Source: Acidobacteriota bacterium
Lineage (GTDB): Bacteria > Acidobacteriota > Terriglobia > Bryobacterales > Bryobacteraceae
DNA: 64,000 nucleotides
Reading direction: 5' to 3'
NCBI GenBank assembly: GCA_014584705.1
Contig: JACTMJ010000009.1
Span: 216,928 to 280,927, forward strand
Shown here one piece after another: positions 1-64,000 of the stretch (its first letter is position 1; every line of letters begins with the position of its first letter). A model generated the notes under the pieces. That model worked only from the letters and a program-made list of their open reading frames with translations. It made no database searches and was not told the DNA's origin. A program made the translations under genes and the position numbers.

Positions 1-1425
1 GAACCGGAACTGGCCGCCGCGGCCTCCGTCGTAGTGGTTCCGATTTCAACGCAAAGCCAGTTGCACGGGGCGCTCGAAGTCTGGATGGACGATTGCGAGG
101 AGGATTTCGAGTCTCCTCATCTGCGGCTGCTCGAAGCGCTTGCCATGCAGGCGGCGCTCGTCGTGGAGAACGAGCGTTTGTATGCCGTGCAACTGGAGTC
201 CGAGCGATTGCGCCAGGAAGTCGATATCGGATCCCGCATCCAGCAATCCCTGCTGTTTTCGCGAGTGCCGGACCGCATCGAGGGCGCTTCGATTGCCGCC
301 GTTACCCTGCCTTCAAAAACCATCGACGGCGATTTCTACGACATCGTCGACTACAGCCCATCCTGCTTCGACGTGGTCGTCGGGGACGTGATGGGCAAGG
401 GAATTCCCGCGGCGATTCTGGCGGCGGCCGCCAAGAGCGGGCTCTTTCGCTCGCTCTGCCAGCTCATGGTGGATACCGGACGCCGCGAGATTCCGCAGGC
501 GGACGCCATCGTCACCAGCCTGAACGCGGCCGTGGCCCGGCAGATGATCAGCGTCGACAGCTTCGCCAGCCTCAGCTATGCCCGGTTCGATCTGGGCCAG
601 GGCATGGTTACGTTCGTGGACGCGGGCCACACCAAGACGTTTCATCTGCGCGTGCGGGATCAGCAGACGTTCCTATTGCAGGGCGACAATCTGCCCCTGG
701 GGATCCTGCAGGAGGAGGTCTATCAGCAGATTGCGCATCGCTTCGAGCCGGGCGATATTTTTGTGTTTTACTCGGATGGCATCACGGAGGCGCGCAACCC
801 CTCGGGCGAGTTTTTCGGGGAGTACCGGCTCTATGAATGCGTCCGGGAATTCGCAAGTCTGCCCGTCGAGGCGCTGATCGAGAAGATCCGGTCCACGGTG
901 GTCGCGTTCAGCCAGAGAGAGATCTTCGAGGACGATCTCACCTGCGTGGTAATCCGCATTCATCCGGCTTCGCCTTCCAGCGCGGAGAAGCGGGAGAGCC
1001 GCTCCTTCGCAAGCGACCTGAAAGAGCTATCCCGCATCCGGCAATGGGTGAACGACCTGTGGCTTCGCTGGGCGCCCCGCAGCCATGCCGAGGATGCGCT
1101 CTATCAGCTCATCCTCGCGGTGAATGAAGTGGCCAGCAACGTCATGCGCCACGCCTATCGGGGCGATGCCTCGCAGCGGCTGCGCATCACCGCCTGGGTG
1201 GAAGACCAGCGTTTCTGCCTCGAGCTGGCGCATACCGGAATCCCCTTCGACCCGGCCTCGACCACGCCTCCGAGCTTCGACGGCACACGCGACGGGGGCT
1301 TCGGGATATTCATCATTGCGAAATCCGTCGATAAGATCGTCTATACGCGCAACGACGGAGACTGGCACACGATTAGAATAGTGAAGAGCTTTGGCCCCGG
1401 TCCGGAAGAGGCGTCCGCGGGCTAA
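1..1425 (+). CDS. SpoIIE-type PP2C phosphatase fused to an anti-sigma-factor kinase domain (5' partial)
   Basis: The reading frame is open through base 1, so the gene begins outside the window; the first in-frame start is a GTG at 34. From there 463 residues remain. About residues 1-50 look like the end of a GAF domain, followed by a short helical linker and then a SpoIIE/PP2C phosphatase domain (about 70-310) with the metal-binding DGDFYD and GDVMGKG motifs. The C-terminus (about 330-455) is a HATPase_c domain of the RsbW/SpoIIAB kind, with the N-box NEVASNVMRHA and a GGFGIFI G-box. Proteins of this architecture dephosphorylate, and can also phosphorylate, STAS anti-anti-sigma factors in partner-switching control of a sigma factor. 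The STAS gene 56 bases downstream fits as its partner. No sigma factor lies in the window. Confidence 0.9.
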   Translation, partial: EPELAAAASVVVVPISTQSQLHGALEVWMDDCEEDFESPHLRLLEALAMQAALVVENERLYAVQLESERLRQEVDIGSRIQQSLLFSRVPDRIEGASIAAVTLPSKTIDGDFYDIVDYSPSCFDVVVGDVMGKGIPAAILAAAAKSGLFRSLCQLMVDTGRREIPQADAIVTSLNAAVARQMISVDSFASLSYARFDLGQGMVTFVDAGHTKTFHLRVRDQQTFLLQGDNLPLGILQEEVYQQIAHRFEPGDIFVFYSDGITEARNPSGEFFGEYRLYECVREFASLPVEALIEKIRSTVVAFSQREIFEDDLTCVVIRIHPASPSSAEKRESRSFASDLKELSRIRQWVNDLWLRWAPRSHAEDALYQLILAVNEVASNVMRHAYRGDASQRLRITAWVEDQRFCLELAHTGIPFDPASTTPPSFDGTRDGGFGIFIIAKSVDKIVYTRNDGDWHTIRIVKSFGPGPEEASAG

Positions 1426-1481
1426 GCGGCCCCAAGCGATGCGGACCTTGTGGCGACCGAAACAAGCAAAGGAAAAAGAAT

Positions 1482-1820
1482 ATGGCATTGGTTACCACGA
1501 ACATGGATGGCGTCGTCGTCATCGAGATCCCCGGCCCAAGCCTGGATGCGAGCAACGCGAAGGACTTCAAGAACGAAGTGGGCCCCTTTCTGACGAACGA
1601 AGGGAAGGTGATCTTCGACATGCAGCATCTGGGATTTGTCGATTCAAGCGGGCTTGGCTCCATTCTTTCCTGCCTTCGCCAGCTCAACGCGTCCGGCGGC
1701 GACCTGAAGCTTTGCGGAATGACGAAACCCGTTCGCGCCCTGTTTGAACTGGTGCGCATGCACCGCATCTTCGACATCTACGACACCCGCGAACAAGCCC
1801 GTGGCGCCTTCACCGCTTAA
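1482..1820 (+). CDS. STAS-domain anti-sigma factor antagonist (SpoIIAA/RsbV family)
   Basis: This 112-residue protein is essentially one STAS domain. The motif FVDSSGLGSI carries the conserved serine that is phosphorylated in the SpoIIAA family, and the N-terminal beta strand VVVIEIPG-x-LDASNA is typical. An AAAGGAAAAAG ribosome-binding site precedes the ATG. It sits directly after the phosphatase/kinase fusion on the same strand, so the two probably form a partner-switching module: unphosphorylated STAS protein sequesters an anti-sigma kinase, and the SpoIIE domain resets it. Which sigma factor or other output is controlled cannot be read from this window. Confidence 0.9.
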   Translation: MALVTTNMDGVVVIEIPGPSLDASNAKDFKNEVGPFLTNEGKVIFDMQHLGFVDSSGLGSILSCLRQLNASGGDLKLCGMTKPVRALFELVRMHRIFDIYDTREQARGAFTA

Positions 1821-2016
1821 GGGCGCGCCGAGGCGGTTCGGAGAGACGGAAAGAGCCTGAAACGGAAAGACCCGCGCGGCTTCCTATCGTTGAGCGGGCC
1901 GTGAACGGCGATTTCCGTGATTGCGGGATGGAGCCCATCTGATAGAATCGTGGCCAGTCACCGCGCGCCGCCTGGGTTGGCGCGCTGCGTCTGTCCCAAT
2001 AAGAGCAACAGGAACC

Positions 2017-3951
2017 ATGGAAGAGATTGCAGTTTTTCCGCCCAGCGCCGACTTTGTTTCGCGCGCCAACATCTCCGGCTACGCCGCGTATGAAGAGCTT
2101 TACAACCGTGCCGCGGACGACCCCGAAGCGTTCTGGGGCGATCTCGCGGGCCGCGAGCTTGCCTGGTTTGAGAAGTTCCGGCAAGTGTTTGAATGGCAGC
2201 CGCCGTTCGCAAAGTGGTTTACCGGCGGCAAGCTGAACGCCAGCTACAATTGCCTGGATCGCCACATTGAGGCGGGCCACGGGGACCGGGTGGCGTTCCA
2301 CTTCGTCGGCGAGCCCGGCGACACGCAGGCCGTCACCTACCGCGATCTGCATCGCCGGGTCTGCCGCCTGACCAATGCGATGAAGCGCGCGGGTTACAAG
2401 CCGGGCGACCGCGCCGTGATTTATATGCCGATGGTGCCCGAGCTGCCCGTGGCGCTGCTTGCCTGCGCGCGCCTGGGCGTTACGCACAGTGTCGTATTCG
2501 GCGGCTTCTCCTCGGAGGCGCTGCGCTTCCGCATCGAAGACCTGGAGGCCTCGCTGGTGCTCACGGCCGACGGCGGCTGGCGGCGCGGCAAGGAAGTCCA
2601 CCTGAAGCAGACTGTCGATGAAGCGCTCAGCGAAGGCTGCGCCACCGTGACGAACGTGGTCGTGTTCCAGCGCACGAAATCCGAGGTGCCCATGCAAGCG
2701 GGGCGCGACCATTATTGGACGGATTTCGAGGCGGGCGTCGCGGACGAGTGTCCGGCCGAGCCGCTTGATAGCGAGCACCCCCTGTATGTGCTTTACACCT
2801 CCGGCACCACGGGCAAGCCGAAGGGAGTCGTCCACACCACGGCCGGCTATCTCCTGCAGACGACGATGACGATGAAGTGGGTCTTCGATCTGCGCGACGG
2901 CGACACTTACTGGTGTGCCGCGGACGTCGGGTGGGTGACGGGCCACAGCTACATCGTCTATGGACCGCTCTGCGCGGGCGCGACCAGTGTGCTTTACGAG
3001 GGCGCGCCGGATTACCCGCAGTGGGACCGCTGGTGGGAGATCATCGAGCGCCACAAGGTGAGCATTCTCTACACCTCTCCCACGGCCATCCGGGCCTTCA
3101 TCCGGCAGGGCGAGGAACTGCCGAAATCGCACGATCTCAGCAGCCTGCGCCTGCTTGGTTCCGTCGGCGAGCCCATCAACCCGGCGGCCTGGCACTGGTA
3201 TTACCGGGTCATCGGCGGGGAGCGCTGCCCCATCGTCGATACCTGGTGGCAAACCGAGACCGGCTGCATCATGATCTCTCCGCTTCCCGGCGCGATCGAT
3301 TGCAAACCGGGTTCGGCGACGAAGCCGCTGCCGGGTATTGCCGCCAACATCGTCAACCTCGATGGCCACCCGCTCGAAGGTCCGGGCGAGGGCTATCTTG
3401 TGATCTCAAGGCCCTGGCCCGCGATGGCGCGCACGCTCTGGAAAGATCCGGAGCGCTACACTTCGAATTACTGGTCCAGGATTCCCGGGGTGTATTTCTC
3501 GGGGGACGCCGCCCGGCGCGACGAGGACGGCTACATCTGGGTGCTCGGCCGGGTGGACGACGTGATGAACGTCAGCGGCCACCGCTTGAGCACGATGGAA
3601 CTGGAATCCTCGCTGGTCCGGCACGAAGCCGTTGCGGAGGCCGCCGTGATTGGCACCCCTGACGAACTCACCGGGCAGGCCGTGGTCGCTTTTGTCACGC
3701 TGAAGCAAGGCAATACGCGTGATACCACGGAGCTTGCGAATGAGCTTCGCGCCTGGGTGGGCAAGGAGATCGGCAGTTTCGCGAAGCCCAAGGAAATTCG
3801 CTTCGCGGAAGCGCTGCCGAAGACCCGTAGCGGCAAGATCATGCGACGCCTGCTGCGCGAACTTGCGTCGACCAACCAGGTGCTGGGCGATGTCACTACG
3901 CTCGAAGACGTGAATGTGGTGAACCGGCTGGTGACGCAGGACGAGGATTAG
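2017..3951 (+). CDS. acsA: Acetyl-coenzyme A synthetase
   Basis: Converts acetate, ATP and CoA to acetyl-CoA via acetyl-AMP. The 644-residue length fits the family (about 650). Visible signatures are the AMP-binding loop [15 protein letters not shown], the DTWWQTETG motif, the [22 protein letters not shown] hinge region, and the C-terminal [14 protein letters not shown] containing the lysine that is reversibly acetylated in Acs enzymes. I chose the ATG at 2017 because the protein then begins just ahead of the conserved N-terminal ACS region; an in-frame start at 1921 would add 32 residues without family character. The gene stands alone between the STAS gene and a convergent small-gene pair, with a strong hairpin after its stop. 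Cytoplasmic; expected role is acetate assimilation or scavenging. Confidence 0.97.
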
Positions 3952-3974
3952 GCGAACCGGCGAATAGCGCGGTG

Positions 3975-4016
3975 GCAGGCGGATTGCCTCGACTTCATGC
4001 GTGGCGATCCGCCTGC
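3975..4016. terminator. Inverted repeat between convergent genes
   Basis: GCAGGCGGAT at 3975-3984 pairs perfectly with ATCCGCCTGC at 4007-4016, and the loop can extend the stem further (TGCC with GGCG). It lies between the end of acsA (+) and the end of the small minus-strand gene at 4025. There is no clear T tract, so it is a possible bidirectional terminator rather than a certain one. Confidence 0.45.
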
Positions 4017-4024
4017 TTGGTTCA

Positions 4025-4270
4025 TCAGGAAATTTCATCCCCGAACGGCTTCATCCCTTTGCTGAGAACGGTTTTCGGATACCGCCCGGATCCGCATAGC
4101 AGGAACGAACCGAAGTCTTTGTACCAGTCTCCGTCCGGAGCGACCGGGCCTGTGCGTACCCACGCCTGCAGTTTTGCCAGATCGCTCAGGGATATGTGCC
4201 GCTCCTCCACCCGCGGAAGCAAGTGTTGCCAGACGCCTCGTGGCAATCCGGCGAACTCAATTCTCGGCAA
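4025..4270 (-). CDS. Small hypothetical protein paired with an RHH protein (possible toxin)
   Basis: The reading frame continues past the end of the upstream regulator; with a TTG start at 4270 it encodes 81 residues and overlaps the 3' end of the ribbon-helix-helix gene by 14 bases. Translational coupling of this kind is common in toxin-antitoxin modules. The sequence (for example RVEERHISLSDLAKLQAW and the GDWYKDFGSFLLCG stretch) is compact and not low-complexity, but I do not recognise it as RelE, MazF or PIN. The toxin idea rests on gene order and size only. The start codon is uncertain, because no clear ribosome-binding site is visible. Confidence 0.5.
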   Translation of the reverse strand: MPRIEFAGLPRGVWQHLLPRVEERHISLSDLAKLQAWVRTGPVAPDGDWYKDFGSFLLCGSGRYPKTVLSKGMKPFGDEIS

Positions 4271-4538
4271 TAGAGTCCTTCCCAAAGATCGCCCGGAGCA
4301 GTTCTTTCCCGGCCGCCTGTTTCTGTTCCGGCTCGGAAGCCGCCATGAACTTGTGGTACGACGATTCGACCTGCGCCTTGGCCTCCGCTTCCGCGTGAAT
4401 CCCGCGTTCCGCGAGAACCACCAGTGCACGGCTCACGGTCAGGTGCCTTTCCTTGGCAATCCGCCGGACGTCCGCCGCCAATTTGGCGGGCAGCGTGACG
4501 CTCTGCCGGACTGATTTGGAGGTTGCATTCGAAGCCAT
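4257..4538 (-). CDS. Ribbon-helix-helix (CopG/Arc-like) small DNA-binding protein
   Basis: The ATG at 4538 gives a 93-residue protein. Residues about 10-50 (VRQSVTLPAKLAADVRRIAKERHLTVSRALVVLAERG) read as beta strand, helix, turn, helix, which is the RHH fold of CopG/Arc repressors and many antitoxins. The C-terminal half is charged and helical (KAQVESSYHKFMAASEPEQKQAAGKELL), as expected for an antitoxin tail that wraps a partner. It overlaps the following 81-residue gene. Likely an autoregulatory antitoxin or a small repressor; its target is not identifiable from sequence. Confidence 0.65.
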   Translation of the reverse strand: MASNATSKSVRQSVTLPAKLAADVRRIAKERHLTVSRALVVLAERGIHAEAEAKAQVESSYHKFMAASEPEQKQAAGKELLRAIFGKDSIAEN

Positions 4539-4602
4539 GCATTTAGCGTAGCACCACACTGCACCAGGGAGGTGTGGATGGAGTTGATTGACCGCACTCT
4601 GC

Positions 4603-5367
4603 TCACCAGGCCGTATACCCGCCATCGATCCCCACGATGCTTCCGGTCATATACTCCACCTTGGGAGAGGCCAGGAACACCGCCAGCCGTGCCAGTTCAT
4701 CAAGCTGTCCGAATTTCCCGGTGGGAATCAGATCGAGGATCTGGCTGGCCGCCTCCGGGTGCGCGCGGAAGTACTCCACATTCGGCTCCGTTGCGTAATA
4801 GCCCGGTGCGATCGCGTTCACGCGGATGCCATGCCTCGCCCATTCAACGGCCAGTGTCTTGGTGAGCATGTTCATCCCGGCCTTTGAGACCTCGTAGGAG
4901 CCGCCGTGAACGAAGCGGTTCACGATGCTTCCGGACATGGAAGAGAGGTTGATGATGCGCCCGCCGCCTTGCCGCATCATCACTCTTCCGGCTTCGCGGC
5001 AGCAGAGAAACGCTCCCACGATATTCGTGTCGATGGCCTCGCGGAATTCCGCCAGCGTTGTTTCTTCCGGTGGCTTGTGAATCCGCATCGGTCCGGCGCA
5101 ATTCACGAGAATATCGAGGCGGCCGGCATTCTCCACCGCCCGCTCCACGAGAGCGACGACCTCGGCCTCCGCGGTGATATCGGCGGCAAATGGCATCACG
5201 CGCTCGCCCCCGGGATGGATGGCCAGGACCGCCTCGCGAAGAACGTGCGCTCGCCGGCCGCAGATGGTGACAAAAGCGCCCTCCTCATGGAAGCGCTTGG
5301 CGATCGCCAGGCCGATTCCCGTGCCTCCGCCGGTCACAATGGCGCTCAGGCCGTCGAGATCTCCCAT
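4603..5367 (-). CDS. SDR-family NAD(P)-dependent oxidoreductase
   Basis: Classical short-chain dehydrogenase of 254 residues. The N-terminal cofactor motif is TGGGTGIG, followed by NCAG, the catalytic serine in LSSMSGS, the YEVSK active site, and a C-terminal GIDGGYTAW that closes many SDR proteins of the glucose/gluconate dehydrogenase type. The substrate is unknown. It begins 2 bases after the stop codon of the PhzF-family gene, so the two are surely co-transcribed on the minus strand. Confidence 0.9.
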   Translation of the reverse strand: MGDLDGLSAIVTGGGTGIGLAIAKRFHEEGAFVTICGRRAHVLREAVLAIHPGGERVMPFAADITAEAEVVALVERAVENAGRLDILVNCAGPMRIHKPPEETTLAEFREAIDTNIVGAFLCCREAGRVMMRQGGGRIINLSSMSGSIVNRFVHGGSYEVSKAGMNMLTKTLAVEWARHGIRVNAIAPGYYATEPNVEYFRAHPEAASQILDLIPTGKFGQLDELARLAVFLASPKVEYMTGSIVGIDGGYTAW

Positions 5368-5369
5368 GG

Positions 5370-6158
5370 CTAATCGGATCCCAGAATCAAGGCGCCACGC
5401 AGGTAGACCACGGCTTCTCCCTCCAGGCGCACGCGATCTCCTTCGAGAGCGCAGCAGATTTCCCCGCTACGCTTTGAGATCTGGCGCGCGAGCAACTCGT
5501 TCCTTCCCAGGCGTTCCGCCCAATAGGGAACCAGCGTGCAATGAGAGGATTCGGTCACGGGGTCTTCCGTTATCCCGAGCGCCGGGGAGAAAGTTCGCGA
5601 AACGAAATCGCAGTCATATCCCGGAGCCGTTACAATCAGGCCACCTGGCACAAGCCGTTCGAGTGCGCCCATTTCCGGCCGCAGCGCGGATACCTGCTTC
5701 GCGTCCTCATAGACGAACACGAGATCGTGGCTTTCGAGGACTTCAGCGGGCTTCGCGCCCACGGCCTCAATCAACTCCGCGGGAGCCGTACTTGCGTGCG
5801 GAGGGGTGGAGCGGAACTCCATCTGAAACCGCTGGTCATTGCGTGCCACCTTCAGGCGGCCAAGCCTCGTATCGAAGACGATGGCGTCGGACTCACAGCC
5901 AATCTCCGTGAAAGCCACGAAAGCGCTCGCGAGCGTTGCATGATTGCAAATGTCCATCTCCGCGGATGCGGTGAACCAGCGCAAGTGAAAGTCCTCCTCG
6001 TTATTGACAAAAAAGGCCGTTTCCGCCACGCTGTTCTCCTCCGCGATGTGTTGCAGGAGCACGTCGGGAAGCCAATTCTCGAGCGGTATCACCACCGCGG
6101 GCTTGCCTTGAAACGGTGAGGATGTAAACACATTCACTTGATAGAGCGTAAGTTCCAT
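5370..6158 (-). CDS. PhzF family isomerase/epimerase
   Basis: From the ATG at 6158 this is a 262-residue PhzF-fold protein. It has the N-terminal YQVNVFTSSPFQGKPAVV motif, including the conserved F-G-N/K-P segment, the catalytic glutamate region SVAETAFF, the central FTASAEMDICNHATLASA (family GHATLA), and GITEDPVTESSHCTLVPYW, which is a variant of the family's EDPVTGSAHC. PhzF enzymes are cofactor-free isomerases, and most family members have unknown substrates. The frame is open further upstream, but that part lies antisense to the tolC-like gene and is not family-like. It is the first gene of a two-gene operon with the SDR. Confidence 0.9.
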   Translation of the reverse strand: MELTLYQVNVFTSSPFQGKPAVVIPLENWLPDVLLQHIAEENSVAETAFFVNNEEDFHLRWFTASAEMDICNHATLASAFVAFTEIGCESDAIVFDTRLGRLKVARNDQRFQMEFRSTPPHASTAPAELIEAVGAKPAEVLESHDLVFVYEDAKQVSALRPEMGALERLVPGGLIVTAPGYDCDFVSRTFSPALGITEDPVTESSHCTLVPYWAERLGRNELLARQISKRSGEICCALEGDRVRLEGEAVVYLRGALILGSD

Positions 6159-6239
6159 ACTGGCATTATGCGCACCCCGCCCGTTGGATTGCCAAGGTCC
6201 GGAAGGCCAATGGTACATTGAACACTTGGATCCCGCTTC

Positions 6240-7478
6240 ATGTTTTCCCGCATTCTTGCTCTGTTGATGCTGGTTTCCGCCGCGTTCGCGCAACAGCCAT
6301 TGGGCCTGGATGAGGCGGTGAGGCGCGCCCTGGATCATCACCCGGACCTTGCCGTGGCGGGCGAGCGCGTGGCGGAGCAGGAGGGGCTTCGCCTGCAGGC
6401 CCGCAAGACGTACAACCCCACGCTCAACCTCCAATGGGAGAACTTCCGCGCCTGGCAGCAGCCGGGCTTCCGGGCGGGCGAGGACAGCGACATCTATGGG
6501 TTCCTGCAGCAGCAATGGGAACTTTTCGGCAAACGACGCCGCCGGGTGGAGCAGGCCAGCGCCCAGGTGAGAGTTGCCGAACTCGAGCGGGAACAGGCGC
6601 GCAACCAGGTCTCCTTGCGCGTGAAACAGGCCTACTGGCAGGCGCTCGCCGCACAGCATCGCCTCAAGCTGTTCGAGGAGAATTTGCTTAACTTTCAGAA
6701 GATCATCGAATACCACGAAGCGCGGGTTCGCGAGGGTGCGATGGCGGAGGCGGATCTGATCCGCGTTCGGCTGGAAGGCGAGCGGCTTGCTTTGGATCGA
6801 AACGAAGCCAGCCTTGCCGCCATCCGTTCCCGCATGAAGCTGCAACTGGCGATGGGGGAAGAACAATTTCCTCCCGTTACACTGACGGAGCCCATTCCCG
6901 AGAAGCTGCCGGAGCCACCGTTCCCGTTGCATGCGGCGGAGGCTGTTTCGCGCCGGATCGAAGTCCGGATCCGGCAGGCCGCCGTCGACGAAAGTGCCGC
7001 CGGAACGGCGCTCGCTCGCGCCAACGCCCGTCCGGACCTCACCTGGCTGGCGGGCTACAAGCGCTCCGGCCCCTATAACACCGTCGTTCTGGGCGCGCAG
7101 GTTCCTCTCACGATTCGCGATCGAAACGAGGGGAATATCGCCGCCGCCAGCGCGGAGGAACGTTATGCGGCGTCGTTGCTGCGGGCCTCTCGGCAAGCCG
7201 TTCTCGCCGAAGCACAGGCGGCGATTGAAAGTTATCAGATCTATCGCAGGCAACTGGAGCACACGTTGCCCGCGCTTCGAGAGCAGGCTCTCGAAACCGC
7301 AACCATCGCCGAAGCGGCCTACCGGGAAGGCGGCGCGGATCTGCTGCGCTTTCTCGACGCACAGCGTGTCCGCATCGAAGCACAGCAGCTCTACATGGAC
7401 GCTCGCGTGAACTACGAACTTGCCATCGTGGACCTCGAACAGGCGTTGGGAATTCCGCAAGGGGTGGTGCAGCCATGA
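6240..7478 (+). CDS. TolC/CzcC-family outer membrane efflux protein
   Basis: A 412-residue protein with an N-terminal signal peptide (hydrophobic core ILALLMLVSAAFA, cleavage likely after AFA) and two OEP repeats of heptad-rich helices (about residues 30-205 and 215-405). It forms the outer-membrane channel of a tripartite efflux pump. Its stop codon overlaps the ATG of the periplasmic adaptor gene (ATGA), and the RND pump follows, giving the classic C-B-A order of heavy-metal (HME) RND operons. The promoter lies in the 80-base gap shared with the divergent phzF-like gene. Confidence 0.92.
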   Translation: MFSRILALLMLVSAAFAQQPLGLDEAVRRALDHHPDLAVAGERVAEQEGLRLQARKTYNPTLNLQWENFRAWQQPGFRAGEDSDIYGFLQQQWELFGKRRRRVEQASAQVRVAELEREQARNQVSLRVKQAYWQALAAQHRLKLFEENLLNFQKIIEYHEARVREGAMAEADLIRVRLEGERLALDRNEASLAAIRSRMKLQLAMGEEQFPPVTLTEPIPEKLPEPPFPLHAAEAVSRRIEVRIRQAAVDESAAGTALARANARPDLTWLAGYKRSGPYNTVVLGAQVPLTIRDRNEGNIAAASAEERYAASLLRASRQAVLAEAQAAIESYQIYRRQLEHTLPALREQALETATIAEAAYREGGADLLRFLDAQRVRIEAQQLYMDARVNYELAIVDLEQALGIPQGVVQP

Positions 7479-8716
7479 AGCTCCGAGGTCTCCTGCTGTT
7501 CCTCCTCGCCTTCTTCCTCGTCTCCTGCGGCAAGGCTCCCGAGGCAGGCCCCTCCGAGAGCGCAACCGCCACGCCGCAGTCCGGAGCGGACGCGGACGGC
7601 GAGGACGGCCTCGGGCGCGTCGTTCGTCTGACGCCAGAGGCACTTGCCCGAATCCGCCTCGTGGTGGAAGAGGCTGTTTCCCGCTCGATTCCCCAGACGC
7701 TCCGTGCGTCCGGACGCATTACGGTGAATGAGAACCGGGTCTGGCGCGTTGGCGCGGTCAGCGATGGCCTGCTGGTGGAGATGAATGCCAATGTGGACGA
7801 TACGGTGCGAAAAGGAGAAGTTCTCGCCCGATTGCGCAGCCGTGCCGTCAACGATGGAAGGGCGGACTACGCGGAGGCGAAGAACACGCTCGCGACGCTC
7901 GAAAAGCGTCACTCATTTCTTCTGGCGCAGGCGGCGCGCGCAAAACGACTGTTCGAGCTGAAGGCCGGTTCCCAGCAGCAATTGCAGCAGGCCGAAGCGG
8001 ATGTGCGCGATGCGGAGGGGCAGATCGCCAACGCGAAGTCCGAGTTAGAACGGCAGCGAATCCACCTCGAAGAGTTTTTGAATATACCGCCGCAGCCCTC
8101 CTCGTCTGGCCGTGGCCCCGCGGGCTATCGGACGGAGGATCTGATTCCCATTACCGCGCCGGTGTCGGGGACCGTTATGGAGCGGCCGGCCGCACTGGGA
8201 ACCATTGTGCCGATGGCCCAGACGGTGTACGTCATCAGCGACCTCTCGAACCTCTGGATGATCGCGGAGGTACAGCAGCAACACCTTGGTTCTCTGCGTG
8301 AAGGCATGGCCGCTATCATCCGCACCCAGGCGTTCCCGGACGAAGCTTTTCCCGCGCGAATCGCCCGCATCGGTTCGGAATTGAATGCCATCACGCGCAC
8401 CGTCAAGGTCCGCATCGAAGTCCAGAATCGCGGACTGCGGCTGAGGCCGGAGATGTACGCCGACGCGGAGATTGCCATCGGCGGCTCCGAACCGGGGATC
8501 TTCCTCAAGCAGGAAGCCATCCAGAATTTGGACGGCCAGAGCATTGTCTTCATCAGGACCGGCGAGGGGTTCTTCGCCCTCCGCGGCGTGCAAACGGGCG
8601 AGGTGCGGGACGGCATGCGCCACATCCTCTCCGGAGTGAAAGCCGGCGAGCAAGTGGTGGTGGACGGCAGCTTTCTGCTCAAGTCAAAGCTTCTGGAGGC
8701 CTCGCTCGCCGAGTGA
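7475..8716 (+). CDS. RND efflux periplasmic adaptor lipoprotein (CzcB/CusB family)
   Basis: Membrane-fusion protein of 413 residues. The N-terminus LLLFLLAFFLVSCGK is a lipoprotein signal peptide with a lipobox ending at Cys22 or so. A barrel-sandwich domain is split around a coiled-coil hairpin (ANVDDTVRKGEVLARLRS, then the long helices around EAKNTLATLEKRHSFLL and KAGSQQQLQQAEADVRDAEG), returning at ITAPVSGTVMERPAALGTIV. A beta-barrel and membrane-proximal domain follow. It bridges the TolC-like channel and the RND pump. There is no His-rich N-terminal segment of the kind some metal-binding adaptors carry. Confidence 0.92.
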   Translation: MKLRGLLLFLLAFFLVSCGKAPEAGPSESATATPQSGADADGEDGLGRVVRLTPEALARIRLVVEEAVSRSIPQTLRASGRITVNENRVWRVGAVSDGLLVEMNANVDDTVRKGEVLARLRSRAVNDGRADYAEAKNTLATLEKRHSFLLAQAARAKRLFELKAGSQQQLQQAEADVRDAEGQIANAKSELERQRIHLEEFLNIPPQPSSSGRGPAGYRTEDLIPITAPVSGTVMERPAALGTIVPMAQTVYVISDLSNLWMIAEVQQQHLGSLREGMAAIIRTQAFPDEAFPARIARIGSELNAITRTVKVRIEVQNRGLRLRPEMYADAEIAIGGSEPGIFLKQEAIQNLDGQSIVFIRTGEGFFALRGVQTGEVRDGMRHILSGVKAGEQVVVDGSFLLKSKLLEASLAE

Positions 8717-8725
8717 GAATCCCGC

Positions 8726-11700
8726 ATGCTTGAGCGCCTCGTCCAGTTCCATTTAGACAATCGCTGGCTCGTCTTCGCGGGCCTGCTTGCGCTTCTCGGA
8801 GCGGGTGTTTACGCGCTGAGCAACGTCGCCATTGAAGCCTTCCCGGACCTCACGCCCAACCAGGTGACGATCGTTACCACGGCCCCCTCCATGGCTCCGG
8901 ACGAAGTGGCGGATCTGGTCACGTACCCGATCGAAGCCAGCGTGATGGGCCTGCCCAAGGCAGAGGGCGTGCGCTCCATCTCGAAACTCGGGCTCTCAAT
9001 GGTCACTGTCTCCTTCGACGATTCGGTGAACATTTACTTCGCCCGGCAGATCATCAATGAACGCATCCAGGAGGCAAAGACGCGCCTGCCATCGGGCCTC
9101 GAGCCGACGCTTGGTCCCGTCGCCACGGCCTTCGGCGAAGTCTACCAGTACACCGTCGAAGGCGACAAGTATTCTCTGATGGAACTGAAAACCATCCACG
9201 AATGGATGGTGAAGAACCATCTGCGCAGCGTCCCGGGCGTGAATGAAGTGAATACGTGGGGCGGGGAAACGAAGCAGTTCCAGGTGGTTGTGGATCCCGT
9301 CCGCTTGCAATCCTACGGCCTCACGCTCGGCGAGGTGTACCGGCGCATCGCCGCCAACAATGAGAATTTCGGCGGCGGTTACATTGAGCACGCCTTTGAG
9401 CAATACACGGTGCGCGGTCTCGGCCGGGCGCGCGGCATCCAGGATATTGAGAACATCGTGATGTTCTCCTCGGATGGCAGTCCGGTGATGGTGAAGGATG
9501 TCGCCAAGGTGGAGTTGGGCGCGATGCCGCGCCAGGGCGCGGTCACACGCGATGGCCTGGGAGAACGCGTCTCCGGCATGGTGATCATGCTCAAGGGCGA
9601 GAACGGGAAGCGCGTTATTGAGCGCGTAAAGCAGAAGCTGTCGGAACTTCGCCTTCCGGAAGGCGTCAGCCTCCGGCCCTTTTACGATCAGTCCGAGGTG
9701 ATCGATTCCACCATTGCCACCGTCAGCCGCAATCTCCTCGAAGGCGGGTTATTGGTGGTGGTGATCCTGCTGCTCTTTCTGGGCAATATTCGAGCCGCGC
9801 TGATCGTTGCGGCGGTCATCCCGCTGTCGTTGCTCTTTGGTTTTATCGGGATGATGGCTTTCGGAATCAGCGCCAACCTGATGAGCCTGGGTGCAATCGA
9901 TTTCGGCATGATGGTGGATGGCTCCGTCGTGATGATGGAGAATGCCGTCCGGGGGCTGAAGCGCGACGCCGGCGACGTTCGATTCAATGCGATGCAGCGC
10001 ATTCGAGCGACATCGGCGGAGGTTGCGCGCCCCATTGCTTTCGCGGTCGCCATCATCATCGCCGTCTACCTTCCCATCCTTACACTCGAAGGGCTCGAAG
10101 GGCGTATGTTCCGGCCCATGGCCATCACGGTTTGCAGCGCCCTGCTTGGTTCACTTATTCTTGCCCTCACGGTCGTCCCCGCGGTTGCCGGTACCCTGCT
10201 GAAAAACGGGGTTAAGGAACAAACGGAGCACCGCTTCGATCGCGTACGGCGTCGCTATGTTGCTCTCTTGCGCTGGGCTTTTTCCCATCGTGCCGCGGTG
10301 TTAGCCTTGGCCGCGATTGTACTGGTCGTGGCCTTCGGCTCCCTGGGCTTCATCGGTACGGAATTCATGCCCCGCCTGGATGAAGGCTCCATCCTCCTGC
10401 AAACCATCAAGCTTCCCGGCATTTCGCTTTCGGAATCCATTGCGGGGAGCGGGGAAGTGGAGAAAGTACTCCATGAGTTTCCGGAAGTGACCAGTGTGGT
10501 CAGCAAGATCGGCCGTCCCGATTTCGCTACTGAAGCAATGGGTATCTATGAGGCCGACGTGCACGTCATTCTCAAACCGCGGGAGCAATGGACCACCGCC
10601 CATACCAAGGAAGAGCTCATAGAAGCAATCGATAACAAGCTCAAGGTGATCACCGGTATCGGAATCAACTTCACCCAACCGATGGCGATGCGTCTGGATG
10701 AAACGGTGTCCGGCACCAAGGGCGATGTGGCCCTGAAAATCTTCGGCGACGACACGGATACCCTGCAGCGGCTTGCCGAGCGCGCCCTGCACATCCTCAA
10801 TCGCATCCCGGGTGCGGCCGATACGCAGATGGAAGTGATTTCCGGGGTGGCGGAACTTCGGATTCGCGCGGATCGCCTCGCCCTCGCTCGCTACGGCCTC
10901 AATGTCGACGATCTCCGGCTCGTGATGGATTCCGCCGTCGGCGGCAGCACGATTTCGGAATTCATTGAAGGTCAGCGCCGTTTCGATATCGTGCTGCGCC
11001 TGCCCAAGAGCTATAGCGACTCCCCGGAACACTTCAAACGCATCCTGCTCTCCGCGCCCGGCGGAGAGCGCGTGGCGCTTTCCGACGTGGCTACCATTGA
11101 GCTTGCGCGCGGGCCGGAAGTGGTGGCTCGCGAAGATGGCCACCGGCGGATTGTGGTTCAGGCGAATGTGCGGGGCCGCGACATGGGCGGCTTCGTCGCG
11201 GAAGCGCAGCGAAAGGTGGCAACAGGGTTAGCGCTGCCGCCGGGCTACTCGCTCGCATGGGGCGGCCAGTTTGAGAATCAACGCCGCGCCATGTATCGGC
11301 TTGCCATCGTCGTTCCCGCTTCCATCCTCATCATCTTCGGCTTGCTCTTTGCCACCTTTCACTCCGCCCGGCATGCATTGCTGATTCTGCTGAATGTTCC
11401 CTTCGCGATGGTCGGCGGCATCGGGGCGCTCTGGCTCCGCGGTTTGAATCTGAATGTCTCCGCGGTGATCGGTCTGCTTGCGTTGTTTGGTGTCGCGGTT
11501 CTGAACGGGATTGTTCTGGTTAGCTATATCAACCAACTCCGTCAGCAGGGTAAGCCGCTGATGCACGCCATCTACGAAGGCTGTTCCATGCGATTGCGCC
11601 CGGTGCTGATGACCGCGCTCGTAGCCAGCCTGGGCTTTGTTCCCATGGCGCTTTCCACGTCGCCCGGCGCGGAGGTCCAGCGCCCTTTGGCTACGGTCGT

Positions 11701-11806
11701 GATTGGAGGGTTGCTTTCCGCCACGCTTCTCACCCTGGTGCTGCTGCCGATTCTCTATCCCTGGTTTACGGGGGAGCCATCGGAGCCAACGGATGAGAAG
11801 GGATGA
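8726..11806 (+). CDS. RND efflux pump, heavy-metal efflux (CzcA/CusA) family
   Basis: A 1026-residue inner-membrane proton antiporter with the usual 12 membrane segments and two large periplasmic loops. TM4 carries the acidic signature of the HME class (GAIDFGMMVDGSVVMMEN), and the start VQFHLDNRWLVF with NVAIEAFPDLTPNQV matches CzcA/CusA-type pumps. It is the third gene of the tolC-adaptor-pump operon, 9 bases after the adaptor. Substrates are probably divalent or monovalent metal cations, but the metal cannot be assigned. No metal-responsive regulator is adjacent. Confidence 0.95.
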   Translation: MLERLVQFHLDNRWLVFAGLLALLGAGVYALSNVAIEAFPDLTPNQVTIVTTAPSMAPDEVADLVTYPIEASVMGLPKAEGVRSISKLGLSMVTVSFDDSVNIYFARQIINERIQEAKTRLPSGLEPTLGPVATAFGEVYQYTVEGDKYSLMELKTIHEWMVKNHLRSVPGVNEVNTWGGETKQFQVVVDPVRLQSYGLTLGEVYRRIAANNENFGGGYIEHAFEQYTVRGLGRARGIQDIENIVMFSSDGSPVMVKDVAKVELGAMPRQGAVTRDGLGERVSGMVIMLKGENGKRVIERVKQKLSELRLPEGVSLRPFYDQSEVIDSTIATVSRNLLEGGLLVVVILLLFLGNIRAALIVAAVIPLSLLFGFIGMMAFGISANLMSLGAIDFGMMVDGSVVMMENAVRGLKRDAGDVRFNAMQRIRATSAEVARPIAFAVAIIIAVYLPILTLEGLEGRMFRPMAITVCSALLGSLILALTVVPAVAGTLLKNGVKEQTEHRFDRVRRRYVALLRWAFSHRAAVLALAAIVLVVAFGSLGFIGTEFMPRLDEGSILLQTIKLPGISLSESIAGSGEVEKVLHEFPEVTSVVSKIGRPDFATEAMGIYEADVHVILKPREQWTTAHTKEELIEAIDNKLKVITGIGINFTQPMAMRLDETVSGTKGDVALKIFGDDTDTLQRLAERALHILNRIPGAADTQMEVISGVAELRIRADRLALARYGLNVDDLRLVMDSAVGGSTISEFIEGQRRFDIVLRLPKSYSDSPEHFKRILLSAPGGERVALSDVATIELARGPEVVAREDGHRRIVVQANVRGRDMGGFVAEAQRKVATGLALPPGYSLAWGGQFENQRRAMYRLAIVVPASILIIFGLLFATFHSARHALLILLNVPFAMVGGIGALWLRGLNLNVSAVIGLLALFGVAVLNGIVLVSYINQLRQQGKPLMHAIYEGCSMRLRPVLMTALVASLGFVPMALSTSPGAEVQRPLATVVIGGLLSATLLTLVLLPILYPWFTGEPSEPTDEKG

Positions 11807-11844
11807 TCTCGCCGGGCGCTGCGGTTCAAGGATGAAATGAGCTG

Positions 11845-12108
11845 CTATTGCAATCCGGGGTAGTTGCGCTGGTTGCTCACCAGTTCATCGAAGATGGCCA
11901 GCACCTGTTTGCGGTAGCGCACCATCTGCTGCACATTGTCCTGGAACAGGCCTTCCTGGTATGCGTTGTGGTTGGTCCAGCGGTCCGTGAGAGACTTCGG
12001 TACGTCGATATCCTGCCGCAATCGTTCGGCGGAATGTCCGCGCAGAAATAGCCCGTAGAACATTGCCGCTTCCCGGTGCGGCGCATTGATATCGAATTCG
12101 TCGGCCAT
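11845..12108 (-). CDS. Conserved-looking small hypothetical protein
   Basis: From the ATG at 12108 this encodes 87 residues (MADEFDINAPHREAAMF at the start). It is hydrophilic and mostly helical, with a segment AERLRQDIDVPKSLTDRW that resembles a helix-turn-helix. The next part (YQEGLFQDNVQQMVRYRKQVLAIFDEL) is a long amphipathic helix. No known domain is recognised with confidence. In-frame upstream starts exist, but the added residues are Arg-rich and unlike the rest. It stands alone, with about 230 bases between it and the next minus-strand gene upstream. Confidence 0.6.
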   Translation of the reverse strand: MADEFDINAPHREAAMFYGLFLRGHSAERLRQDIDVPKSLTDRWTNHNAYQEGLFQDNVQQMVRYRKQVLAIFDELVSNQRNYPGLQ

Positions 12109-12342
12109 CCCGACATTTTTCCCGTTCAACATACAAGAACACTCACTACCGGCAACCGTCGTTCCTCGCCCAGAGCGAACACGAATCCGCCGCCTCCGAG
12201 TGCCGAAACGCCAGTATAAAGGCAATCAGCATCTTCAGGCAACAGGATTTGTTTCGGGAACCTCAGTGCCGGGGACCGCCCGCTGTTCTTCATTGTAAAG
12301 GACAACGCGCGCCCCGCAAACCGCCTGTCACAGCGAGAAACA

Positions 12343-12858
12343 TCAATCCGTTGGATGCGATACGGTGTCGGTTTGGTTCCGGACTTTCCGCAATCGCAGC
12401 GACGCCCATTCCGGGAAAAGTTCGGGGTTCTCCAGCCATGTTCGCAGCCACAGGAATTTCTCCTCCATGGCCGACTTCTTCTCCGGGGAAACCTTCTGGT
12501 TCCGCAAGACGGCTTCCGCTTTTCTTCTTGCTTCGAGCACACATTTTCGGGCGGCGGTGATTGCTCCCTTGCGCGCTGTTTCTCCTTCGCGTCGGTGGCA
12601 AATCGCCAGCGCCGAGAGGCTGCGGGAAAGGTTTTCCATCGAGTCAAGCCGCGCGCCCTCGACGAGCGGATCGAGAGCGAATCCGCCATCCAGCAGGTCG
12701 TGCAGGAGCGTTCGTTCGGATACGGTGCTGAACGCCGCGCGCAGCACTCGCCATGCCCGTATGTCCACCACCGGCCATTGTTCCCGCTCAATCAAAGCAG
12801 CAATGGCGGCCCGGCGTTCGTCGCGGGAAGTCCGGTGCCTACTTTGTGCCGGCTCCAT
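12343..12858 (-). CDS. Hypothetical helical protein downstream of mltG
   Basis: 171 residues, strongly helical and charged, with no signal peptide or membrane segment. Its ATG at 12858 lies 20 bases inside the 3' end of mltG, so it is probably translationally coupled to it. The first half (WPVVDIRAWRVLRAAFSTVSERTLLHDLLDGGFALDP) looks folded, and the second half is a Lys/Arg-rich helical stretch. I do not recognise a family. A role linked to cell-wall turnover is suggested only by its position. Confidence 0.6.
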   Translation of the reverse strand: MEPAQSRHRTSRDERRAAIAALIEREQWPVVDIRAWRVLRAAFSTVSERTLLHDLLDGGFALDPLVEGARLDSMENLSRSLSALAICHRREGETARKGAITAARKCVLEARRKAEAVLRNQKVSPEKKSAMEEKFLWLRTWLENPELFPEWASLRLRKVRNQTDTVSHPTD

Positions 12859-13870
12859 GCTGATTCACCGCCTTGCGATAGTGGTTCACGTTCGCGGAGT
12901 GCCCGGCCAGATCTTCGGAGAAACGGTGCGCGCCACTGCCGTCCCCTTTCGCTACAAAGAAGAGATAGCTGGTTTTGGCTGGATGGATGGCGGCTCGCAG
13001 AGCCGCGGCGCCGGGGTTGGCGATGGGGCCCGGCGGAAGTCCCGTCCGGCGGTACGTGTTATACGGGCTGTCGCGTTCGAGGTCAGACCGGTAGATCGTT
13101 CCCCGGTATTTTCCTTCGAGTAGCGCCGCGTAAATGACGGTGGGGTCGCAATCGAGGCGCATGCCCGCGCGCAGCCGGTTCCAGTAGACGCTCGCCACCA
13201 CCGGACGCTCTTCCGCGATGCTGGTTTCCTTTTCCACCAGCGACGCCAGGGTCACCAGCCGCTGCGCGTTCTCCGGTGCGCCGAGGGCCTTCCACTGCTT
13301 GCGGAACTCCCCTGTCAGCCGTTCGCAGATCTCGGCTGACGTAGCCTTGCGCCGGAACTGATACGTGCTTGGGAAGAGGTACCCTTCGAGCGAGGGCGCC
13401 GACGGGGCCAGATCGCGAATCAGCGAAGGGTCCTTCGCTTGCTTGAGAAAGTCACCCGCATTCGGCAAGTCCGCGGCGGCGACAAGCGCGGCGATCTCGA
13501 AGAGATTTGCCCCTTCCGGGATTGCCAGAGTGACGTAATAGACGTCGCCCCGGGCCAGCCGCCCGAACACCGCGCGCACGCTCGCCGGTTTCGTGAAACG
13601 GTATTCCCCCGCCTGCAGGACGGCCCTGGGGCGCAGCAGACGCAGCAGACGGAACTGCCAGGCGTGCGCGATCACGCCCTTCTCCTCCAGCCGCTCCGCG
13701 ATGCGGGCGCTGCTCATCCCGCGCTCCACTTCCAGGAACGCGGCATTCTCGCGGAAGCCCTGGTAGGGAGTCTCCAATTGACGCCATGCGTAAACCGCGA
13801 AGAGGCCGCCCGCCAGGACGACAAGGAAGAGGGTCGCCGTCAGGCGGAAGAGTCGTTTCCTGCGCCTCAT
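12839..13870 (-). CDS. mltG: Endolytic murein transglycosylase MltG (YceG)
   Basis: Cleaves nascent peptidoglycan strands at the inner membrane. The 343-residue protein starts with a short basic tail and one membrane segment (LTATLFLVVLAGGLFAVYAW). A LysM-like part and the YceG catalytic domain follow, with LEGYLFPSTYQF, the catalytic glutamate in LASLVEKETSIAEERPVVASVYWNRL, LDCDPTVIYA and SPYNTYRRTGLPPGPIANPG, all hallmarks of the family. The start at 13870 overlaps the ruvX stop by 4 bases, giving the widely conserved ruvX-mltG pair. A longer in-frame extension upstream is antisense-like Arg-rich sequence and was not used. Confidence 0.95.
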   Translation of the reverse strand: MRRRKRLFRLTATLFLVVLAGGLFAVYAWRQLETPYQGFRENAAFLEVERGMSSARIAERLEEKGVIAHAWQFRLLRLLRPRAVLQAGEYRFTKPASVRAVFGRLARGDVYYVTLAIPEGANLFEIAALVAAADLPNAGDFLKQAKDPSLIRDLAPSAPSLEGYLFPSTYQFRRKATSAEICERLTGEFRKQWKALGAPENAQRLVTLASLVEKETSIAEERPVVASVYWNRLRAGMRLDCDPTVIYAALLEGKYRGTIYRSDLERDSPYNTYRRTGLPPGPIANPGAAALRAAIHPAKTSYLFFVAKGDGSGAHRFSEDLAGHSANVNHYRKAVNQHGAGTK

Positions 13871-14484
13871 TCCTCGTCGTCCCTCGTTTCGTCGTCCCAG
13901 GCGCGGCGTCGTTTTCCGCCACGCGGTCTCGCCGGTTCCGGCATCGGCACTGTTACTTCGGGCAGATCCGCTTCCGGCGGTGCGATCTCGCCGGCTCCGG
14001 GTTCGTCCGAAAGATCCTCCGGTGCGGCGCCTTCCTCCAGCGCCACTCCGGGCGACCCAGCGTCGAGGTAGCTTTGAAGAAGAAGCACCGCCGCCAGACG
14101 GTCCACCTGGCCTTTCTGCATGAGACGGCTCTTGCCCCCGGCGGGGCTGCTGCGCTTGAGCTTTAGGACGCGCTCCGCTTCCACGGAGGTGAACCGTTCG
14201 TCCCAATAGAAAACCGGCAGTCCGCTGCGCTCTTCAAGGCGCGTCCCGAATTCCCGCACCCACTGCGCCTGCTTTGCTTCCTCCCCCTTCAGGGACTTGG
14301 GCAGCCCCATCAGAATCGCCGACGCATACAGTTCCTTCGCTTGCAGGTGAATTGCCAGCAGGTCCGCCCGCAGGTTCTTGCGGTGGTAGGTTGGCAAGCC
14401 CTGCGCGGTCACGCCCAGCAAGTCGCTCACGGCAAGGCCGATGCGTTTCTTTCCCAGGTCGAGCGCCAGAATGCGGAAGAGCAT
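13867..14484 (-). CDS. ruvX: Putative pre-16S rRNA nuclease / Holliday-junction resolvase-like RuvX (YqgF)
   Basis: RNase H-like fold protein. The start is ILALDLGKKRIGLAVSD, with the first catalytic Asp, followed by MGLPKSLKGEEAKQAQWV, the FYWDERFTSVEAE motif and DRLAAVLLLQSYL near residue 140. The family is usually about 140-150 residues; this one is 205 because of an acidic, Pro-rich and then Arg-rich C-terminal tail (from about residue 145) without predicted fold. Known roles are 16S rRNA 5' processing and possibly recombination. It overlaps mltG downstream by 4 bases. Confidence 0.93.
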   Translation of the reverse strand: MLFRILALDLGKKRIGLAVSDLLGVTAQGLPTYHRKNLRADLLAIHLQAKELYASAILMGLPKSLKGEEAKQAQWVREFGTRLEERSGLPVFYWDERFTSVEAERVLKLKRSSPAGGKSRLMQKGQVDRLAAVLLLQSYLDAGSPGVALEEGAAPEDLSDEPGAGEIAPPEADLPEVTVPMPEPARPRGGKRRRAWDDETRDDEE

Positions 14485-14638
14485 CTCTCACCCATTCTCG
14501 CTTGCCGGAGATCCGCGCTGCTGGTTTCTTTTCGGATGCAGCCGGAACAGAGAATCGGTATACGCTGAAGAGGCCGGGCGGACCATCGCGGAGGAACGTC
14601 GCGCGGGAGCCTGAGCACGGAGAGGAGAACCGATCTTT

Positions 14639-15412
14639 ATGGAAATGCGCAATCCGTTCTCGCTGGCCGGGAAGAGGGCGTTGGTGGCCGGTGCGAGCCG
14701 GGGAATCGGTCTGGCGATTGCACAGGCAACGGCCCGCGCCGGAGCGCACGTGACGATGGCGGCGCGCTCCCTCGACGCGCTAGAAGCCCATGCGGCGGCA
14801 TTGCGCGCGGAAGGCTGCGGAGCGAGCGCCCTGGCGCTCGATTTCACGAGCAGTGATTCCATCCGTGCGGCCGCGGACGCCTGCGGCGAGATCGACATCC
14901 TCATGAATGTCTCCGGGATGAATATCCGCAAGGCCTTTCCCGAGTACACGCGCGAGGAATACGACCGCATTTTCCAGACGAACCTGCACGGCGTTTTTGA
15001 GCTCACACAGATCCTCGGTAAGCGAATGGTAGACCGAGGCCAGGGTGGCAAAGTGATCTTCATCGGCAGCGTTGGCGCGCTGATTGGCGTTCCAAAACTG
15101 AGCGTATACGCCATGACGAAGGGCGGCTTTGACGCGCTCACTCGCACGCTTGCGGCTGAATGGGGCCGCGCGAACATCCAGGTGAACTGTATCGCCCCCG
15201 GCTTCATTCTCACGGATCTCAACCGCGCCATGTGGCAGGACGAAAAGATGCACGAATGGCTGCGCGCCTCGCAAGCCATGCCCCGTATGGGCACGCCGGA
15301 AGAGGTGGCTCCTCTGGCGGTATTCCTCGCCAGCCCGGGCGCGAACTTCATCACCGGCCAGGTGATCGCGTGCGACGGCGGCTATACGACGACGGCGGTT
15401 TGGCCGTTCTAG
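14639..15412 (+). CDS. SDR-family oxidoreductase
   Basis: 257-residue classical SDR. It shows GASRGIG for the cofactor, NVSG (a variant of NNAG), the catalytic Ser in IGSVGA, the YAMTK active site and a C-terminal [15 protein letters not shown]. The annotation as a gluconate 5-dehydrogenase-like or 3-oxoacyl-ACP reductase-like enzyme would be a guess. A GAGAGGAGAA ribosome-binding site precedes the ATG. It is divergent from ruvX; directly after its stop codon an IS200-type element begins, so whatever once followed it has been lost or displaced. Confidence 0.9.
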
Positions 15413-15424
15413 CCTACCAGGGGA

Positions 15425-16070
15425 GGCCCCCCGGCCCTGCCGGGGTGGCAGCAGAAGTTTGACATTTGAGGGAGTCCATCGCGGAAACTCTGAATCGTGA
15501 GCCGCCAAGCACACGAAAGGAGAAACCGCGATGGACGACTTTGAGAGTCTAAGTCACACGAAGTGGGAGTGCAAGTACCACATCGTGTTCATTCCCAAGT
15601 ATCGCAGGAAGGTGCTTTACGGAGAGTTGAAAAAGCATCTGGGCGAGATCTTCCACAAACTGGCGAGGCAGAAGGAAAGCCGAATCGAAGAAGGGCACTT
15701 GATGAGTGACCACGTGCACATGATGATCGCAATACCACCGAAGTATGCGGTGTCGCAGGTGGTGGGCTATATCAAGGGCAAGAGCGCGATTCAGTTAGCA
15801 CGAAGCTACGGCGAGCCGAAACGGAGCTTCGTCGGACAGCACTTCTGGGCACGGTCGCACTTTGTGTCCACAGCGAGGAGCGACGAAGCAGTGATCTGCG
15901 AGTACATTCGGACTCAGGAGGAAGAAGATCAGCGGATCGAGCAACTGAAGCTTCGCTACTGACAGGCCACCCCGCAGGTGGCCAACATTCAACGGTGCCG
16001 CGTCAGCGACCCCGATCAGCCGCTTTGAGCGGCTCACAAAATGAAGGCCCCCGGCTTTGCCGGGGGATCA
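15425..16070 (+). mobile_element. IS200/IS605-type insertion element with terminal hairpins
   Basis: The transposase gene is flanked by two near-identical hairpins in the same orientation: CCCCGGC-CCT-GCCGGGG at 15429-15445 and CCCCCGGC-TTT-GCCGGGGG at 16048-16066. Each is preceded by a gRaggc sequence. Subterminal palindromes in place of terminal inverted repeats are the hallmark of this single-strand transposing family. Two more hairpins lie between the gene and the right end (GGCCACC/GGTGGCC at 15965-15983 and AGCCGCT/AGCGGCT at 16018-16034). There is no target-site duplication, as expected. Exact ends are uncertain by roughly 20 bases. Confidence 0.75.
15531..15962 (+). CDS. tnpA: IS200/IS605 family Y1 transposase (TnpA)
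   Basis: 143 residues, the normal length for a Y1 HUH transposase. The HUH motif is in SDHVHMMIAIP, and the catalytic tyrosine is expected in ICEYIRTQEEE, with the typical N-terminus WECKYHIVFIPKYRRKVLYG. A strong ribosome-binding site (AAAGGAGAAACC) precedes the ATG. The frame is intact, so the element may be active. There is no accompanying TnpB, so this is the IS200-like, transposase-only arrangement. Confidence 0.95.
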   Translation: MDDFESLSHTKWECKYHIVFIPKYRRKVLYGELKKHLGEIFHKLARQKESRIEEGHLMSDHVHMMIAIPPKYAVSQVVGYIKGKSAIQLARSYGEPKRSFVGQHFWARSHFVSTARSDEAVICEYIRTQEEEDQRIEQLKLRY

Positions 16071-16078
16071 TTACTTGC

Positions 16079-16447
16079 TCACTGCCTTTTCATCGTGGCC
16101 CTGCTGATGACCGCGGTGGGAATCTATGGGCTTATCCAGTATTCCATCTCGGCACGGACGCAGGATATCGGAATCCGCCTGGCGATCGGGGCGGAAGCTG
16201 GGGAGATCTTCCGCATGGTTTTGGCCGAGGGGCTGAAGCTCAGCCTTGCCAGACTGGCGGCGGGAACGGCTGGCGCACTGTGGCTGGGCAGGGCCGGTTC
16301 CAGCCTGCTATACGGCGTCGGCCCCGCGGATCCGTTCACGTTCCTGGCGGTGTCTCGGCTCCTGATCGCGGTGCTGTTGCGGCCTGTTATTTTCCCGCGC
16401 GGCGCGCAATGAAAATCGAGCCAATCATTGCGCCGCGGGAGGAGTGA
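16079..16447 (+). pseudogene. C-terminal remnant of an ADOP-type ABC transporter permease
   Basis: Immediately right of the IS element, the frame encodes the end of an FtsX/MacB-like permease: a membrane segment, then AVGIYGLIQYSISARTQDIGIRLAIGA, which matches the same region of the intact permease at 21927-24638 (AIGLYALLSFSVATRTKEIGVRMALGA). The last part (ACYFPARRAMKIEPIIAPREE) is in a different frame. The switch falls near 16375-16390, so the remnant is both 5'-truncated and frameshifted. About 120 of some 900 residues remain. It cannot be functional. Confidence 0.8.
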
Positions 16448-16587
16448 CAGGGCGACGGAATGCGGAACAGGAGACGCCGCGGATATGGCAATCCTCTCCT
16501 CTGTCCCCTTCGAAGATCATCGGTCAGGCAATACGCTCCAGCATCGGGGACCGGGATAATGCCGTCACCGCGGCGTTGATGCTCGGG

Positions 16588-18006
16588 TCAACTTTCGTCT
16601 ATACCGGTGGCTTCGTCACCCGATGTCGGAGTGAGGGTTGGGGTATCGGCTGGGGGGTAAATCGGGATCTCCAGCCTTGCTTCGCAACCCGGGCGGTCTT
16701 CGCGGTTGGCTAGTGTGAGGCTGCCTCCGTGACCTTCGGCGATCTGGCGGCAGAGCACCAGGCCGATGCCGGAACCGCCGGGTTTCGTGGTGAAGAAGGG
16801 CACAAAGAGATTGCCGGGGTTCGCGATGCCATGGCCTTCGTCGAGCACGCACAATACCAGACGATCACGGGACGCGGAGCCGCCGGCAACGCTCCAGCGG
16901 ACGCTGACGCCGCCACCCGTTTCGATCGAGGCGTCAACGGCGTTGCGAATGAGGTTGATCAGGACCTGTTCCAACTGATCACCGTCGGCGCGGATACGAA
17001 GTTCGGGGCCGGTTCCCACCGCCACCGGAAGGCGCGTTTCGAGAGCGGCTGCATGGCGAATCATTTGTGTCACATCCACCGGGCCGAGGGCGGGCGAGGG
17101 GAATTTGGCGAGGCGCGCGTACTGGCTCATGAAGCGGCTTAGGGTGTCCGCGCGGCTGGCAATGATGTTGAGCCCGCGGAGAGCATCCTCTTTCCAATCC
17201 GGGGCGGGAGGCTCGCGCCGCACCAGAGACTGAATGCTGCCGGCGATGGATTTGATGGGAGTGAGCGAATTGTTCAGTTCGTGGCCCAGGACGCGCACCA
17301 AGCGCTTCCAGGTGGCGACTTCTTCCTCGCGCAGCGCGCGCGTGAGATCCTGCACGGCCAGCAAGCGGTGCTGCAGGCCTTCTTCCCGAAAGACAGTGGC
17401 GGAGACGCCCCAGCGGCCGGCGGCCGCTGGAAAGCGCAGTTCCAGGGTACGGTTTCCGGCGGAGGCGATGCAATCGCCGAGTCCCAAATCGGCGGCGGCG
17501 CGGCCCAGCAGCGCACTTTCCGGCTGCGCGAGCAACTCGCATCCGGCGCGATTGAGGTAACGGAGACGGTCTTGCGGATCAAACGTGAAGATGGCCACCT
17601 TAATGACATCCATCACGCGATGGAGAAGGGCTGTGGCTTCGACGGCGCCCAGCCTCTGGGCGCGCAGCACATCCGCGAGCCCGTTTACCTCGAACATCAC
17701 CTCACTGAGCGCGCCGTTCGCGTCCCCGCTGCGTCCGCGAATGGAAAAGTCGCCCTCGCGAAGCCCGGCCAGGATGTTCGATAGCGTTTGCAGGGAACGG
17801 ATGACATGATCGCGCGAGGCGGCGGCAAAGGCAACCCAGGGCGCGGTGATGACGACGGCGACCGCGGCCTTGACGTGTGCCGGCTGCTCCCAGAACCAGA
17901 CAAACAGCATTGCGCAGATCAGCGCCGGAACGCCGCCGAGGGCTGCCAGCAGCGCAACCTTGGTTTCATGGCGAAGCCGGAAGCGCATGTGCCCGCGAAG
18001 GCTCAT
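16588..18006 (-). CDS. NtrY-like sensor histidine kinase
   Basis: 472 residues. Two N-terminal membrane helices (ALLAALGGVPALICAMLFVWF and AAVAVVITAPWVAFAAA) with almost no periplasmic loop are followed by a HAMP-like linker, a PAS domain (about 125-220), a HisKA dimerisation helix with the phospho-acceptor in VRVLGHELNNSLTPIKSIAGSI, and a HATPase domain (NLIRNAVDAS, DEGHGIANPGNLFVPFFTTKPGGSGIGLVLCRQI). The small periplasmic part suggests sensing within the membrane or cytoplasm. It overlaps the upstream NtrC-type regulator by 4 bases and is surely its cognate kinase, in an operon with an ABC export ATPase and adaptor. Confidence 0.92.
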   Translation of the reverse strand: MSLRGHMRFRLRHETKVALLAALGGVPALICAMLFVWFWEQPAHVKAAVAVVITAPWVAFAAASRDHVIRSLQTLSNILAGLREGDFSIRGRSGDANGALSEVMFEVNGLADVLRAQRLGAVEATALLHRVMDVIKVAIFTFDPQDRLRYLNRAGCELLAQPESALLGRAAADLGLGDCIASAGNRTLELRFPAAAGRWGVSATVFREEGLQHRLLAVQDLTRALREEEVATWKRLVRVLGHELNNSLTPIKSIAGSIQSLVRREPPAPDWKEDALRGLNIIASRADTLSRFMSQYARLAKFPSPALGPVDVTQMIRHAAALETRLPVAVGTGPELRIRADGDQLEQVLINLIRNAVDASIETGGGVSVRWSVAGGSASRDRLVLCVLDEGHGIANPGNLFVPFFTTKPGGSGIGLVLCRQIAEGHGGSLTLANREDRPGCEARLEIPIYPPADTPTLTPTSGDEATGIDES

Positions 18007-19352
18007 AAATTGTATCTCTGCAGTCTGCGATAGAGCGCGCTACGGCTGAGACCAAGGGCGTCGGCGGTTCTGGTGACATTGCCGCCGAAGCGGCTGAGGG
18101 CTTTTTCGATAAAGAGTTTCTCCACGTCCTCCAGGCTCAGTTCATCAAGGCGCGGTGTGCCTCCGCCGCGCATCCGGAGAAAGAGATCGCTCCCGCGGAT
18201 CTCGCCGTCATTAGCCATGAGCACGGCCCGTTCCATCGCGTGTTCGAGTTCGCGCACATTGCCCGGCCAGGTGTGCCGCATGAGGGATTCGATGGCATCC
18301 TTTGTGAACCCGCCGATGTCTTTGCGGTATTTAGCGGCGCTGCGTTTGAGGAAGTGCCTGGCCAGTAACGGGATGTCTTCGCGGCGATCGCGCAGCGCGG
18401 GAATGGCAACCTCAACCGTGTTCAGCCGGTAAAGCAGATCTTCGCGAAAGCGGCCAGCCTCAACCTCTTCGCGCAGACTGGCGTTGGTGGCCGAAAGGAT
18501 GCGTGCATTGACGGCGCGAGTCTTCGAGGAGCCCACGCGCTCGAACTCTCCGGTTTCAAGCACGCGCAGCAATTTGGCCTGCTGGTTGAGCGGAATATTG
18601 GCAATTTCGTCAAGGAAGAGTGTGCCGCCATCGGCGAGCTCGAATCGTCCGGCGCGGTCCGCTTTGGCATCGGTGTAAGCGCCTTTGACGTGGCCAAAGA
18701 GCTCGCTTTCAAATACCCCTTCGGAAAGGCCGCCCGTATTCACCGTAACCAGGGACCGGCCGGCGCGCGCCGAAGCGGCATGCAGGGCTCGAGCGATGAC
18801 CCCTTTGCCCGAACCGTGCTCGCCTGTGATGAGTACGTTGGCATCCGACGGGCCAATGCGCGCGAGAACCTGCATCACGGGCTGCATGGCCGGGGATTCG
18901 GCGATCAGGTCGGGAGTCCATTCGCTCCGCAGGATCTCGTTCTCGGCTTCGAGCTTTTCCGCCCGGCGGAGAGTTTTCCCCAGTTCCACCTGGGTGCGCA
19001 CCGTGGAAAGGAGGCGCTCGTTGTCCCATGGCTTCTGGACAAAATCACGTGCGCCGTGGCGCATCGCTTCCACCGCCAGATCCACGCTGGCCCAGGCCGT
19101 CATCACGATCACGGGCAGCGAGGAATCCGTCTGCCGCAAGCGCTCCAGCAGGTCAAGGCCTTCCCTGCCGGAGGTGGTATCGCGGGTGTAATTCAGGTCG
19201 AGCAGAACGGCGTCATAATCGTGCCGCTCCGCGTTTTGAAGCAAGTCTCCCGGAGATGTGACGGCGTCAATCTGATAGCCCTCCGCCTTCAGCAAAAAGC
19301 GAAGGGCTTCGAGTATGTCTGGCTGGTCGTCGGCAATCAGGAGTTTCGGCAT
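18003..19352 (-). CDS. Sigma-54-dependent NtrC-family response regulator
   Basis: 449 residues from the ATG at 19352. Receiver domain about 1-120 (IADDQP, phospho-acceptor Asp in [12 protein letters not shown] and QKPWD). AAA+ domain about 145-370 with Walker A GEHGSGKG, the sigma-54 contact loop [19 protein letters not shown] (GAYTDA, a variant of GAFTGA) and Walker [12 protein letters not shown]-terminal Fis-type helix-turn-helix [23 protein letters not shown]. Upstream in-frame codons add Arg-rich sequence not typical of receivers. The likely target is the sigma-54 promoter and palindrome ahead of the adaptor gene at the head of the same operon, making the system autoregulated. Confidence 0.95.
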
Positions 19353-19551
19353 ACTCGAAAGAGGTAACGGCCCGTTCAATCCTGCATCAATGAGCGCCGC
19401 GTTCGGGAACGCCGGCCATGAGACGATTCTTTCACATTCCATCACGTCTCTTTTCCCCCGCGTCTTTCTTCGGCGGCGCGGCGGAAGCCTGGTCCGCAAG
19501 CATAGGCGCGGCCAGGGCCGGCATGCGGAGGCAGCACGGAAGCTCTTGTCC

Positions 19552-20271
19552 TTACGGGAGGATTTTTTCGGCGGCCATGTCTTCTTCGACGATGCGCCCG
19601 TCGAACAGGTGGACGGTGCGATCCGCTACCTGGGAATAGCGAGGGTCGTGGGTCACCATGCAGATGGTAGCGCCCTGGGCATGGATCTCCCGCATGAGCT
19701 TGATCACTGCTTCGCTGTTTTTTGAATCGAGGTTGCCGGTAGGCTCGTCGGCCAGCAAAATAGCGGGGTCGCCCACCATGGCGCGCGCCACGGCGACGCG
19801 TTGCTGCTGGCCTCCGGAAAGCTGCGAGGGATAGTGCTTCATGCGGTGCAGCATGCCCACCTGTTCGAGCGACCAATGGACCCGTTCACGGCGTTCGGCA
19901 CTGGGCATATTCCGGTAGGTGAGAGGCAGTTCAACATTCTCGTAAACGGTCAGATCACCGATCAGGTTGAAGGCCTGAAAGATGAATCCGATTTCGCGGT
20001 TGCGAACCCGCGCCCGCTCCCAGGCTTTGAGGTTTTCCACCGGCTGCCCCTTCATGAAGTAGCGCCCGGAGGTGGGCGTATCGAGCAGGCCGATGATCGA
20101 AAGCAGCGTGGATTTTCCGCATCCCGACGGCCCCGCGATGGAGAGAAATTCTCCCCGTTCTACCCGCAAGTGGATGCCATCGAGAGCGTGTGTTTCCACT
20201 TCATCGGTGAAGAAGTGTTTGGTGACGCTGTCAAGCGTCAGCAGCGAATCGTTTCCGTCGGTGTTGTTCAT
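19552..20271 (-). CDS. ABC transporter ATP-binding protein (MacB/LolD-type)
   Basis: 239 residues from the ATG at 20271, which follows an AGAGGAGA ribosome-binding site. All nucleotide-binding motifs are present: Walker A GPSGCGKST, Q-loop FQAFNL, signature LSGGQQQR, Walker B ILLADEPTGNLDS and the His switch VTHDP. It belongs to the LolD/MacB class, which drives extrusion through FtsX-type permeases. It follows a MacA-like adaptor, but no permease gene is in this operon. The intact ADOP permease immediately upstream on the same strand is the obvious candidate partner. About 200 non-coding bases separate it from the regulator gene downstream. Confidence 0.93.
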   Translation of the reverse strand: MNNTDGNDSLLTLDSVTKHFFTDEVETHALDGIHLRVERGEFLSIAGPSGCGKSTLLSIIGLLDTPTSGRYFMKGQPVENLKAWERARVRNREIGFIFQAFNLIGDLTVYENVELPLTYRNMPSAERRERVHWSLEQVGMLHRMKHYPSQLSGGQQQRVAVARAMVGDPAILLADEPTGNLDSKNSEAVIKLMREIHAQGATICMVTHDPRYSQVADRTVHLFDGRIVEEDMAAEKILP

Positions 20272-20315
20272 CGTCTCTTGAAATCTCCTCTGTTTCAAGG
20301 TGCACGCAATTTCTG

Positions 20316-21569
20316 TCAGTTCAGCCGCACCCGGTCATAGGAATCCCACTGCGACATGTCACTCAGCACGACGCTGTCGCCGGGATTCAGTCCCTCCACG
20401 ACCTCAACAAAGCTCACCGAGCCGCGGCCAAGTCTTACGGTAGTGCGAGTGGCGTGCTGGCCGTCGGCTTCCATCCTGAACAGGCTGATAGTGCTGTTGG
20501 GCTGGCCGGAAACAGGCCGCCCCACGTAGACCACGTCATTCAAGCGTTCGAGTTCGATCGTGCCATCGACACTGAGGTCCGGTCGCGCGCCACCAGGCAG
20601 TTTCCCGGTGAGACGCACATCCACCGTCACCGTGCCTTCGACGACGGCTGGGTTGATGCGGGCTACCACGCCATCGATCGTTCCGTTCCGGGTATCGATC
20701 AGCGCCGTCTGACCGATCTGGACGTCCTTCGCCTGCGTCTCGGGGATACGGATCTGCGCCTTCAGCTTCTCCGGCTGCGTAACCTTCGCCAGGAGCGTGC
20801 CCGGCGTCACCTGCTGGCCCACTTCCACGTTCACTTCCTGAAGCACGCCGTGTGTGCCCGCAGTGACGGTGAGCCGTTTCACTTTCTCACGAGCCAGTAC
20901 GAGGGCCGCCTTCAGTTGCTCCATCTGGACGTGCTGGGCAGCCATTTGCGCCTCGACGGAATCTTCATAAATCTCCAGCCTCTTTTTATCGAGTTCGAAA
21001 CGCTTTTCCAGTTCTACCTTGGTGGCCCGGGAGATTTTCACTTCGATGGGCACGGCCAGGCCCTCCTTTGCCAGGGCGTCGTCCCGTTCACTCTTGAGGC
21101 GCGCCTGCACCAGTTCCGATTGCAGCTTGGCTAAGTTGGCTTCAAGATCGAGACGCTTGGTATCTAGCTCCACTTTGAGGCTCGTCGTCCTCGCTTCGGC
21201 TTCACGCACTTTCCACTCGGCGTCCTGAGCCTGTATTTCGAGATCCGGATTGGCAAGCACCAGAATGACGGTATCCGTCGTCACTTTCACGCCCGGGCGG
21301 TTCACCACCTGCACGACACGGCCCTCGCTTAGGGCGGGCAGGAACAGAATTTCTTCGGGAACCAGCGTACCCAATCCTCGTACTTCCCGTAGCATCGGGC
21401 CGCGCTTCACCTTGTCTCGCCAGACGGTGGCGGCTTCAACGGTGGGGGATGCCGGTTTCAGCCGCAAGACCACCCAGCCCAGCGCGCTCACCGAAACAAC
21501 GGCAATAGCGATCCAGAAGATCCGGCGAATGAATTTGTTTCTGGCAAGATCAGGTCGGGAGATATCCAT
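20316..21569 (-). CDS. MacA/HlyD-like efflux periplasmic adaptor
   Basis: 417 residues from the ATG at 21569. It has a cytoplasmic N-terminal tail with one membrane anchor (FWIAIAVVSVSALGWVVL), a lipoyl-like half-motif, a long coiled-coil hairpin (about residues 95-235, Lys/Glu-rich heptads), the second half-motif TAGTHGVLQEVNVEVGQQVTPGTLLAKV, and beta-barrel domains. Adaptors of this type link an inner-membrane ABC permease to an outer-membrane TolC channel. It is the first gene of the operon controlled by the sigma-54-like promoter 24-39 bases upstream. Confidence 0.92.
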   Translation of the reverse strand: MDISRPDLARNKFIRRIFWIAIAVVSVSALGWVVLRLKPASPTVEAATVWRDKVKRGPMLREVRGLGTLVPEEILFLPALSEGRVVQVVNRPGVKVTTDTVILVLANPDLEIQAQDAEWKVREAEARTTSLKVELDTKRLDLEANLAKLQSELVQARLKSERDDALAKEGLAVPIEVKISRATKVELEKRFELDKKRLEIYEDSVEAQMAAQHVQMEQLKAALVLAREKVKRLTVTAGTHGVLQEVNVEVGQQVTPGTLLAKVTQPEKLKAQIRIPETQAKDVQIGQTALIDTRNGTIDGVVARINPAVVEGTVTVDVRLTGKLPGGARPDLSVDGTIELERLNDVVYVGRPVSGQPNSTISLFRMEADGQHATRTTVRLGRGSVSFVEVVEGLNPGDSVVLSDMSQWDSYDRVRLN

Positions 21570-21592
21570 GCGATAAAGCCTGAAGATCGTTA

Positions 21593-21608
21593 AGCATGTT
21601 TCAGGCCA
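21593..21608 (-). promoter_or_regulatory. Sigma-54 (-24/-12) promoter candidate for the adaptor/ABC/two-component operon
   Basis: On the minus strand the sequence TGGCCTG-AAAC-ATGCT matches the sigma-54 consensus TGGCACG-N4-TTGCW with the invariant GG and GC at the correct spacing. Transcription would start near 21582, only about 13 bases ahead of the adaptor ATG. The core GCCTGAAACATGC occurs a second time at 21632-21644, but that copy lacks the GG. The presence of an NtrC-type regulator in the same operon supports the call. Confidence 0.7.
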
Positions 21609-21685
21609 AATCATTCATTTGAGTGAATACCGCATGTTTCAGGCTGCACAGCCGGTTTGCCCAGAGCGATGCAGTGCGATGGTGA

Positions 21686-21719
21686 GGCAACAAGTGTCCG
21701 GATCCGGACACTTGTTGCC
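21686..21719. promoter_or_regulatory. Perfect 34-bp palindrome, probable enhancer/operator
   Basis: The half site GGCAACAAGTGTCCGGA is followed immediately by its exact reverse complement, with no spacer, centred at 21702/21703. It lies about 120 bases upstream of the predicted sigma-54 transcription start, the usual place for an NtrC-type enhancer. A perfect 17-bp dyad is far beyond chance. As the neighbouring regulator ends in a Fis-type helix-turn-helix, this is its best candidate binding site. It also lies in the gap downstream of the ADOP permease gene. Confidence 0.75.
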
Positions 21720-21926
21720 AGAAACGGACGGTTCCCGCGTTGGCTTTGGTAACGCCAGAGCCCGGAAACAATGGGAAGCGCGGCGGACGGACCAGGGATG
21801 CGCGGCTTGGAAGCGGGAAAGCGGGTGCAGTCCAGTGGACTGTCCCTTTTATCTTGTTTAAGTCGCGAGATAGCGGACGGTATCCGTGGTTTCGGGCGCC
21901 GGGAGCTTTGTGGCCGCTTCAGAGGA
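21720..21926. other. Non-coding part of the gap between the ADOP permease and the adaptor operon
   Basis: This is the rest of a 357-base gap, beyond the sigma-54 box and the palindrome. It holds a small hairpin CAGTCC-AGT-GGACTG at about 21830-21845 followed on the plus strand by CCCTTTTATCTTGTTT. It resembles an intrinsic terminator for plus-strand transcription, although no plus-strand gene is nearby. No coding sequence is visible. Confidence 0.4.
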
Positions 21927-24638
21927 TCATTCGTACCGCAGCGCCACGGTGGGATTCACGCGCGCCGCGTGGAGAGCTGGCAGCGTCCCCGCGATCAGAG
22001 CGACTCCGAGGAACAGCAACGCCGCTCCTACGCCGACCACCGGATCCGCGGGTTCCATTCCGAAGAGCAAGCTCTCCGCGGTGCGAAGAAGAGGAAACGC
22101 CGCCAACCCACCCAACAACAGGCCCGTGCCCACAAGCAGAAACAGGCTGCGCCAAACGCCGCCTATGATCAGCCCCTGCGTAGCCCCCAGCGCCATGCGT
22201 ACACCAATTTCTTTGGTGCGCGTGGCCACGGAAAAGCTCAGCAGCGCGTATAACCCGATGGCGGCCAGTAGCAGACCCAGCACGCCGAAAGCACCTCCCA
22301 ACCCGGCGAGCAGCCGTTCGCGGATGAGCGTGTCGTCCACCAGACGCGATTGTGTCTCCAGCCGGAACAGTTCAAGGGCGGGGTGAACGGCAGCGGCGGA
22401 TTCCCGAAGCTGGGCCGTGAGGCCGGTTCCCGTACCTTTGGTGCGGATCAGGAAAGTGTATTCCTCTCTCCTGGGTGCGGGGATGTAGATGATCGGTCGC
22501 GGTTCCTCGCGCATGCTCCCATAGCGTACGTTGCCAACGACGCCGACAATCTCCCGGTAATAGGGAGGCAGCTTCGCTCGCTCTAGGTAGGGGCGATCTT
22601 CGTTCTCCGGGCTCGCTTCGCCAAAGATCGCAGCCCGCAGACCTACCGCGTTCTCCGTGTCCAGGAATCGCCGTGCGAAGGCTTCGTTGACGATGCAAAG
22701 AGGGATAGTGGCTCGATTTACCTCCGCCTCCGTGAAATCCCGCCCCGCCAGCAGCCGCGTTCGCATCGCGGAGAAGTATCCGTCGGAAACCGGAAGGATC
22801 ACCACGTTCTCCTGGGATGGTTCCTTTCCGAGCAGTACCACGCGGCTGGTCCGACTGATGGAGGCAAATACGGGCCAATTGCTGTAAGCGACCCCTTCCA
22901 CGCCCGGAATTCCTTCAATGCGATGACGCAGCGGTTGCCAGAGCGAGACGGAGGTGCTTTGCTCCTTCGAATCCGAAGGCATCTTGAACTGGGCGAGCAG
23001 CAGATTGTTCTGGTCGAACCCCAGGTCCTGCCGCAGCAGGTTGCGGAAACTCAGCCCGAAGGCCAGGCCCACCGCCACCAGCACGAAGGCCAGCGCCACC
23101 TGGATCACCACGAAGCCGCCCCCGGTCAGCAGCGGCGCGGCAATTGCTGTCCCCTCCTTCATTGCCTGGGCCGGGGAGATACTGGAGGACTGCAATGCGG
23201 GAACCAGCCCAAACAGGAGGGTGATTCCCAGGCTTACTCCAAGGCAAAACAGTGCCATCCGCCAATCCATGTCCATCACCAGGCGCACTGGAACCCGTTC
23301 CGCCGAGATCATGGAAACCAGCAAAGGAGCCAGGACGATGGAGAGCAGAATGCCCGCGCAGGCCGCGGCGATTCCCAGCAATGCACTCTCGGTAAGCATC
23401 TGCCGCAGCAGACGGATGCGCGCGGCGCCAAGGGAGGTCCGCATGGCCATCTCCCTGGCGCGGCGGGATGCCTTTGCCAGAAAGAGTCCGGCCACGTTGG
23501 CGCAGGCAATCAACAGCACCAGCGCCGCGACGCCGCAGACCAGCAGCACCGGCTCACGAAACTGGCGTCGGAGTCCCGAGGACCCTGAGGCTGCCGGGTC
23601 CACGCTCAGTTTCCGGCTGCGGGATTGCTCGGCCCGCTGGGGCGTGCTACCGGGATCCTCCTTGATCCGCTCCTCCACGAAGGCGCTGTACGTGGGCTGC
23701 AATGCCGCTGTCAGCGTCTCCACCGAAACGTCCTGATGACGGCGGCCGAAGACGCGGAACCAGTAGTAGTTTAGGCTGGTGAATGCGGTCCGGTCGTACA
23801 TGGAGGCGGGTACCCAAATATCAACGATTTTTCCCACATCAGTGCCAAAGAATCCTTTGCGCGCGACACCGATAATTTCGTACACGGTTTCTCCATACTG
23901 GATCTTCCTGCCAAGCACGCCGCGGTCTCCACCAAAGCGCCTTTGCCAGTAGTCGTAGCCCAGCACTGCGTAAGGATGCGCACCTAGGGTCTGGTCGTCT
24001 TCCTCGTTCAGCACCCGGCCTAGAACTGGGGTTACGCCGAGCATCGGGAAAGTGGCTCCCGACACGTGCTGCACCGTGGCATGCTCGATAGGGCCACCTG
24101 GGGTGGTGCGCATCTCCGTTGTGTTTGGAAAGCCCATGATCAACAACTCGGCCTTGCCCTTCGCGGCTTCGCGCAACTGCTCGTAAAGCGGGACGCTCGC
24201 GGACTCCGAGTAGCGCGTTTCTCCAGGAATCCGATAGCTGATTGAGATGAGCGTTTCCGGATCCTTCACCGGAAGGGGCCGGAAGAGGAGGGCATTCAGA
24301 ATGCTGAAAAGCGCGGTATTCGCCGCGACGGTCAGGGTGAGGGAAAGGAACGACACGACGTAAAGACCCGGCGATTTGAGCACCGACCGCCCGGCGTAAC
24401 GCAGGTCCTGCCAGATGCTTTCCAGCCACGGCGAGATGCGCGAGGCAAAGCCTTCCTCCCGAATCGCACTGGTGTTGCCGAACCGCAACGCGGCCTGCCG
24501 CCGGGCGGCTTCTTCGGGGACACCCTTGGCCATCAGCGCCTCGGCGCGCTCGTCGATATGGCCCTGCATCTCCTCGGTCATCTCGCGGTGCAGCCGCTGG
24601 CGCGCCATCATGTTGCGGATTCCTCGAAACCAGCCCAT
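21927..24638 (-). CDS. ADOP-type ABC transporter permease (MacB/FtsX family, duplicated)
   Basis: About 903 residues from the ATG at 24638. The N-terminal region (residues about 1-70, LHREMTEEMQGHIDERAEALMAKGVPEEAARRQA) is the cytoplasmic segment typical of acidobacterial duplicated orphan permeases. Two MacB-like periplasmic domains and two FtsX membrane modules follow (first membrane segment VVSFLSLTLTVAANTALFSIL; a middle FtsX at about 380-520; a second at about 770-895 with IGVRMALGATQGLI). No ATPase is fused. It follows a PadR regulator by 19 bases, the common pairing for this family. The ATPase/adaptor operon directly downstream could supply the missing parts. Exported substrate unknown. 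Confidence 0.93.
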   Translation of the reverse strand: MGWFRGIRNMMARQRLHREMTEEMQGHIDERAEALMAKGVPEEAARRQAALRFGNTSAIREEGFASRISPWLESIWQDLRYAGRSVLKSPGLYVVSFLSLTLTVAANTALFSILNALLFRPLPVKDPETLISISYRIPGETRYSESASVPLYEQLREAAKGKAELLIMGFPNTTEMRTTPGGPIEHATVQHVSGATFPMLGVTPVLGRVLNEEDDQTLGAHPYAVLGYDYWQRRFGGDRGVLGRKIQYGETVYEIIGVARKGFFGTDVGKIVDIWVPASMYDRTAFTSLNYYWFRVFGRRHQDVSVETLTAALQPTYSAFVEERIKEDPGSTPQRAEQSRSRKLSVDPAASGSSGLRRQFREPVLLVCGVAALVLLIACANVAGLFLAKASRRAREMAMRTSLGAARIRLLRQMLTESALLGIAAACAGILLSIVLAPLLVSMISAERVPVRLVMDMDWRMALFCLGVSLGITLLFGLVPALQSSSISPAQAMKEGTAIAAPLLTGGGFVVIQVALAFVLVAVGLAFGLSFRNLLRQDLGFDQNNLLLAQFKMPSDSKEQSTSVSLWQPLRHRIEGIPGVEGVAYSNWPVFASISRTSRVVLLGKEPSQENVVILPVSDGYFSAMRTRLLAGRDFTEAEVNRATIPLCIVNEAFARRFLDTENAVGLRAAIFGEASPENEDRPYLERAKLPPYYREIVGVVGNVRYGSMREEPRPIIYIPAPRREEYTFLIRTKGTGTGLTAQLRESAAAVHPALELFRLETQSRLVDDTLIRERLLAGLGGAFGVLGLLLAAIGLYALLSFSVATRTKEIGVRMALGATQGLIIGGVWRSLFLLVGTGLLLGGLAAFPLLRTAESLLFGMEPADPVVGVGAALLFLGVALIAGTLPALHAARVNPTVALRYE

Positions 24639-24657
24639 CCCTGTGCCCCGCTTCCCT

Positions 24658-24987
24658 CTACGCAATTTGCAGCACGCGATTCACGCCTGCGGAAAAGTTC
24701 GCCCAACGACCCGTTTCGTCGGCGAGCTGCTTCGTGCCTTCGGTGGTCAGCTCGTAGACACGGGCGCGCCTCTTGTTCTCCGTGGTGACCCACGAAGCCC
24801 TGATCCAGTCACTGTGTTCCATCCGGTAGAGCGCCGGGTAGAGCGAGCCTTCCTCCACCCGCAGGGCTTCCTCGGAGAGATCTTCGATGAGCGTGGCGAT
24901 GGCATAGCCGTGCAGCGGGCCGCGCTTTTCGAGCACGGTAAGCACCAGCACGTTCAGGGCGCTTTGCAGCGAGTCGGACTTTCGCAT
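24658..24987 (-). CDS. PadR-family transcriptional regulator
   Basis: 109 residues from the ATG at 24987, the standard length for PadR. The winged-helix core is GPLHGYAIATLIEDLSEEALRVEEGSLYPALYRMEHSDWIRASWVTTENKRRARVYELTTEGTKQL, with the signature GSLYPAL and the YELT wing. It precedes the ADOP permease on the same strand, so it probably represses this two-gene operon; an operator-like dyad lies just upstream. Confidence 0.93.
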   Translation of the reverse strand: MRKSDSLQSALNVLVLTVLEKRGPLHGYAIATLIEDLSEEALRVEEGSLYPALYRMEHSDWIRASWVTTENKRRARVYELTTEGTKQLADETGRWANFSAGVNRVLQIA

Positions 24988-25012
24988 AGGGAAGGGATTG
25001 CTCTCTGGTCGT

Positions 25013-25046
25013 TTAGTAAGATCGCTAGGGTAGTGATCTAGACTAA
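25013..25046. promoter_or_regulatory. Candidate PadR operator
   Basis: The outer arms TTAGTaaGATC (25013-25023) and GATCTagACTAA (25035-25046) form an imperfect inverted repeat around an inner dyad ATCgCTA-ggg-TAGtGAT. It is AT-richer than its surroundings and lies 26-59 bases upstream of the PadR start codon, where a promoter and autorepressor site are expected. Assignment is by position and symmetry only. Confidence 0.5.
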
Positions 25047-25158
25047 GAGTGCCATGATCCCACGGATCTGTCAATTCCTGTGTTTGCTGCCTGGGTACCA
25101 ATCCCGCGGATCGCGTGCGCTGGCCAAGCATCGAACCTGGAGAGAGGACATTGTAGAA

Positions 25159-25320
25159 GTGAGCAACACACGCAGCCGGAGTCTGCGCATCGGCACGGTG
25201 GGCGTAAAGGCTCGCGACCTTGGCAAGGTTGCGAACGAGTATACGGAGGTGATCGGATTACTCCCGATGCGCGAGGATGGCCTTGTTCTGCCGATGGGGA
25301 ATGGGACGACGAAAACGGTG
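25159..25320 (+). pseudogene. Decayed VOC/glyoxalase-domain gene fragment
   Basis: A reading frame from a GTG at 25159 encodes LRIGTVGVKARDLGKVANEYTEVIGLLPMRED-GLVLPMGNGTT. This follows the first beta-alpha-beta module of VOC proteins (typically IG-V-L-V-RDL-KVA-FY-EVIGL, then a strand). After about 50 residues similarity stops, and no second module follows, so at most one of the normally two to four modules is present. Probably a remnant; no function is expected. Confidence 0.45.
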
Positions 25321-25407
25321 CCAGGAAGCTGTGAGAGAATCGCTCCCGGCTGGGCCCCTGGGATCGCGCGACAAAGAAGGGAAAAAAGGGACAGCACGGG
25401 CTCGTGA

Positions 25408-26200
25408 ACCGTGGGTTCACCCCCGATCATGGAAATAGACGTGAAGCAGTCTGTTCAGAATCCATCGGATACGGCTATTTTCAAGCGAGGCGCGGCTTTT
25501 TCCAATTCCTTTTCCAATTCCAACGCAATTGATTCCAAACGGAAAGACGCTCTAGATCGAAAACGGGGGCATTCAGGATAGGTATCTGTCAGGGGGGGAG
25601 ACAGAGTTTCTTCGAGTCCTCCAGGATGCGGAGCGCTTGTGGAAAGGAAGCCACGCTGCCATCACCGCTAGGTCCGGACCGATGGCCGAGCCTCGTTGGT
25701 CCAGGCCCGTGATTCCGTCCGCCGTCGCCGCGCGCGTGGTCCAGTGGTAGCGATACGCACGGTGGCGTCGCGATCCCCTCGCCTCCGCGCGCGGGGTCCA
25801 GCGGGAACTACGCATTCCTTCGTGGCCTCACACCCCGGTGTAAGTTTCCGGGGCCGGCGTCCCCAAAGCCCAGCGGGCGGCATGAGCCAGCCGGGTGTGT
25901 AAACGTTCGAAATACGCTCAAAATGTAACAGGAACCTCGGCAGAGGTGGCATATACAACCGCGCACGATTTCGGGAACGATGCTATCGCAGTGAATCCCA
26001 AACCAGCCTCTCCCCATCGCGTCAGCACAGGAAGCGAAGAGCCAGGCGTTTCCACGTCTGAATTCGCCCGCTTTCCCCCAACCACGGTGTCCGAGACGAA
26101 CCGCCGGGAGCCGAAACTGACAAGCAGGTGCAAAATTCCCTTCAAATGGATCGTATTGGCATGGCATGGCCTGGTTCGATGTGATACCATTGGCCTGGGG
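25408..26200. other. Long non-coding stretch with short repeats
   Basis: About 790 bases with no credible gene. It contains a perfect tandem duplication of TTTTCCAATTCC (25498-25509 and 25510-25521). It also contains an imperfect direct repeat with the core CCGCGCGCG-K-GGTCCAG-YGG...TACGCA at about 25728-25759 and 25785-25814; a third GGTCCAG is at 25698. A hairpin TCTGTC/GACAGA is at 25585-25605. The last 250 bases should hold the promoter of the downstream MocR regulator, but I could not place a convincing -35/-10 pair. Confidence 0.6.
25728..25814. repeat. Imperfect direct repeat, GC-rich, two copies
   Basis: Copies at 25728-25759 and 25785-25814 share CCGCGCGCG, GGTCCAG and TACGCA blocks with the same order and nearly the same spacing. 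Translated on the minus strand, both give GPRARRR-like peptides, but the surrounding frame has no protein-like character. It may be a dispersed repeat of this genome; only a genome-wide search can tell. Confidence 0.4.
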
Positions 26201-27697
26201 ATGTCACTGGCGGAGATACAACTCGATGCGCAAGCGGCCCTGCCGCTTTACCGCCAGCTTTACCGCCAGATTCGCGAACGGATCCTGCGCGGCGGGCTCT
26301 CCGCCGGAGATCGCCTACCCGCCACCCGGGACCTGGCCCAACAATTGGAACTGAACCGCGCCACCGTTTCCTCAGCCTACGCTCTGCTCGAGGAGGAAGG
26401 GCTGATTCGCGGGCACGTCGGGCGGGGCAGTTTTGTCGCGGACCCGATAGACCGGCATTCCGCGAATCCTCCCGGGACATCGGCCGTTTCTGGTGGCTTC
26501 GTTCCGCAAACTGGCTTCGTTTCGCAAAATGCGGGGAGTCCGGGTTCAGCCGAAATCAGCTTTGCCACCTCCCGGCCCCGTTCCGGCCTCTTTCCGCTCG
26601 ACCAGTTCCGCCTCAGCTGTGAAGAGGTGCTGGCCACGGAAATCGCGCACACGGTGCTGCAATTGGGTTCACCGCTCGGCTACGCACCGCTCCGCCAATA
26701 CCTACTGGAGGATGCGGAAGAGCACCAGATTGGCCGGGCCAATGACGATATTCTCATCACGAACGGGTGCCAGCAGGCCATGGATTTGCTGGCCCGGGCG
26801 GTGCTCGCCCCCGAAGATACGGTCCTGGTGGAAGAGCCGATTTACCCGGGATTGAAGTCCGCGCTGGCCCAGGCGCAGGTGCGGCTGGTGAGCGTGCCCG
26901 TGGGCGAGCAGGGTGTGACGGCGGAAGACTTCTCGCGGCTGATGGAGAGCGAGCGGCCACGCATGGCGGTGCTGACGCCGAGTTTTCAGAATCCCACGGG
27001 CGCGACCATACCGCTCGATGCGCGGAGGGCGATGCTGGAGGCGGCCGCGAGAGCGGGCGTGCTGCTGGTGGAGAACGATCTCTATAGCGCGCTTCGCTAT
27101 CGGGGAGACGCAGTGCCGGCTTTCAAATCGCTGCGCGGCGCCGATGATGTGGTGTTGCTCGGCAGCTTCTCGAAGGTGGCGTTCCCAGGGTTGCGAGTGG
27201 GTTGGGTGATTGCGCCTCGCCCGCTCATCCGCCGCCTGGCGGAGATCAAGCAGGCGACCGATCTGCATACCGATCAGCTCTCGCAGGCCGTGCTGCTGCG
27301 CTTTGCGGAGAGCGGCCGCCTGGCCGCGCACTTGCGATCGGTTCGGAAGGCGGGCCTTGCGCAACTCGAAGCCGCCATCGACGGTTGCAGCCGATTCCTA
27401 CCCGCGGGCTCCCGGTTTACGAAGCCGGACGGCGGCCTGAATCTGTGGGTACGCCTCCCCGCACCCCTCGATGCGGGAGCGCTGCTTGCCGCGGCGCAAT
27501 CGCGAGGTGTCAACTATCTGCCCGCCCGCTATTTCGCGGTGAACCGCCTGGATGAGAGCGCATTCCGCCTGAGCTTCGGCGGCCTGACGCCGCTTGAGAT
27601 CGAGCGCGGCCTTCAACTGCTGGGCGAAGTGTTCGAGGAGGAATTGGCCCGGGGCGCGCGTCCCGGCGCGGCGGAGATGGAAACGGCGATGGTCTAG
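26201..27697 (+). CDS. pdxR: MocR/PdxR-like GntR-family regulator with aminotransferase domain
   Basis: 498 residues from the ATG at 26201. The winged-helix GntR domain (about 10-80: LPLYRQLYRQIRERILRGGLSAGDRLPATRDLAQQLELNRATVSSAYALLEEEG) is joined by a linker to a fold-type I aminotransferase domain. That domain has the PLP-lysine motif GSFSKVAFPGLRVGW near residue 325. Regulators of this type that adjoin pdxS-pdxT are PdxR, which senses PLP and controls PLP synthesis. Here it is co-directional with pdxST, with 43 bases to pdxS, whereas PdxR genes are often divergent. An open frame extends 300 bases upstream but lacks protein character. Confidence 0.85.
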   Translation: MSLAEIQLDAQAALPLYRQLYRQIRERILRGGLSAGDRLPATRDLAQQLELNRATVSSAYALLEEEGLIRGHVGRGSFVADPIDRHSANPPGTSAVSGGFVPQTGFVSQNAGSPGSAEISFATSRPRSGLFPLDQFRLSCEEVLATEIAHTVLQLGSPLGYAPLRQYLLEDAEEHQIGRANDDILITNGCQQAMDLLARAVLAPEDTVLVEEPIYPGLKSALAQAQVRLVSVPVGEQGVTAEDFSRLMESERPRMAVLTPSFQNPTGATIPLDARRAMLEAAARAGVLLVENDLYSALRYRGDAVPAFKSLRGADDVVLLGSFSKVAFPGLRVGWVIAPRPLIRRLAEIKQATDLHTDQLSQAVLLRFAESGRLAAHLRSVRKAGLAQLEAAIDGCSRFLPAGSRFTKPDGGLNLWVRLPAPLDAGALLAAAQSRGVNYLPARYFAVNRLDESAFRLSFGGLTPLEIERGLQLLGEVFEEELARGARPGAAEMETAMV

Positions 27698-27740
27698 TTC
27701 GCCAGGATGAGAGTTCGTCAAATCTTTGGGAGTATTGGTC

Positions 27741-28688
27741 ATGGAAAACGGAAAGCAACAGCAACAGTTTGCGGATAAGATCGCGGATTTCCGCCGTCTG
27801 AGCGATGAACAACGGAAGGACTTCAAGCTGAAGGTCGGTCTCGCGGAGATGCTCAAGGGCGGCGTGATCATGGATGTCACGACGCCGGAGCAGGCGAAGA
27901 TCGCCGAGGAGGCGGGCGCGGTGAGCGTGATGGCGCTCGAACGGATTCCCGCGGATATCCGCCGGGAGGGCGGCGTCTCCCGAATGTCCGCGATCCACAT
28001 GATCCGGGGCATTCAGGCCATTTCGAGCATCCCCGTGATGGCCAAGGCGCGCATCGGCCACTTCATGGAGGCGCGGGTTCTCGAAGCGCTGGGAGTCGAT
28101 TTCATCGACGAGAGCGAAGTGCTGACGCCCGCCGACGAAGAGAATCACATCGACAAGAGCGACTTCCGCGTGCCGTTCGTTTGCGGCGCGCGCAACCTGG
28201 GCGAGGCCCTGCGCCGCATCGGTGAAGGCGCGGCGATGATCCGCACCAAAGGGGAAGCTGGCACTGGCGATATCGTGGAAGCAGTTCGCCACATGCGGAC
28301 GATCATGAAAGAAATCCGCCATGTGCAGAGCCTGCGCAGCGACGAACTCGCCACCGAAGCGAAGAATCTGCAAGCGCCGCTCGACCTCGTGGTGATGGTG
28401 CATCAGACGGGTAAGCTGCCCGTCCCGAACTTCTCGGCCGGCGGCATTGCGACCCCGGCGGATGCGGCGCTGATGATGTCGCTCGGTGCGGAGACGGTGT
28501 TTGTCGGCTCCGGCATCTTCAAGTCGAGCGATCCCGCGCGGCATGCGAAGGCCATCGTCAAAGCAGCCACCTATTGGAACCATCCCGCGAAGGTGCTGGA
28601 GGCTTGCGAAGACGTCGGCGAACCGATGCGCGGTCAGAGCGTGGCGGCGATGCCCGAGAGCGAACTGATGGCGGGCCGCGGCTGGTAA
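27741..28688 (+). CDS. pdxS: Pyridoxal 5'-phosphate synthase lyase subunit PdxS
   Basis: 315 residues. It makes PLP from ribose 5-phosphate, glyceraldehyde 3-phosphate and ammonia, the last delivered by PdxT. It is a (beta/alpha)8 barrel with [22 protein letters not shown], the Lys-containing [34 protein letters not shown] and the [13 protein letters not shown] loop, all highly conserved. The ATG at 27741 follows a GGGAG ribosome-binding site; an upstream TTG is less likely. First structural gene of a PLP biosynthesis operon. Confidence 0.98.
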
Positions 28689-28772
28689 CGGGCGGCGCGC
28701 GAGACTTCCCGGAAACGCCCGGCGCGCCGCTTGCGAATGCGAGCGGGAGCGCCGGGAACACTTAGGAGAACT

Positions 28773-29372
28773 ATGCGGGAGATTGGCGTCCTTGCCCTGC
28801 AGGGCGATTACGAAGCGCACCTGGAAAAGCTCAAGCACATTGGCGCGAGCGCGAGAGAAGTGCGCACCGCCGGAGACCTTGCCATGGTGGACGCGCTGGT
28901 GATCCCCGGTGGCGAAAGCACCACGATGTTACGCATCCTGCACCGCGAGAACCTGTGGGATGCGCTTTCTCGCTTCGGAGCGGAAAAGCCGGTATTTGGA
29001 ACCTGTGCCGGAGCGATCCTGATGGCGAGTGAGGTGACGCAGCCTAGCCAGGAGAGCCTTGCCTTCATGGACATGTCCGTGGTGCGCAATGCCTACGGAC
29101 GACAGCTTGACAGCCGGATAATCGGCCTCGAACCCGAACCGGAGGCGCAGCCCCTGCTGGGCGATACGGTGGAAGCCGTCTTCATCCGCGCACCCGTGAT
29201 TGCCCGCGTCGGGGAGGGGGTGGAAGTGCTGCTGCGCTACAACGGAGATGCCGTTCTGGCGCGCCAGGGCAAACACCTGGCTGCTACCTTCCACCCCGAA
29301 CTGACCGGAGACGCCCGCGTCCACGAGTACTTCGTGAGATCGCTCGGCAATGGCCATGCGGCCGCGGACTAA
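28773..29372 (+). CDS. pdxT: Pyridoxal 5'-phosphate synthase glutaminase subunit PdxT
   Basis: 199 residues. It hydrolyses glutamine and channels ammonia to PdxS. Start IGVLALQGDYEAHL, oxyanion motif PGGESTTM, catalytic Cys in PVFGTCAGAILMA, and the His-Glu pair in ATFHPELTGD. A good TTAGGAGAA ribosome-binding site precedes the ATG at 28773. Its stop codon overlaps the stop of the convergent HEAT-repeat gene. Confidence 0.98.
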   Translation: MREIGVLALQGDYEAHLEKLKHIGASAREVRTAGDLAMVDALVIPGGESTTMLRILHRENLWDALSRFGAEKPVFGTCAGAILMASEVTQPSQESLAFMDMSVVRNAYGRQLDSRIIGLEPEPEAQPLLGDTVEAVFIRAPVIARVGEGVEVLLRYNGDAVLARQGKHLAATFHPELTGDARVHEYFVRSLGNGHAAAD

Positions 29373-30766
29373 CCTTCCTCGCTCGAGAAGAACGGCCGCC
29401 CGCCGCTGATACTCAGGCGAAGGTCAATTGCACTCATGACGAGTTCGGTTTCGTCCGGGTTCAATCCCTCGGCAACCTGATCAACGTGCTTCAGCACCTT
29501 CTGCGCGGTCACTCTGGAGACCTCTCCGGGGTGGGCCAGAGCGTAGCTATAGATCGCGTCGCTCCGCAGAGCGTCCACCTTCATCGACGGGATGAGCCTC
29601 GCCGCTGACGAGGTGTCCACGAAGAAGCCGATGCCAAGAATCGCCGCCCTCCGGACGTCGATATCTTCGTCTTCGAGGTGCCCCTCGATCAGCGGAAGAA
29701 ACTCGGTATCGTTGGTGTACCACATGGCTTCCATCGCCAGCGGACGCAACTCCGGCTTTCCATAGTTATCGAGAATCCGCGTCTTGAGCGCGTCGTCGTA
29801 TGCGGCCCGCGCCAGAATGATGGTGAGTGTGGCCTGTTCGAGAGGCTCCACGCCGGGGTCGGCGAGGCGCTCTTTCACGGTCTTGACCAGCTCTTCGTTG
29901 AGATCCGTCTGGAGCAGACACTTCCACAGGGCGCAGCGCACGGTGAGGTCGCTTTCGGCCAATGCCAGGCCGGGCAGGGAAGCGGACACTTCGTCCGAGA
30001 TATCCACTTCTTCGAGGCTATCGGCGACGGCCAGGCGCACGCGCGGGTCGGAACTGGCCAGCCATTGCAGACTCTCTTCGGCCTCCATCACTTCGAAGAA
30101 AGGCGGCGTGAACTCCGCGTATTGTTCGTAGATGTTGTAAACCGGGCGCGGCGGCGTGGGTTCCGTGCTGGATACGCGTTCCAAGGCATCCTCGACATCG
30201 GACTTGATCAGACCAGGCTCGGGTAGCTGAGAAACCTCTTCCAGGAGCTTTTCGAGCGCGGGCCGGGTGGCGGGGTCCCGGTGCAAACCGAGGCAGACGG
30301 CGGCGTCCTGGGCGTCGTACTCCAGACGTTCGAGGAGCAGGCTGGTGATGCGGGCGTCCGGCACCTGCATCGCCGCCAGAACGAAGGCGATCTCTCCGCC
30401 CTCCTCTTCTTCCACCTCGCTGTAGAGATCGAGCAGCGGCTGCACCGCGGGTTCGCCCATTTCGGCGAACGCCTCGATCAGTTCGTCGGAGACGCCATCG
30501 AGCTGAGCACGCAGCTGCAACATGTAGAACGGAACCGCGCGCGGATCTTTCAGGTGGCGGTAGAGCTCGAAAATCTGATCTTCGATATCGATGCGGTCGT
30601 CGCGGTCGGCGCTGGCAAAGGCATCGAGCGCGACGACGGCGGCCTCGCGATCACGGAGAAACGCATCGAAGAAGGCATGGTCAAACCCCACCTCGCCATT
30701 GGCCACCGCTTCGAGCAGTTCCATTGGCGTGAGAGTCGCGTATTCCGCGGGGGAAAGTATAGGCAT
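29369..30766 (-). CDS. HEAT-repeat protein
   Basis: 465 residues from the ATG at 30766 (AAGGATTTTTCC upstream). The protein is acidic and built of helical pairs of HEAT type (for example DPRVRLAVADSLEEVDISDEVSASL, DLTVRCALWKCLLQTDL and DEDIDVRRAAILGIGFFVD). There is no signal peptide, enzyme motif or membrane helix. HEAT arrays serve as protein-binding scaffolds; the partner is unknown. It lies downstream of the rplI operon but beyond a strong terminator, so it is probably transcribed separately. Confidence 0.8.
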   Translation of the reverse strand: MPILSPAEYATLTPMELLEAVANGEVGFDHAFFDAFLRDREAAVVALDAFASADRDDRIDIEDQIFELYRHLKDPRAVPFYMLQLRAQLDGVSDELIEAFAEMGEPAVQPLLDLYSEVEEEEGGEIAFVLAAMQVPDARITSLLLERLEYDAQDAAVCLGLHRDPATRPALEKLLEEVSQLPEPGLIKSDVEDALERVSSTEPTPPRPVYNIYEQYAEFTPPFFEVMEAEESLQWLASSDPRVRLAVADSLEEVDISDEVSASLPGLALAESDLTVRCALWKCLLQTDLNEELVKTVKERLADPGVEPLEQATLTIILARAAYDDALKTRILDNYGKPELRPLAMEAMWYTNDTEFLPLIEGHLEDEDIDVRRAAILGIGFFVDTSSAARLIPSMKVDALRSDAIYSYALAHPGEVSRVTAQKVLKHVDQVAEGLNPDETELVMSAIDLRLSISGGRPFFSSEEG

Positions 30767-30835
30767 GGAAAAATCCTTCCTTTGGCGATCTCTGGCGATC
30801 GCTCCGGCTGCATGTTCACGGAACGAGCGGACAAG

Positions 30836-30895
30836 CAAAAGGGGGACCGGAATGCGGAACGGCGAAATTACGCCAATTCCGTCTCCGGCCCCCCT
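30836..30895 (-). terminator. Intrinsic terminator after rplI
   Basis: On the minus strand GGGGGGCCGGA (from 30894) pairs with TCCGGTCCCCC, which is followed directly by TTTT at 30837-30840; the loop contains a further GGCG/CGCC stem. It begins 13 bases after the rplI stop. It should end the apt-ispE-prs-rplY-pth-rpsF-rpsR-rplI transcript and isolate the HEAT gene. Confidence 0.85.
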
Positions 30896-30907
30896 TCGGA
30901 ATGACGG

Positions 30908-31393
30908 CTATTCGCTGGTGGCTTCGGAGGCCGCAGCTTCTTCTTCCGCGCCTTCGCGCTTCACGGCAATGGCCAGTTGAACGACCACTTCCCGATGCAG
31001 TTTGATGGGCACCGTATAGCTGCCCACCTGCTTGATCGGCTGATCGAGAACGATCTTCTTCCGGTCAATCGTGAAGCTCTTCGCGGCCAGAGCCTCGGCG
31101 ATGTCCTTATTGGTGACGGAGCCGAAGAGCTGTCCGCTTTCGCCCGCCTTGTGGACGAAGCTCAGGCTGAGACCGGCCATCAACTGCGCCAGTTGCGTCG
31201 CTTCGTTCACGAACGTCGCTTCGCGGCGCAGCCAGGCTTCCTTCTCCTGGGCGATGATCTTCTTGTTGGCGGCCGTAGCAAGCACGGCCAGGTTGCGGGG
31301 GAGCAGGTAGTTTCGGGCATAGCCAGGGGCCACCTTCACCACTTCGCCGGGAATGCCAAGTTTTTCGATTTCCTCGCGTAGAATCACTTCCAT
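30908..31393 (-). CDS. rplI: 50S ribosomal protein L9
   Basis: 161 residues. The N-terminal domain (MEVILREEIEKLGIPGEVVKVAPGYARNYLLPRNLA, the L9 signature) is followed by the long central helix and a C-terminal domain ending in an Ala/Glu-rich tail of about 13 residues. Last gene of the rpsF-rpsR-rplI group, 17 bases after rpsR, with the terminator right after it. Confidence 0.98.
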   Translation of the reverse strand: MEVILREEIEKLGIPGEVVKVAPGYARNYLLPRNLAVLATAANKKIIAQEKEAWLRREATFVNEATQLAQLMAGLSLSFVHKAGESGQLFGSVTNKDIAEALAAKSFTIDRKKIVLDQPIKQVGSYTVPIKLHREVVVQLAIAVKREGAEEEAAASEATSE

Positions 31394-31410
31394 GGTTGTT
31401 GGGCTCCTTT

Positions 31411-31710
31411 CTAAGACTCCGATGCGAACGGCAGCATCGCGATGTTGCGGGCGCGCTTGATGGCGGTGCGCAACCGGCGCTGATCCTGCGCGCTTGCGCC
31501 GCTGATACGGCGCGGGATGATTTTGCCGCGCTCGGTAACGAAGCGCTTGAGCAGTTCCGTGTCTTTGTAATCGATGTGGTCAATCTTTTCGGTGTACAGG
31601 AAGCACACCTTCTTGCGCCGGAAATAGCGCTTATTGCCCATCATTGCTTTGTCGCCGCCCGTCGGTCTGGAGGATGCGGCGATGGGACGTCCACCTCTTG
31701 CTTCAGCCAT
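31411..31710 (-). CDS. rpsR: 30S ribosomal protein S18
   Basis: 99 residues with the core [66 protein letters not shown], a full S18 match. The N-terminus is about 20 residues longer than in E. coli (Gly/Arg/Ser-rich). The ssb gene that often separates rpsF and rpsR in other bacteria is absent here. Confidence 0.98.
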
Positions 31711-31749
31711 TTATTGCGTCTCCTATGCGTCCTTGTGCTGAATGGCGGA

Positions 31750-32205
31750 TTACTCCGCGGCCGATTCCACCGTTTCTTCGGCGGGCTTTCCTGGCGCTTC
31801 CGCGGGCTCTTCCTGAGCCGGCGGGGGAGGCGCGGGTCGCGGAGCCGGCGCTACCGACGCGGGCTTCCGGATGGCGCGACGTTCCCGCTGCTTCGTCTTC
31901 TTGGCGAGGCGTTTGCGGTCTTCGTCCACGCGGACGGTCAGGTATTTGATGACCATGTCCGTCACGCGGAGGCGGCGCTCCAATTCGCGAATCAGGCTGT
32001 TGGGGGCGGCGAATACCAGGAGGATGTAGATCCCGTCGCCGTAGCCCTTGACGTCATAGGCAAGCCGGCGCTTGCCCCAAATATCGGTTTTCTCCATCGT
32101 GCCGCCGTTCGAGGTGATCAGCTCCTCCAGCAGTTTGACAAACTGACTGTATTCGGCTTCCTCAACGTCGGGCTTCACGATGAACAGTTCTTCGTAAATC
32201 CTCAT
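31750..32205 (-). CDS. rpsF: 30S ribosomal protein S6
   Basis: 151 residues. The S6 domain (MRIYEELFIVKPDVEE... to about residue 100, with the IWGKRRLAYDVKGYGDGIYIL strand pair) is followed by a 50-residue Pro/Ala/Glu-rich C-terminal tail. Tails after S6 are common but variable and unstructured. The ATG overlaps the pth stop codon by 4 bases. Confidence 0.97.
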   Translation of the reverse strand: MRIYEELFIVKPDVEEAEYSQFVKLLEELITSNGGTMEKTDIWGKRRLAYDVKGYGDGIYILLVFAAPNSLIRELERRLRVTDMVIKYLTVRVDEDRKRLAKKTKQRERRAIRKPASVAPAPRPAPPPPAQEEPAEAPGKPAEETVESAAE

Positions 32206-32813
32206 ATTTCCTCTTCGTTTGATCCTCGGGCGCGACGATTAAACTTCGTCATGGCCTTCTCGGCGCCTTCGGAAACTATGGCGAGAATTGCGTCGGACGC
32301 ATAGTCCAGCAACTCCGCCAAGTCCGCCAGATCCGCCTTGCGAAACTTCGCGAGGACGTACCGGGCTGCATCCCCGTAGGGATGCGGTGGTTGGATGCCG
32401 GCGCGCACGCGAACAAAGTCGCTCGTGCCCAGGCTTCCGACAATCGACTTCATGCCGTTGTGCGTGCCCGCGGAACCTTTCAGTCGGATCCGAAGGCCGG
32501 TCCAGGGAAGATCGAGATCGTCATAGACCACAATCAACCTGTCCGCGCCGAGGCCCTGGTTGGCCAGCAGCGGCTTCACGGCAGTGCCGCTCAGATTCAT
32601 GTAGGTTTGCGGTTTCGCGAGGATAAGAGCGTTCTTGTCCTCGCGTCCGAACCCGATTAACGCATTCGAAGACCTTTGGGAGAGACGCACTTGCAATCTT
32701 TCCGCCAGGCGATCGACGACATGAAAACCAATGTTGTGGGGGGTGAGTTCATACTGATTTCCCGGATTCCCCAACCCCACAATTAAGAACGTTCCTGCTT
32801 CCCCGGCACTCAT
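32202..32813 (-). CDS. pth: Peptidyl-tRNA hydrolase
   Basis: 203 residues. It releases peptides from tRNA stalled off the ribosome. Motifs include VGLGNPGNQYELTPHNIGF (with the catalytic His), KPQTYMNLSG, VVYDDLDLPWTGLRIR and GSAGTHNGMKSIVGSLG. The rplY-pth-rpsF order is common in bacteria. A low-complexity ending (SNEEEI) completes the protein. Confidence 0.97.
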   Translation of the reverse strand: MSAGEAGTFLIVGLGNPGNQYELTPHNIGFHVVDRLAERLQVRLSQRSSNALIGFGREDKNALILAKPQTYMNLSGTAVKPLLANQGLGADRLIVVYDDLDLPWTGLRIRLKGSAGTHNGMKSIVGSLGTSDFVRVRAGIQPPHPYGDAARYVLAKFRKADLADLAELLDYASDAILAIVSEGAEKAMTKFNRRARGSNEEEI

Positions 32814-32857
32814 CGCTGAACACTCCGGAGGCGCTCACGCGGCCGCGGCATTCGAAA

Positions 32858-33532
32858 CTACTTCTTGGCCTTGGCGGCGGGTGCTTTCGCGGCCGGCGCG
32901 GCGGCCTTCGCAGCCGGTGCGCCCGCAGCCGCGGGAGCCGCCCCGGCTTCTTCCCCGGCCAGCGCGGAGGCGCGCGTGCCGGCAACCAAGGCCAGGACAA
33001 GCACCGGCGGACTCAGCAAACGCAACCCGTCCGGCAGGGTCAATTCTCCGGCGCGAATGGTGTCGCCGAGGCGCATCGTTGCCACTTCCACCGTCAGTGC
33101 ATCCGGGATCGCTTCCGGCAGGCATTCCACGACGAGGTGGCGGTTGATGATGTCGAATGTACCGCCCTGATTCTTCACGCCGAACGGCACGCCATTGAAC
33201 TCGACCGGCACCTTCACGACGACCGGCTTCGCGAGATCGATGCGCTTGAAATCGACATGAACGATATTGTCGCGGACGGGATCGAGCTGCCAATCCACCA
33301 TCATGGACGGTTCTTTCACTTCGCCCTGAATATCGAGCTCAATAATCGTGTTGAACGTGTACTTGCTGCGAAAGATCTTTATGATGTCGGCGGGATCGAC
33401 ACTGATCGAAAGCGACTCTTTCGCCGATCCGTACAGGACGGCGGGAAGCCGATTCGCGGCGCGCAAACGGTTGTTCTGGTTCTTGCCGCGGCCCGTACGG
33501 CGGGCGGCGGCTACGGAGACGGTAACACTCAC
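32858..33532 (-). CDS. rplY: 50S ribosomal protein L25/general stress protein Ctc
   Basis: 224 residues, the long Ctc-type form. The 5S rRNA-binding L25 domain (about 1-95, with RLPAVLYGSAKESLSISVDPADIIKI) is followed by the TL5 C-terminal beta domain (about 100-190) and an Ala/Lys-rich tail of about 30 residues typical of this group. It lies between prs and pth in an operon joining nucleotide and translation genes. Confidence 0.96.
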   Translation of the reverse strand: MSVTVSVAAARRTGRGKNQNNRLRAANRLPAVLYGSAKESLSISVDPADIIKIFRSKYTFNTIIELDIQGEVKEPSMMVDWQLDPVRDNIVHVDFKRIDLAKPVVVKVPVEFNGVPFGVKNQGGTFDIINRHLVVECLPEAIPDALTVEVATMRLGDTIRAGELTLPDGLRLLSPPVLVLALVAGTRASALAGEEAGAAPAAAGAPAAKAAAPAAKAPAAKAKK

Positions 33533-33655
33533 GGGTATTCCTCCATCCAGGCCGCAAGTCCGATTTCACGTGGGTTGCGTTTCCCGGAATCAATTGAAAT
33601 TTACAAAACGCGCCCAAGAGGCGACGCCCCCGGCGCGGAGTTCGTTCAAAACGCG

Positions 33656-34657
33656 TCAAACAAACAAGATGCTGACGCTTGTCTCTTCATGGATCGATTG
33701 CACGGCTCTTGCGAGCAGCGGACCCACGGAGAGCGTCCGAATTTTTTCGCACTTCGCCGCTTTCGCCGAAAGCGGAATCGAATTGCAGAATACAACTTCA
33801 GTCAACTGCGAGTTCTCGATCCGATCCACCGCCGGTCCCGAAAGGACCGGGTGAGTGGCGCAGGCCCTGACACTGGCAGCGCCGTAATTCATCAGCGCTT
33901 CGGCGCCTTTCACCAGAGTGCCGGCCGTGTCGATCAAATCGTCGAACAGCAAGCAGTTCTGGCCGCGAACGTCGCCGATGACGTTCATCACTTCCGCGAC
34001 GTTGGCTTCTTCCCGGCGCTTGTCGATAATCGCCAAGGGCGCGTTCAGCCGTTTCGCGAAAGCCCTTGCCCGCTCCACGCCGCCCGCATCCGGAGAAACA
34101 ACGGTGAGATCCGCGATCGAAGGGCCACGGAAATACTCGATGAAGACCGGTGTGGCGAACAAATGATCCACCGGCACGTCGAAGAACCCCTGGATCTGCG
34201 CGGCGTGCAGGTCGAGTGTAAGCACCCGGTCCGCCCCCGCGCTTTCGAGAAGCTTTGCCACCAGCTTCGCGGAAATCGGCACGCGCGGCTGGTCTTTCCG
34301 ATCCTGCCGAGCGTACCCATAATAGGGTAGCACGGCGGTGATGCGGTCCGCCGAAGCGCGGCGGAGCGCATCAATCATCAACAGAATCTCCACCAAATGC
34401 TGGTCGACCGGCGTGCAGGTGGGCTGGACCAGGAATACGTCCGCGCCGCGAACGTTCTCATGGATCTGCACGTAGTTCTCGCCGTCGGAGAATTTTTTGA
34501 CGGAAGCGAGGCCGAGCGGGACGTCCAACTCGTCACAAATCTCTTGCGCAAGCGGCACATTGGCGTTACCGGAGAAAATTTTCAGCCGGGGAAACTTGCA
34601 GCCATGCGAGGCAGCCGATTTTGCCGGTTTCAAGCGTTGTGAGGTTGGGGAGGCCAT
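33656..34657 (-). CDS. prs: Ribose-phosphate pyrophosphokinase
   Basis: 333 residues from the ATG at 34657. It makes PRPP from ribose 5-phosphate and ATP. Signatures are [47 protein letters not shown], the metal-binding [21 protein letters not shown] and the PRPP loop [18 protein letters not shown]. It starts inside the last 28 bases of ispE; another in-frame ATG at 34693 would overlap further. The N-terminal 20 residues before [11 protein letters not shown] are extra compared with the family. Confidence 0.96.
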
Positions 34658-35622
34658 AGCTGATTCGAGTACGGATGCAGGCTGTGCCGCCACGCCTGCC
34701 GATACTGGCTTTGCGGAAGCAGACGAAACCGCCGGACTTCTTCCGCTGGAAGTTTCGTCTCCGCCTGCCTTGCCGCCTCCGCGGTGGCGTACAAAGCGAA
34801 CAGGGACGAGCCGCTTCCGGACATCATCGCGTGCAGCGCGCCCGTCCGGACGAGCTTCGACTTCCAGGCGCGCAATTGCGGATGCGTCCGGAAGACGGGG
34901 GTTTCAAAGTCGTTCACGCCTAAGCCGGAACCCAGCGGGAACTCCCGAGAAGACGCGTCTCCGACGCCCCGTGGCGACGACGGATACAGCGAAACGAACC
35001 GGGAGGAAAACTCCCTCACGATTTTAGCAGATGAGGCGCTTGCTTCACCGCGAGCGAGACTGCGGTACGCATCGGCGGTGGAGACGTGAATGCCCGGCGT
35101 CACCAGCAAGCCGGAGAGGGCCGGAAATGCGGGGGCGGGGTAGAGTTCCTCTCCGCGGCCAAGAGCAATGGCCGCCCCACCCAACAAGAAGAACGGAACG
35201 TCGCTCCCCAGACCGCCGGCGAGATCCATCAATTCCACCAACGGTAGCGTCTTACCGGTGAGGGCCGGGAGGGCAAGCAGGACAGAGGCGGCGTTACTGG
35301 ATCCGCCGCCCAATCCGCCACCCATGGGAATCGATTTGGAGATTGCGATGGAAACGCTCCCCCGGACCTTCGCCCGTTCCAGAAAGGCGACCGCGGCGCG
35401 ATGCGCCAGGTTGTCTTCCTGGGGGATTTCCGTTCCGGGGCAGGTTGTGTCGACTTTGAATCCGCGCCCCGGATTGAACTCGAGGCGCATGCGATCGGCG
35501 AGCGAAATGGTGTGGAAGAGCGATCGGATCTCATGAAAGCCATCGGGACGGCGATGGAGCACGCGCAGATCGAGATTGACTTTGGCGAACGAGCGAATCT
35601 GGACGCGGCGGGGCGTGCTCAT
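34630..35622 (-). CDS. ispE: 4-diphosphocytidyl-2-C-methyl-D-erythritol kinase
   Basis: GHMP kinase of the MEP isoprenoid pathway, 330 residues. It shows [29 protein letters not shown], the ATP loop [18 protein letters not shown] and [20 protein letters not shown], and a C-terminal [13 protein letters not shown]. The C-terminal 35 residues are basic and family-atypical. It is followed by prs with a short overlap, and preceded by apt with 26 bases. Confidence 0.96.
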
Positions 35623-35648
35623 CGTGAACCTTTTCGGGTGCAGCGCGG

Positions 35649-36170
35649 CTAGTAATGAACCAGGGAGAAGATCTCCGCGTCCACCCCGGTCAGCTTATCG
35701 CGGCCATGCAGGAAATCGAGCTCAATCACGAAGGCGAGGCCGACGAGCTCTCCGCCCAGCCTCGTGACGAGAGAGGCGACGGCGGCGGCGGTTCCGCCGG
35801 TGGCGAGGACGTCGTCGACGATCAGCACCTTCTGTCCCGGTTGGATGGCGTCGCGATGGATTTCCAGGCGGTCCGTGCCATATTCGAGGGCGTATTCGAC
35901 CGATTCGCACGCCGCGGGCAACTTGTTCGGCTTGCGCACAGGCACAAAGCCCGCACCCAGAGCATAGGCAAGCGCTGGCGCAAAGATGAAGCCGCGGGCT
36001 TCGATGCCCAAAACGACGTCGATGTGCCGGCCGAGGTATTTTTGACGCAACTCGTCAATGGAGCCGGCCAAGCCCTTGGCGTCCTTGAGCAGGGTGGTGA
36101 TGTCGTAGAAATTGATGCCGGGCTTGGGGAAATCCGGGACTTCGCGAATGAGGGACTTGAGTGCAAGCAT
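35649..36170 (-). CDS. apt: Adenine phosphoribosyltransferase
   Basis: 173 residues. It salvages adenine to AMP using PRPP. Start [57 protein letters not shown], and the PRPP loop [16 protein letters not shown]. It is the first gene of a run with ispE and prs, and PRPP made by Prs is its co-substrate. Confidence 0.97.
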
Positions 36171-36236
36171 GGAATACCTCCGCTATTGTCGCGCAGGCGG
36201 CGAAAGAAATGCCACGCCGCGAAGGCAATGCTTGTA

Positions 36237-36282
36237 TTTTGCGGAACGAAGCCATAGGCTTTTGCGGAACGAAGCCATAGGC
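36237..36282. repeat. Perfect tandem duplication, 2 x 23 bp
   Basis: TTTTGCGGAACGAAGCCATAGGC occurs as 23 bases at 36237-36259 and is repeated exactly at 36260-36282. It lies in the 139-base gap between the methyltransferase-like gene and apt, upstream of apt, so it could affect apt expression. The second copy may be recent, as no base has diverged. Confidence 0.85.
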
Positions 36283-36309
36283 GGGATACGGAGGGAAGGG
36301 GCACGGGCG

Positions 36310-37005
36310 CTAGCGGCGGACGATGACCTCGCGCAGGTTATCGCGGCTCAGGAAGAACTTCACGCTCTGACAGCGCTCGAACAACTTCTCGATGCTACGG
36401 TTGGTGAACTGGCGATGCGGCCGATCCGTGCCGGTGTCGGCGACGGAGAGTGTTTCCGGGTCGAGGAGTTTGAAGTAGTGGACGGGAACATCCGTAGCGG
36501 AGTTCTCCGAGTGGAATACCGCGAAGAGCACTCCGTTGGGTCGCAGGACCTCAAAAATGCGCCCCACGACGGCGCGCTGCGCGTCCGGCTCCAGCCATTC
36601 CAGGCTATCCCAAAGGAGAATTGCATCAACACTTTGCGGTTCGAAGTTCAAGGAATACTGTAAGAAGTTCCCGATCTTCTCCGGATTCCGCATGCTGATC
36701 GGAGAAGCGTCCGAGCCGAAGATGGTTTCGACGGCGTGCGGAAAGCTCTCGGCGTAGAGGCGGTGCCCCAGGCCGGTAATGAACGTGACGTTCGCCTGGC
36801 AGGCCCCGGAAAAATCGACGATGTTGAGGCCCATCTGATCGCGAATGCTTTCAAAGAATTCGCGGAGCGCGGAACTGGGACGGGGCACGGATGTCGGCTG
36901 CCGCTGGGCGGTGCGACGGCTACGTTGCGGGGAGCGTCCCTCGTCTTCGCCACCGGCGCGAAAACGGTCGATCCAATCTTTGAGGCCATCAAGCATGGTT
37001 TGCAA
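36310..37005 (-). CDS. Methyltransferase-fold (class I-like) protein
   Basis: 231 residues. After a basic Arg/Gln-rich N-terminal segment of about 40 residues comes a Rossmann-like core: NIVDFSGACQANVTFITGLGHRLYAE, then VDAILLWDSLEWLEPDAQRAVVGRIFEVLRPNGVLFAVFHS. The latter is the typical motif IV-VI region of SAM methyltransferases. The first glycine-rich loop is a weak variant (DFSGACQ), so catalytic activity is uncertain. Substrate unknown. It lies between bactofilin and apt on the same strand. Confidence 0.7.
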   Translation of the reverse strand: MQTMLDGLKDWIDRFRAGGEDEGRSPQRSRRTAQRQPTSVPRPSSALREFFESIRDQMGLNIVDFSGACQANVTFITGLGHRLYAESFPHAVETIFGSDASPISMRNPEKIGNFLQYSLNFEPQSVDAILLWDSLEWLEPDAQRAVVGRIFEVLRPNGVLFAVFHSENSATDVPVHYFKLLDPETLSVADTGTDRPHRQFTNRSIEKLFERCQSVKFFLSRDNLREVIVRR

Positions 37006-37096
37006 ACCAATCTATGGCGATGCTGCGCCGGGATAAGAACGCGGCGCGGCGAAAGCAACTTACGCCGCGCCGGAAACTGCCAAGCCGATTTGCCGC

Positions 37097-37708
37097 TTAG
37101 GATTTGCCGCCGCGCACCGGTTCCGCCACGCGAGCGTTGCCTTGTTCCCCGACGGAGGCGGATTTGGCTGGGGAATTCTGGCTTCCTTCGGGCGAGGACG
37201 ACGCCGACGCCGCCGGAGACGGGGTTGCCGGTTTCGGAGCCGGTTTGGGTTCGGGTTTCAGGATGTCGATGTTCCCCTTGAAGTACGCACCATCCTCAAT
37301 TACGATGCGAGCGGTGCGGATGTCTCCCACGAGGCGGGCATCCTTGCGGATTTCCATCTTTTCGAGCGCTTCCACATTGCCTTGGACGTTGCCGAACACG
37401 ACCACCTCCCTTGCTCGAACGGCGGCCTGAATGCGTCCGTTTGGGCCGATGGTGAGCTTGCTTTCCATCAATTCCACGGTGCCTTGAATTTCGCCGTCGA
37501 TATAAAGATCTTCACGGCTGTGAATCTCGCCTTTCACCACCACGGCCTTGCCGACCATGGCCGGGCCATTTGACGCATAGACCGTATTGGGCGTAGGGGC
37601 GGGCGTCGCCACCACCAGGCGCTCGCGCATGGGTTCCGCCGCCGGCGGCGTGTACGGGGGAGCGGGCTCCTCGTCTCTTCCTCTTTGTCTGCTTGACCAC
37701 ATGGACAC
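37097..37708 (-). CDS. Bactofilin
   Basis: 203 residues. The central DUF583 beta-helix core spans about 50-150 (GPAMVGKAVVVKGEIHSREDLYIDGEIQGTVELMESKLTIGPNGRIQAAVRAREVVVFGNVQGNVEALEKMEIRKDARLVGDIRTARIVIEDGAYFKGNI). It is flanked by disordered Pro-rich tails, the usual bactofilin plan. These proteins polymerise without nucleotide and help position cell-wall or chromosome machinery. An AGGAGG ribosome-binding site at 37717-37722 is 8 bases from the GTG at 37708 but 14 from the ATG at 37702, favouring the GTG. Confidence 0.95.
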   Translation of the reverse strand: MSMWSSRQRGRDEEPAPPYTPPAAEPMRERLVVATPAPTPNTVYASNGPAMVGKAVVVKGEIHSREDLYIDGEIQGTVELMESKLTIGPNGRIQAAVRAREVVVFGNVQGNVEALEKMEIRKDARLVGDIRTARIVIEDGAYFKGNIDILKPEPKPAPKPATPSPAASASSSPEGSQNSPAKSASVGEQGNARVAEPVRGGKS

Positions 37709-38024
37709 GTTAGTTACCTCCTGGAAATTCGGCTGCCGGCTGGGAGTCTGATGGAATAGCTGCTGGCGCGAATCTGCTTTGCGGTTGCGTGAAGAAGCCC
37801 GAAACGCAGCGCACCGGAGTTGCCGACTCTTGCGAACGACACTCGTCTGGTTTTTATGGTACTGGCCAATTGGCGCGAACGCAAACGAGCGCGCGGGAAG
37901 TTACGAAAGTTAATTCCGCCCGGCGATTCCGGAAGGAATCCGGCCGGGAGAAACCGGGGCGGCCGGGCGCAGTTTGATGCGCCGAAGCGTTAGAGCGGTG
38001 GCCACGGTCTGAGATAATCAAATC
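37709..38024. other. Divergent promoter region
   Basis: 316 bases between the bactofilin gene (minus) and the GAF gene (plus). It contains the bactofilin ribosome-binding site and must hold both promoters. I see no coding sequence, strong hairpin or recognisable operator. Confidence 0.6.
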
Positions 38025-38645
38025 GTGTCGCGCAATAAAGGACAGGTCGCCGCGCAGCAGAGGGCGGAAAAGCAACTGCTGGTGTTCCAGCAGATCTCGC
38101 GTTTCATGGCAAAGGATCTGCCGGTGCATGACGTGGTGGAAGGCATCGTCCGTCTGGTGATGCAGCATCTCCACTGTGATTCGTGTTTCCTCTACATCAA
38201 GGACGGGGACGAGTTGGCGCTGTGCGCCACCCATGACCGTCCGGTGAGCGAGATTGGGACGATTCGTTTGCGCCTGGACGAGGGACTGACGGGCTGGGTT
38301 GCTCGCGAGCGCCGCTTGCTCGCGCTTCCGCGGGAAGCCTTTCGGGACCCCCGTTTTAAGACCTTCACGAATCTGCCGGAGGACGCATACGAAGCGTTTC
38401 TTTCCGCTCCGGTGATCAGCCTCAACCAGGTGCTTGGCGTCCTGAATGTGCAATACCGCCAGATCCATGATCACTCGGGCGACGACATTGAGTTCCTGAC
38501 GACGGTGGGGGAACTCGTCGGGACCTACCTGCGGATGACGGCAAGCCGGCGCGCGCCCATTCCCGGAAGCGCGTTGGTGGCGGCGGTGCTGGGCGCTCCG
38601 GCGGCGGATGGGCGAATTGCAACTGCCCGGGAGGCGGCACAATGA
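38025..38645 (+). CDS. GAF-domain protein
   Basis: 206 residues from a GTG. A short helix (FQQISRFMAKDLPVHDVVEGIVRLVMQHLHCDSC) is followed by a single GAF domain to about residue 170 (LDEGLTGWVARERRLLALPREAF and SAPVISLNQVLGVLNVQYRQIHDHSGDDIEFLTTVGELVGTYL). There is no output domain. The ANTAR-like or NreA-like single-GAF group is possible. The ligand is unknown. Its stop overlaps the start of the next gene (ATGA), so the two are co-translated. Confidence 0.88.
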   Translation: MSRNKGQVAAQQRAEKQLLVFQQISRFMAKDLPVHDVVEGIVRLVMQHLHCDSCFLYIKDGDELALCATHDRPVSEIGTIRLRLDEGLTGWVARERRLLALPREAFRDPRFKTFTNLPEDAYEAFLSAPVISLNQVLGVLNVQYRQIHDHSGDDIEFLTTVGELVGTYLRMTASRRAPIPGSALVAAVLGAPAADGRIATAREAAQ

Positions 38646-39811
38646 GGAGTGCCGTCGCCGCGACGCTGCTTGCATGGATGCTCTCCTCGCTTGCGTTTGC
38701 CGGGGGCAAGTGGGAGTTACAATACCGTCATGTGGACGCGGAATATGACCTGCGATTGCTCGATATCGCATTTGTCGATGCCAACCGCGGCGTTGCTTCG
38801 GGTGTGCTGAGTTCGCGCAAACGCGACAAGGTAAAGCCCGTGAATCTGGTGACGGCCGATGGCAAGACGTGGACGGTGGTGGAGACGAAGAAGGTCTGCC
38901 AGGATCTGTTTGCACTCCCCGAGGGCATTCTTTATGGAGCCTGCGAGGATGGCATTTACCGCTCCGATGAGATGGGCAAGGATTGGAAGCGCCAGGCGAA
39001 GCTCTCCGGCATCCTCCAGATCTGGTTTCTGAGCGAGCAACGGGGCTTCGCCGTCGGCGAGGAACGTTCCTTTTACGAGACGAGCGATGGCGGAAAGAAA
39101 TGGGCGCCCGTGGAGACGACGCCTAGGCTGACGACCTCGAAGGACTACACGATTCTGAAGCACATCGATTTCGCGAACGCCTCGAATGGGCTGGTTACCG
39201 GATGGAGCCGCGTGCCGAAGAACCGGGAATTTCTACCGGACTGGATGATGCCGGAACGGGCGATGCGGCAGCGCGACACGCCGCACGTGAATTTCATCAT
39301 CGACACTCGCGACGGAGGCGCTACGTGGCGGGCGCAGGAAGTCTCCATGTTCGGAGAGATCGTCGCCGCCAAAATCTCCGGGGACGGCGCGGGGTTGGGC
39401 CTGGTGAACTTCTCGAACGGCTTTGAGTATCCGGCGGAAGTCTTTTCTTTCGGCTGGCCATCGGGGGAGACGGCGCGCGTCTTTCGCGAGAAGCACCGGG
39501 CGGTAACCGACATTGCGCTGCCGGCGCGCGGCCCTGCCTATCTACTGGCGGTGGAGCCTGGCGGCCAATTGTTCTGGAGCCCGATCCCAGGGCGGCTGAA
39601 GGTGCTTGAAAGCGCGGATTTGCGCACGTGGACGGAGATGGAGGTGGACTACCGGGCGTCGGCGACCCGCGCCACGTTCGGAGTGCTGGACGCCGCGAAC
39701 ATCTGGGCGATCACCGATACCGGGTTGATCCTCAAACTGAATCGCGATTTCGCGGCGCTGCCGGAACGCCGGTTGCCGAAGCCTCCGGCGGCCAAACCGT
39801 CCGGGCCGTAA
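38642..39811 (+). CDS. Secreted YCF48/BNR-repeat beta-propeller-like protein
   Basis: 389 residues with a signal peptide (MRSAVAATLLAWMLSSLAFA, cleavage after AFA). The remainder has repeated blades containing a W-x motif and Asp-box like SDGGKKW, DTRDGGATWRAQEV and YRSDEMGKDWKRQ, as in YCF48/photosystem assembly-like and sialidase-like propellers. No enzymatic residues are evident. It overlaps the GAF gene by 4 bases. Function unknown. Confidence 0.85.
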   Translation: MRSAVAATLLAWMLSSLAFAGGKWELQYRHVDAEYDLRLLDIAFVDANRGVASGVLSSRKRDKVKPVNLVTADGKTWTVVETKKVCQDLFALPEGILYGACEDGIYRSDEMGKDWKRQAKLSGILQIWFLSEQRGFAVGEERSFYETSDGGKKWAPVETTPRLTTSKDYTILKHIDFANASNGLVTGWSRVPKNREFLPDWMMPERAMRQRDTPHVNFIIDTRDGGATWRAQEVSMFGEIVAAKISGDGAGLGLVNFSNGFEYPAEVFSFGWPSGETARVFREKHRAVTDIALPARGPAYLLAVEPGGQLFWSPIPGRLKVLESADLRTWTEMEVDYRASATRATFGVLDAANIWAITDTGLILKLNRDFAALPERRLPKPPAAKPSGP

Positions 39812-39849
39812 ACGCAGCATCGGAGCTTGAGCACCCGGCGCTTCGCGGC

Positions 39850-41550
39850 CTAACGTGCCGTGTATTGCGGCCAGTTCAGTTCGACGCCCTGACGCGCGAT
39901 CTCCCGCTGGAACTCGTCCAGCTTTTGCTTCTGGTTCCTCACCGCGCGAGGAGAATCTCCTCTCGCCACGCACCATCCTGCCAGATATCCCGCGGATTCC
40001 CCAATGTTCCACTCGACCGGATGCAGGCGGTAACAGCCGTTCGTGAGGTGAGTGACGCCGATGTTCTTGCACGCGGCGATCAGATTTTCCATGCGCTGGG
40101 GGATGAGAGCGCCCAAGGGGATCTGGAAGGGGAGCGAACTGATGTCGATGTAGTTGTCGCCGCCGGTGGAGGGATGAAGATCGATGCGGTAACTGCCAAC
40201 GCCGACGGAATCCGCGAACGTTTCCGCGCGCACTTCGCGTTCCGGAATACCCAGGACGGCGGCGCGCGCTTTCAATCCCACCTGCTTCTCGGTAACGGTG
40301 TACTCCGCGCGGATTCGCCGGGATTCGCGGATGTAGGGGTATTTCGCGAGGCCGTCGGCGGTGCCGGAGACATCTTTGCGGAGTTCGAGCCCTTTCCATC
40401 CCTGGCCACCGTCGGGCCGCGGCGCCTCGGTTTGCAGCCAATAAAGAAGCGAGAGGCTCAACTGCTTTCCGGCTTCGAGGTGGCGGGAATTCTCCGCGTC
40501 ACTCTGCTCGTGGATGCGGCCGAGCCAGTAGTCGTTCTGGGGCCAGTTGATGAGGCTGATATCGGATCCGGTGGCGGTGTCGGTGAAGTTGCGCCTGTCG
40601 CGGATGCGCCGATAAATCCATAGGTTCAACGGGCCGCCGGGAACGGCCTCGCGGGTGGGGTCCACCGTAAGCGTGCGCGGCTCCAGCGTGACGGGATTCG
40701 AGTAGGAGAGGCTGAGCAACTTGCCCGGCCAGGCGGGTTTTAACGCGGGGACATAGTCCCGCCAAAAGCTATACTGGGCGGGCTTTTCGATGGTATGGTC
40801 CTCGCCTTCGCGGTAGCCCAGCGCGAAGCAGACGGTGAAGGCCTGAATGTTGTGGGGCTGCACAATCTCGGGGGCCGTGGGCTCTCCGGTCTGCGCGCGG
40901 GATTCCGCGCCGGTGACGTACTCGGTTCCGGAGATGGGCAACAAGTCGCCCTGATCCGTGGCGTCCAGGAAATATGCGGCTTCCACTTCGACAACGGAAC
41001 CGGTATCGAGCGCCCGCAATTGCACGCGCCGGATGCGGTTGCCGGCCACTTCCGCCTGAACGGGTTTATGCCGCAGCAGGAGGGTCAACTGCCCGCTGCT
41101 GAGGTAGGGCTGGAGCATCGATTCGAGCACTTCGAGACTCACTCGCGGTTCGTGCGTGATGCGGGAGACGGAACCGTTGCCGGGGTTGAGGAACGGCGTG
41201 GCGCGAGCTTCGGCTGTGAGCGGGTAGTGGTCGCGGTAAAACGCTCGCACGGCGTTCCGATAGGTGCGGTAGAGACGCGTGACGCCGGTGTGCTCAATCC
41301 ATGGGTGCTCATCCGGGGGCACCAACTGGGAGGTGAGTTGCCCGCCCACCCAATCCGTCTCCTCGGTCAGGAGCACACGCGCTCCGGTGCGCATTGCCGC
41401 GAGTGCCGCGGCGACGCCACCGGTGCTTGCGCCGATAACGGCGATGTCGACCTTACCGCTGGCGACGCCGAGCGCGCGGAATGCGAAGGGAGCGGAGAGG
41501 CCGGCCTTAAGAAAGCCGCGGCGGGAAAAAGGCTGACGGATTCGATGCAT
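39850..41550 (-). CDS. Tat-exported FAD-dependent oxidoreductase
   Basis: 566 residues. The N-terminus SRRGFLKAGLSAPFAFRALG is a twin-arginine signal. The FAD fold starts with VDIAVIGASTGGVAAALAAMRTGARVLLTEETDWVGGQLTSQ. AYFLDATDQGDLLPISGTEYVTGAES and NLIAACKNIGVTHLTNGCYRLHPVEWNIGESAGYLA are typical of the 'FAD-dependent oxidoreductase, xanthan lyase-like' family. Substrate unknown, presumably a periplasmic carbohydrate or polyol. It is the last gene of a minus-strand run beginning at 48194, but separated by 66 bases from the glycosyltransferase before it. Confidence 0.85.
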   Translation of the reverse strand: MHRIRQPFSRRGFLKAGLSAPFAFRALGVASGKVDIAVIGASTGGVAAALAAMRTGARVLLTEETDWVGGQLTSQLVPPDEHPWIEHTGVTRLYRTYRNAVRAFYRDHYPLTAEARATPFLNPGNGSVSRITHEPRVSLEVLESMLQPYLSSGQLTLLLRHKPVQAEVAGNRIRRVQLRALDTGSVVEVEAAYFLDATDQGDLLPISGTEYVTGAESRAQTGEPTAPEIVQPHNIQAFTVCFALGYREGEDHTIEKPAQYSFWRDYVPALKPAWPGKLLSLSYSNPVTLEPRTLTVDPTREAVPGGPLNLWIYRRIRDRRNFTDTATGSDISLINWPQNDYWLGRIHEQSDAENSRHLEAGKQLSLSLLYWLQTEAPRPDGGQGWKGLELRKDVSGTADGLAKYPYIRESRRIRAEYTVTEKQVGLKARAAVLGIPEREVRAETFADSVGVGSYRIDLHPSTGGDNYIDISSLPFQIPLGALIPQRMENLIAACKNIGVTHLTNGCYRLHPVEWNIGESAGYLAGWCVARGDSPRAVRNQKQKLDEFQREIARQGVELNWPQYTAR

Positions 41551-41616
41551 GATTCGCTATGGAGTGTCCTCAGGGCGAGTGTACCCCATTGTCCGTCATG
41601 TGCCCGCTCGCCCCTT

Positions 41617-42546
41617 TCAGAGGGCACGATTGCGGGTGAACCGGGTTCCGCGCACGGCCGCTTCCCAGAAATACCCGGCCGCGTTCGCGACCTGCCAAAG
41701 AACGAGCAGTGCCACGATTGGCACTGTGCCGTGGTCTCCGCGATGCTCCCGGATCTGCCTTCGCCAGGCGGAAAAATCGAAGACGATTCCGCGTGCCGTG
41801 CGGGCCTCTTCGGCATAGCCGGTGACCCTGGTTCGGTGGTAGTGAAGCGCGCCGCGGCCATAGTTGAAATGTTGCCGCAAGAATCGCCGAAGGCTGAGTT
41901 CGTGGAAATGAAGAATCCGCGCCTCCGGTTTGTAAATCATCGCGTGTCCGCTGTGACGCCAGCGATCGGATAAGCCACGATCTTCACCTCCGGCAAGGCG
42001 GTAGTCCGCATCGAAAGCGCCCACGGCAAGGAGCGCGTCCCGGGATACTCCCAGATTGCTGCTCGTGAAAAAGCCGGCATTGGTGGGGTCTGCATTGTGG
42101 ACGGCGTAGACACGGTCTACGATCATTTGGCTGACTTCGGAATAGAGGTTGTCCGGGAGACCATTCACGGTGTGACCGCCCACCATGGCATCCGGGTTTG
42201 CTTCGAGCGCTTCCAAGAGGATGGGAAGCCAGGCGGGTTCGGGCTCGCAATCATCATCCAGCATCACGATGAATCGAGATTTTGCCAGGGCAATCGCGGT
42301 GTTCCTGCCTACGGCCGGTCCGGAATTCGGCTGGCGACGATGCGTGATGCGAAGCCGGCCCGCGAACGCGTCAAGGACGGGCGCCACCGGTTCCGGACTG
42401 CCATCATCCACGACGACAACTTCGAATTCTCCGTAGGGAAGATCCTGCCGTGTGAGTGCTTGCAGCATACGCTCCAGCCGCTTCGGGCGGTTATAGGTGG
42501 TGACGATCACCGACACTCTGGGGGCTAGAGTTGCGCTGGGCTGCAT
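41617..42546 (-). CDS. Glycosyltransferase family 2 protein
   Basis: 309 residues. GT-A fold with VIVTTYNRPKRLERMLQAL, VVVVDDGS, the metal-binding DXD-like MLDDDCEP and the catalytic GGEDRGLSDRW. A C-terminal amphipathic region (VPIVALLVLWQVANAAGYF) may dock to the membrane. It probably transfers a sugar from a nucleotide donor to a surface glycan or lipid acceptor. It is 18 bases after the dehydrogenase-GT2 fusion gene, so they are in one operon. Confidence 0.92.
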   Translation of the reverse strand: MQPSATLAPRVSVIVTTYNRPKRLERMLQALTRQDLPYGEFEVVVVDDGSPEPVAPVLDAFAGRLRITHRRQPNSGPAVGRNTAIALAKSRFIVMLDDDCEPEPAWLPILLEALEANPDAMVGGHTVNGLPDNLYSEVSQMIVDRVYAVHNADPTNAGFFTSSNLGVSRDALLAVGAFDADYRLAGGEDRGLSDRWRHSGHAMIYKPEARILHFHELSLRRFLRQHFNYGRGALHYHRTRVTGYAEEARTARGIVFDFSAWRRQIREHRGDHGTVPIVALLVLWQVANAAGYFWEAAVRGTRFTRNRAL

Positions 42547-42564
42547 GGGTAGTCAGGATAGGCG

Positions 42565-44682
42565 CTAGATGAAAAGGGCGTCCCTCTCCCGCGGGGGAAT
42601 GTGACGATAGCGATGGAATTCGAGACGGGCCAACTTCTCGCGCGCGCTACCCGTGCCCGCCGCGTAGCCGATCATTTGCCCCGCGCCGTCGACTGTCAAA
42701 CCGAAGAGTAGCGCGAAGAGGACCTTGATTCTCATGCCGGTGCTGACGGGCAGGCTCCGCCAGACAGGTATCGAGCGTAGCAGCCGGACAGCGGGGATCA
42801 AGGGAGACGCGCAGAAATAAAAGAGCCGCTTGCCGATTCCCCAGTTTCGCGAACGCATCCCGGCGAACATGCGTCCGTTAAGGAACTGTGCGTCGGCAAA
42901 CGAATCCGCGAGTGCGAAATTTACGTGCCGGACGACGGCCCGGGGTTCGACGTGAAGAGAAGCGCCGTCGCGCGCGAGGCGCTGATGAAGGAGCGTCTCA
43001 GCGTCAAGCGCCGTCTCGAGTTCGCCGCCCAGCCCGTGGAGCGTCTCGCGTTTATAGCTGCTATTGTGTCCGGGGAGAAAGTCAATGGCGGGGCGGTGAC
43101 CGCCTTCCATCCATGGGCCGTAGCCAGCCAGGAAATCGGCCCAACTGATTGAAGTGTCGGGGTTGGCGTTTCGGACGACGGGGCCGACAACGGCATGCGG
43201 TGCGCGGTGCGCCTCAATGAGCGCGGCTGCCCACTGCGGCTCCGGGAAGCAATGGTCTTCCGCGAACGCGATCACGCGCCCGCGAGCGGCACGCACGCCA
43301 GCGGCATTGCCTTCACTCACACTGCCCACCACCGGTATGCGCACCACACGCGCGGCAAAGAAGCCTTCGACGAGAGCCGGATCTACGTCGAAGGCGCTCG
43401 ATTCCGGGGCTACCAAAATCAGTTCGATCTGGTTGCTCACCGTTTGAGCGGCCAGGTGCCGAAGCGTCGTGCGCAGCTCATGAAACTCTCCGGGAGAGGC
43501 CAGCACCACCGAAAGGGGCGGCCCTTCATGTGGTGCGGGCGGTGCGTAGATGCTTTCTTCCCCGGAGAAGCTCGAAGGTGTCGAGGGAACCGGCACCGCT
43601 GGGTGCAAGAGGATCTCCTGGGAACTCTCCTTGCGCGCGCCACGCAGAAGCTCCTCCTGCTGTGCGCGACGGACGACACGAAGGCTGGCGAGACCGTCGC
43701 TGAAGGTTGCCGCCGGTTCCGCGCCGGTGGCGACGGCGAGTGCGAAGCGTTCCCATTGGCGAAGGTAGCAGGCGGCAAGGTCACCACCACTTAGGGCCGC
43801 GGAGAGCCCGGCGGGGATATCCGCGGCGGAGCGGACTAAACGAGCGACGCGCGCGCCGAGGCCGAAAGCGGGTTGCGTATCGGTGAGTGCCTCGAAGCCC
43901 CAAGCGTCATAGAGCGAGAGCGCGATGCGTCCGCGTTCGCCCACGATCTCCAGTTCCTGGCATTCGAAGCGCCCCTCCACTATGGAGATATCGAGCGCAG
44001 CGCCCTCCGCCGTGCTGAGAGCCAGACGGACATGGCGGCCCGATGGTCCTTCGTCGCTCACGCTTGAACGGACTTCCCGCATCTCTGCGCCGAGCAGAAA
44101 GCGGAGCAGATCGACATGGTGGATGCCGACGTCATCGAGCAGGCTCCCGCCTTCCTCGGGGCGGTGTCGCCAGGATCGCTCCCCGAGCGCGGGTTGGGCG
44201 CGCGCACACCAAAGCGCATGGGCAATTCGCACTTTCCCGATCTGCCGCTCCCGCAACAGAGCCTTGGCGCGCTGTACCAGGCGGTGGTTGCGCAAATGAA
44301 AGCCCACCGCACCCACCAGCCCGGACCGACTTGCGATGGTTTCAAGCTCCTCGGCGTGCGCTTCTTCGAGCGCGAGCGGCTTCTCCACCAGAACATGCTT
44401 GCCAGCGAGCAGCGCCATGCGGGCGAGTTCGAAATGCGTGGCGGGAGGCGTGAGAATGGCTACGGCTTCCACCTCCGGGTGAGCCAGCAGTTCCTGAGCG
44501 GAGGCCGCAAGGCGCGCGTTCGGGAAACCTCTCGCGAACTCATGTGCATTCTGGGGAAGTGCATCGTGCAGGCACGCGATGCGAATGCCGCGGAGCTTCC
44601 TTAGCGCCGGCGCGTGATAGCGGCGGGCGGCGTCGCCACAGCCGATGATTCCTAATCCAACGATTCGCATGGTCTCTGCCAT
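42565..44682 (-). CDS. Gfo/Idh/MocA oxidoreductase fused to a family 2 glycosyltransferase
   Basis: 705 residues in two halves. Residues about 1-345 are a Gfo/Idh/MocA sugar dehydrogenase: Rossmann motif GLGIIGCGDAARRYHAPAL, the cofactor/catalytic EKPLALEEAHAEEL, and GGSLLDDVGIHHVDLLRFLLG. After a Pro/Ser-rich linker (about 350-385), residues about 385-705 are GT2-like, with VIAFAEDHCFPEPQW and NSSYKRETL, closely similar to the neighbouring protein at 44712-45770. There is no stop or frameshift between the halves, so the fusion is genuine. It may modify a nucleotide sugar (for example oxidise it) and transfer it. Confidence 0.85.
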   Translation of the reverse strand: MAETMRIVGLGIIGCGDAARRYHAPALRKLRGIRIACLHDALPQNAHEFARGFPNARLAASAQELLAHPEVEAVAILTPPATHFELARMALLAGKHVLVEKPLALEEAHAEELETIASRSGLVGAVGFHLRNHRLVQRAKALLRERQIGKVRIAHALWCARAQPALGERSWRHRPEEGGSLLDDVGIHHVDLLRFLLGAEMREVRSSVSDEGPSGRHVRLALSTAEGAALDISIVEGRFECQELEIVGERGRIALSLYDAWGFEALTDTQPAFGLGARVARLVRSAADIPAGLSAALSGGDLAACYLRQWERFALAVATGAEPAATFSDGLASLRVVRRAQQEELLRGARKESSQEILLHPAVPVPSTPSSFSGEESIYAPPAPHEGPPLSVVLASPGEFHELRTTLRHLAAQTVSNQIELILVAPESSAFDVDPALVEGFFAARVVRIPVVGSVSEGNAAGVRAARGRVIAFAEDHCFPEPQWAAALIEAHRAPHAVVGPVVRNANPDTSISWADFLAGYGPWMEGGHRPAIDFLPGHNSSYKRETLHGLGGELETALDAETLLHQRLARDGASLHVEPRAVVRHVNFALADSFADAQFLNGRMFAGMRSRNWGIGKRLFYFCASPLIPAVRLLRSIPVWRSLPVSTGMRIKVLFALLFGLTVDGAGQMIGYAAGTGSAREKLARLEFHRYRHIPPRERDALFI

Positions 44683-44711
44683 TTTATGTGCCGCAATATC
44701 GAATGGGCTGT

Positions 44712-45770
44712 TTACACTTGGGCCGGTTCCAGGCGAACAGGCTCAACAGTTTCGGGATAAAGAAGTGTTCTCTCTTCCGGACGTACGAATCGCATGCGGG
44801 TGTTTTCAAAGTTCGAGTAATCTTCAATTACGCTGTCGCGCGGGGCGACGATGCCAACCACTTCGCCAATCGTGTGCATGGTGGTGATGGCAAGCGCGGG
44901 CAAGGCGACGAACGGCAGCAGTTGGCGTTCCCCGGCGATACGGCTGAAAGCGTTCCATCGGCGTTTCAACTGCAACAGCGGCACAAGCGGACTCACGGCG
45001 AGTTGGAAGAGTTTTCTCCCCAGGGTCCACTGCTCTTCCCGCATGCGCACGGTGGAGAAGAGCCATCCTCCATAAAAGGAGGCCTTGAGCAAGGGGAAAG
45101 GTCGCGAGACGTTGATATGGCGCGTGACGGCACGGGCTTCGTGGAAAAGGGTGTGGCCTTCGGCGCGCAGACGATTCTGGAGCAAGAGTTCCATCTCGAT
45201 ACCGGAATCGAGCGAAGCGCCGAGTGCAAGCGCGGCATCCTTGCGGAAACAGGTATTGTGAGTGGCCACGTAATCCACCGTTCCGCGGGATTCAGGAAAC
45301 GCGGCGTGGGCGAAGTGCAGTGTGAAGGCAGCCCAACTCCAGAGGCTACGCGGGTTGGCGTTCACCATCAGTGGCCCGGCCGCGGCGGGTGTAACGCCTC
45401 GCGCATCGGGGGTAAAAGCGCCAATGAAGGACTCCGCCCAGCCAGGGTCCGGGAAGCAATGGTCTTCGGCGTGGACTACCAACGGAGTGCGTGCAATGCG
45501 AAAGGCTTCGCCACGCGCCGCCGCCAGATTGCGCATACGATCCCACGCCACCAGTTGATATCCGCCAAAAGCGGCGAGGTCTTCGCGAAGCGTTTCGAGT
45601 ACCGCCATGGACGGGCCGAAGAGGACGATCTCCATGCGATCCCTGGCGGTTTGCGCACGCAGGCAGTCGAGTATACGCAACACGGTCTCCCGCCGGTTCG
45701 GAACGATGAGTGCCACGGAAATGGCGGCGTTCGAAGGCAGCGCGGATACAGCAATTTCCATTCGTATCAT
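44712..45770 (-). CDS. Family 2 glycosyltransferase
   Basis: 352 residues from the ATG at 45770 (other in-frame ATGs at 45761 and 45803 are possible). GT2 fold with VALIVPNRRETVLRILDCLRAQTARDRMEIVLF and LVVHAEDHCFPDPGWAESFIGAF. Residues about 165-280 (VDYVATHNTCFRKDAALALG... RAVTRHINVS ... LGRKLFQLAVSPLVPLLQLKR) align with the C-terminal half of the 705-residue fusion encoded next to it (LPGHNSSYKRETLHGLG ... RAVVRHVNFA ... IGKRLFYFCASPLIPAVRLLR), so the two are paralogs. Acceptor and donor unknown. Confidence 0.87.
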   Translation of the reverse strand: MIRMEIAVSALPSNAAISVALIVPNRRETVLRILDCLRAQTARDRMEIVLFGPSMAVLETLREDLAAFGGYQLVAWDRMRNLAAARGEAFRIARTPLVVHAEDHCFPDPGWAESFIGAFTPDARGVTPAAAGPLMVNANPRSLWSWAAFTLHFAHAAFPESRGTVDYVATHNTCFRKDAALALGASLDSGIEMELLLQNRLRAEGHTLFHEARAVTRHINVSRPFPLLKASFYGGWLFSTVRMREEQWTLGRKLFQLAVSPLVPLLQLKRRWNAFSRIAGERQLLPFVALPALAITTMHTIGEVVGIVAPRDSVIEDYSNFENTRMRFVRPEERTLLYPETVEPVRLEPAQV

Positions 45771-45842
45771 CAGACCACAAGCGACGGGCATTTTGCCAAG
45801 CAAATCGCGAGAGCGATCTCGCCGTCAGCCAGCCCCCGTCAA

Positions 45843-48194
45843 CTATGCCACGAAGGGCAGATAGGCGCGCTTGATGGTTTTCTTCGGGTCGAGCGATGCG
45901 GTGTCCGCGCCCAGTTGCTCGAGAGTTCCTTTCACGGTGACGAGGCTCATGATCTTTCGCTGGATCTCCGGGGAGGTGGCCACGGTATCGATGAGGTAGG
46001 GCCAGATGCCTTCGCGCCCGGTGATGCCGCGCACGTGGATGGTCTTTCCCTGATGCTCCACGCTGAACTCACGCATGTGGAAGATGATGTCGTTGATCGT
46101 ATAGCCGTTGAGGGTGACGGTGGGGTCCCCGTACAGGCCGAAGAGCACGAGCGTGCCGCCGTCTTTCACCATGGCCAGACATTGGTCAAGGACTTTGCGG
46201 GAGCCGCCCGCGATATCGATGATGGCATCGAAGCCCGGGCCGCCGGTGAATTCCGCGACGTCCGCGGCGAGCGTGGGGGAGGCGGAATTGAAAACGGCAT
46301 CCGCGCCGAAGGTCTTCGCGCGCTCCAACCGGCCGGGGTCTATCTCAAAGGCAGCCAGTTTCTTCACGCCGAAATTCTTCGCGAACAACTGCGTCATCAG
46401 GCCGTGATAGCCGCAGCCCACGATGCCCACCGTGCCGAGCAGGCTGTTGTCGAAGAGATACTTCGCCACCAGACAATCGTTGCCCACACCTTCGAGCAGG
46501 GAGGGGAAGAAGGCCGGCTCGCTGAGCACGTTTGGCACGACGTGTGCGCAATAGGTGGGGATGGTGGCGTACTCGGCATAGCCGCCATTCAGGGGGCGCA
46601 AATACTCGCCATTAACACTGGGGCCCCAGAGGCCGATGATGCCCTCTTCGGGATATCCGGGCATGATGTAGTGGCTCTCGGCAACGACGCGCTGGCCGAG
46701 CTTGTAGCCGCGGACGTTCGAGCCCACGTCGACAATTTCGCCGAAGAGTTCGTGGCCGGGCACGATACCTTCCTGGACGTGCGGGAACTTGCCGCGGAAG
46801 AGATCTTCGTCAGTGCCGCACACAGAGACGCAGCGCACCTTCACCAGCAATTCGCCAGGCATCGGGCGGGGCATGGGCACTTCGGCCAGCTCAATGTGCG
46901 GCCCCTCCGGCGTAGCTTCCTTTCGATATACCCAAGCCTTCATGGTGCGGCGCGGTTTGGCCGCCAAGGCACTGGCCGGAACATCCGCTTCGCCGCCCAG
47001 AATGCCTTCTTCGCGGCCGGCGATGGTGAAGGCCTCCACGCAGCGTTCCACCTGCTCCCGGGTGTGGGCCGCGCACAATTGCACGCGAATTCGCGCCGCG
47101 CCTTTCGGGACCACCGGGAAGCTGAAGCCGATCACATAAACGCCGAGTTCGAGCAAGCGCTCCGCCATCCGGGAGGCGAGGCGCGCATCGCCGAGCATGA
47201 CCGGCGCGATGGGGTGCGTGCCTTCCGGCACGTCAAAGCCCACATGGCGCATGCTGGAGCGGAAAAGCTGGGTGTTTGCCTGGAGGCGCGCGCGCAGTTC
47301 CGCGCCTTCGTCCGACTCCACCACGTCCATGGCTGCCATCGCGCCCGCCACGAGGCTCGGGGGAACGGAGTTCGAAAACAGATAGGGTCGCGAGGTGTTG
47401 CGCAGCCACTCGATGAGCACTTTGCGGCCCGCGGTGAAGCCGCCGCTGGCACCTCCGAGCGCCTTGCCAAGCGTGCCGGTGATGACGTCGGGCTGCACGC
47501 CAAAGTGCTCTCCCGTGCCGCGGCCGTTCTCCCCGATAAAGCCGGTGGCGTGGCAATCGTCGACAGCCAGCAGCGCGCCATACTTCCGCGCGATGGGGAC
47601 CAGCTTGTCGAGCGGCGCGAGAATACCGTCCATGCTGAAAACGCCGTCGGTGATCGCAAACACGGCCCGCTTATGGCCGGGGTCGCCGTCGCGGGCTTCC
47701 TTGAGCGCGCGTTCGAAATCTTCGGGGCTGCGTTCGTCGTAGGGCAGGCGTTTGCACTTGGTGAGCCGAACGCCGTCGATGATGCTGGCGTGGTTGAGGC
47801 GGGCGCTCAGGATGACGTCGTCCGCGCTCGCAACACTCTCGAACAGACCGCCGTTGGCATCGAAACAGGACGAATAGAGGATGGCGTCCTCCATGCCAAG
47901 GAAGCGGGCAATACGCTCTTCCAACTGCTTGTGGATCTTCTGTGTGCCACAGATGAAGCGCACCGATGACAGGCCATATCCGTAAACATTCAGCGCATGG
48001 TGGGCAGCCTCCGTCACGCGCGGGTGGTTCGCGAGGCCGAGGTAATTGTTCGCGCAGAAATTCAGAACGGGCTGGGGATTTCCGGAGAGGAAAAGCTCCG
48101 TCGCCTGGGAACTGGCGATGATGCGCTCGTGCTTTCGCAGCCCGGCAGCTTCCCGTTCTTTCAGACCGGCTTCCAACTTCTCGTAGATCGTCAT
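45843..48194 (-). CDS. Fused 2-amino-3-ketobutyrate CoA ligase / L-threonine 3-dehydrogenase-like protein
   Basis: 783 residues. Residues 1 to about 400 are glycine C-acetyltransferase (Kbl): FCANNYLGLANHPRV, YSSCFDANGGLFE, DDCHATGFIGENGRGTGEHFGV and the PLP lysine in TGTLGKALGGASGGF. Residues 418-783 (from MKAWVYRKE) are a zinc-type medium-chain dehydrogenase like Tdh: catalytic Cys in VSVCGTDEDLF, GHE, and the NAD loop GIVGCGYHGL. The two consecutive steps of threonine breakdown are thus on one chain. The four-Cys structural-zinc loop of Tdh enzymes is missing. No ribosome-binding site precedes the internal ATG. An alternative is a biosynthetic role with the neighbouring sugar genes. Confidence 0.93.
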   Translation of the reverse strand: MTIYEKLEAGLKEREAAGLRKHERIIASSQATELFLSGNPQPVLNFCANNYLGLANHPRVTEAAHHALNVYGYGLSSVRFICGTQKIHKQLEERIARFLGMEDAILYSSCFDANGGLFESVASADDVILSARLNHASIIDGVRLTKCKRLPYDERSPEDFERALKEARDGDPGHKRAVFAITDGVFSMDGILAPLDKLVPIARKYGALLAVDDCHATGFIGENGRGTGEHFGVQPDVITGTLGKALGGASGGFTAGRKVLIEWLRNTSRPYLFSNSVPPSLVAGAMAAMDVVESDEGAELRARLQANTQLFRSSMRHVGFDVPEGTHPIAPVMLGDARLASRMAERLLELGVYVIGFSFPVVPKGAARIRVQLCAAHTREQVERCVEAFTIAGREEGILGGEADVPASALAAKPRRTMKAWVYRKEATPEGPHIELAEVPMPRPMPGELLVKVRCVSVCGTDEDLFRGKFPHVQEGIVPGHELFGEIVDVGSNVRGYKLGQRVVAESHYIMPGYPEEGIIGLWGPSVNGEYLRPLNGGYAEYATIPTYCAHVVPNVLSEPAFFPSLLEGVGNDCLVAKYLFDNSLLGTVGIVGCGYHGLMTQLFAKNFGVKKLAAFEIDPGRLERAKTFGADAVFNSASPTLAADVAEFTGGPGFDAIIDIAGGSRKVLDQCLAMVKDGGTLVLFGLYGDPTVTLNGYTINDIIFHMREFSVEHQGKTIHVRGITGREGIWPYLIDTVATSPEIQRKIMSLVTVKGTLEQLGADTASLDPKKTIKRAYLPFVA

Positions 48195-48295
48195 GGACCC
48201 CTGACTTTCCGGCGTATGGCTTTGCCGCCGCAGCCTTTGACATCCATCATACGGGAAGGCCTTCCAGCGGAAATGCGCCCCGCACCGTTACAAGT

Positions 48296-50449
48296 TTATT
48301 TCAGCGCGGGGCTAGCCGGGAACGACGGCGTGACCCCCAATTCATGAAAGAGAAACGTATAGATATCCGCAGTCATGGCGATGGACTTCTCCGTGTTGCT
48401 TGCGCCGTGGCCGCTCTTGGTCTCAATACGAATCAAGGCAGGGTGCCCTTTGGCGGCCTTCTCCTGCAGGGTGGCGATGTACTTGAAGGAGTGCGCGGGC
48501 ACCACGCGATCGTCGTGGTCCGCGGTGGTGACGAGCACCGCCGGGTAGTTCACACCGGCGCGGATATTGTGCAGAGGCGAATAGGCGTAGAGCGCCTTGA
48601 ACTCGCTGGGGTTGTCGCTGGAGCCGTAATCGGCAATCCAGTTCCAGCCGATGGTGAACTTGTGGAAGCGCAGCATGTCCATAACGCCCACCTGGGGCAC
48701 GGCGGCACGGAAGAGATCGGGCCGCTGGTTGATGACCGCGCCCACCAGCAACCCTCCATTCGAGCCGCCCTGGCAGGCCAGTTTCGCTGGCGAGGTGTAG
48801 TGATTGGCAACCAGCCACTCGGCGGCCGCGATGAAGTCGTCGAAGACGTTCTGCTTCTTCAGTTTCATGCCACCCTGATGCCAGGCCTCGCCGTACTCGC
48901 TGCCGCCCCGCATGTTCACGGAGGCGTAGATGAAGCCCTGTTCGAGCAGGGCCAGCCGCATGGAATTGAAGGTGGGGTTGGTGGAGATGTTGAAACCACC
49001 GTAGCCATAGATGAGAGCCGGGTTCTTTCCGTCGAGCTTCAGCCCGCGCTTGTACACCAGGAACATCGGCACCTTGGTTCCGTCCTTGCTGGTAACAAAA
49101 ACCTGCTTGGTTTCATAGCGTGCTGGATTGAAACCGGGAATATGGGGCGCGCGAAACACAGTGCTGCCGCCGCCAGCGATGTCGTAGCGGAAGATGGTGG
49201 GCGGGTAGTCGAAAGAACTGTAAGTGTAAAAGATAAACTTGTCGTCGGCGTTGCCGTCAAAGCCCTCGGCGTTCCCCAATCCGGGAAGCTTAATCTCCGC
49301 TTCGAGAGCGCCGGCGACGCTATAGCGATAGACCCTGGTCGCAACATCCTTCAGGTAGCTGGCGAAGATCCTGCCCGCGGCGGCTTTCACGTCGCGCAGC
49401 GGTTCCGGCTTCTCGGGAAGGACGTCGGCCCAGACGCCGTTCGAGATGGTAAACGCCGCCACTTTTCCGTTTGGCGCTTTGGCGTTCGTCCGGACGAGCA
49501 GCTTTCCGTCAACGTGATCCACCGCTTCGTAGATGTCGTTGCCGATTTCACCGACGATGGGCCGGAACGTCGCGCCCGGTTTCGAAAGGTCCTTGTAATA
49601 GAGGGCGTTCCCGTCCTTGCCCTTTCCGCGGTCCGATACGCTCAGAAGCGCGTAACGCTCATCCTCCGTTGTCGTGACGGTGTGAAAGCGCTGCGGATTC
49701 GCGGGGTCTTCGAAGATCAGCGTATCCTTGCTTTGCGGTTCCCCCACGCGGTGGAAGAAGACCTGATGGTTCTCGTTTTTCGCGGAAAGGATGTTCCCGC
49801 CCTCCGGCTCGGGATAGCGGCTGTAGAAGAATCCGTTGCCGGCCCAGGCGAACTCGGACACCTTCACCCACTTCAATTCGTTCGGGAGGGTCTTGCGAGC
49901 GGCAACGTCCATCACCTTGACGGTCTTCCAATCGGAGCCTCCGTCGGAGAGCGCGAGCACGACGTAGCGGCCGTCCTTCGAAAGAATGAAGCTGTCGAGG
50001 CGCGTGGTGCCATCCGGGGAGAGCTTGTTCGGGTCTAGCAATACCTCGGGCTCGCCGCCTATGCCCTTCTGTACATACCAGACACTCTGGTTCTGCAAGC
50101 CGTCGTTTTTCTGGAAAAAGAAATACTCTCCGCGCCGGAGGGGAGCACCGTATCTGGCGTAGTCGTAGAGTTGTCGCAACCGATTTCGGACGGCGTCCCG
50201 GTAAGGGATTTGGGCGAAGTAAGCGCTGGTGATGCGGTTCTCCGCATTTACCCAGGCGGCGGTTTCGGGGGAGTCGCTATCTTCGAGCCAGCGGTAGGGG
50301 TCGGGGACTTTCACCCCGTGGTAAGTGTCGACATGCTCGACCTTCTTCGTAGCGGGGTAAGTGATCTGAGCGGCCAGCCAGGCGGGGGAGGCGGACAAAG
50401 CCGCCGCGGCGATCGCTGAAAACAAAATAGGCCTCCGCGAGAACTGCAT
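48296..50449 (-). CDS. Prolyl oligopeptidase (peptidase family S9A), exported
   Basis: 717 residues. An N-terminal signal peptide (FSAIAAAALSASPAWLAA) marks export. A seven-bladed propeller (about 70-430) is followed by the alpha/beta-hydrolase domain: IYGYGGFNISTNPTF, the nucleophile Ser in CQGGSNGGLL, the Asp in TADHDDRVVPAHSF and the His in KSGHGASN. S9A enzymes cleave short peptides after proline. Its likely place is the periplasm. Standalone gene. Confidence 0.96.
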   Translation of the reverse strand: MQFSRRPILFSAIAAAALSASPAWLAAQITYPATKKVEHVDTYHGVKVPDPYRWLEDSDSPETAAWVNAENRITSAYFAQIPYRDAVRNRLRQLYDYARYGAPLRRGEYFFFQKNDGLQNQSVWYVQKGIGGEPEVLLDPNKLSPDGTTRLDSFILSKDGRYVVLALSDGGSDWKTVKVMDVAARKTLPNELKWVKVSEFAWAGNGFFYSRYPEPEGGNILSAKNENHQVFFHRVGEPQSKDTLIFEDPANPQRFHTVTTTEDERYALLSVSDRGKGKDGNALYYKDLSKPGATFRPIVGEIGNDIYEAVDHVDGKLLVRTNAKAPNGKVAAFTISNGVWADVLPEKPEPLRDVKAAAGRIFASYLKDVATRVYRYSVAGALEAEIKLPGLGNAEGFDGNADDKFIFYTYSSFDYPPTIFRYDIAGGGSTVFRAPHIPGFNPARYETKQVFVTSKDGTKVPMFLVYKRGLKLDGKNPALIYGYGGFNISTNPTFNSMRLALLEQGFIYASVNMRGGSEYGEAWHQGGMKLKKQNVFDDFIAAAEWLVANHYTSPAKLACQGGSNGGLLVGAVINQRPDLFRAAVPQVGVMDMLRFHKFTIGWNWIADYGSSDNPSEFKALYAYSPLHNIRAGVNYPAVLVTTADHDDRVVPAHSFKYIATLQEKAAKGHPALIRIETKSGHGASNTEKSIAMTADIYTFLFHELGVTPSFPASPALK

Positions 50450-50594
50450 GGGAATGGGTCCTTCGGTGATGGATCTCTCGGAACACGGCGGTGCGCCGGG
50501 AATCGTGAGATTCGCGCACCACTTCTTCCATTTTCATCTTAAGGCGGGGAGGGCCGGAAAGCGGAGGACGGAACGCGGCGGCTACACTGGAGGG

Positions 50595-51227
50595 GTGCAA
50601 ACCGCAGTTCCCCCGCGCGCGTTATTTTTCGACCTTGGCAATGTGATCGTCCCGTTTGACATCGAGCGCGCGTACGCCGGATTCGGAGCCGTTTCCGCGC
50701 TGCCGATCGAGGAGATGGCGAAGCGATTGCGAGCCGGAGACCTGGTACAGCGTTACGAATGCGGGCAGGTGGAGGATGAGCCGTTCTTCGAAGCCTTTTG
50801 CGAGCTGACCGGCGTTCGCACCACATTCGAACGTTTCTGCCAGATTTGGAACAGCATTTTTCTTCCGCCCACGCTGGTGCCGGAAGAGCTGCTCGAAGAG
50901 TTATCGCGCGGGTACACGCTCCTGCTTCTCTCCAATACGAACGCGATCCACTACCGCTTTCTGGAGCGCAGTTACGCGCACATCGGCCATTTCCACCATC
51001 ATGTTCTTTCGCACGAGGCGGGGGCGCAAAAGCCGGAGCGAAAGATCTACGATGACGCGCTGGCGGCGGCGGGCGTACAGCCCGAAGAAGTGTTTTTCAC
51101 CGACGACCTTCCGGAGAATATCGAGGCTGCGCGGCAATTGGGGATCGATGCGGAGGTATTCACCGGAGTCCCCGATTTGCAGCGCCACCTCGAAAACCGC
51201 GGAGTCCGGCTCTCCGCGCGCGGCTAG
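50595..51227 (+). CDS. HAD-family hydrolase (subfamily IA)
   Basis: 210 residues from a GTG at 50595 after GGAGG. HAD motifs: ALFFDLGNVIVPFD (nucleophile Asp), LLLLSNTNAIH (motif II), the Lys in AGAQKPERKIYDDAL (motif III) and EVFFTDDLPENIEAARQLG (motif IV). The second motif-I residue is Gly rather than Asp, as in the FDLGNV group of YihX-like phosphatases. Substrate unknown, perhaps a sugar phosphate. The start is a little close to the ribosome-binding site, but the preceding codons are not family-like. Confidence 0.9.
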   Translation: MQTAVPPRALFFDLGNVIVPFDIERAYAGFGAVSALPIEEMAKRLRAGDLVQRYECGQVEDEPFFEAFCELTGVRTTFERFCQIWNSIFLPPTLVPEELLEELSRGYTLLLLSNTNAIHYRFLERSYAHIGHFHHHVLSHEAGAQKPERKIYDDALAAAGVQPEEVFFTDDLPENIEAARQLGIDAEVFTGVPDLQRHLENRGVRLSARG

Positions 51228-51264
51228 CCGCCCTCGCCGTTCCACGGCGTCCACCGTTAGTGGG

Positions 51265-51747
51265 TTAGTTTGCCTGCCGGATCGTCAACGAGGTCACCTG
51301 GCGAATCCAGCGAGCGCCGCGCTTTTCTCCAGGAGCTACCAGTTGAAACGGCTTCGCGTTGTCGGGCAGCGGCTTGCCATCCCGCATGGTCACCACGTAG
51401 ACCGGCTTGTCCATGAATCCGGCGTCCAGCTCCGCCCATGCATAGAGCACCTTATATCCATCCTTGCCCTCGGCAAGCAGGTAGTAGGACGCAGCCGTGC
51501 CGTGATACTTCTCGCCCAACGGCAGACTCACTTTGGCAATCACATCCTTCAGGAGCACGCCCTGGAAGGTGGCCGGGCTCCCGTGGTCCAACGTCTTAAT
51601 GGTGTGGCTGGGGAGTTTGGAGAGATCCGCGTTCGTAACCACAGCGGTCGTTCCGCCAAGCCCCCGAATCGTGAGCGTGGATTGTCCTTGGGCCCCCGCG
51701 GCGGGTAGCAGCAGCGCGCAGGCGAGAATCAGCGTTTTGAAAGTCAT
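51265..51747 (-). CDS. Secreted sulfite-oxidase-fold (molybdopterin-binding-like) protein
   Basis: 160 residues from the ATG at 51747 after AAGGAAAC. Signal peptide MTFKTLILACALLLPAAGAQG; the mature part is a single Oxidored_molyb-like domain (STLTIRGLGG, LPSHTIKTLDHGSPATFQGVLLKDVIAKV, YHGTAASYYLLAEGKDGYKVLYAWAELD, PFQLVAPGEKRGARWIRQVTSLTI). The mature sequence contains no cysteine, so the usual Mo-ligand Cys is absent and it may be a non-catalytic pterin or ligand binder. It is second in an operon with a 103-residue protein, divergent from a secreted tetrapyrrole methylase. Confidence 0.85.
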   Translation of the reverse strand: MTFKTLILACALLLPAAGAQGQSTLTIRGLGGTTAVVTNADLSKLPSHTIKTLDHGSPATFQGVLLKDVIAKVSLPLGEKYHGTAASYYLLAEGKDGYKVLYAWAELDAGFMDKPVYVVTMRDGKPLPDNAKPFQLVAPGEKRGARWIRQVTSLTIRQAN

Positions 51748-51779
51748 GAGTTTCCTTTGCATCTCAGGTTTGAATTGGG

Positions 51780-52091
51780 TCAAGCGGGCATTGTGTTCGT
51801 GTCCCGGCGCGTGAGCAGACCGACGAAAGCCCGGTCCGGCGGCGGTTCGGGGATGCCGAGAGTGAGATCCGGCCGGGAATTCACGAACGCGGCGAGGGAG
51901 GAACGAAGTTCCGAGGTATCGGCGACGCAGGCGTAGAGCGCGGAGCCTCGCGCGGATGCGGCGGCGGGCATGCGACCGTGAGGATCGTTCAAGGACGCCT
52001 TCCACCGCGACGGCATATCCGGATGGGCGGCAAAAAGATTCAAGGCAAAGTCCGGAAGGGAAACGGGAATAAGAGGGCGAAAAAGCTTCAT
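51780..52091 (-). CDS. Hypothetical protein, first gene of the small secreted-redox operon
   Basis: 103 residues (MKLFRPLIPVSLPDFALNLF at the start). No signal peptide or known domain is recognised. It begins 21 bases after a strong sigma-70-like promoter on this strand and ends 32 bases before the sulfite-oxidase-fold gene. The promoter and position argue that it is real, but codon content alone does not prove it. Confidence 0.45.
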   Translation of the reverse strand: MKLFRPLIPVSLPDFALNLFAAHPDMPSRWKASLNDPHGRMPAAASARGSALYACVADTSELRSSLAAFVNSRPDLTLGIPEPPPDRAFVGLLTRRDTNTMPA

Positions 52092-52111
52092 AGAATCGGA
52101 GCGTAATGTGC

Positions 52112-52139
52112 ATTATACACGACGATGTGATATAGACAA
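52112..52139 (-). promoter_or_regulatory. Sigma-70 promoter driving the 103-residue and sulfite-oxidase-fold genes
   Basis: On the minus strand TTGTCT (52139-52134) and a perfect TATAAT (52117-52112) are separated by 16 bases. Transcription should begin near 52105, about 14 bases ahead of the ATG at 52091. The -10 region also forms an imperfect dyad GTGcATtATaCAC at 52108-52120, a possible operator shared with the divergent methylase gene. Confidence 0.7.
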
Positions 52140-52143
52140 GACT

Positions 52144-53034
52144 ATGTACAAGTTGTTTCCGAGATTCGTCATGCTCGCACTCCTGGCCTTCACCTGCTGC
52201 CACGGAGAGGTTCTCGCGGGCGAGGGTAAGTTCGTGATCGTCGGAATGGGAACCGCTCCCGACCTGATCACGCTTCGAGGACAGAAGACGGTTTCCGAAT
52301 CCGACGTGCTGCTCGCCGAGGAGGGAGATATCGCAGGAATGTGGCCGGAATTCGCCGTTGGGAAAGAGGTTTGGGAATGGCCGCGCAACTTCCGGAAGTT
52401 CTACGGCGCGGACCCGGAGAAAATCGCGAGTGGGGCGCAGCGCGCCGAAGCGATCCGCCTCCAGCAAGTTCGCCGCGACCTCATTGCCCGGATTGTGGCC
52501 GCGGTGAAGGCCGGAAAAACAGTGGCATGCCTGCAGGGCGGAGATCCGATGATGTACGGCATGACCTTGTTCCTGGAGATGCTCCCCGAGAGCGTGCCGA
52601 CGGAGATCGTGCCGGGGGTTGGCGCATTCCAGGCGGCGAGCGCGGCGCTGAAGCAGAGCCCGCCTTACGGCTACGACACGAGCGCGGTGATCCTCACGCA
52701 GGACGATTGGGCGGGTCGCCTCGACGACAACGAGAAGCTGATGGCGTCGGGAAGCACGATGGTGTTCTACACCATGAACCTCGACTATCCAAGGCTCTTC
52801 GAGAAGCTCAAGCGGTACTACCCGCCGGAGACGCCGGTGGCGGTGGTCCGCGATGCGGGCGACCTCTCCCGGGAGGCGGTTACGCGAAGTACGGTGGCGC
52901 GTTTTCTGGCCGAAGTGGATCCGAACTCCCTGCCCGCGCACCGGCACATGCTGTTCGTGGGGAAATTCCTCGAAGCCGGACAAGCCCGGAAAGATTTCAC
53001 CCCAAGAATCGCCAAAACGGCGGCGAAGGAGTAG
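52144..53034 (+). CDS. Tetrapyrrole methylase-family protein with a signal peptide
   Basis: 296 residues. The N-terminus MYKLFPRFVMLALLAFTCCHG, then EVLAGEGK, is a signal peptide (cleavage after VLA). It is followed by the SAM-dependent tetrapyrrole methylase fold: VIVGMGTAPDLITLRGQKTVSESDVLLAEEG, CLQGGDPMMYGMTLFLEM, IVPGVGAFQAASAALKQSP, and a CobM/CbiF-like end ETPVAVVRDAGDLSREAVTRSTVARFL. Such enzymes normally act in the cytoplasm on precorrins or siroheme precursors. Export of one is strange because SAM is cytoplasmic. It is divergent from the sulfite-oxidase-fold operon. Starting without the signal would need an internal GTG with no ribosome-binding site. Confidence 0.85.
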   Translation: MYKLFPRFVMLALLAFTCCHGEVLAGEGKFVIVGMGTAPDLITLRGQKTVSESDVLLAEEGDIAGMWPEFAVGKEVWEWPRNFRKFYGADPEKIASGAQRAEAIRLQQVRRDLIARIVAAVKAGKTVACLQGGDPMMYGMTLFLEMLPESVPTEIVPGVGAFQAASAALKQSPPYGYDTSAVILTQDDWAGRLDDNEKLMASGSTMVFYTMNLDYPRLFEKLKRYYPPETPVAVVRDAGDLSREAVTRSTVARFLAEVDPNSLPAHRHMLFVGKFLEAGQARKDFTPRIAKTAAKE

Positions 53035-53123
53035 CGGGCCGCGCGCAGAGCCTTCCTCCGCCGCCGGCTCGGCCATTCGCTCTCCGACGCTGTGTTAGGC
53101 TGGTAATTGCGTCCAAAGCCGTT

Positions 53124-53774
53124 ATGGCGGCCATTGTCAGTGAATCCATTACGCTTCGGACCTACCCGTTTGGCGAATCGGACCTGGTGGTGAGTTTTCT
53201 CACTCGCGACAAGGGGAAGCTTCGGGGAGTGGCCAAACGCGCGCGTAAACCGAAGAGTCCGTTTGGCGCCGGGCTGGAGCGGCTGTGCTGCTCTCGCATG
53301 ACTTATTACCAGCGCGAAAACCGGGAACTCGTTACGTTGAGCGGGTGCGAAATTATCCACTCACCGTTTTCTCTGGCCGGTGACTACGCTTCGGCGCTCA
53401 CGCTCGATTTTATGGCGGAAGTGGCTGAATGCCTGTTGCCTCCGGCATCGGCGGACGACCGGTTCTACCGGCTGATTCTATCGGTCACGAACCACCTGGA
53501 GGGCCGGAAAGAAGGGGCGATCTGGCGAGCCCTGACTTACTTCGCGTTCTGGGCGGTGAAGCTTTCGGGATTTCTGCCGGAGTTGCGGGTGTCTGAGGAT
53601 TCCGTGGCGCTGGCTCGGGAAATGGCCGCCCAACCGGTGGAAGCCGTACGGCCCGAAGCATGGGTGAGAGGAGCGAACGCGGACTTGCGGCGCTTTCTGA
53701 TCCATGAAATTGAGATGCATGCCGAACGGCGGCTACTTACGGCGCCTCTGGTGGAGGCATTAGCGAATCACTGA
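53124..53774 (+). CDS. recO: DNA repair protein RecO
   Basis: 216 residues from the ATG at 53124. It helps load RecA with RecR. N-terminal OB fold with AIVSESITLRTYPFGESDLVVSFLTRDKGKLRGVAKRARKPKSPFGAGLERL (family signature), then a helical domain. The zinc-finger cysteines found in many RecO proteins are absent, and the protein is slightly shorter than E. coli RecO (242). The frame is open much further upstream, but that part overlaps the methylase gene in another frame and is not protein-like. Confidence 0.93.
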   Translation: MAAIVSESITLRTYPFGESDLVVSFLTRDKGKLRGVAKRARKPKSPFGAGLERLCCSRMTYYQRENRELVTLSGCEIIHSPFSLAGDYASALTLDFMAEVAECLLPPASADDRFYRLILSVTNHLEGRKEGAIWRALTYFAFWAVKLSGFLPELRVSEDSVALAREMAAQPVEAVRPEAWVRGANADLRRFLIHEIEMHAERRLLTAPLVEALANH

Positions 53775-53843
53775 GTGAAAGCGGGCCGGGCTGCCCGGTG
53801 AGGGTTCGACGGGGACGCCCGGAGGCGCCCTCAATCCTGTGTT

Positions 53844-54785
53844 ATGGATTCATCATCGACGATTTCCTACCAAGATTTGATCTTTCGCCTGAAGCGATTC
53901 TGGGCGGAGAAGGGCTGCATCATCCAGGAACCGTTTGACCTGGAAGTGGGCGCGGGCACGATGTGCCCGGAGACGTTCTTGCGCGTGCTGGGTCCTGAGC
54001 CGTATAACGTCGCTTATGTGCAGCCCAGCCGCAGGCCCGCCGACGGCCGCTACGGTGATAACCCCAACCGCCTCTACAAGCACATGCAGTTTCAGGTGAT
54101 CCTGAAACCAACACCGGCAGACATCATGGAGATGTATCTCCAGAGTTTAGAGGCGCTTGGGATTGATTTGTCAAAGCATGACATTAAGTTCGAAGAGGAC
54201 AATTGGGAGTCTCCTACCCTGGGCGCGTGGGGGATCGGCTGGCAGGTGATGCTGGACGGTTTGGAGATCACGCAGTTCACGTATTTCCAGCAGTGCGGCG
54301 GATACGATCTGGACCTGATTCCGGTGGAACTTACGTACGGGCTGGAACGCCTGACGGCCTTTCTGCAGGGAGTGGAGAGCGTCTACGACATCACCTGGAC
54401 ACCCGGTTTCAGCTACCGGGCCGTGCGCCACGCGGACGAGTTGCAGAGCTCCGTTTATAACTTCGAGATGGCCGATATCGGCGCGCTCTGGAAGTTGTTC
54501 GAGATTCACGAGGCGGAAGCACAGCGGCTGATCGACATCTTCCCGGACTTTCCGGAGCGGAAGCGTTTCCCGGTGCTGAGCGCGTATGAGCAAGTGCTGA
54601 AGTGCTCGAACCTTTTCAATCTGCTGGATGCGCGCGGCGCGATCAGCGTCACCGAACGGGTGGCCGTGATCGGACGGGTGCGAAAGATTGCCGTGAATGT
54701 GGCGAGACTATGGATGGAGCAACAATTCGGCACGCCCGACGGTGATGCGATTCCGGGCGCGAATGCGAAGGAGGTGGCTGCCTGA
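53844..54785 (+). CDS. glyQ: Glycyl-tRNA synthetase alpha subunit
   Basis: 313 residues. Class II catalytic subunit with [63 protein letters not shown] and the [15 protein letters not shown] motif 3 region. The stop TGA overlaps the glyS ATG by one base. Two-subunit GlyRS is the bacterial form. I saw no T-box leader in the 69 bases upstream. Confidence 0.98.
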
Positions 54786-56806
54786 TGCTGCCCTTTCTGC
54801 TCGAAATCGGTACCGAAGAAATCCCGGATTGGATGATCCCCGGGGCGCTCGAACACCTCGAAAAGCTCTTCACGGAATTGCTGGCCAAGCATCGGCTTTC
54901 GCATGAAGCGCTTGAGCTCGACGCCACGCCACGCCGGCTGGTGGTGCGCTGCAAAGGGATTGACCCGATGCAGAAGGCTTCTGAGAGCCTGGTGACCGGG
55001 CCGCCGGTGAGCGCTGCTTTCAAGAATGGAGAACCCACCCCGGCGGCGCATGCGTTCGCGAAAAAGATGAACACGGATGTGGCTTCGCTCGCGCGGGAGA
55101 CTACGCCGAAGGGTGAGTATCTCGCGTTCACGCAGCGCATCGAAGGGGCACCGGCGGCGAGCATTCTCGCCGAGGCGCTGCCCGGGTTGATTCTCTCAAT
55201 TCCATTCCCGAAGAACATGGTCTGGGCCGGGAAGGGAACCAGCCGCTTTATCCGCCCGATTCGCTGGCTGGTGGCGCTGCTCGGCGAGGAGGTGGTGCCG
55301 TTCGCCATCGAAGGCGTACGCAGCGGAAACCGGACGGAGGGGCACCGGCGGTTAGGCAAGCGCGGCTTGGCGGTGAACTGTTCGAACTATGAGGGAACGC
55401 TGCGCGAGAATGGCGTGATTCTCCGGGCCGAGGAGCGCCGCAAGCGAATCGTCGAAGGCGCGGAAGCAGTGACTGCGGCGAAGGGCGTGAAGGTATCACT
55501 CGACCCGGAATTGCTCGAAACGCTGGTCTACATTACTGAATTCCCGACCGCCATCCTCGGAAGCTTCGCGGAGGAGTATCTCTCCCTGCCGGAGGAAGTG
55601 CTGATCACCGTGATGCGGCACCACCAGAAGTATTTCGCCGTACACCGTCCGGATAGAACGCTGGCGCCGCACTTTGTGGCGGTGATGAACACGGCGGCTG
55701 ACCCGGATGGGCTGGTGGTGAGCGGCAATGAACGCGTGCTGCGCGCCCGATTCAATGACGCCCGGTTCTTCTGGGATTTCGATCAGAAAACGACACTGGC
55801 CGGGCGGGTGGAATCTCTTGGCGCGGTCACCTTCCATGCGAAGCTTGGCAACTATCTGGAAAAGACCAACCGCACCCGCGAACGGATCGCCCGGCTTGCG
55901 GCTCTGGTTGGTGTTGACGCCGCGGAGGCAGAGCGCGCCGCGCTGCTTGCCAAGTGCGACCTCACGACGGAACTCGTGAAGGAGTTCACGGAGTTGCAGG
56001 GCGTGGTGGGCGGGCTCTATGCCCGGCACCAGGGCGAACCGGAGAGTGTTGCGCGGGCGATTTACGACCAGTACAAGCCGGTAAGCATGGAGGGAGAGAT
56101 CCCCGCCACGCTGCTGGGGCAGTTGCTCTCACTGGCGGACAAGGCCGACACGCTCGCGAGCTGTTTTTCGATCGGGCTGATTCCCAAGGGTTCGAGTGAT
56201 CCGTTCGCGTTGCGGCGGGCCGCGCAAGGGGTGGTGCGCATTCTGGCGGAATCCGAGGCGACAATCCCGCTCGATGTCTTCCATGGCGAGGATGCAGCGC
56301 TGACGGAATTTTTCAAAGACCGCGTCCGGTATTATTTCCGCGATGTGCGCGGCTTCGCCTATGACGAAGTGAATGCCGTGATGGCGGCGGGCTTCGCGGA
56401 TTTGAAGGACGCGGGGAGCCGGCTGGCGGCGTTGCGCGAAGTGCGCCCCACGGAGAATTTCGAACCCATTGCGGCCAGCTTCAAGCGGATCAAGAACATC
56501 CTGAGGCAGGCGGAATTCGCGGGCGGCGCGGTGGCTTCGGAGTTGCTGACGGAAGCGGCCGAACGCGCGCTTCATGACGAGTTTTTGCGTGTGCGCGGTG
56601 GCGTCCATCGCATGCGCGAAGAAAGAAATTACCGCGGAGCGCTGGCGGAGATCGCCAGCTTGCGCCCCGCGGTGGACGCATTTTTTGACCAGGTTCTGGT
56701 GAACGCCAATGAGGAAAACGTCAGGCGCAACCGGCTTGGTTTATTACACCAGTTGCTCACGGAGCTTTCGTCGATCGCCGATTTCTCAGAGATCGTCACC
56801 CGGTGA
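54785..56806 (+). CDS. glyS: Glycyl-tRNA synthetase beta subunit
   Basis: 673 residues. Binds tRNA-Gly and completes the alpha2-beta2 enzyme. Start LPFLLEIGTEEIPDWMIPGALEHL, then KNMVWAGKGTSRFIRPIRWLVALLG, VMRHHQKYFAVH, ARFNDARFFWDFD, a central HD-like region and a DALR anticodon-binding domain at the C-terminus (ERALHDEFLRVRGGVHRM... VNANEENVRRNRLGLLHQL). It is directly coupled to glyQ. Confidence 0.98.
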   Translation: MLPFLLEIGTEEIPDWMIPGALEHLEKLFTELLAKHRLSHEALELDATPRRLVVRCKGIDPMQKASESLVTGPPVSAAFKNGEPTPAAHAFAKKMNTDVASLARETTPKGEYLAFTQRIEGAPAASILAEALPGLILSIPFPKNMVWAGKGTSRFIRPIRWLVALLGEEVVPFAIEGVRSGNRTEGHRRLGKRGLAVNCSNYEGTLRENGVILRAEERRKRIVEGAEAVTAAKGVKVSLDPELLETLVYITEFPTAILGSFAEEYLSLPEEVLITVMRHHQKYFAVHRPDRTLAPHFVAVMNTAADPDGLVVSGNERVLRARFNDARFFWDFDQKTTLAGRVESLGAVTFHAKLGNYLEKTNRTRERIARLAALVGVDAAEAERAALLAKCDLTTELVKEFTELQGVVGGLYARHQGEPESVARAIYDQYKPVSMEGEIPATLLGQLLSLADKADTLASCFSIGLIPKGSSDPFALRRAAQGVVRILAESEATIPLDVFHGEDAALTEFFKDRVRYYFRDVRGFAYDEVNAVMAAGFADLKDAGSRLAALREVRPTENFEPIAASFKRIKNILRQAEFAGGAVASELLTEAAERALHDEFLRVRGGVHRMREERNYRGALAEIASLRPAVDAFFDQVLVNANEENVRRNRLGLLHQLLTELSSIADFSEIVTR

Positions 56807-56815
56807 GAATCTGAT

Positions 56816-56831
56816 CCCCTCTTGCGAGGGG
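56816..56831. other. Hairpin in the glyS-ppdK gap
   Basis: CCCCTC-TTGC-GAGGGG forms a perfect 6-bp stem 10 bases after the glyS stop. There is no T tract, so it is not a clear terminator. It may be an attenuating or stabilising element for the ppdK message, whose ribosome-binding site (AAGGAG) lies about 55 bases on. Confidence 0.5.
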
Positions 56832-56897
56832 TCTGAAGCCGGAGGATACGGGCGCCGGCAGATCTTCGCTCGTTTCAAGTAAGGAGATTCATTCGCG

Positions 56898-59639
56898 ATG
56901 AAGCAATACGTCTATTCCTTCGGTAAGACCACCGATGGCGACGGAAAGATGAAGAACACCCTTGGCGGCAAGGGCGCGGGCCTGGCCGAGATGGCGCTGG
57001 CCGGTATGCCGGTGCCTCCCGGATTCACCGTGGTCACCGAAGTCTGCAACCTCTATTTCGACAACGGCAAGAAAGTTCCGGCCGAAGTCGACAAGCAGAT
57101 GGTGGCGAAACTCAAGGTGCTGGAGAACGAGATCGGGCAGAAGCTGGGCGACAGGAAGAACCCGCTGCTGCTGAGCGTCCGCTCCGGCGCGCGCGTCTCC
57201 ATGCCCGGCATGATGAACACGATTTTGAACCTCGGGCTGAACGACGAAACCACGGCGGGGCTGGCCGCGAAGACCGGCAACGGGCGATTCGCCTACGACT
57301 GCTACCGGCGCTTCATTCAGATGTTCGGCGAGGTGGCCTTCCACATCGATATGGAGAAGTTTGACCATATCTTCGACGAACAGAAGAAGAAGGCCCGGAC
57401 GAAGCTCGATACCGATCTGAGCGAGGCCGATCTGAAGCAGGTGGTGGAGAACTACAAGAAGCTCTTCAAGAAGGAAATCGGTCGCGAATTCCCGCAGGAC
57501 CCGATGGAGCAGCTCACGCGCGCTCGCGATGCCGTTTTTGAAAGCTTCTTCACGCCCAAGGCGATCTACTACCGCAAGATGAACAGGCTGCCCGACGACA
57601 TGGGCACCGCCGTGAACATTCAGGCGATGGTGTTCGGCAACATGGGGGAAACCTCGGGAACCGGCGTGGGCTTCACGCGGAACCCGGCCACCGGGGAGCA
57701 CAAGTTCTACGGCGAATTCCTGATGAACGCACAGGGCGAAGACGTGGTGGCGGGTATCCGCACGCCGCAGCCGATCGCGCAGCTTCATGAAATCATGCCG
57801 GCTGCTTATAACGAGCTGGTAGAAATTACCACGCGCCTCGAAAAGCACTACCGCGACATGCAGGATTTCGAGTTCACCGTTCAGGAAGAAAAGCTCTACA
57901 TGCTGCAGACTCGCAGCGGCAAGCGGACCGGCCCGGCGGCGGTACGCATCGCGGTGGAGATGTGCGAAGAGGGCATGATCACGAAAGAGGAAGCGGTGAT
58001 GCGCGTCGAGCCCGACCAGCTCGATCAACTGCTGCACCCGCTGCTCGAGAAGGGTTCGCTCAAGAATCTGACGCTCATCGGTACCGGTCTGGCGGCATCG
58101 CCTGGCGCGGCCGTGGGCAAGGTGGTGTTCGATTCCGATCACGCCGTTCACCTTTCCAACGAAACGCCGCTGATTCTGGTCCGCAAGGAGACCTCGCCGG
58201 ATGATATTCACGGCATGGACGTGTCGAAGGGCATTGTCACCATGGTGGGCGGCCTCACGAGCCACGCAGCCGTTGTGGCACGCGGCATGGGCAAGCCTTG
58301 TATCGTCGGCGCCAGCAGCCTCAAGGTTGATGAGAAAAAGCACGTTCTAACAACGACTGTGAACGGCAAGACCGTCACGGTGAAGGAAGGCGACTGGCTC
58401 TCGATCGATGGCACCACGGGCGATGTCTATGTGGGCCAGGCGTCCACCGTCGATCCCGATACGAAGTCGGGCTTCCTGGCAAAGTTCATGAAGTGGGTGG
58501 ACGAATCGCGCGGCGATTTCAACGTGCGTACGAATGCGGAAACGCCGCGTGACGCAAAGAAGGCGCGCGAGTTCGGCGCGGAAGGCATTGGTCTCTGCCG
58601 CACGGAGCACATGTTCTTCGAAGACGGCCGCGTGGAGCATGTCCAGGCGATGATTCTGGCGAAGGACGAGCCGAGCCGCCGCAAGGCTCTCAGCAAGTTG
58701 CTGCCGATGCAGCGCAGGGATTTCGAGCAGCTGTTCAACACGATGGACGGCTACCCGGTGGTCATCCGCACCCTCGATCCGCCGCTGCACGAGTTCCTGC
58801 CCAAGCGGGAGCAGTTGATGGTGGATTTGTGCCGGCTTCCGCACGCCACGATCAAAGAGAAGCGGGAACTTGCCGCGACTTATAACGTGGAAGTGAAGGA
58901 GCTTAAGACTCACCTGCCCACGCTGCTGAACCGGGTGGAAGAACTGCACGAGTTCAACCCGATGCTGGGGCATCGCGGCTGCCGTCTGGGCATCACCTAT
59001 CCCGAGATCACCGAAATGCAGGCACGTGCGATCTTCGAGGCGGCCGTGAAGGTCTTCAAGAAGGGCAAGGTGGTGATCCCCGAGGTGATGATCCCACTCG
59101 TGGGCAACGTGAAGGAACTCGAGAACCAGAAGGCGATCGTCGTGAACGTGGCCGAGGACGTCATCGGGAAAGCCGGGCTCAGCGGCAAGCTGAAGTACCT
59201 GGTGGGCACGATGATTGAGATTCCTCGTGCGGCTCTGACCGCGGACCAGATCGCGAAGGAAGCCGAGTTCTTCAGCTTCGGCACGAACGACCTGACGCAG
59301 ACGACGCTGGGTATTTCGCGCGACGACTACATGAAGTTCTCGAAGCACTATGAGGACCTCAAAATCTTCGCGGCCGACCCCTTCGCCGTGCTTGACCAGG
59401 GCGGTGTTGGCCTGCTGGTGCAGCAGGCGGTGAAGCTTGGCCGGGAAGCGCGTCCGGACCTCGAAGTGGGCATCTGCGGCGAGCATGGCGGCGAGCCTTC
59501 GAGCGTGGCCTTCTGTTACAACGTGGGCATGGATTACGTCTCCTGTTCCCCGTATCGCGTGCCCATCGCCCGGCTGGCGGCGGCGCAGGCGGCCATTCGC
59601 AAGAACAAGTCCGGCGTTCAGGTGGCGAGCACGGTCTAG
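56898..59639 (+). CDS. ppdK: Pyruvate, phosphate dikinase
   Basis: 913 residues. It interconverts pyruvate, ATP and phosphate with phosphoenolpyruvate, AMP and pyrophosphate. N-terminal ATP-grasp (YSFGKTTDGDGKMKNTLGGKGAGLAEMALAGMPVPPGFTVVTEVC), central phospho-histidine domain with MVGGLTSHAAVVARGMGKPCIVGASSL, and a C-terminal PEP/pyruvate barrel (MLGHRGCRLGITYPEI, FSFGTNDLTQTTLGISRDD, GICGEHGGEPSSVAF with its catalytic Cys). Probably gluconeogenic, matching the acetate-activating acsA in this window. A strong terminator follows. Confidence 0.98.
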   Translation: MKQYVYSFGKTTDGDGKMKNTLGGKGAGLAEMALAGMPVPPGFTVVTEVCNLYFDNGKKVPAEVDKQMVAKLKVLENEIGQKLGDRKNPLLLSVRSGARVSMPGMMNTILNLGLNDETTAGLAAKTGNGRFAYDCYRRFIQMFGEVAFHIDMEKFDHIFDEQKKKARTKLDTDLSEADLKQVVENYKKLFKKEIGREFPQDPMEQLTRARDAVFESFFTPKAIYYRKMNRLPDDMGTAVNIQAMVFGNMGETSGTGVGFTRNPATGEHKFYGEFLMNAQGEDVVAGIRTPQPIAQLHEIMPAAYNELVEITTRLEKHYRDMQDFEFTVQEEKLYMLQTRSGKRTGPAAVRIAVEMCEEGMITKEEAVMRVEPDQLDQLLHPLLEKGSLKNLTLIGTGLAASPGAAVGKVVFDSDHAVHLSNETPLILVRKETSPDDIHGMDVSKGIVTMVGGLTSHAAVVARGMGKPCIVGASSLKVDEKKHVLTTTVNGKTVTVKEGDWLSIDGTTGDVYVGQASTVDPDTKSGFLAKFMKWVDESRGDFNVRTNAETPRDAKKAREFGAEGIGLCRTEHMFFEDGRVEHVQAMILAKDEPSRRKALSKLLPMQRRDFEQLFNTMDGYPVVIRTLDPPLHEFLPKREQLMVDLCRLPHATIKEKRELAATYNVEVKELKTHLPTLLNRVEELHEFNPMLGHRGCRLGITYPEITEMQARAIFEAAVKVFKKGKVVIPEVMIPLVGNVKELENQKAIVVNVAEDVIGKAGLSGKLKYLVGTMIEIPRAALTADQIAKEAEFFSFGTNDLTQTTLGISRDDYMKFSKHYEDLKIFAADPFAVLDQGGVGLLVQQAVKLGREARPDLEVGICGEHGGEPSSVAFCYNVGMDYVSCSPYRVPIARLAAAQAAIRKNKSGVQVASTV

Positions 59640-59669
59640 CGCGCGTCCATCGCGAATCTAACGAAAACA

Positions 59670-59704
59670 GGGCGGCTCACTCATGGTGGGCCGCCCTTTT
59701 GTTT
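59670..59704 (+). terminator. Intrinsic terminator after ppdK
   Basis: GGGCGGCTCAC, a 5-base TCATG loop, then GTGGGCCGCCC forms an 11-bp stem with one G-T pair, followed at once by TTTTGTTT. It begins 31 bases after the ppdK stop and is a textbook rho-independent terminator. Confidence 0.95.
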
Positions 59705-59770
59705 GCTGGCCCGACGCCTCTCCTGCCCCGGGCGCCATAGCCAGACGGCGCGAAGCGTTATGCTACACGA

Positions 59771-60910
59771 ATGTGGAATTCTCCGGCCCGCGTTGCCGTT
59801 CTGGGTATTGCCTTCGTCATCCTATTCCAGTGGTTCGTGGTGCAAGGTATGGGCGGCAATTGGACCATGTGGTTCTATAGCGGCTCCAAGTACCCACCGC
59901 CGCCGGATCTCGTGGGAACGATGTACCAGTTCCCCAATTCCCTTGGGTTTGACGGCCAGTTCTACTACTACATTGCGCGCGATTTTACGAACGCGCGGGA
60001 CACTAGCGCATACGTCGATTTTCCACCGATGCGTTGGATGCGCGCGCTCATTCCGGGCGGTGCGGCCGCACTGGCATTTAGCAACCCGGATCGCGTGATT
60101 TACTCGTATATCGGGATCGTTTGGGGCTTGTGTGCGTTCGGCATCTGGTTGGCCGCGAGGATCTGTCTCCATTGGGGTTACCCGCCCTTCGCGGGATTGA
60201 GCTTTCTGGCTATCCCGGCCGTGCTGGTGAGCCTGGACCGCATGATGACCGATATCGCACTTGTAGTGGCGCTGTTGCTATTCGTGTACGGCATGCAGAG
60301 GGAGAAGCCGGCGTGGGTCTATGCGGCGCTTGTACTTGCCCCACTGGCAAGAGAAACGGGGCTGGCTCTGGCTGGAGGGTGGGTGCTCTACCAGGCGTGG
60401 CGTCGCGAGTGGAAGGCCGCGCTTTTCGGTTGTCTGGCGACAGTGCCGTTCCTGGGTTGGATCACATTCGTGATTGCGAAGTTCGGGAGTGGCGGAGCGT
60501 TCTTTCTGGGGTCGCCCTTCAGCGGGATCGTTCACCGGCTGCTCACGCCCGTGATCTACGATGCTCCCTCGGCGGGCCTCCGGCTGGCTGCGATTACCGA
60601 CTACATTGGGATCCTCGGGGTGGCTGCTTCGTTCGTACTCGCCATCGTGCTCTTCGTGCGGGGGGAGCGCTCCGTGCTGATGTTCTGTGCCATCGTCTAC
60701 ACGCTTGGGATCGCGTGCTTCGTCAAGGAAGACATGTGGGGAGAGGCGTATAGCTACGTGCGCACGGGTGGTCCGGTGGCTCTGATGCTGGCTTTGCTCG
60801 GTGCGGAGCGGCGATGCTGGTGGTTGGTGGCCCCGATGCTACTCGCCTTGCCGCGCATCGCGCTCCAGTACGGACTGGTTAGCTGGACAGCGCTGAAAGG
60901 GTGGATCTGA
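59771..60910 (+). CDS. Polytopic membrane protein, GT-C-like surface glycopolymer formation family
   Basis: 379 residues with about nine or ten membrane helices. The first periplasmic loop contains FDGQFYYYIARDFTNARDTSAYVDFPPMRWMRALIP, typical of the AZOBR_p60025-like 'cell surface glycopolymer formation' family and of GT-C glycosyltransferases, which place acidic residues in this loop. PLARETGLALAGGWVL is another family feature. Likely uses a lipid-linked sugar donor to build a surface polymer. It stands alone after the ppdK terminator, convergent with the next operon. Confidence 0.75.
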   Translation: MWNSPARVAVLGIAFVILFQWFVVQGMGGNWTMWFYSGSKYPPPPDLVGTMYQFPNSLGFDGQFYYYIARDFTNARDTSAYVDFPPMRWMRALIPGGAAALAFSNPDRVIYSYIGIVWGLCAFGIWLAARICLHWGYPPFAGLSFLAIPAVLVSLDRMMTDIALVVALLLFVYGMQREKPAWVYAALVLAPLARETGLALAGGWVLYQAWRREWKAALFGCLATVPFLGWITFVIAKFGSGGAFFLGSPFSGIVHRLLTPVIYDAPSAGLRLAAITDYIGILGVAASFVLAIVLFVRGERSVLMFCAIVYTLGIACFVKEDMWGEAYSYVRTGGPVALMLALLGAERRCWWLVAPMLLALPRIALQYGLVSWTALKGWI

Positions 60911-60952
60911 GAGCGAACCGAATCGCGCGGGCAAACGAGTATTGCGCCAGCG

Positions 60953-62602
60953 TTAGGGATACGGCTCGCTGTAGGCGTAAAACGATTGGCGCTGGTTGCG
61001 AAGATCCCAGGCGTAGCTCAGGCGAATCTCGGTTCCGCCGGGCGTGGAGGCGATCCACTGCAGACCGGCATCGTATTGGATCTTTCGCGCGCCGAAGCGA
61101 TGGTTGGGGTCGCGAACCCATGCGGCGTCGAGAAAGGGCGCAACGGAAAGAGTGACGATGCCCATCCGAATGAGGGTCTTTCGCACTTCGAGATTCGCGG
61201 CGAGATAGCGATCTCCGTAGAGCGCGCTGCCCTTGTGTCCATGGCTGGTGCCAATGTGTCCGCGAAGAGGCACGGTGCCATCGCGCTCCATCCCAATACT
61301 GAACAATTCCGGGAGCGCTGGCCTCCCGCGGAGAGTGCCGGCTGCCACGCGCAGGCTCGTGCGCCCATCCTCGCTGCTCGCGGCCGGAGACCAGGCGAGC
61401 GTGAGCGCGCCTTCCGCCCGCACGACATTGGAAGCAACTGCGAGATAGCGCTCAAAGGAACCATTCGCGCTGGCGGTAGCGACGATGCGGCGGAGGGGGT
61501 TGCGGTAAATGTCGCTTTCGATCGAGTGCGCATAGCGAACGGATGTGCCACTTGGGAGGAGCGATGTTTTGTCCTTCGCCGATGGAGTCAGGATGGTGGC
61601 GTTTGCAAAGGAGCGGTTCGCGAAGGAGAGCCGGTTGGCCCAGGTGGTCTTCGAACCCAATACCGCGGAGATGGCGAGTCCGGCTTCCGCCCGGCGGTAG
61701 AGAAAGGATTGGTCCACGCGCCGGCTCTCCGCATCCAACGCCTGCCAGTATTCGTGACGCGCGTCGCCATCAACACGCACGCGCCAGCCGGCTCTGCCCG
61801 CGAGCGGCATCGCCGTCTCCATCCAAATTCGCCGTTTGCGGGCATCCCAGCGCAGCATGGAGTTCCAGCTCCAAGCGCGCCGGCCGATGTTTGGCATCTG
61901 AATGTGCAGCGTCTGGTAGCCCAGGCCCCGCGCGAGCATCAACAGGGAAGCTACCCGGTTGCGTCCGAGAGCCGGGCGCTCCACACATTGGATATGTGCG
62001 TGGTAGCGGTCGTCTCCCGCAAGTTCAAGCAGCATACGGCTGCTGCCGCAAACGCCAAGCAGCGCCGTGACGCGTTCGGCGCGAAGCATGCTGTTGCGGG
62101 TGAGGATGCGGCCGAAAGCAAAGGCAACCGCGTCGCTGGCGAGGCTCGTTCGCAGGATGCCGTTGAGGCCGGTATCGCCCGGCGCATCCGCGAGAACCGG
62201 TTTGCCGATGGGGTTCCATAAGGCGAGGGCAGCCTCCGCGTTGCCATCCAGGAGGTATAACGTGCCCAGGAATTCGCTTACATAGGGGTCCGCCGATCGC
62301 AGGCGGCGGGCGCGGTGAAGGAGGCGCTTCGCCTCGGTATTGTGCTTCTCGAGGAGTGCAATTCCGGCGAGTTCGGTGGGGAAGCGTGGGTCCTCGGGAT
62401 GCGCGTGCGCGCCTGTCTGAAGGATGGTTCGCGCGGCGGCAAGATCCCCGGTCTTGGCAGCCTGGAGCGCACGCTCCAGCACTTGTTCGGCGGAAGGGGC
62501 AACGGGCCGCGGGGCGGGCTGGCCAAAGGCGGCAATCACGCACAGGCACACGGTACACAGCCAGATGAGAGCGGCTTGGCAGAAATCAATGCCGATTCTC
62601 AT
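60953..62602 (-). CDS. Exported TPR protein with a C-terminal outer-membrane beta-barrel-like region
   Basis: 549 residues from the ATG at 62602. Signal peptide (ALIWLCTVCLCVIAAFG), then TPR-like helices to about residue 150 (ERALQAAKTGDLAAARTILQTGAHAHPEDPRFPTELAGIALLEKHNTEAKRLL). The rest is rich in alternating polar/hydrophobic strands (SVRYAHSIESDIYRN, KIQYDAGLQWIAS, GTEIRLSYAWDL...), as in surface antigen/BamA-like barrels. It follows a C39-like peptidase gene with a 4-base overlap, in a PA2779/PA2778-type locus. Function not known. Confidence 0.7.
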   Translation of the reverse strand: MRIGIDFCQAALIWLCTVCLCVIAAFGQPAPRPVAPSAEQVLERALQAAKTGDLAAARTILQTGAHAHPEDPRFPTELAGIALLEKHNTEAKRLLHRARRLRSADPYVSEFLGTLYLLDGNAEAALALWNPIGKPVLADAPGDTGLNGILRTSLASDAVAFAFGRILTRNSMLRAERVTALLGVCGSSRMLLELAGDDRYHAHIQCVERPALGRNRVASLLMLARGLGYQTLHIQMPNIGRRAWSWNSMLRWDARKRRIWMETAMPLAGRAGWRVRVDGDARHEYWQALDAESRRVDQSFLYRRAEAGLAISAVLGSKTTWANRLSFANRSFANATILTPSAKDKTSLLPSGTSVRYAHSIESDIYRNPLRRIVATASANGSFERYLAVASNVVRAEGALTLAWSPAASSEDGRTSLRVAAGTLRGRPALPELFSIGMERDGTVPLRGHIGTSHGHKGSALYGDRYLAANLEVRKTLIRMGIVTLSVAPFLDAAWVRDPNHRFGARKIQYDAGLQWIASTPGGTEIRLSYAWDLRNQRQSFYAYSEPYP

Positions 62603-63150
62603 GGCGGAGGCAAGGCGAGCAGCGCCCAGCGCTGCGAGGCGGCCCACTGCTGCTCGAACTCCGCGCGATCGAGCGCGCGATAGGGTCTCACGGCAGGGTC
62701 ATGGAGCAACACCTGCGCGGCGCTCACGCCGCTCAGCACCACATAGTGCAACTGGCGCTGCCCTTGCGGACGCAGAGCAACAATCAGGGGGCGGCCCTTG
62801 CCGACGTGCTCAGACAAATCCGCCCACTCTCCCCGGAAGGCGTAGACGCGGAACCCCTCGCGTTGAAGATAGCGTTCCATTTCCGCGGCGGGGGTGCCGT
62901 TGGCCTTGCGCGAATACACGGCCTTATGAATGGCCATCACATCGCCCGCGGATGCGTCGCGCGGGGCGTAGCCGTGCTGTTTCCACCAACCCATCACCAT
63001 GGCGATGGCCGCGGAACCGCAGCCCTCCTTCACTTGAGAAGTGAATGGAATGTCCAGGCGAAGCCCCGTACCCGCCGGGGGCGCCGCGAGTGCGATTGGC
63101 GCCGTGGACAGGGCGGCAACGAGCAGAAAGAATGCCACGAGCAGCGGCAT
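62599..63150 (-). CDS. Exported C39-like (PA2778-type) cysteine peptidase
   Basis: 183 residues. A signal peptide (LLVAFFLLVAALSTAPIALA) precedes a papain-like domain. The nucleophile Cys is in SQVKEGCGSAAIAMVMGWW and the catalytic His in QRQLHYVVLSGVSAAQVLLHDP. The PA2778 family joins this domain to TPRs; here the TPR part is a separate downstream gene. The N-terminal leader-peptide processing role of true bacteriocin C39 peptidases is not implied. It is 10 bases after the PA2779-like gene. Confidence 0.82.
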   Translation of the reverse strand: MPLLVAFFLLVAALSTAPIALAAPPAGTGLRLDIPFTSQVKEGCGSAAIAMVMGWWKQHGYAPRDASAGDVMAIHKAVYSRKANGTPAAEMERYLQREGFRVYAFRGEWADLSEHVGKGRPLIVALRPQGQRQLHYVVLSGVSAAQVLLHDPAVRPYRALDRAEFEQQWAASQRWALLALPPP

Positions 63151-63160
63151 GGCATGAGCC

Positions 63161-63610
63161 CTAGCTAACTGCGATGATCACAATCACGGCGGTAGCAAGC
63201 GCGATCACGATGTAGGTGAGCATTTCATTGCTCAGCGCGCCCGCCGCAAAATCACGATTCACCTCGCGCGCACGGTCCGCGAGGTGAGCAGCGGTTTGAT
63301 CGTCCAAGGCAGCCACAGCCTGCTTTACCTGCTGAAATTCGACGCCGGCTGAGGCCAGCGCTTTCCGCGCCGGAGCCGTTTCCAGGAGACGCAGCAACTC
63401 GGCGCGATCCGCCCGGCTCGCAGCCTGGGATTCCGAGATCGCATTCTGGAGGCTTGTCCGTGGGACGATATGCTCCGCGGCCGGAAGGGTGAACGCCAGC
63501 ATCCATGCCGAAGCCGCCAGAGCAATCCCTCGTCGAACGGCCTCAGCCACCCGATTACTCAACGGATTGGCCGGGTAGCTTGCGCGCGAGGTCGTGACTA
63601 ACAATTCCAT
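63161..63610 (-). CDS. PA2779-like small membrane protein (DUF6627-type)
   Basis: 149 residues. An N-terminal hydrophobic segment (IALAASAWMLAFTLPAA), a helical middle with ADRAELLRLLETAPARKALASAGVEFQQVKQAVAALDDQTAAHLADRA, and a C-terminal membrane helix (LTYIVIALATAVIVIIAV) match the PA2779 family plan. The family is nearly always next to a PA2778-type cysteine peptidase, as here. An AGGAGG ribosome-binding site is 6 bases before the ATG. Function unknown. Confidence 0.78.
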   Translation of the reverse strand: MELLVTTSRASYPANPLSNRVAEAVRRGIALAASAWMLAFTLPAAEHIVPRTSLQNAISESQAASRADRAELLRLLETAPARKALASAGVEFQQVKQAVAALDDQTAAHLADRAREVNRDFAAGALSNEMLTYIVIALATAVIVIIAVS

Positions 63611-63824
63611 GCGGGTCCTCCTGGAAGTTCAAACAATTGTCTTGTGGCTGGGAAACTGGCTGCGCATCCGTTCCTGGTCGCCCGCGAAGAAGCGGCGGGC
63701 CATCCGGCGGAGCCGTACATCCTAGCATTCATCTTGACACAAACCCGGCGCGGAAATTGTAAACGAGGCAGGCCGGTTCCGCCCGTTGCCATCCTGCCCG
63801 GAGGCGATACTATCAAGGGAAACC

Positions 63825-63974
63825 ATGCCCGCCACCAACCCATGTCCCCTGTGCCAGAGCCGCAAACCGAAGCGCTGGTGCCCGGCACTGAATGCGTCGA
63901 TCTTCCATGAGACGGCTGTCTCTAGTCAACCGAAATTTTCAGGGCCGCCTTCGTTTTGCTTCTGGCTCTGTTGA
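63825..63974 (+). pseudogene. Truncated Cys-rich small protein gene
   Basis: The ATG at 63825 (AAGGGA upstream) starts MPATNPCPLCQSRKPKRWCPALNAS, with a CxxC...C arrangement typical of short zinc-ribbon proteins of the form CPICxxRxxKRxCPAxxxxICxxCCG. After about 26 residues the sequence stops resembling that family exactly where insertion-element-like sequence begins (near 63905). The frame then runs on for 24 unrelated residues. It is probably interrupted. Confidence 0.45.
63909..63922. other. Short hairpin near an insertion-element edge
   Basis: GAGAC-GGCT-GTCTC forms a perfect 5-bp stem. It lies at the junction between the truncated Cys-rich gene and the partial transposase-like gene, whose stop codon overlaps its right end by one base. 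It may be the element's terminal or a weak terminator. Confidence 0.3.
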
Positions 63975-64000
63975 ACCGGGCTTCCATTCGCATTCTCAGT
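63922..64000 (-). CDS. Probable transposase C-terminus (partial at window edge)
   Basis: The minus-strand frame enters from the window edge and gives LRMRMEARFNRARSKTKAAL and then KISVD before a TAG at 63922. The basic, helical ending resembles transposase C-termini of several insertion-sequence families, and it lies exactly where a small gene appears to be cut. Only 25 residues are visible, so the family cannot be named. Confidence 0.4.
   Translation of the reverse strand, partial: LRMRMEARFNRARSKTKAALKISVD

Follow-up and report, generated by a model that had tools for sequence, protein, structure and literature searches.

A predicted exported branch of the tetrapyrrole methylase family paired with a sulfite-oxidase-fold protein: a possible part in periplasmic metal acquisition

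The window, by which we mean the whole 64-kb stretch of DNA analysed here, comes from a soil bacterium and carries genes for a CbiF-fold tetrapyrrole-methylase-like protein (TPM) and a sulfite-oxidase-fold (SUOX) protein on opposite strands (Table 1). The coordinates of both genes and the 52-base divergent gap had been given correctly in the original prediction, which was made from the sequence alone. The gap contains a palindrome that could be an operator in a divergent promoter region. Elsewhere in the window, a 783-residue ORF on the minus strand (45843-48194) joins an aminotransferase domain (PF00155) to a zinc alcohol dehydrogenase (PF08240, PF00107) and looks like what we take to be a Kbl-Tdh fusion.

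Table 1. Features of the TPM/SUOX locus, in window coordinates
Feature	Coordinates	Strand	Basis
CbiF-fold tetrapyrrole-methylase-like protein (TPM); 296 residues, export predicted	52144..53034	+	PF00590; exported tree branch 100/100
Predicted Sec signal peptide of TPM, 25 residues	52144..52218	+	Sequence; simple signal-peptide rule
Altered SAM loop GMGTAPDL of the window TPM, replacing GxGPGD	52243..52266	+	GxGPGD in 0/120 listed relatives
GDP loop of the methylase fold, retained	52540..52548	+	GDPM in 119/120 listed relatives
Sulfite-oxidase-fold (SUOX) protein; 160 residues, export predicted, cysteine-less after residue 30	51265..51747	-	PF00174
103-residue ORF on the strand of SUOX, candidate gene	51780..52091	-	No Pfam match, no relative
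Divergent intergenic region, 52 bp, with 12-bp palindrome TAATGTGCATTA	52092..52143	.	Sequence

The methylase had been described as a CobM/CbiF-like fold behind a signal peptide, and this is also what our predictions return. The protein matches PF00590 with 110.1 bits (cut-off 27.8) over residues 29-252, which places it in the superfamily. The nearest NCBIfam model is the CobM/CbiF equivalog TIGR01465, for which the score of 81.1 bits does not reach the curated cut-off of 259.65, and the PDB sequences nearest to the family profile are those of CbiF (2cbf/1cbf, 70 bits). A structure model of the window TPM was weak (pLDDT 65.8) and served for its fold-search listing alone. The VIA fold search points to a CbiF fold for the methylase domain and to a likeness to borosin enzymes that concerns the fold only. 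SUOX domains were absent from the rows of this VIA search, all of which were filled by the methylase domain, so that this absence has no bearing on the SUOX fold. Three other PF00590 matches lie on other contigs of the source genome (G000). Another PF00590 protein of this genome (60.3 bits; L188:10612-11412, minus strand, G000:C10) stands beside an 89-residue ORF without a family (L188:10322-10591, plus strand), with a PF12727 regulator gene 1.5 kb off; together they may form a split-borosin-like pair of peptide N-methylase and precursor.

The N-terminal 25 residues of the window TPM, MYKLFPRFVMLALLAFTCCHGEVLA, have the look of a Sec-type signal and satisfy our simple signal-peptide rule. An internal start without the signal peptide was considered and ruled out from the sequence: the ATG at codon 10 lies within the signal, the next ATG/GTG codons (V31 and M35) fall within the strand and the motif, and no start in the stretch from the signal to the first beta strand would leave the fold intact. 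The signal peptide, as predicted, argues against cytoplasmic SAM-dependent tetrapyrrole methylation by this protein. The GAGPGD loop of CobM/CbiF is not found in the window clade (clade A), where GxGPGD occurs in none of the 120 listed relatives, three of which begin within the loop. The Asp of the GDP loop, which we take to correspond to Asp83 of CobM, is retained as part of GDPM in all but one of the same relatives. As stated in the available excerpt of the CobM paper, the GAGPGD loop and Asp83 contact SAM/SAH, and in CbiF a phosphate ion occupied the SAM/SAH site (PMC6478909).

The SUOX protein matches PF00174 with 29.7 bits (cut-off 24), the match covering positions 68-162 of the 169 in the profile, and it aligns with both SUOX domains of the fused proteins described below. 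It has a signal-like N-terminus as well, and the Mo-ligand cysteine of sulfite oxidase and YedY is missing, as had been proposed. Nine of the 12 single-domain SUOX members, the window protein included, have no cysteine after residue 30, and no cysteine is common to all 12. Of the operon that the original prediction had assumed, the SUOX gene was borne out, and the 103-residue ORF stays a candidate gene and a candidate part of the system: it drew no Pfam hit at E ≤ 1, and a tblastn search (E ≤ 0.01) of all 192 sequences analysed returned copies of itself only.

A protein search with the TPM, in which the 7999 best candidates were scored, gave 1968 matches, and the best 120 listed, among them the window's own, share at least 59% identity. 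The signal-peptide rule was passed by 113 of these 120, and the other seven begin inside or past the signal; the rule is crude, since 33 of 120 proteins cut to the mature start and 17 of 53 genes in the window pass it too, but the drop from 113 to 33 of 120 is large. In a tree of 72 methylase domains, the exported TPM branch (44 rows) is separate from the cytosolic methylases (28 rows) at 100/100, the cytosolic rows being a narrow set of mostly long Acidobacteriota proteins, SUMT-type by reading, plus one CbiF-like protein, and the tool having warned that long branches meet. Two rows, cyt_L004 (a wrong ORF) and one short second ORF of L069, were dropped. The exported rows are made up of window clade A, of B (standalone and tandem forms) and of F (fused forms); clade A forms one group at 100/100, and B does not. 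GxGPGD is present in several B rows and in 6 of the 120 listed fused forms, 108 of which have GxG[SC][GA]D, and 21 of 29 cytosolic rows, not all of which are full-length, have GxGPG[DR].

At E ≤ 1e-40, the family occurs in at least 6 of 396 Acidobacteriota genomes, the source genome among them; as in all our genome searches, the best few candidates per genome were scored (e.g. 6, 3, 4 or 8), and the counts are thus lower bounds. Plasmid records gave distant matches only, all 29 of them below 60% identity. Tandem-type TPM proteins are encoded in species named Desulfosarcina, Desulfonema and Desulfocarbo, which makes the family open to testing.

That the two folds belong together, as originally proposed, is seen most directly in fusions. 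Of the 120 relatives listed for L067:5094-6815, a protein from Acidobacteriota, 118 have both folds in one chain and 113 a CxxCH c-heme motif, and TPM adjoins SUOX not only in the window but also in two relatives from its genus. The pairing of TPM and SUOX is real; with the exported methylase family being large and the two folds fused elsewhere, the window pair is more than chance. The search for exported methylase relatives and SUOX adjacency that had been suggested as a check thus returned a large exported family with the folds fused or adjacent outside this genome. Neither of the two observations named beforehand as refuting the original prediction was made.

Among 61 relatives, the window SUOX has matches at 13 places, spread over 10 genomes of which nine belong to the same family and one to the same order: six with MbnH, three with a PF12727 regulator and four with neither (the window, L179, L180 and L184). 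The MbnH-type di-heme enzymes adjoin a SUOX-fold protein, not MbnP, in L005, L006, L055, L182, L183 and L185; scores exceed the MbnH cut-off (TIGR04039, 362.85) in L005 (419.9 bits), L055 (446 bits) and L185 (433.1 bits), and the other three were assigned by blastp only. This arrangement suggests that the SUOX protein may be a substrate oxidised by the adjoining MbnH. A TonB-SUOX-MbnH locus lies about 100 kb from the pair on the same contig (G000:C6, near 169 kb).

In Desulfobacterota, the fusion profile (E ≤ 1e-60) found at least 20 of 297 genomes with a fusion or double SUOX, and a standalone or tandem methylase (E ≤ 1e-35) was found in at least 18 of the 297. The 40 Desulfobacterota loci analysed comprise 20 SUOX/fusion loci and 20 TPM loci, the latter taken from 23 TPM places, of which G436:C225 and G566:C24 were already covered as L007 and L113 and G644:C144 was left out. 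Some loci overlap (L057 with L100; L067 lies inside L104), L166 almost duplicates L007, and the genes of the GC-rich loci L057 and L059 were assigned by six-frame blastp. A TonB receptor was detected in 34 of the 40 loci with a home-made HMM (E ≤ 1e-5; a raw count), and also in L005, L006 and L055. In the 64-kb window itself, the HMM (E ≤ 1e-3) found no TonB receptor, and blastp against our reference set found no Mo/W-specific gene.

An APC-family amino-acid permease is frequent beside the exported methylases, at 18 of the 40 loci by raw count (within L106-L116 and L150-L167; 10 SUOX/fusion and 8 TPM loci), with a Pfam AA_permease_2 match in L113, L150 and L165. Next to c-heme SUOX genes, a small ResB-like protein and its membrane-protein partner (L104:12336-13945, L102:9891-11418) look like a dedicated cytochrome-c assembly pair; ResB alone of the pair is backed by Pfam (30.7 bits), and the partner in L067 (8138-8917), for which the name CcsA is our own, has no Pfam match.

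The sole neighbour class that was tested against chance is the TupA-like substrate-binding protein (SBP). It has 46 matches in 32 genomes, and for 17 of these matches a TPM or SUOX gene is no more than 6 kb away, where 0.27 would be expected, or 14 versus 0.22 when neighbouring matches are merged; these Poisson tests take placement as random, and genomes that are related (e.g. G125, G162, G220) are not independent, so that significance is overstated. The proximity is contributed by 14 genomes from two phyla, and G000, G003 and G004 have no TupA-like match. Since no SBP neighbour exceeds the 400-bit cut-off of the TupA model NF041772 (the best match, 366.6 bits, lies away from any TPM or SUOX gene), we call these proteins TupA-like.

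Further molybdenum or tungsten (Mo/W) genes stand beside individual relatives. In L061, one strand carries a Moco riboswitch, ModA, a Mo-type permease and a WtpC-like ATPase, followed by a clade-A methylase; the riboswitch occurs in 1 of the 70 sources scanned. One strand of L102 holds a double SUOX, the ResB-like gene with its partner and a TonB receptor, together with genes for a ModE-like regulator (76.3 bits, below the cut-off of 98.5), MobA, a TupA-like SBP, MogA, MOSC, MoaC, MoaA and MoeA, and a molybdopterin oxidoreductase (PF00384) lies on the opposite side. L111 and L118 combine a TupA-like SBP, a permease and an ATPase with a PF12727 or ModE-like regulator. By blastp, FmdE occurs with a TupA-like SBP in L007, L062-L066, L104, L108 and L159 and without an SBP in L114 and L158, the assignment being Pfam-backed in L007, L062, L065, L108, L114 and L158. 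L065 (10498-11982) and L063 (10506-11963) encode fusions of FmdE to a TupA-like binding protein, as a single CxxCH chain whose N-terminus is signal-like. Relatives of the window SUOX stand beside a PF12727 regulator in L186 (with ModA and a permease-ATPase fusion), in L187 (same genus as the window, with a MOT1 molybdate transporter) and in L181 (regulator alone); 3 of 29 PF12727 matches lie within 3 kb of SUOX, versus 0.011 expected (Poisson, random placement assumed). PF12727 regulators presumably sense molybdate. The Mo/W link is one of the relatives, not of the window.

Nickel, cobalt and cobalamin signals are found beside other relatives. Tandem methylases sit with DUF4198 and CbiM/CbiQ (L150, L156, L157); DUF4198 was assigned beside TPMs by Pfam in L156, L157 and L163 and by its N-terminal pattern in 8 of the 20 TPM loci. 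CbiM is encoded in L150, L156 and L182, the last of which has MbnH, SUOX and CbiM-CbiQ together. L106 and L107 adjoin CbiB, a CobD-like aminotransferase and other cobalamin-type genes, and L120 adjoins a FecCD permease. Cobalamin riboswitches were detected in 2 of the 70 sources, both with B-type TPMs: the one in L153 (12179-12369, minus strand, 103.8 bits; gathering threshold 31.5) lies 149 bases upstream of a TonB gene that precedes a tandem TPM, and the one in L151 lies ahead of a different gene. None was seen near clade A, fusions or SUOX in the 70 sources, which include the window. For one TonB receptor, the best NCBIfam match is TonB-B12 (137 bits; cut-off 599.7). The methylase fold seems to be the common part and the metal-specific parts change; given DUF4198, CbiM/CbiQ and the L153 riboswitch, the TPM family is not Mo/W-only. 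As far as the excerpt of the DUF4198 paper goes, these proteins bind nickel and likewise adjoin TonB receptors, as well as NikR-type regulators, with no methylase partner mentioned (PMC12537917).

We tentatively propose, at slightly less than an even chance, that TPM and SUOX are periplasmic binding and hand-off partners in the TonB-dependent acquisition of a scarce metal, most likely molybdate/tungstate or a chelate of it. At the level of sequence, this builds on the signal-like N-termini, the missing GxGPGD loop and Mo-ligand cysteine, the fusion in relatives, and the TonB and Mo/W genes beside relatives. The metal, most likely as molybdate/tungstate or its chelate, would enter through a TonB receptor, probably that of the TonB-SUOX-MbnH locus (G000:C6), and the exported pair would receive the receptor's cargo and hand the metal to an importer. 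TPM and SUOX would interact in this organism, and the methylase pocket would bind a metal ligand or chelate, with no SAM methylation; binding is favoured over methylation because the SAM loop is absent in the window clade and the periplasm, in the established view, holds no SAM. That the metal is Mo/W here we infer, and state conditionally because nickel, cobalt or cobalamin signals accompany the sister clades. Speculatively, the heme motif of the fused forms, and MbnH in relatives of the window, may bring in a redox step. Such a periplasmic pair is the simplest account of the recurrent combination of TonB, TPM and SUOX with changing Mo/W or Ni/Co/cobalamin importers and regulators, and the earlier suggestion of a metal-ligand system, or of use of the fold for binding, fits these neighbourhoods. 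A more specific version, possible but rather doubtful, is TonB-driven scavenging of group 6 metals and possibly of the pterin cofactor too, in which two cysteine-less SUOX domains would hold pterin or oxyanion and the SAM-free exported TPM the nucleotide or oxyanion part, with release of molybdate or tungstate to TupA/ModA importers.

The exported methylase might instead be an active SAM enzyme, with the APC permease carrying SAM or an amino-acid ligand out and a metallophore being methylated to free its metal. The conserved GDP loop (119 of 120 listed relatives), the GxGPGD loops in several rows of other exported clades and the APC permeases at 10 of 20 SUOX/fusion and 8 of 20 TPM loci would suit such an enzyme; we nevertheless consider it unlikely, as GxGPGD is found in 0 of 120 sequences of the window clade, no APC match occurs within the window at E ≤ 1e-4 and no SAM exporter of the APC type has been shown. 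The methylase might also act on peptides, as an exported N-methylase akin to the borosin enzymes that share its fold, but this is very improbable indeed.

Tetrapyrroles enter two further explanations, each quite unlikely in our estimation. One is corrinoid or cobalt salvage, in which a BtuB-type TonB receptor would feed a periplasmic corrinoid-binding methylase fold. Here the riboswitches of L153 (ahead of TonB and the tandem TPM) and L151, the CbiB and CobD-like neighbours in L106 and L107, CbiM at three loci and the receptor best matched by TonB-B12 are set against the rarity of the riboswitches, which keep away from clade A, fusions and SUOX, and against the TupA-like SBPs, FmdE and Moco genes, which do not fit. 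Cobalamin salvage had been rejected as the main reading when the first 34 sources held no cobalamin riboswitch; 36 more gave the two, and on their account we weighed this explanation up and the hand-off reading, its pterin-scavenging version and the heme explanation down. The heme explanation sees the pair as chaperones that handle heme or tetrapyrroles during the assembly of c-type cytochromes or the uptake of heme, with the macrocycle held in the methylase fold. It draws on the CbiF fold, the c-heme motif of the fusions, the ResB-like neighbours and the di-heme MbnH beside SUOX at 6 of 13 places; however, MbnH and the ResB-like genes carry or serve heme themselves, which leaves a chaperone role of the pair unneeded, and the neighbour class tested against chance is the TupA-like SBP. 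Tetrapyrrole handling as such, also part of the original prediction, agrees weakly with the L153 riboswitch, the cobalamin genes of L106/L107 and the c-heme of the fusions, but no such signal lies near the window clade or the SUOX relatives. The original observation is thus confirmed and its interpretation partly supported.

Among open-licence PMC papers searched for exported tetrapyrrole methylases we found no described system of this kind, as had been anticipated, and in the best 20 of 98 papers none joins 'tetrapyrrole methylase' with 'TonB'. The TPM differs from the precorrin-4 C11-methyltransferase CobM/CbiF in being predicted exported, in lacking GxGPGD and in having no adjoining cobalamin gene. 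CbiK(P), the periplasmic cobaltochelatase of Desulfovibrio, is likewise a tetrapyrrole-pathway enzyme moved to the periplasm, in related bacteria, and differs in fold and reaction. The window SUOX shares the domain family PF00174 with YedY/MsrP and sulfite oxidase and is set apart by its missing Mo-ligand cysteine and partial profile match. Genes for ModABC/TupABC oxyanion importers adjoin TPM/SUOX relatives; to our knowledge, neither the TonB receptor nor TPM/SUOX proteins are parts of these importers. Later work has provided a copper link of MbnH. The excerpt of the earlier account, from 2013, knows MbnH from methanobactin operons and has no data tying its close relatives to copper; our loci L005, L006, L055 and L185 resemble its MbnP/MbnH pairs in that MbnH stands with a TonB receptor and a partner for which export is predicted, and differ in having a SUOX-fold protein as this partner in place of MbnP (PMC3621798). 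HmuS, according to an excerpt of the paper on it, is a CobN relative that takes iron from heme in a TonB-linked hmu operon; the likeness lies in the recruitment of an enzyme family from the B12 pathway to deal with an imported metal compound next to a TonB receptor, the difference in HmuS being a chelatase without a methylase fold that obtains iron from heme (PMC12583661). HmuS shows that B12-pathway enzymes can be recruited to TonB-linked metal handling.

The exported branch raises the question of the methylase fold's role where SAM is not expected, and would lead to many proteins now named 'precorrin-4 methylase' being re-annotated. In the current view, molybdate and tungstate reach the periplasm through porins, and a TonB-linked Mo/W route, of which the open-licence PMC literature, judged by title, gave no example, would be new. 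If the group 6 scavenging version is true, the methylase fold would be the third B12-pathway fold put to use in periplasmic metal acquisition, alongside sister versions that serve nickel and cobalt.
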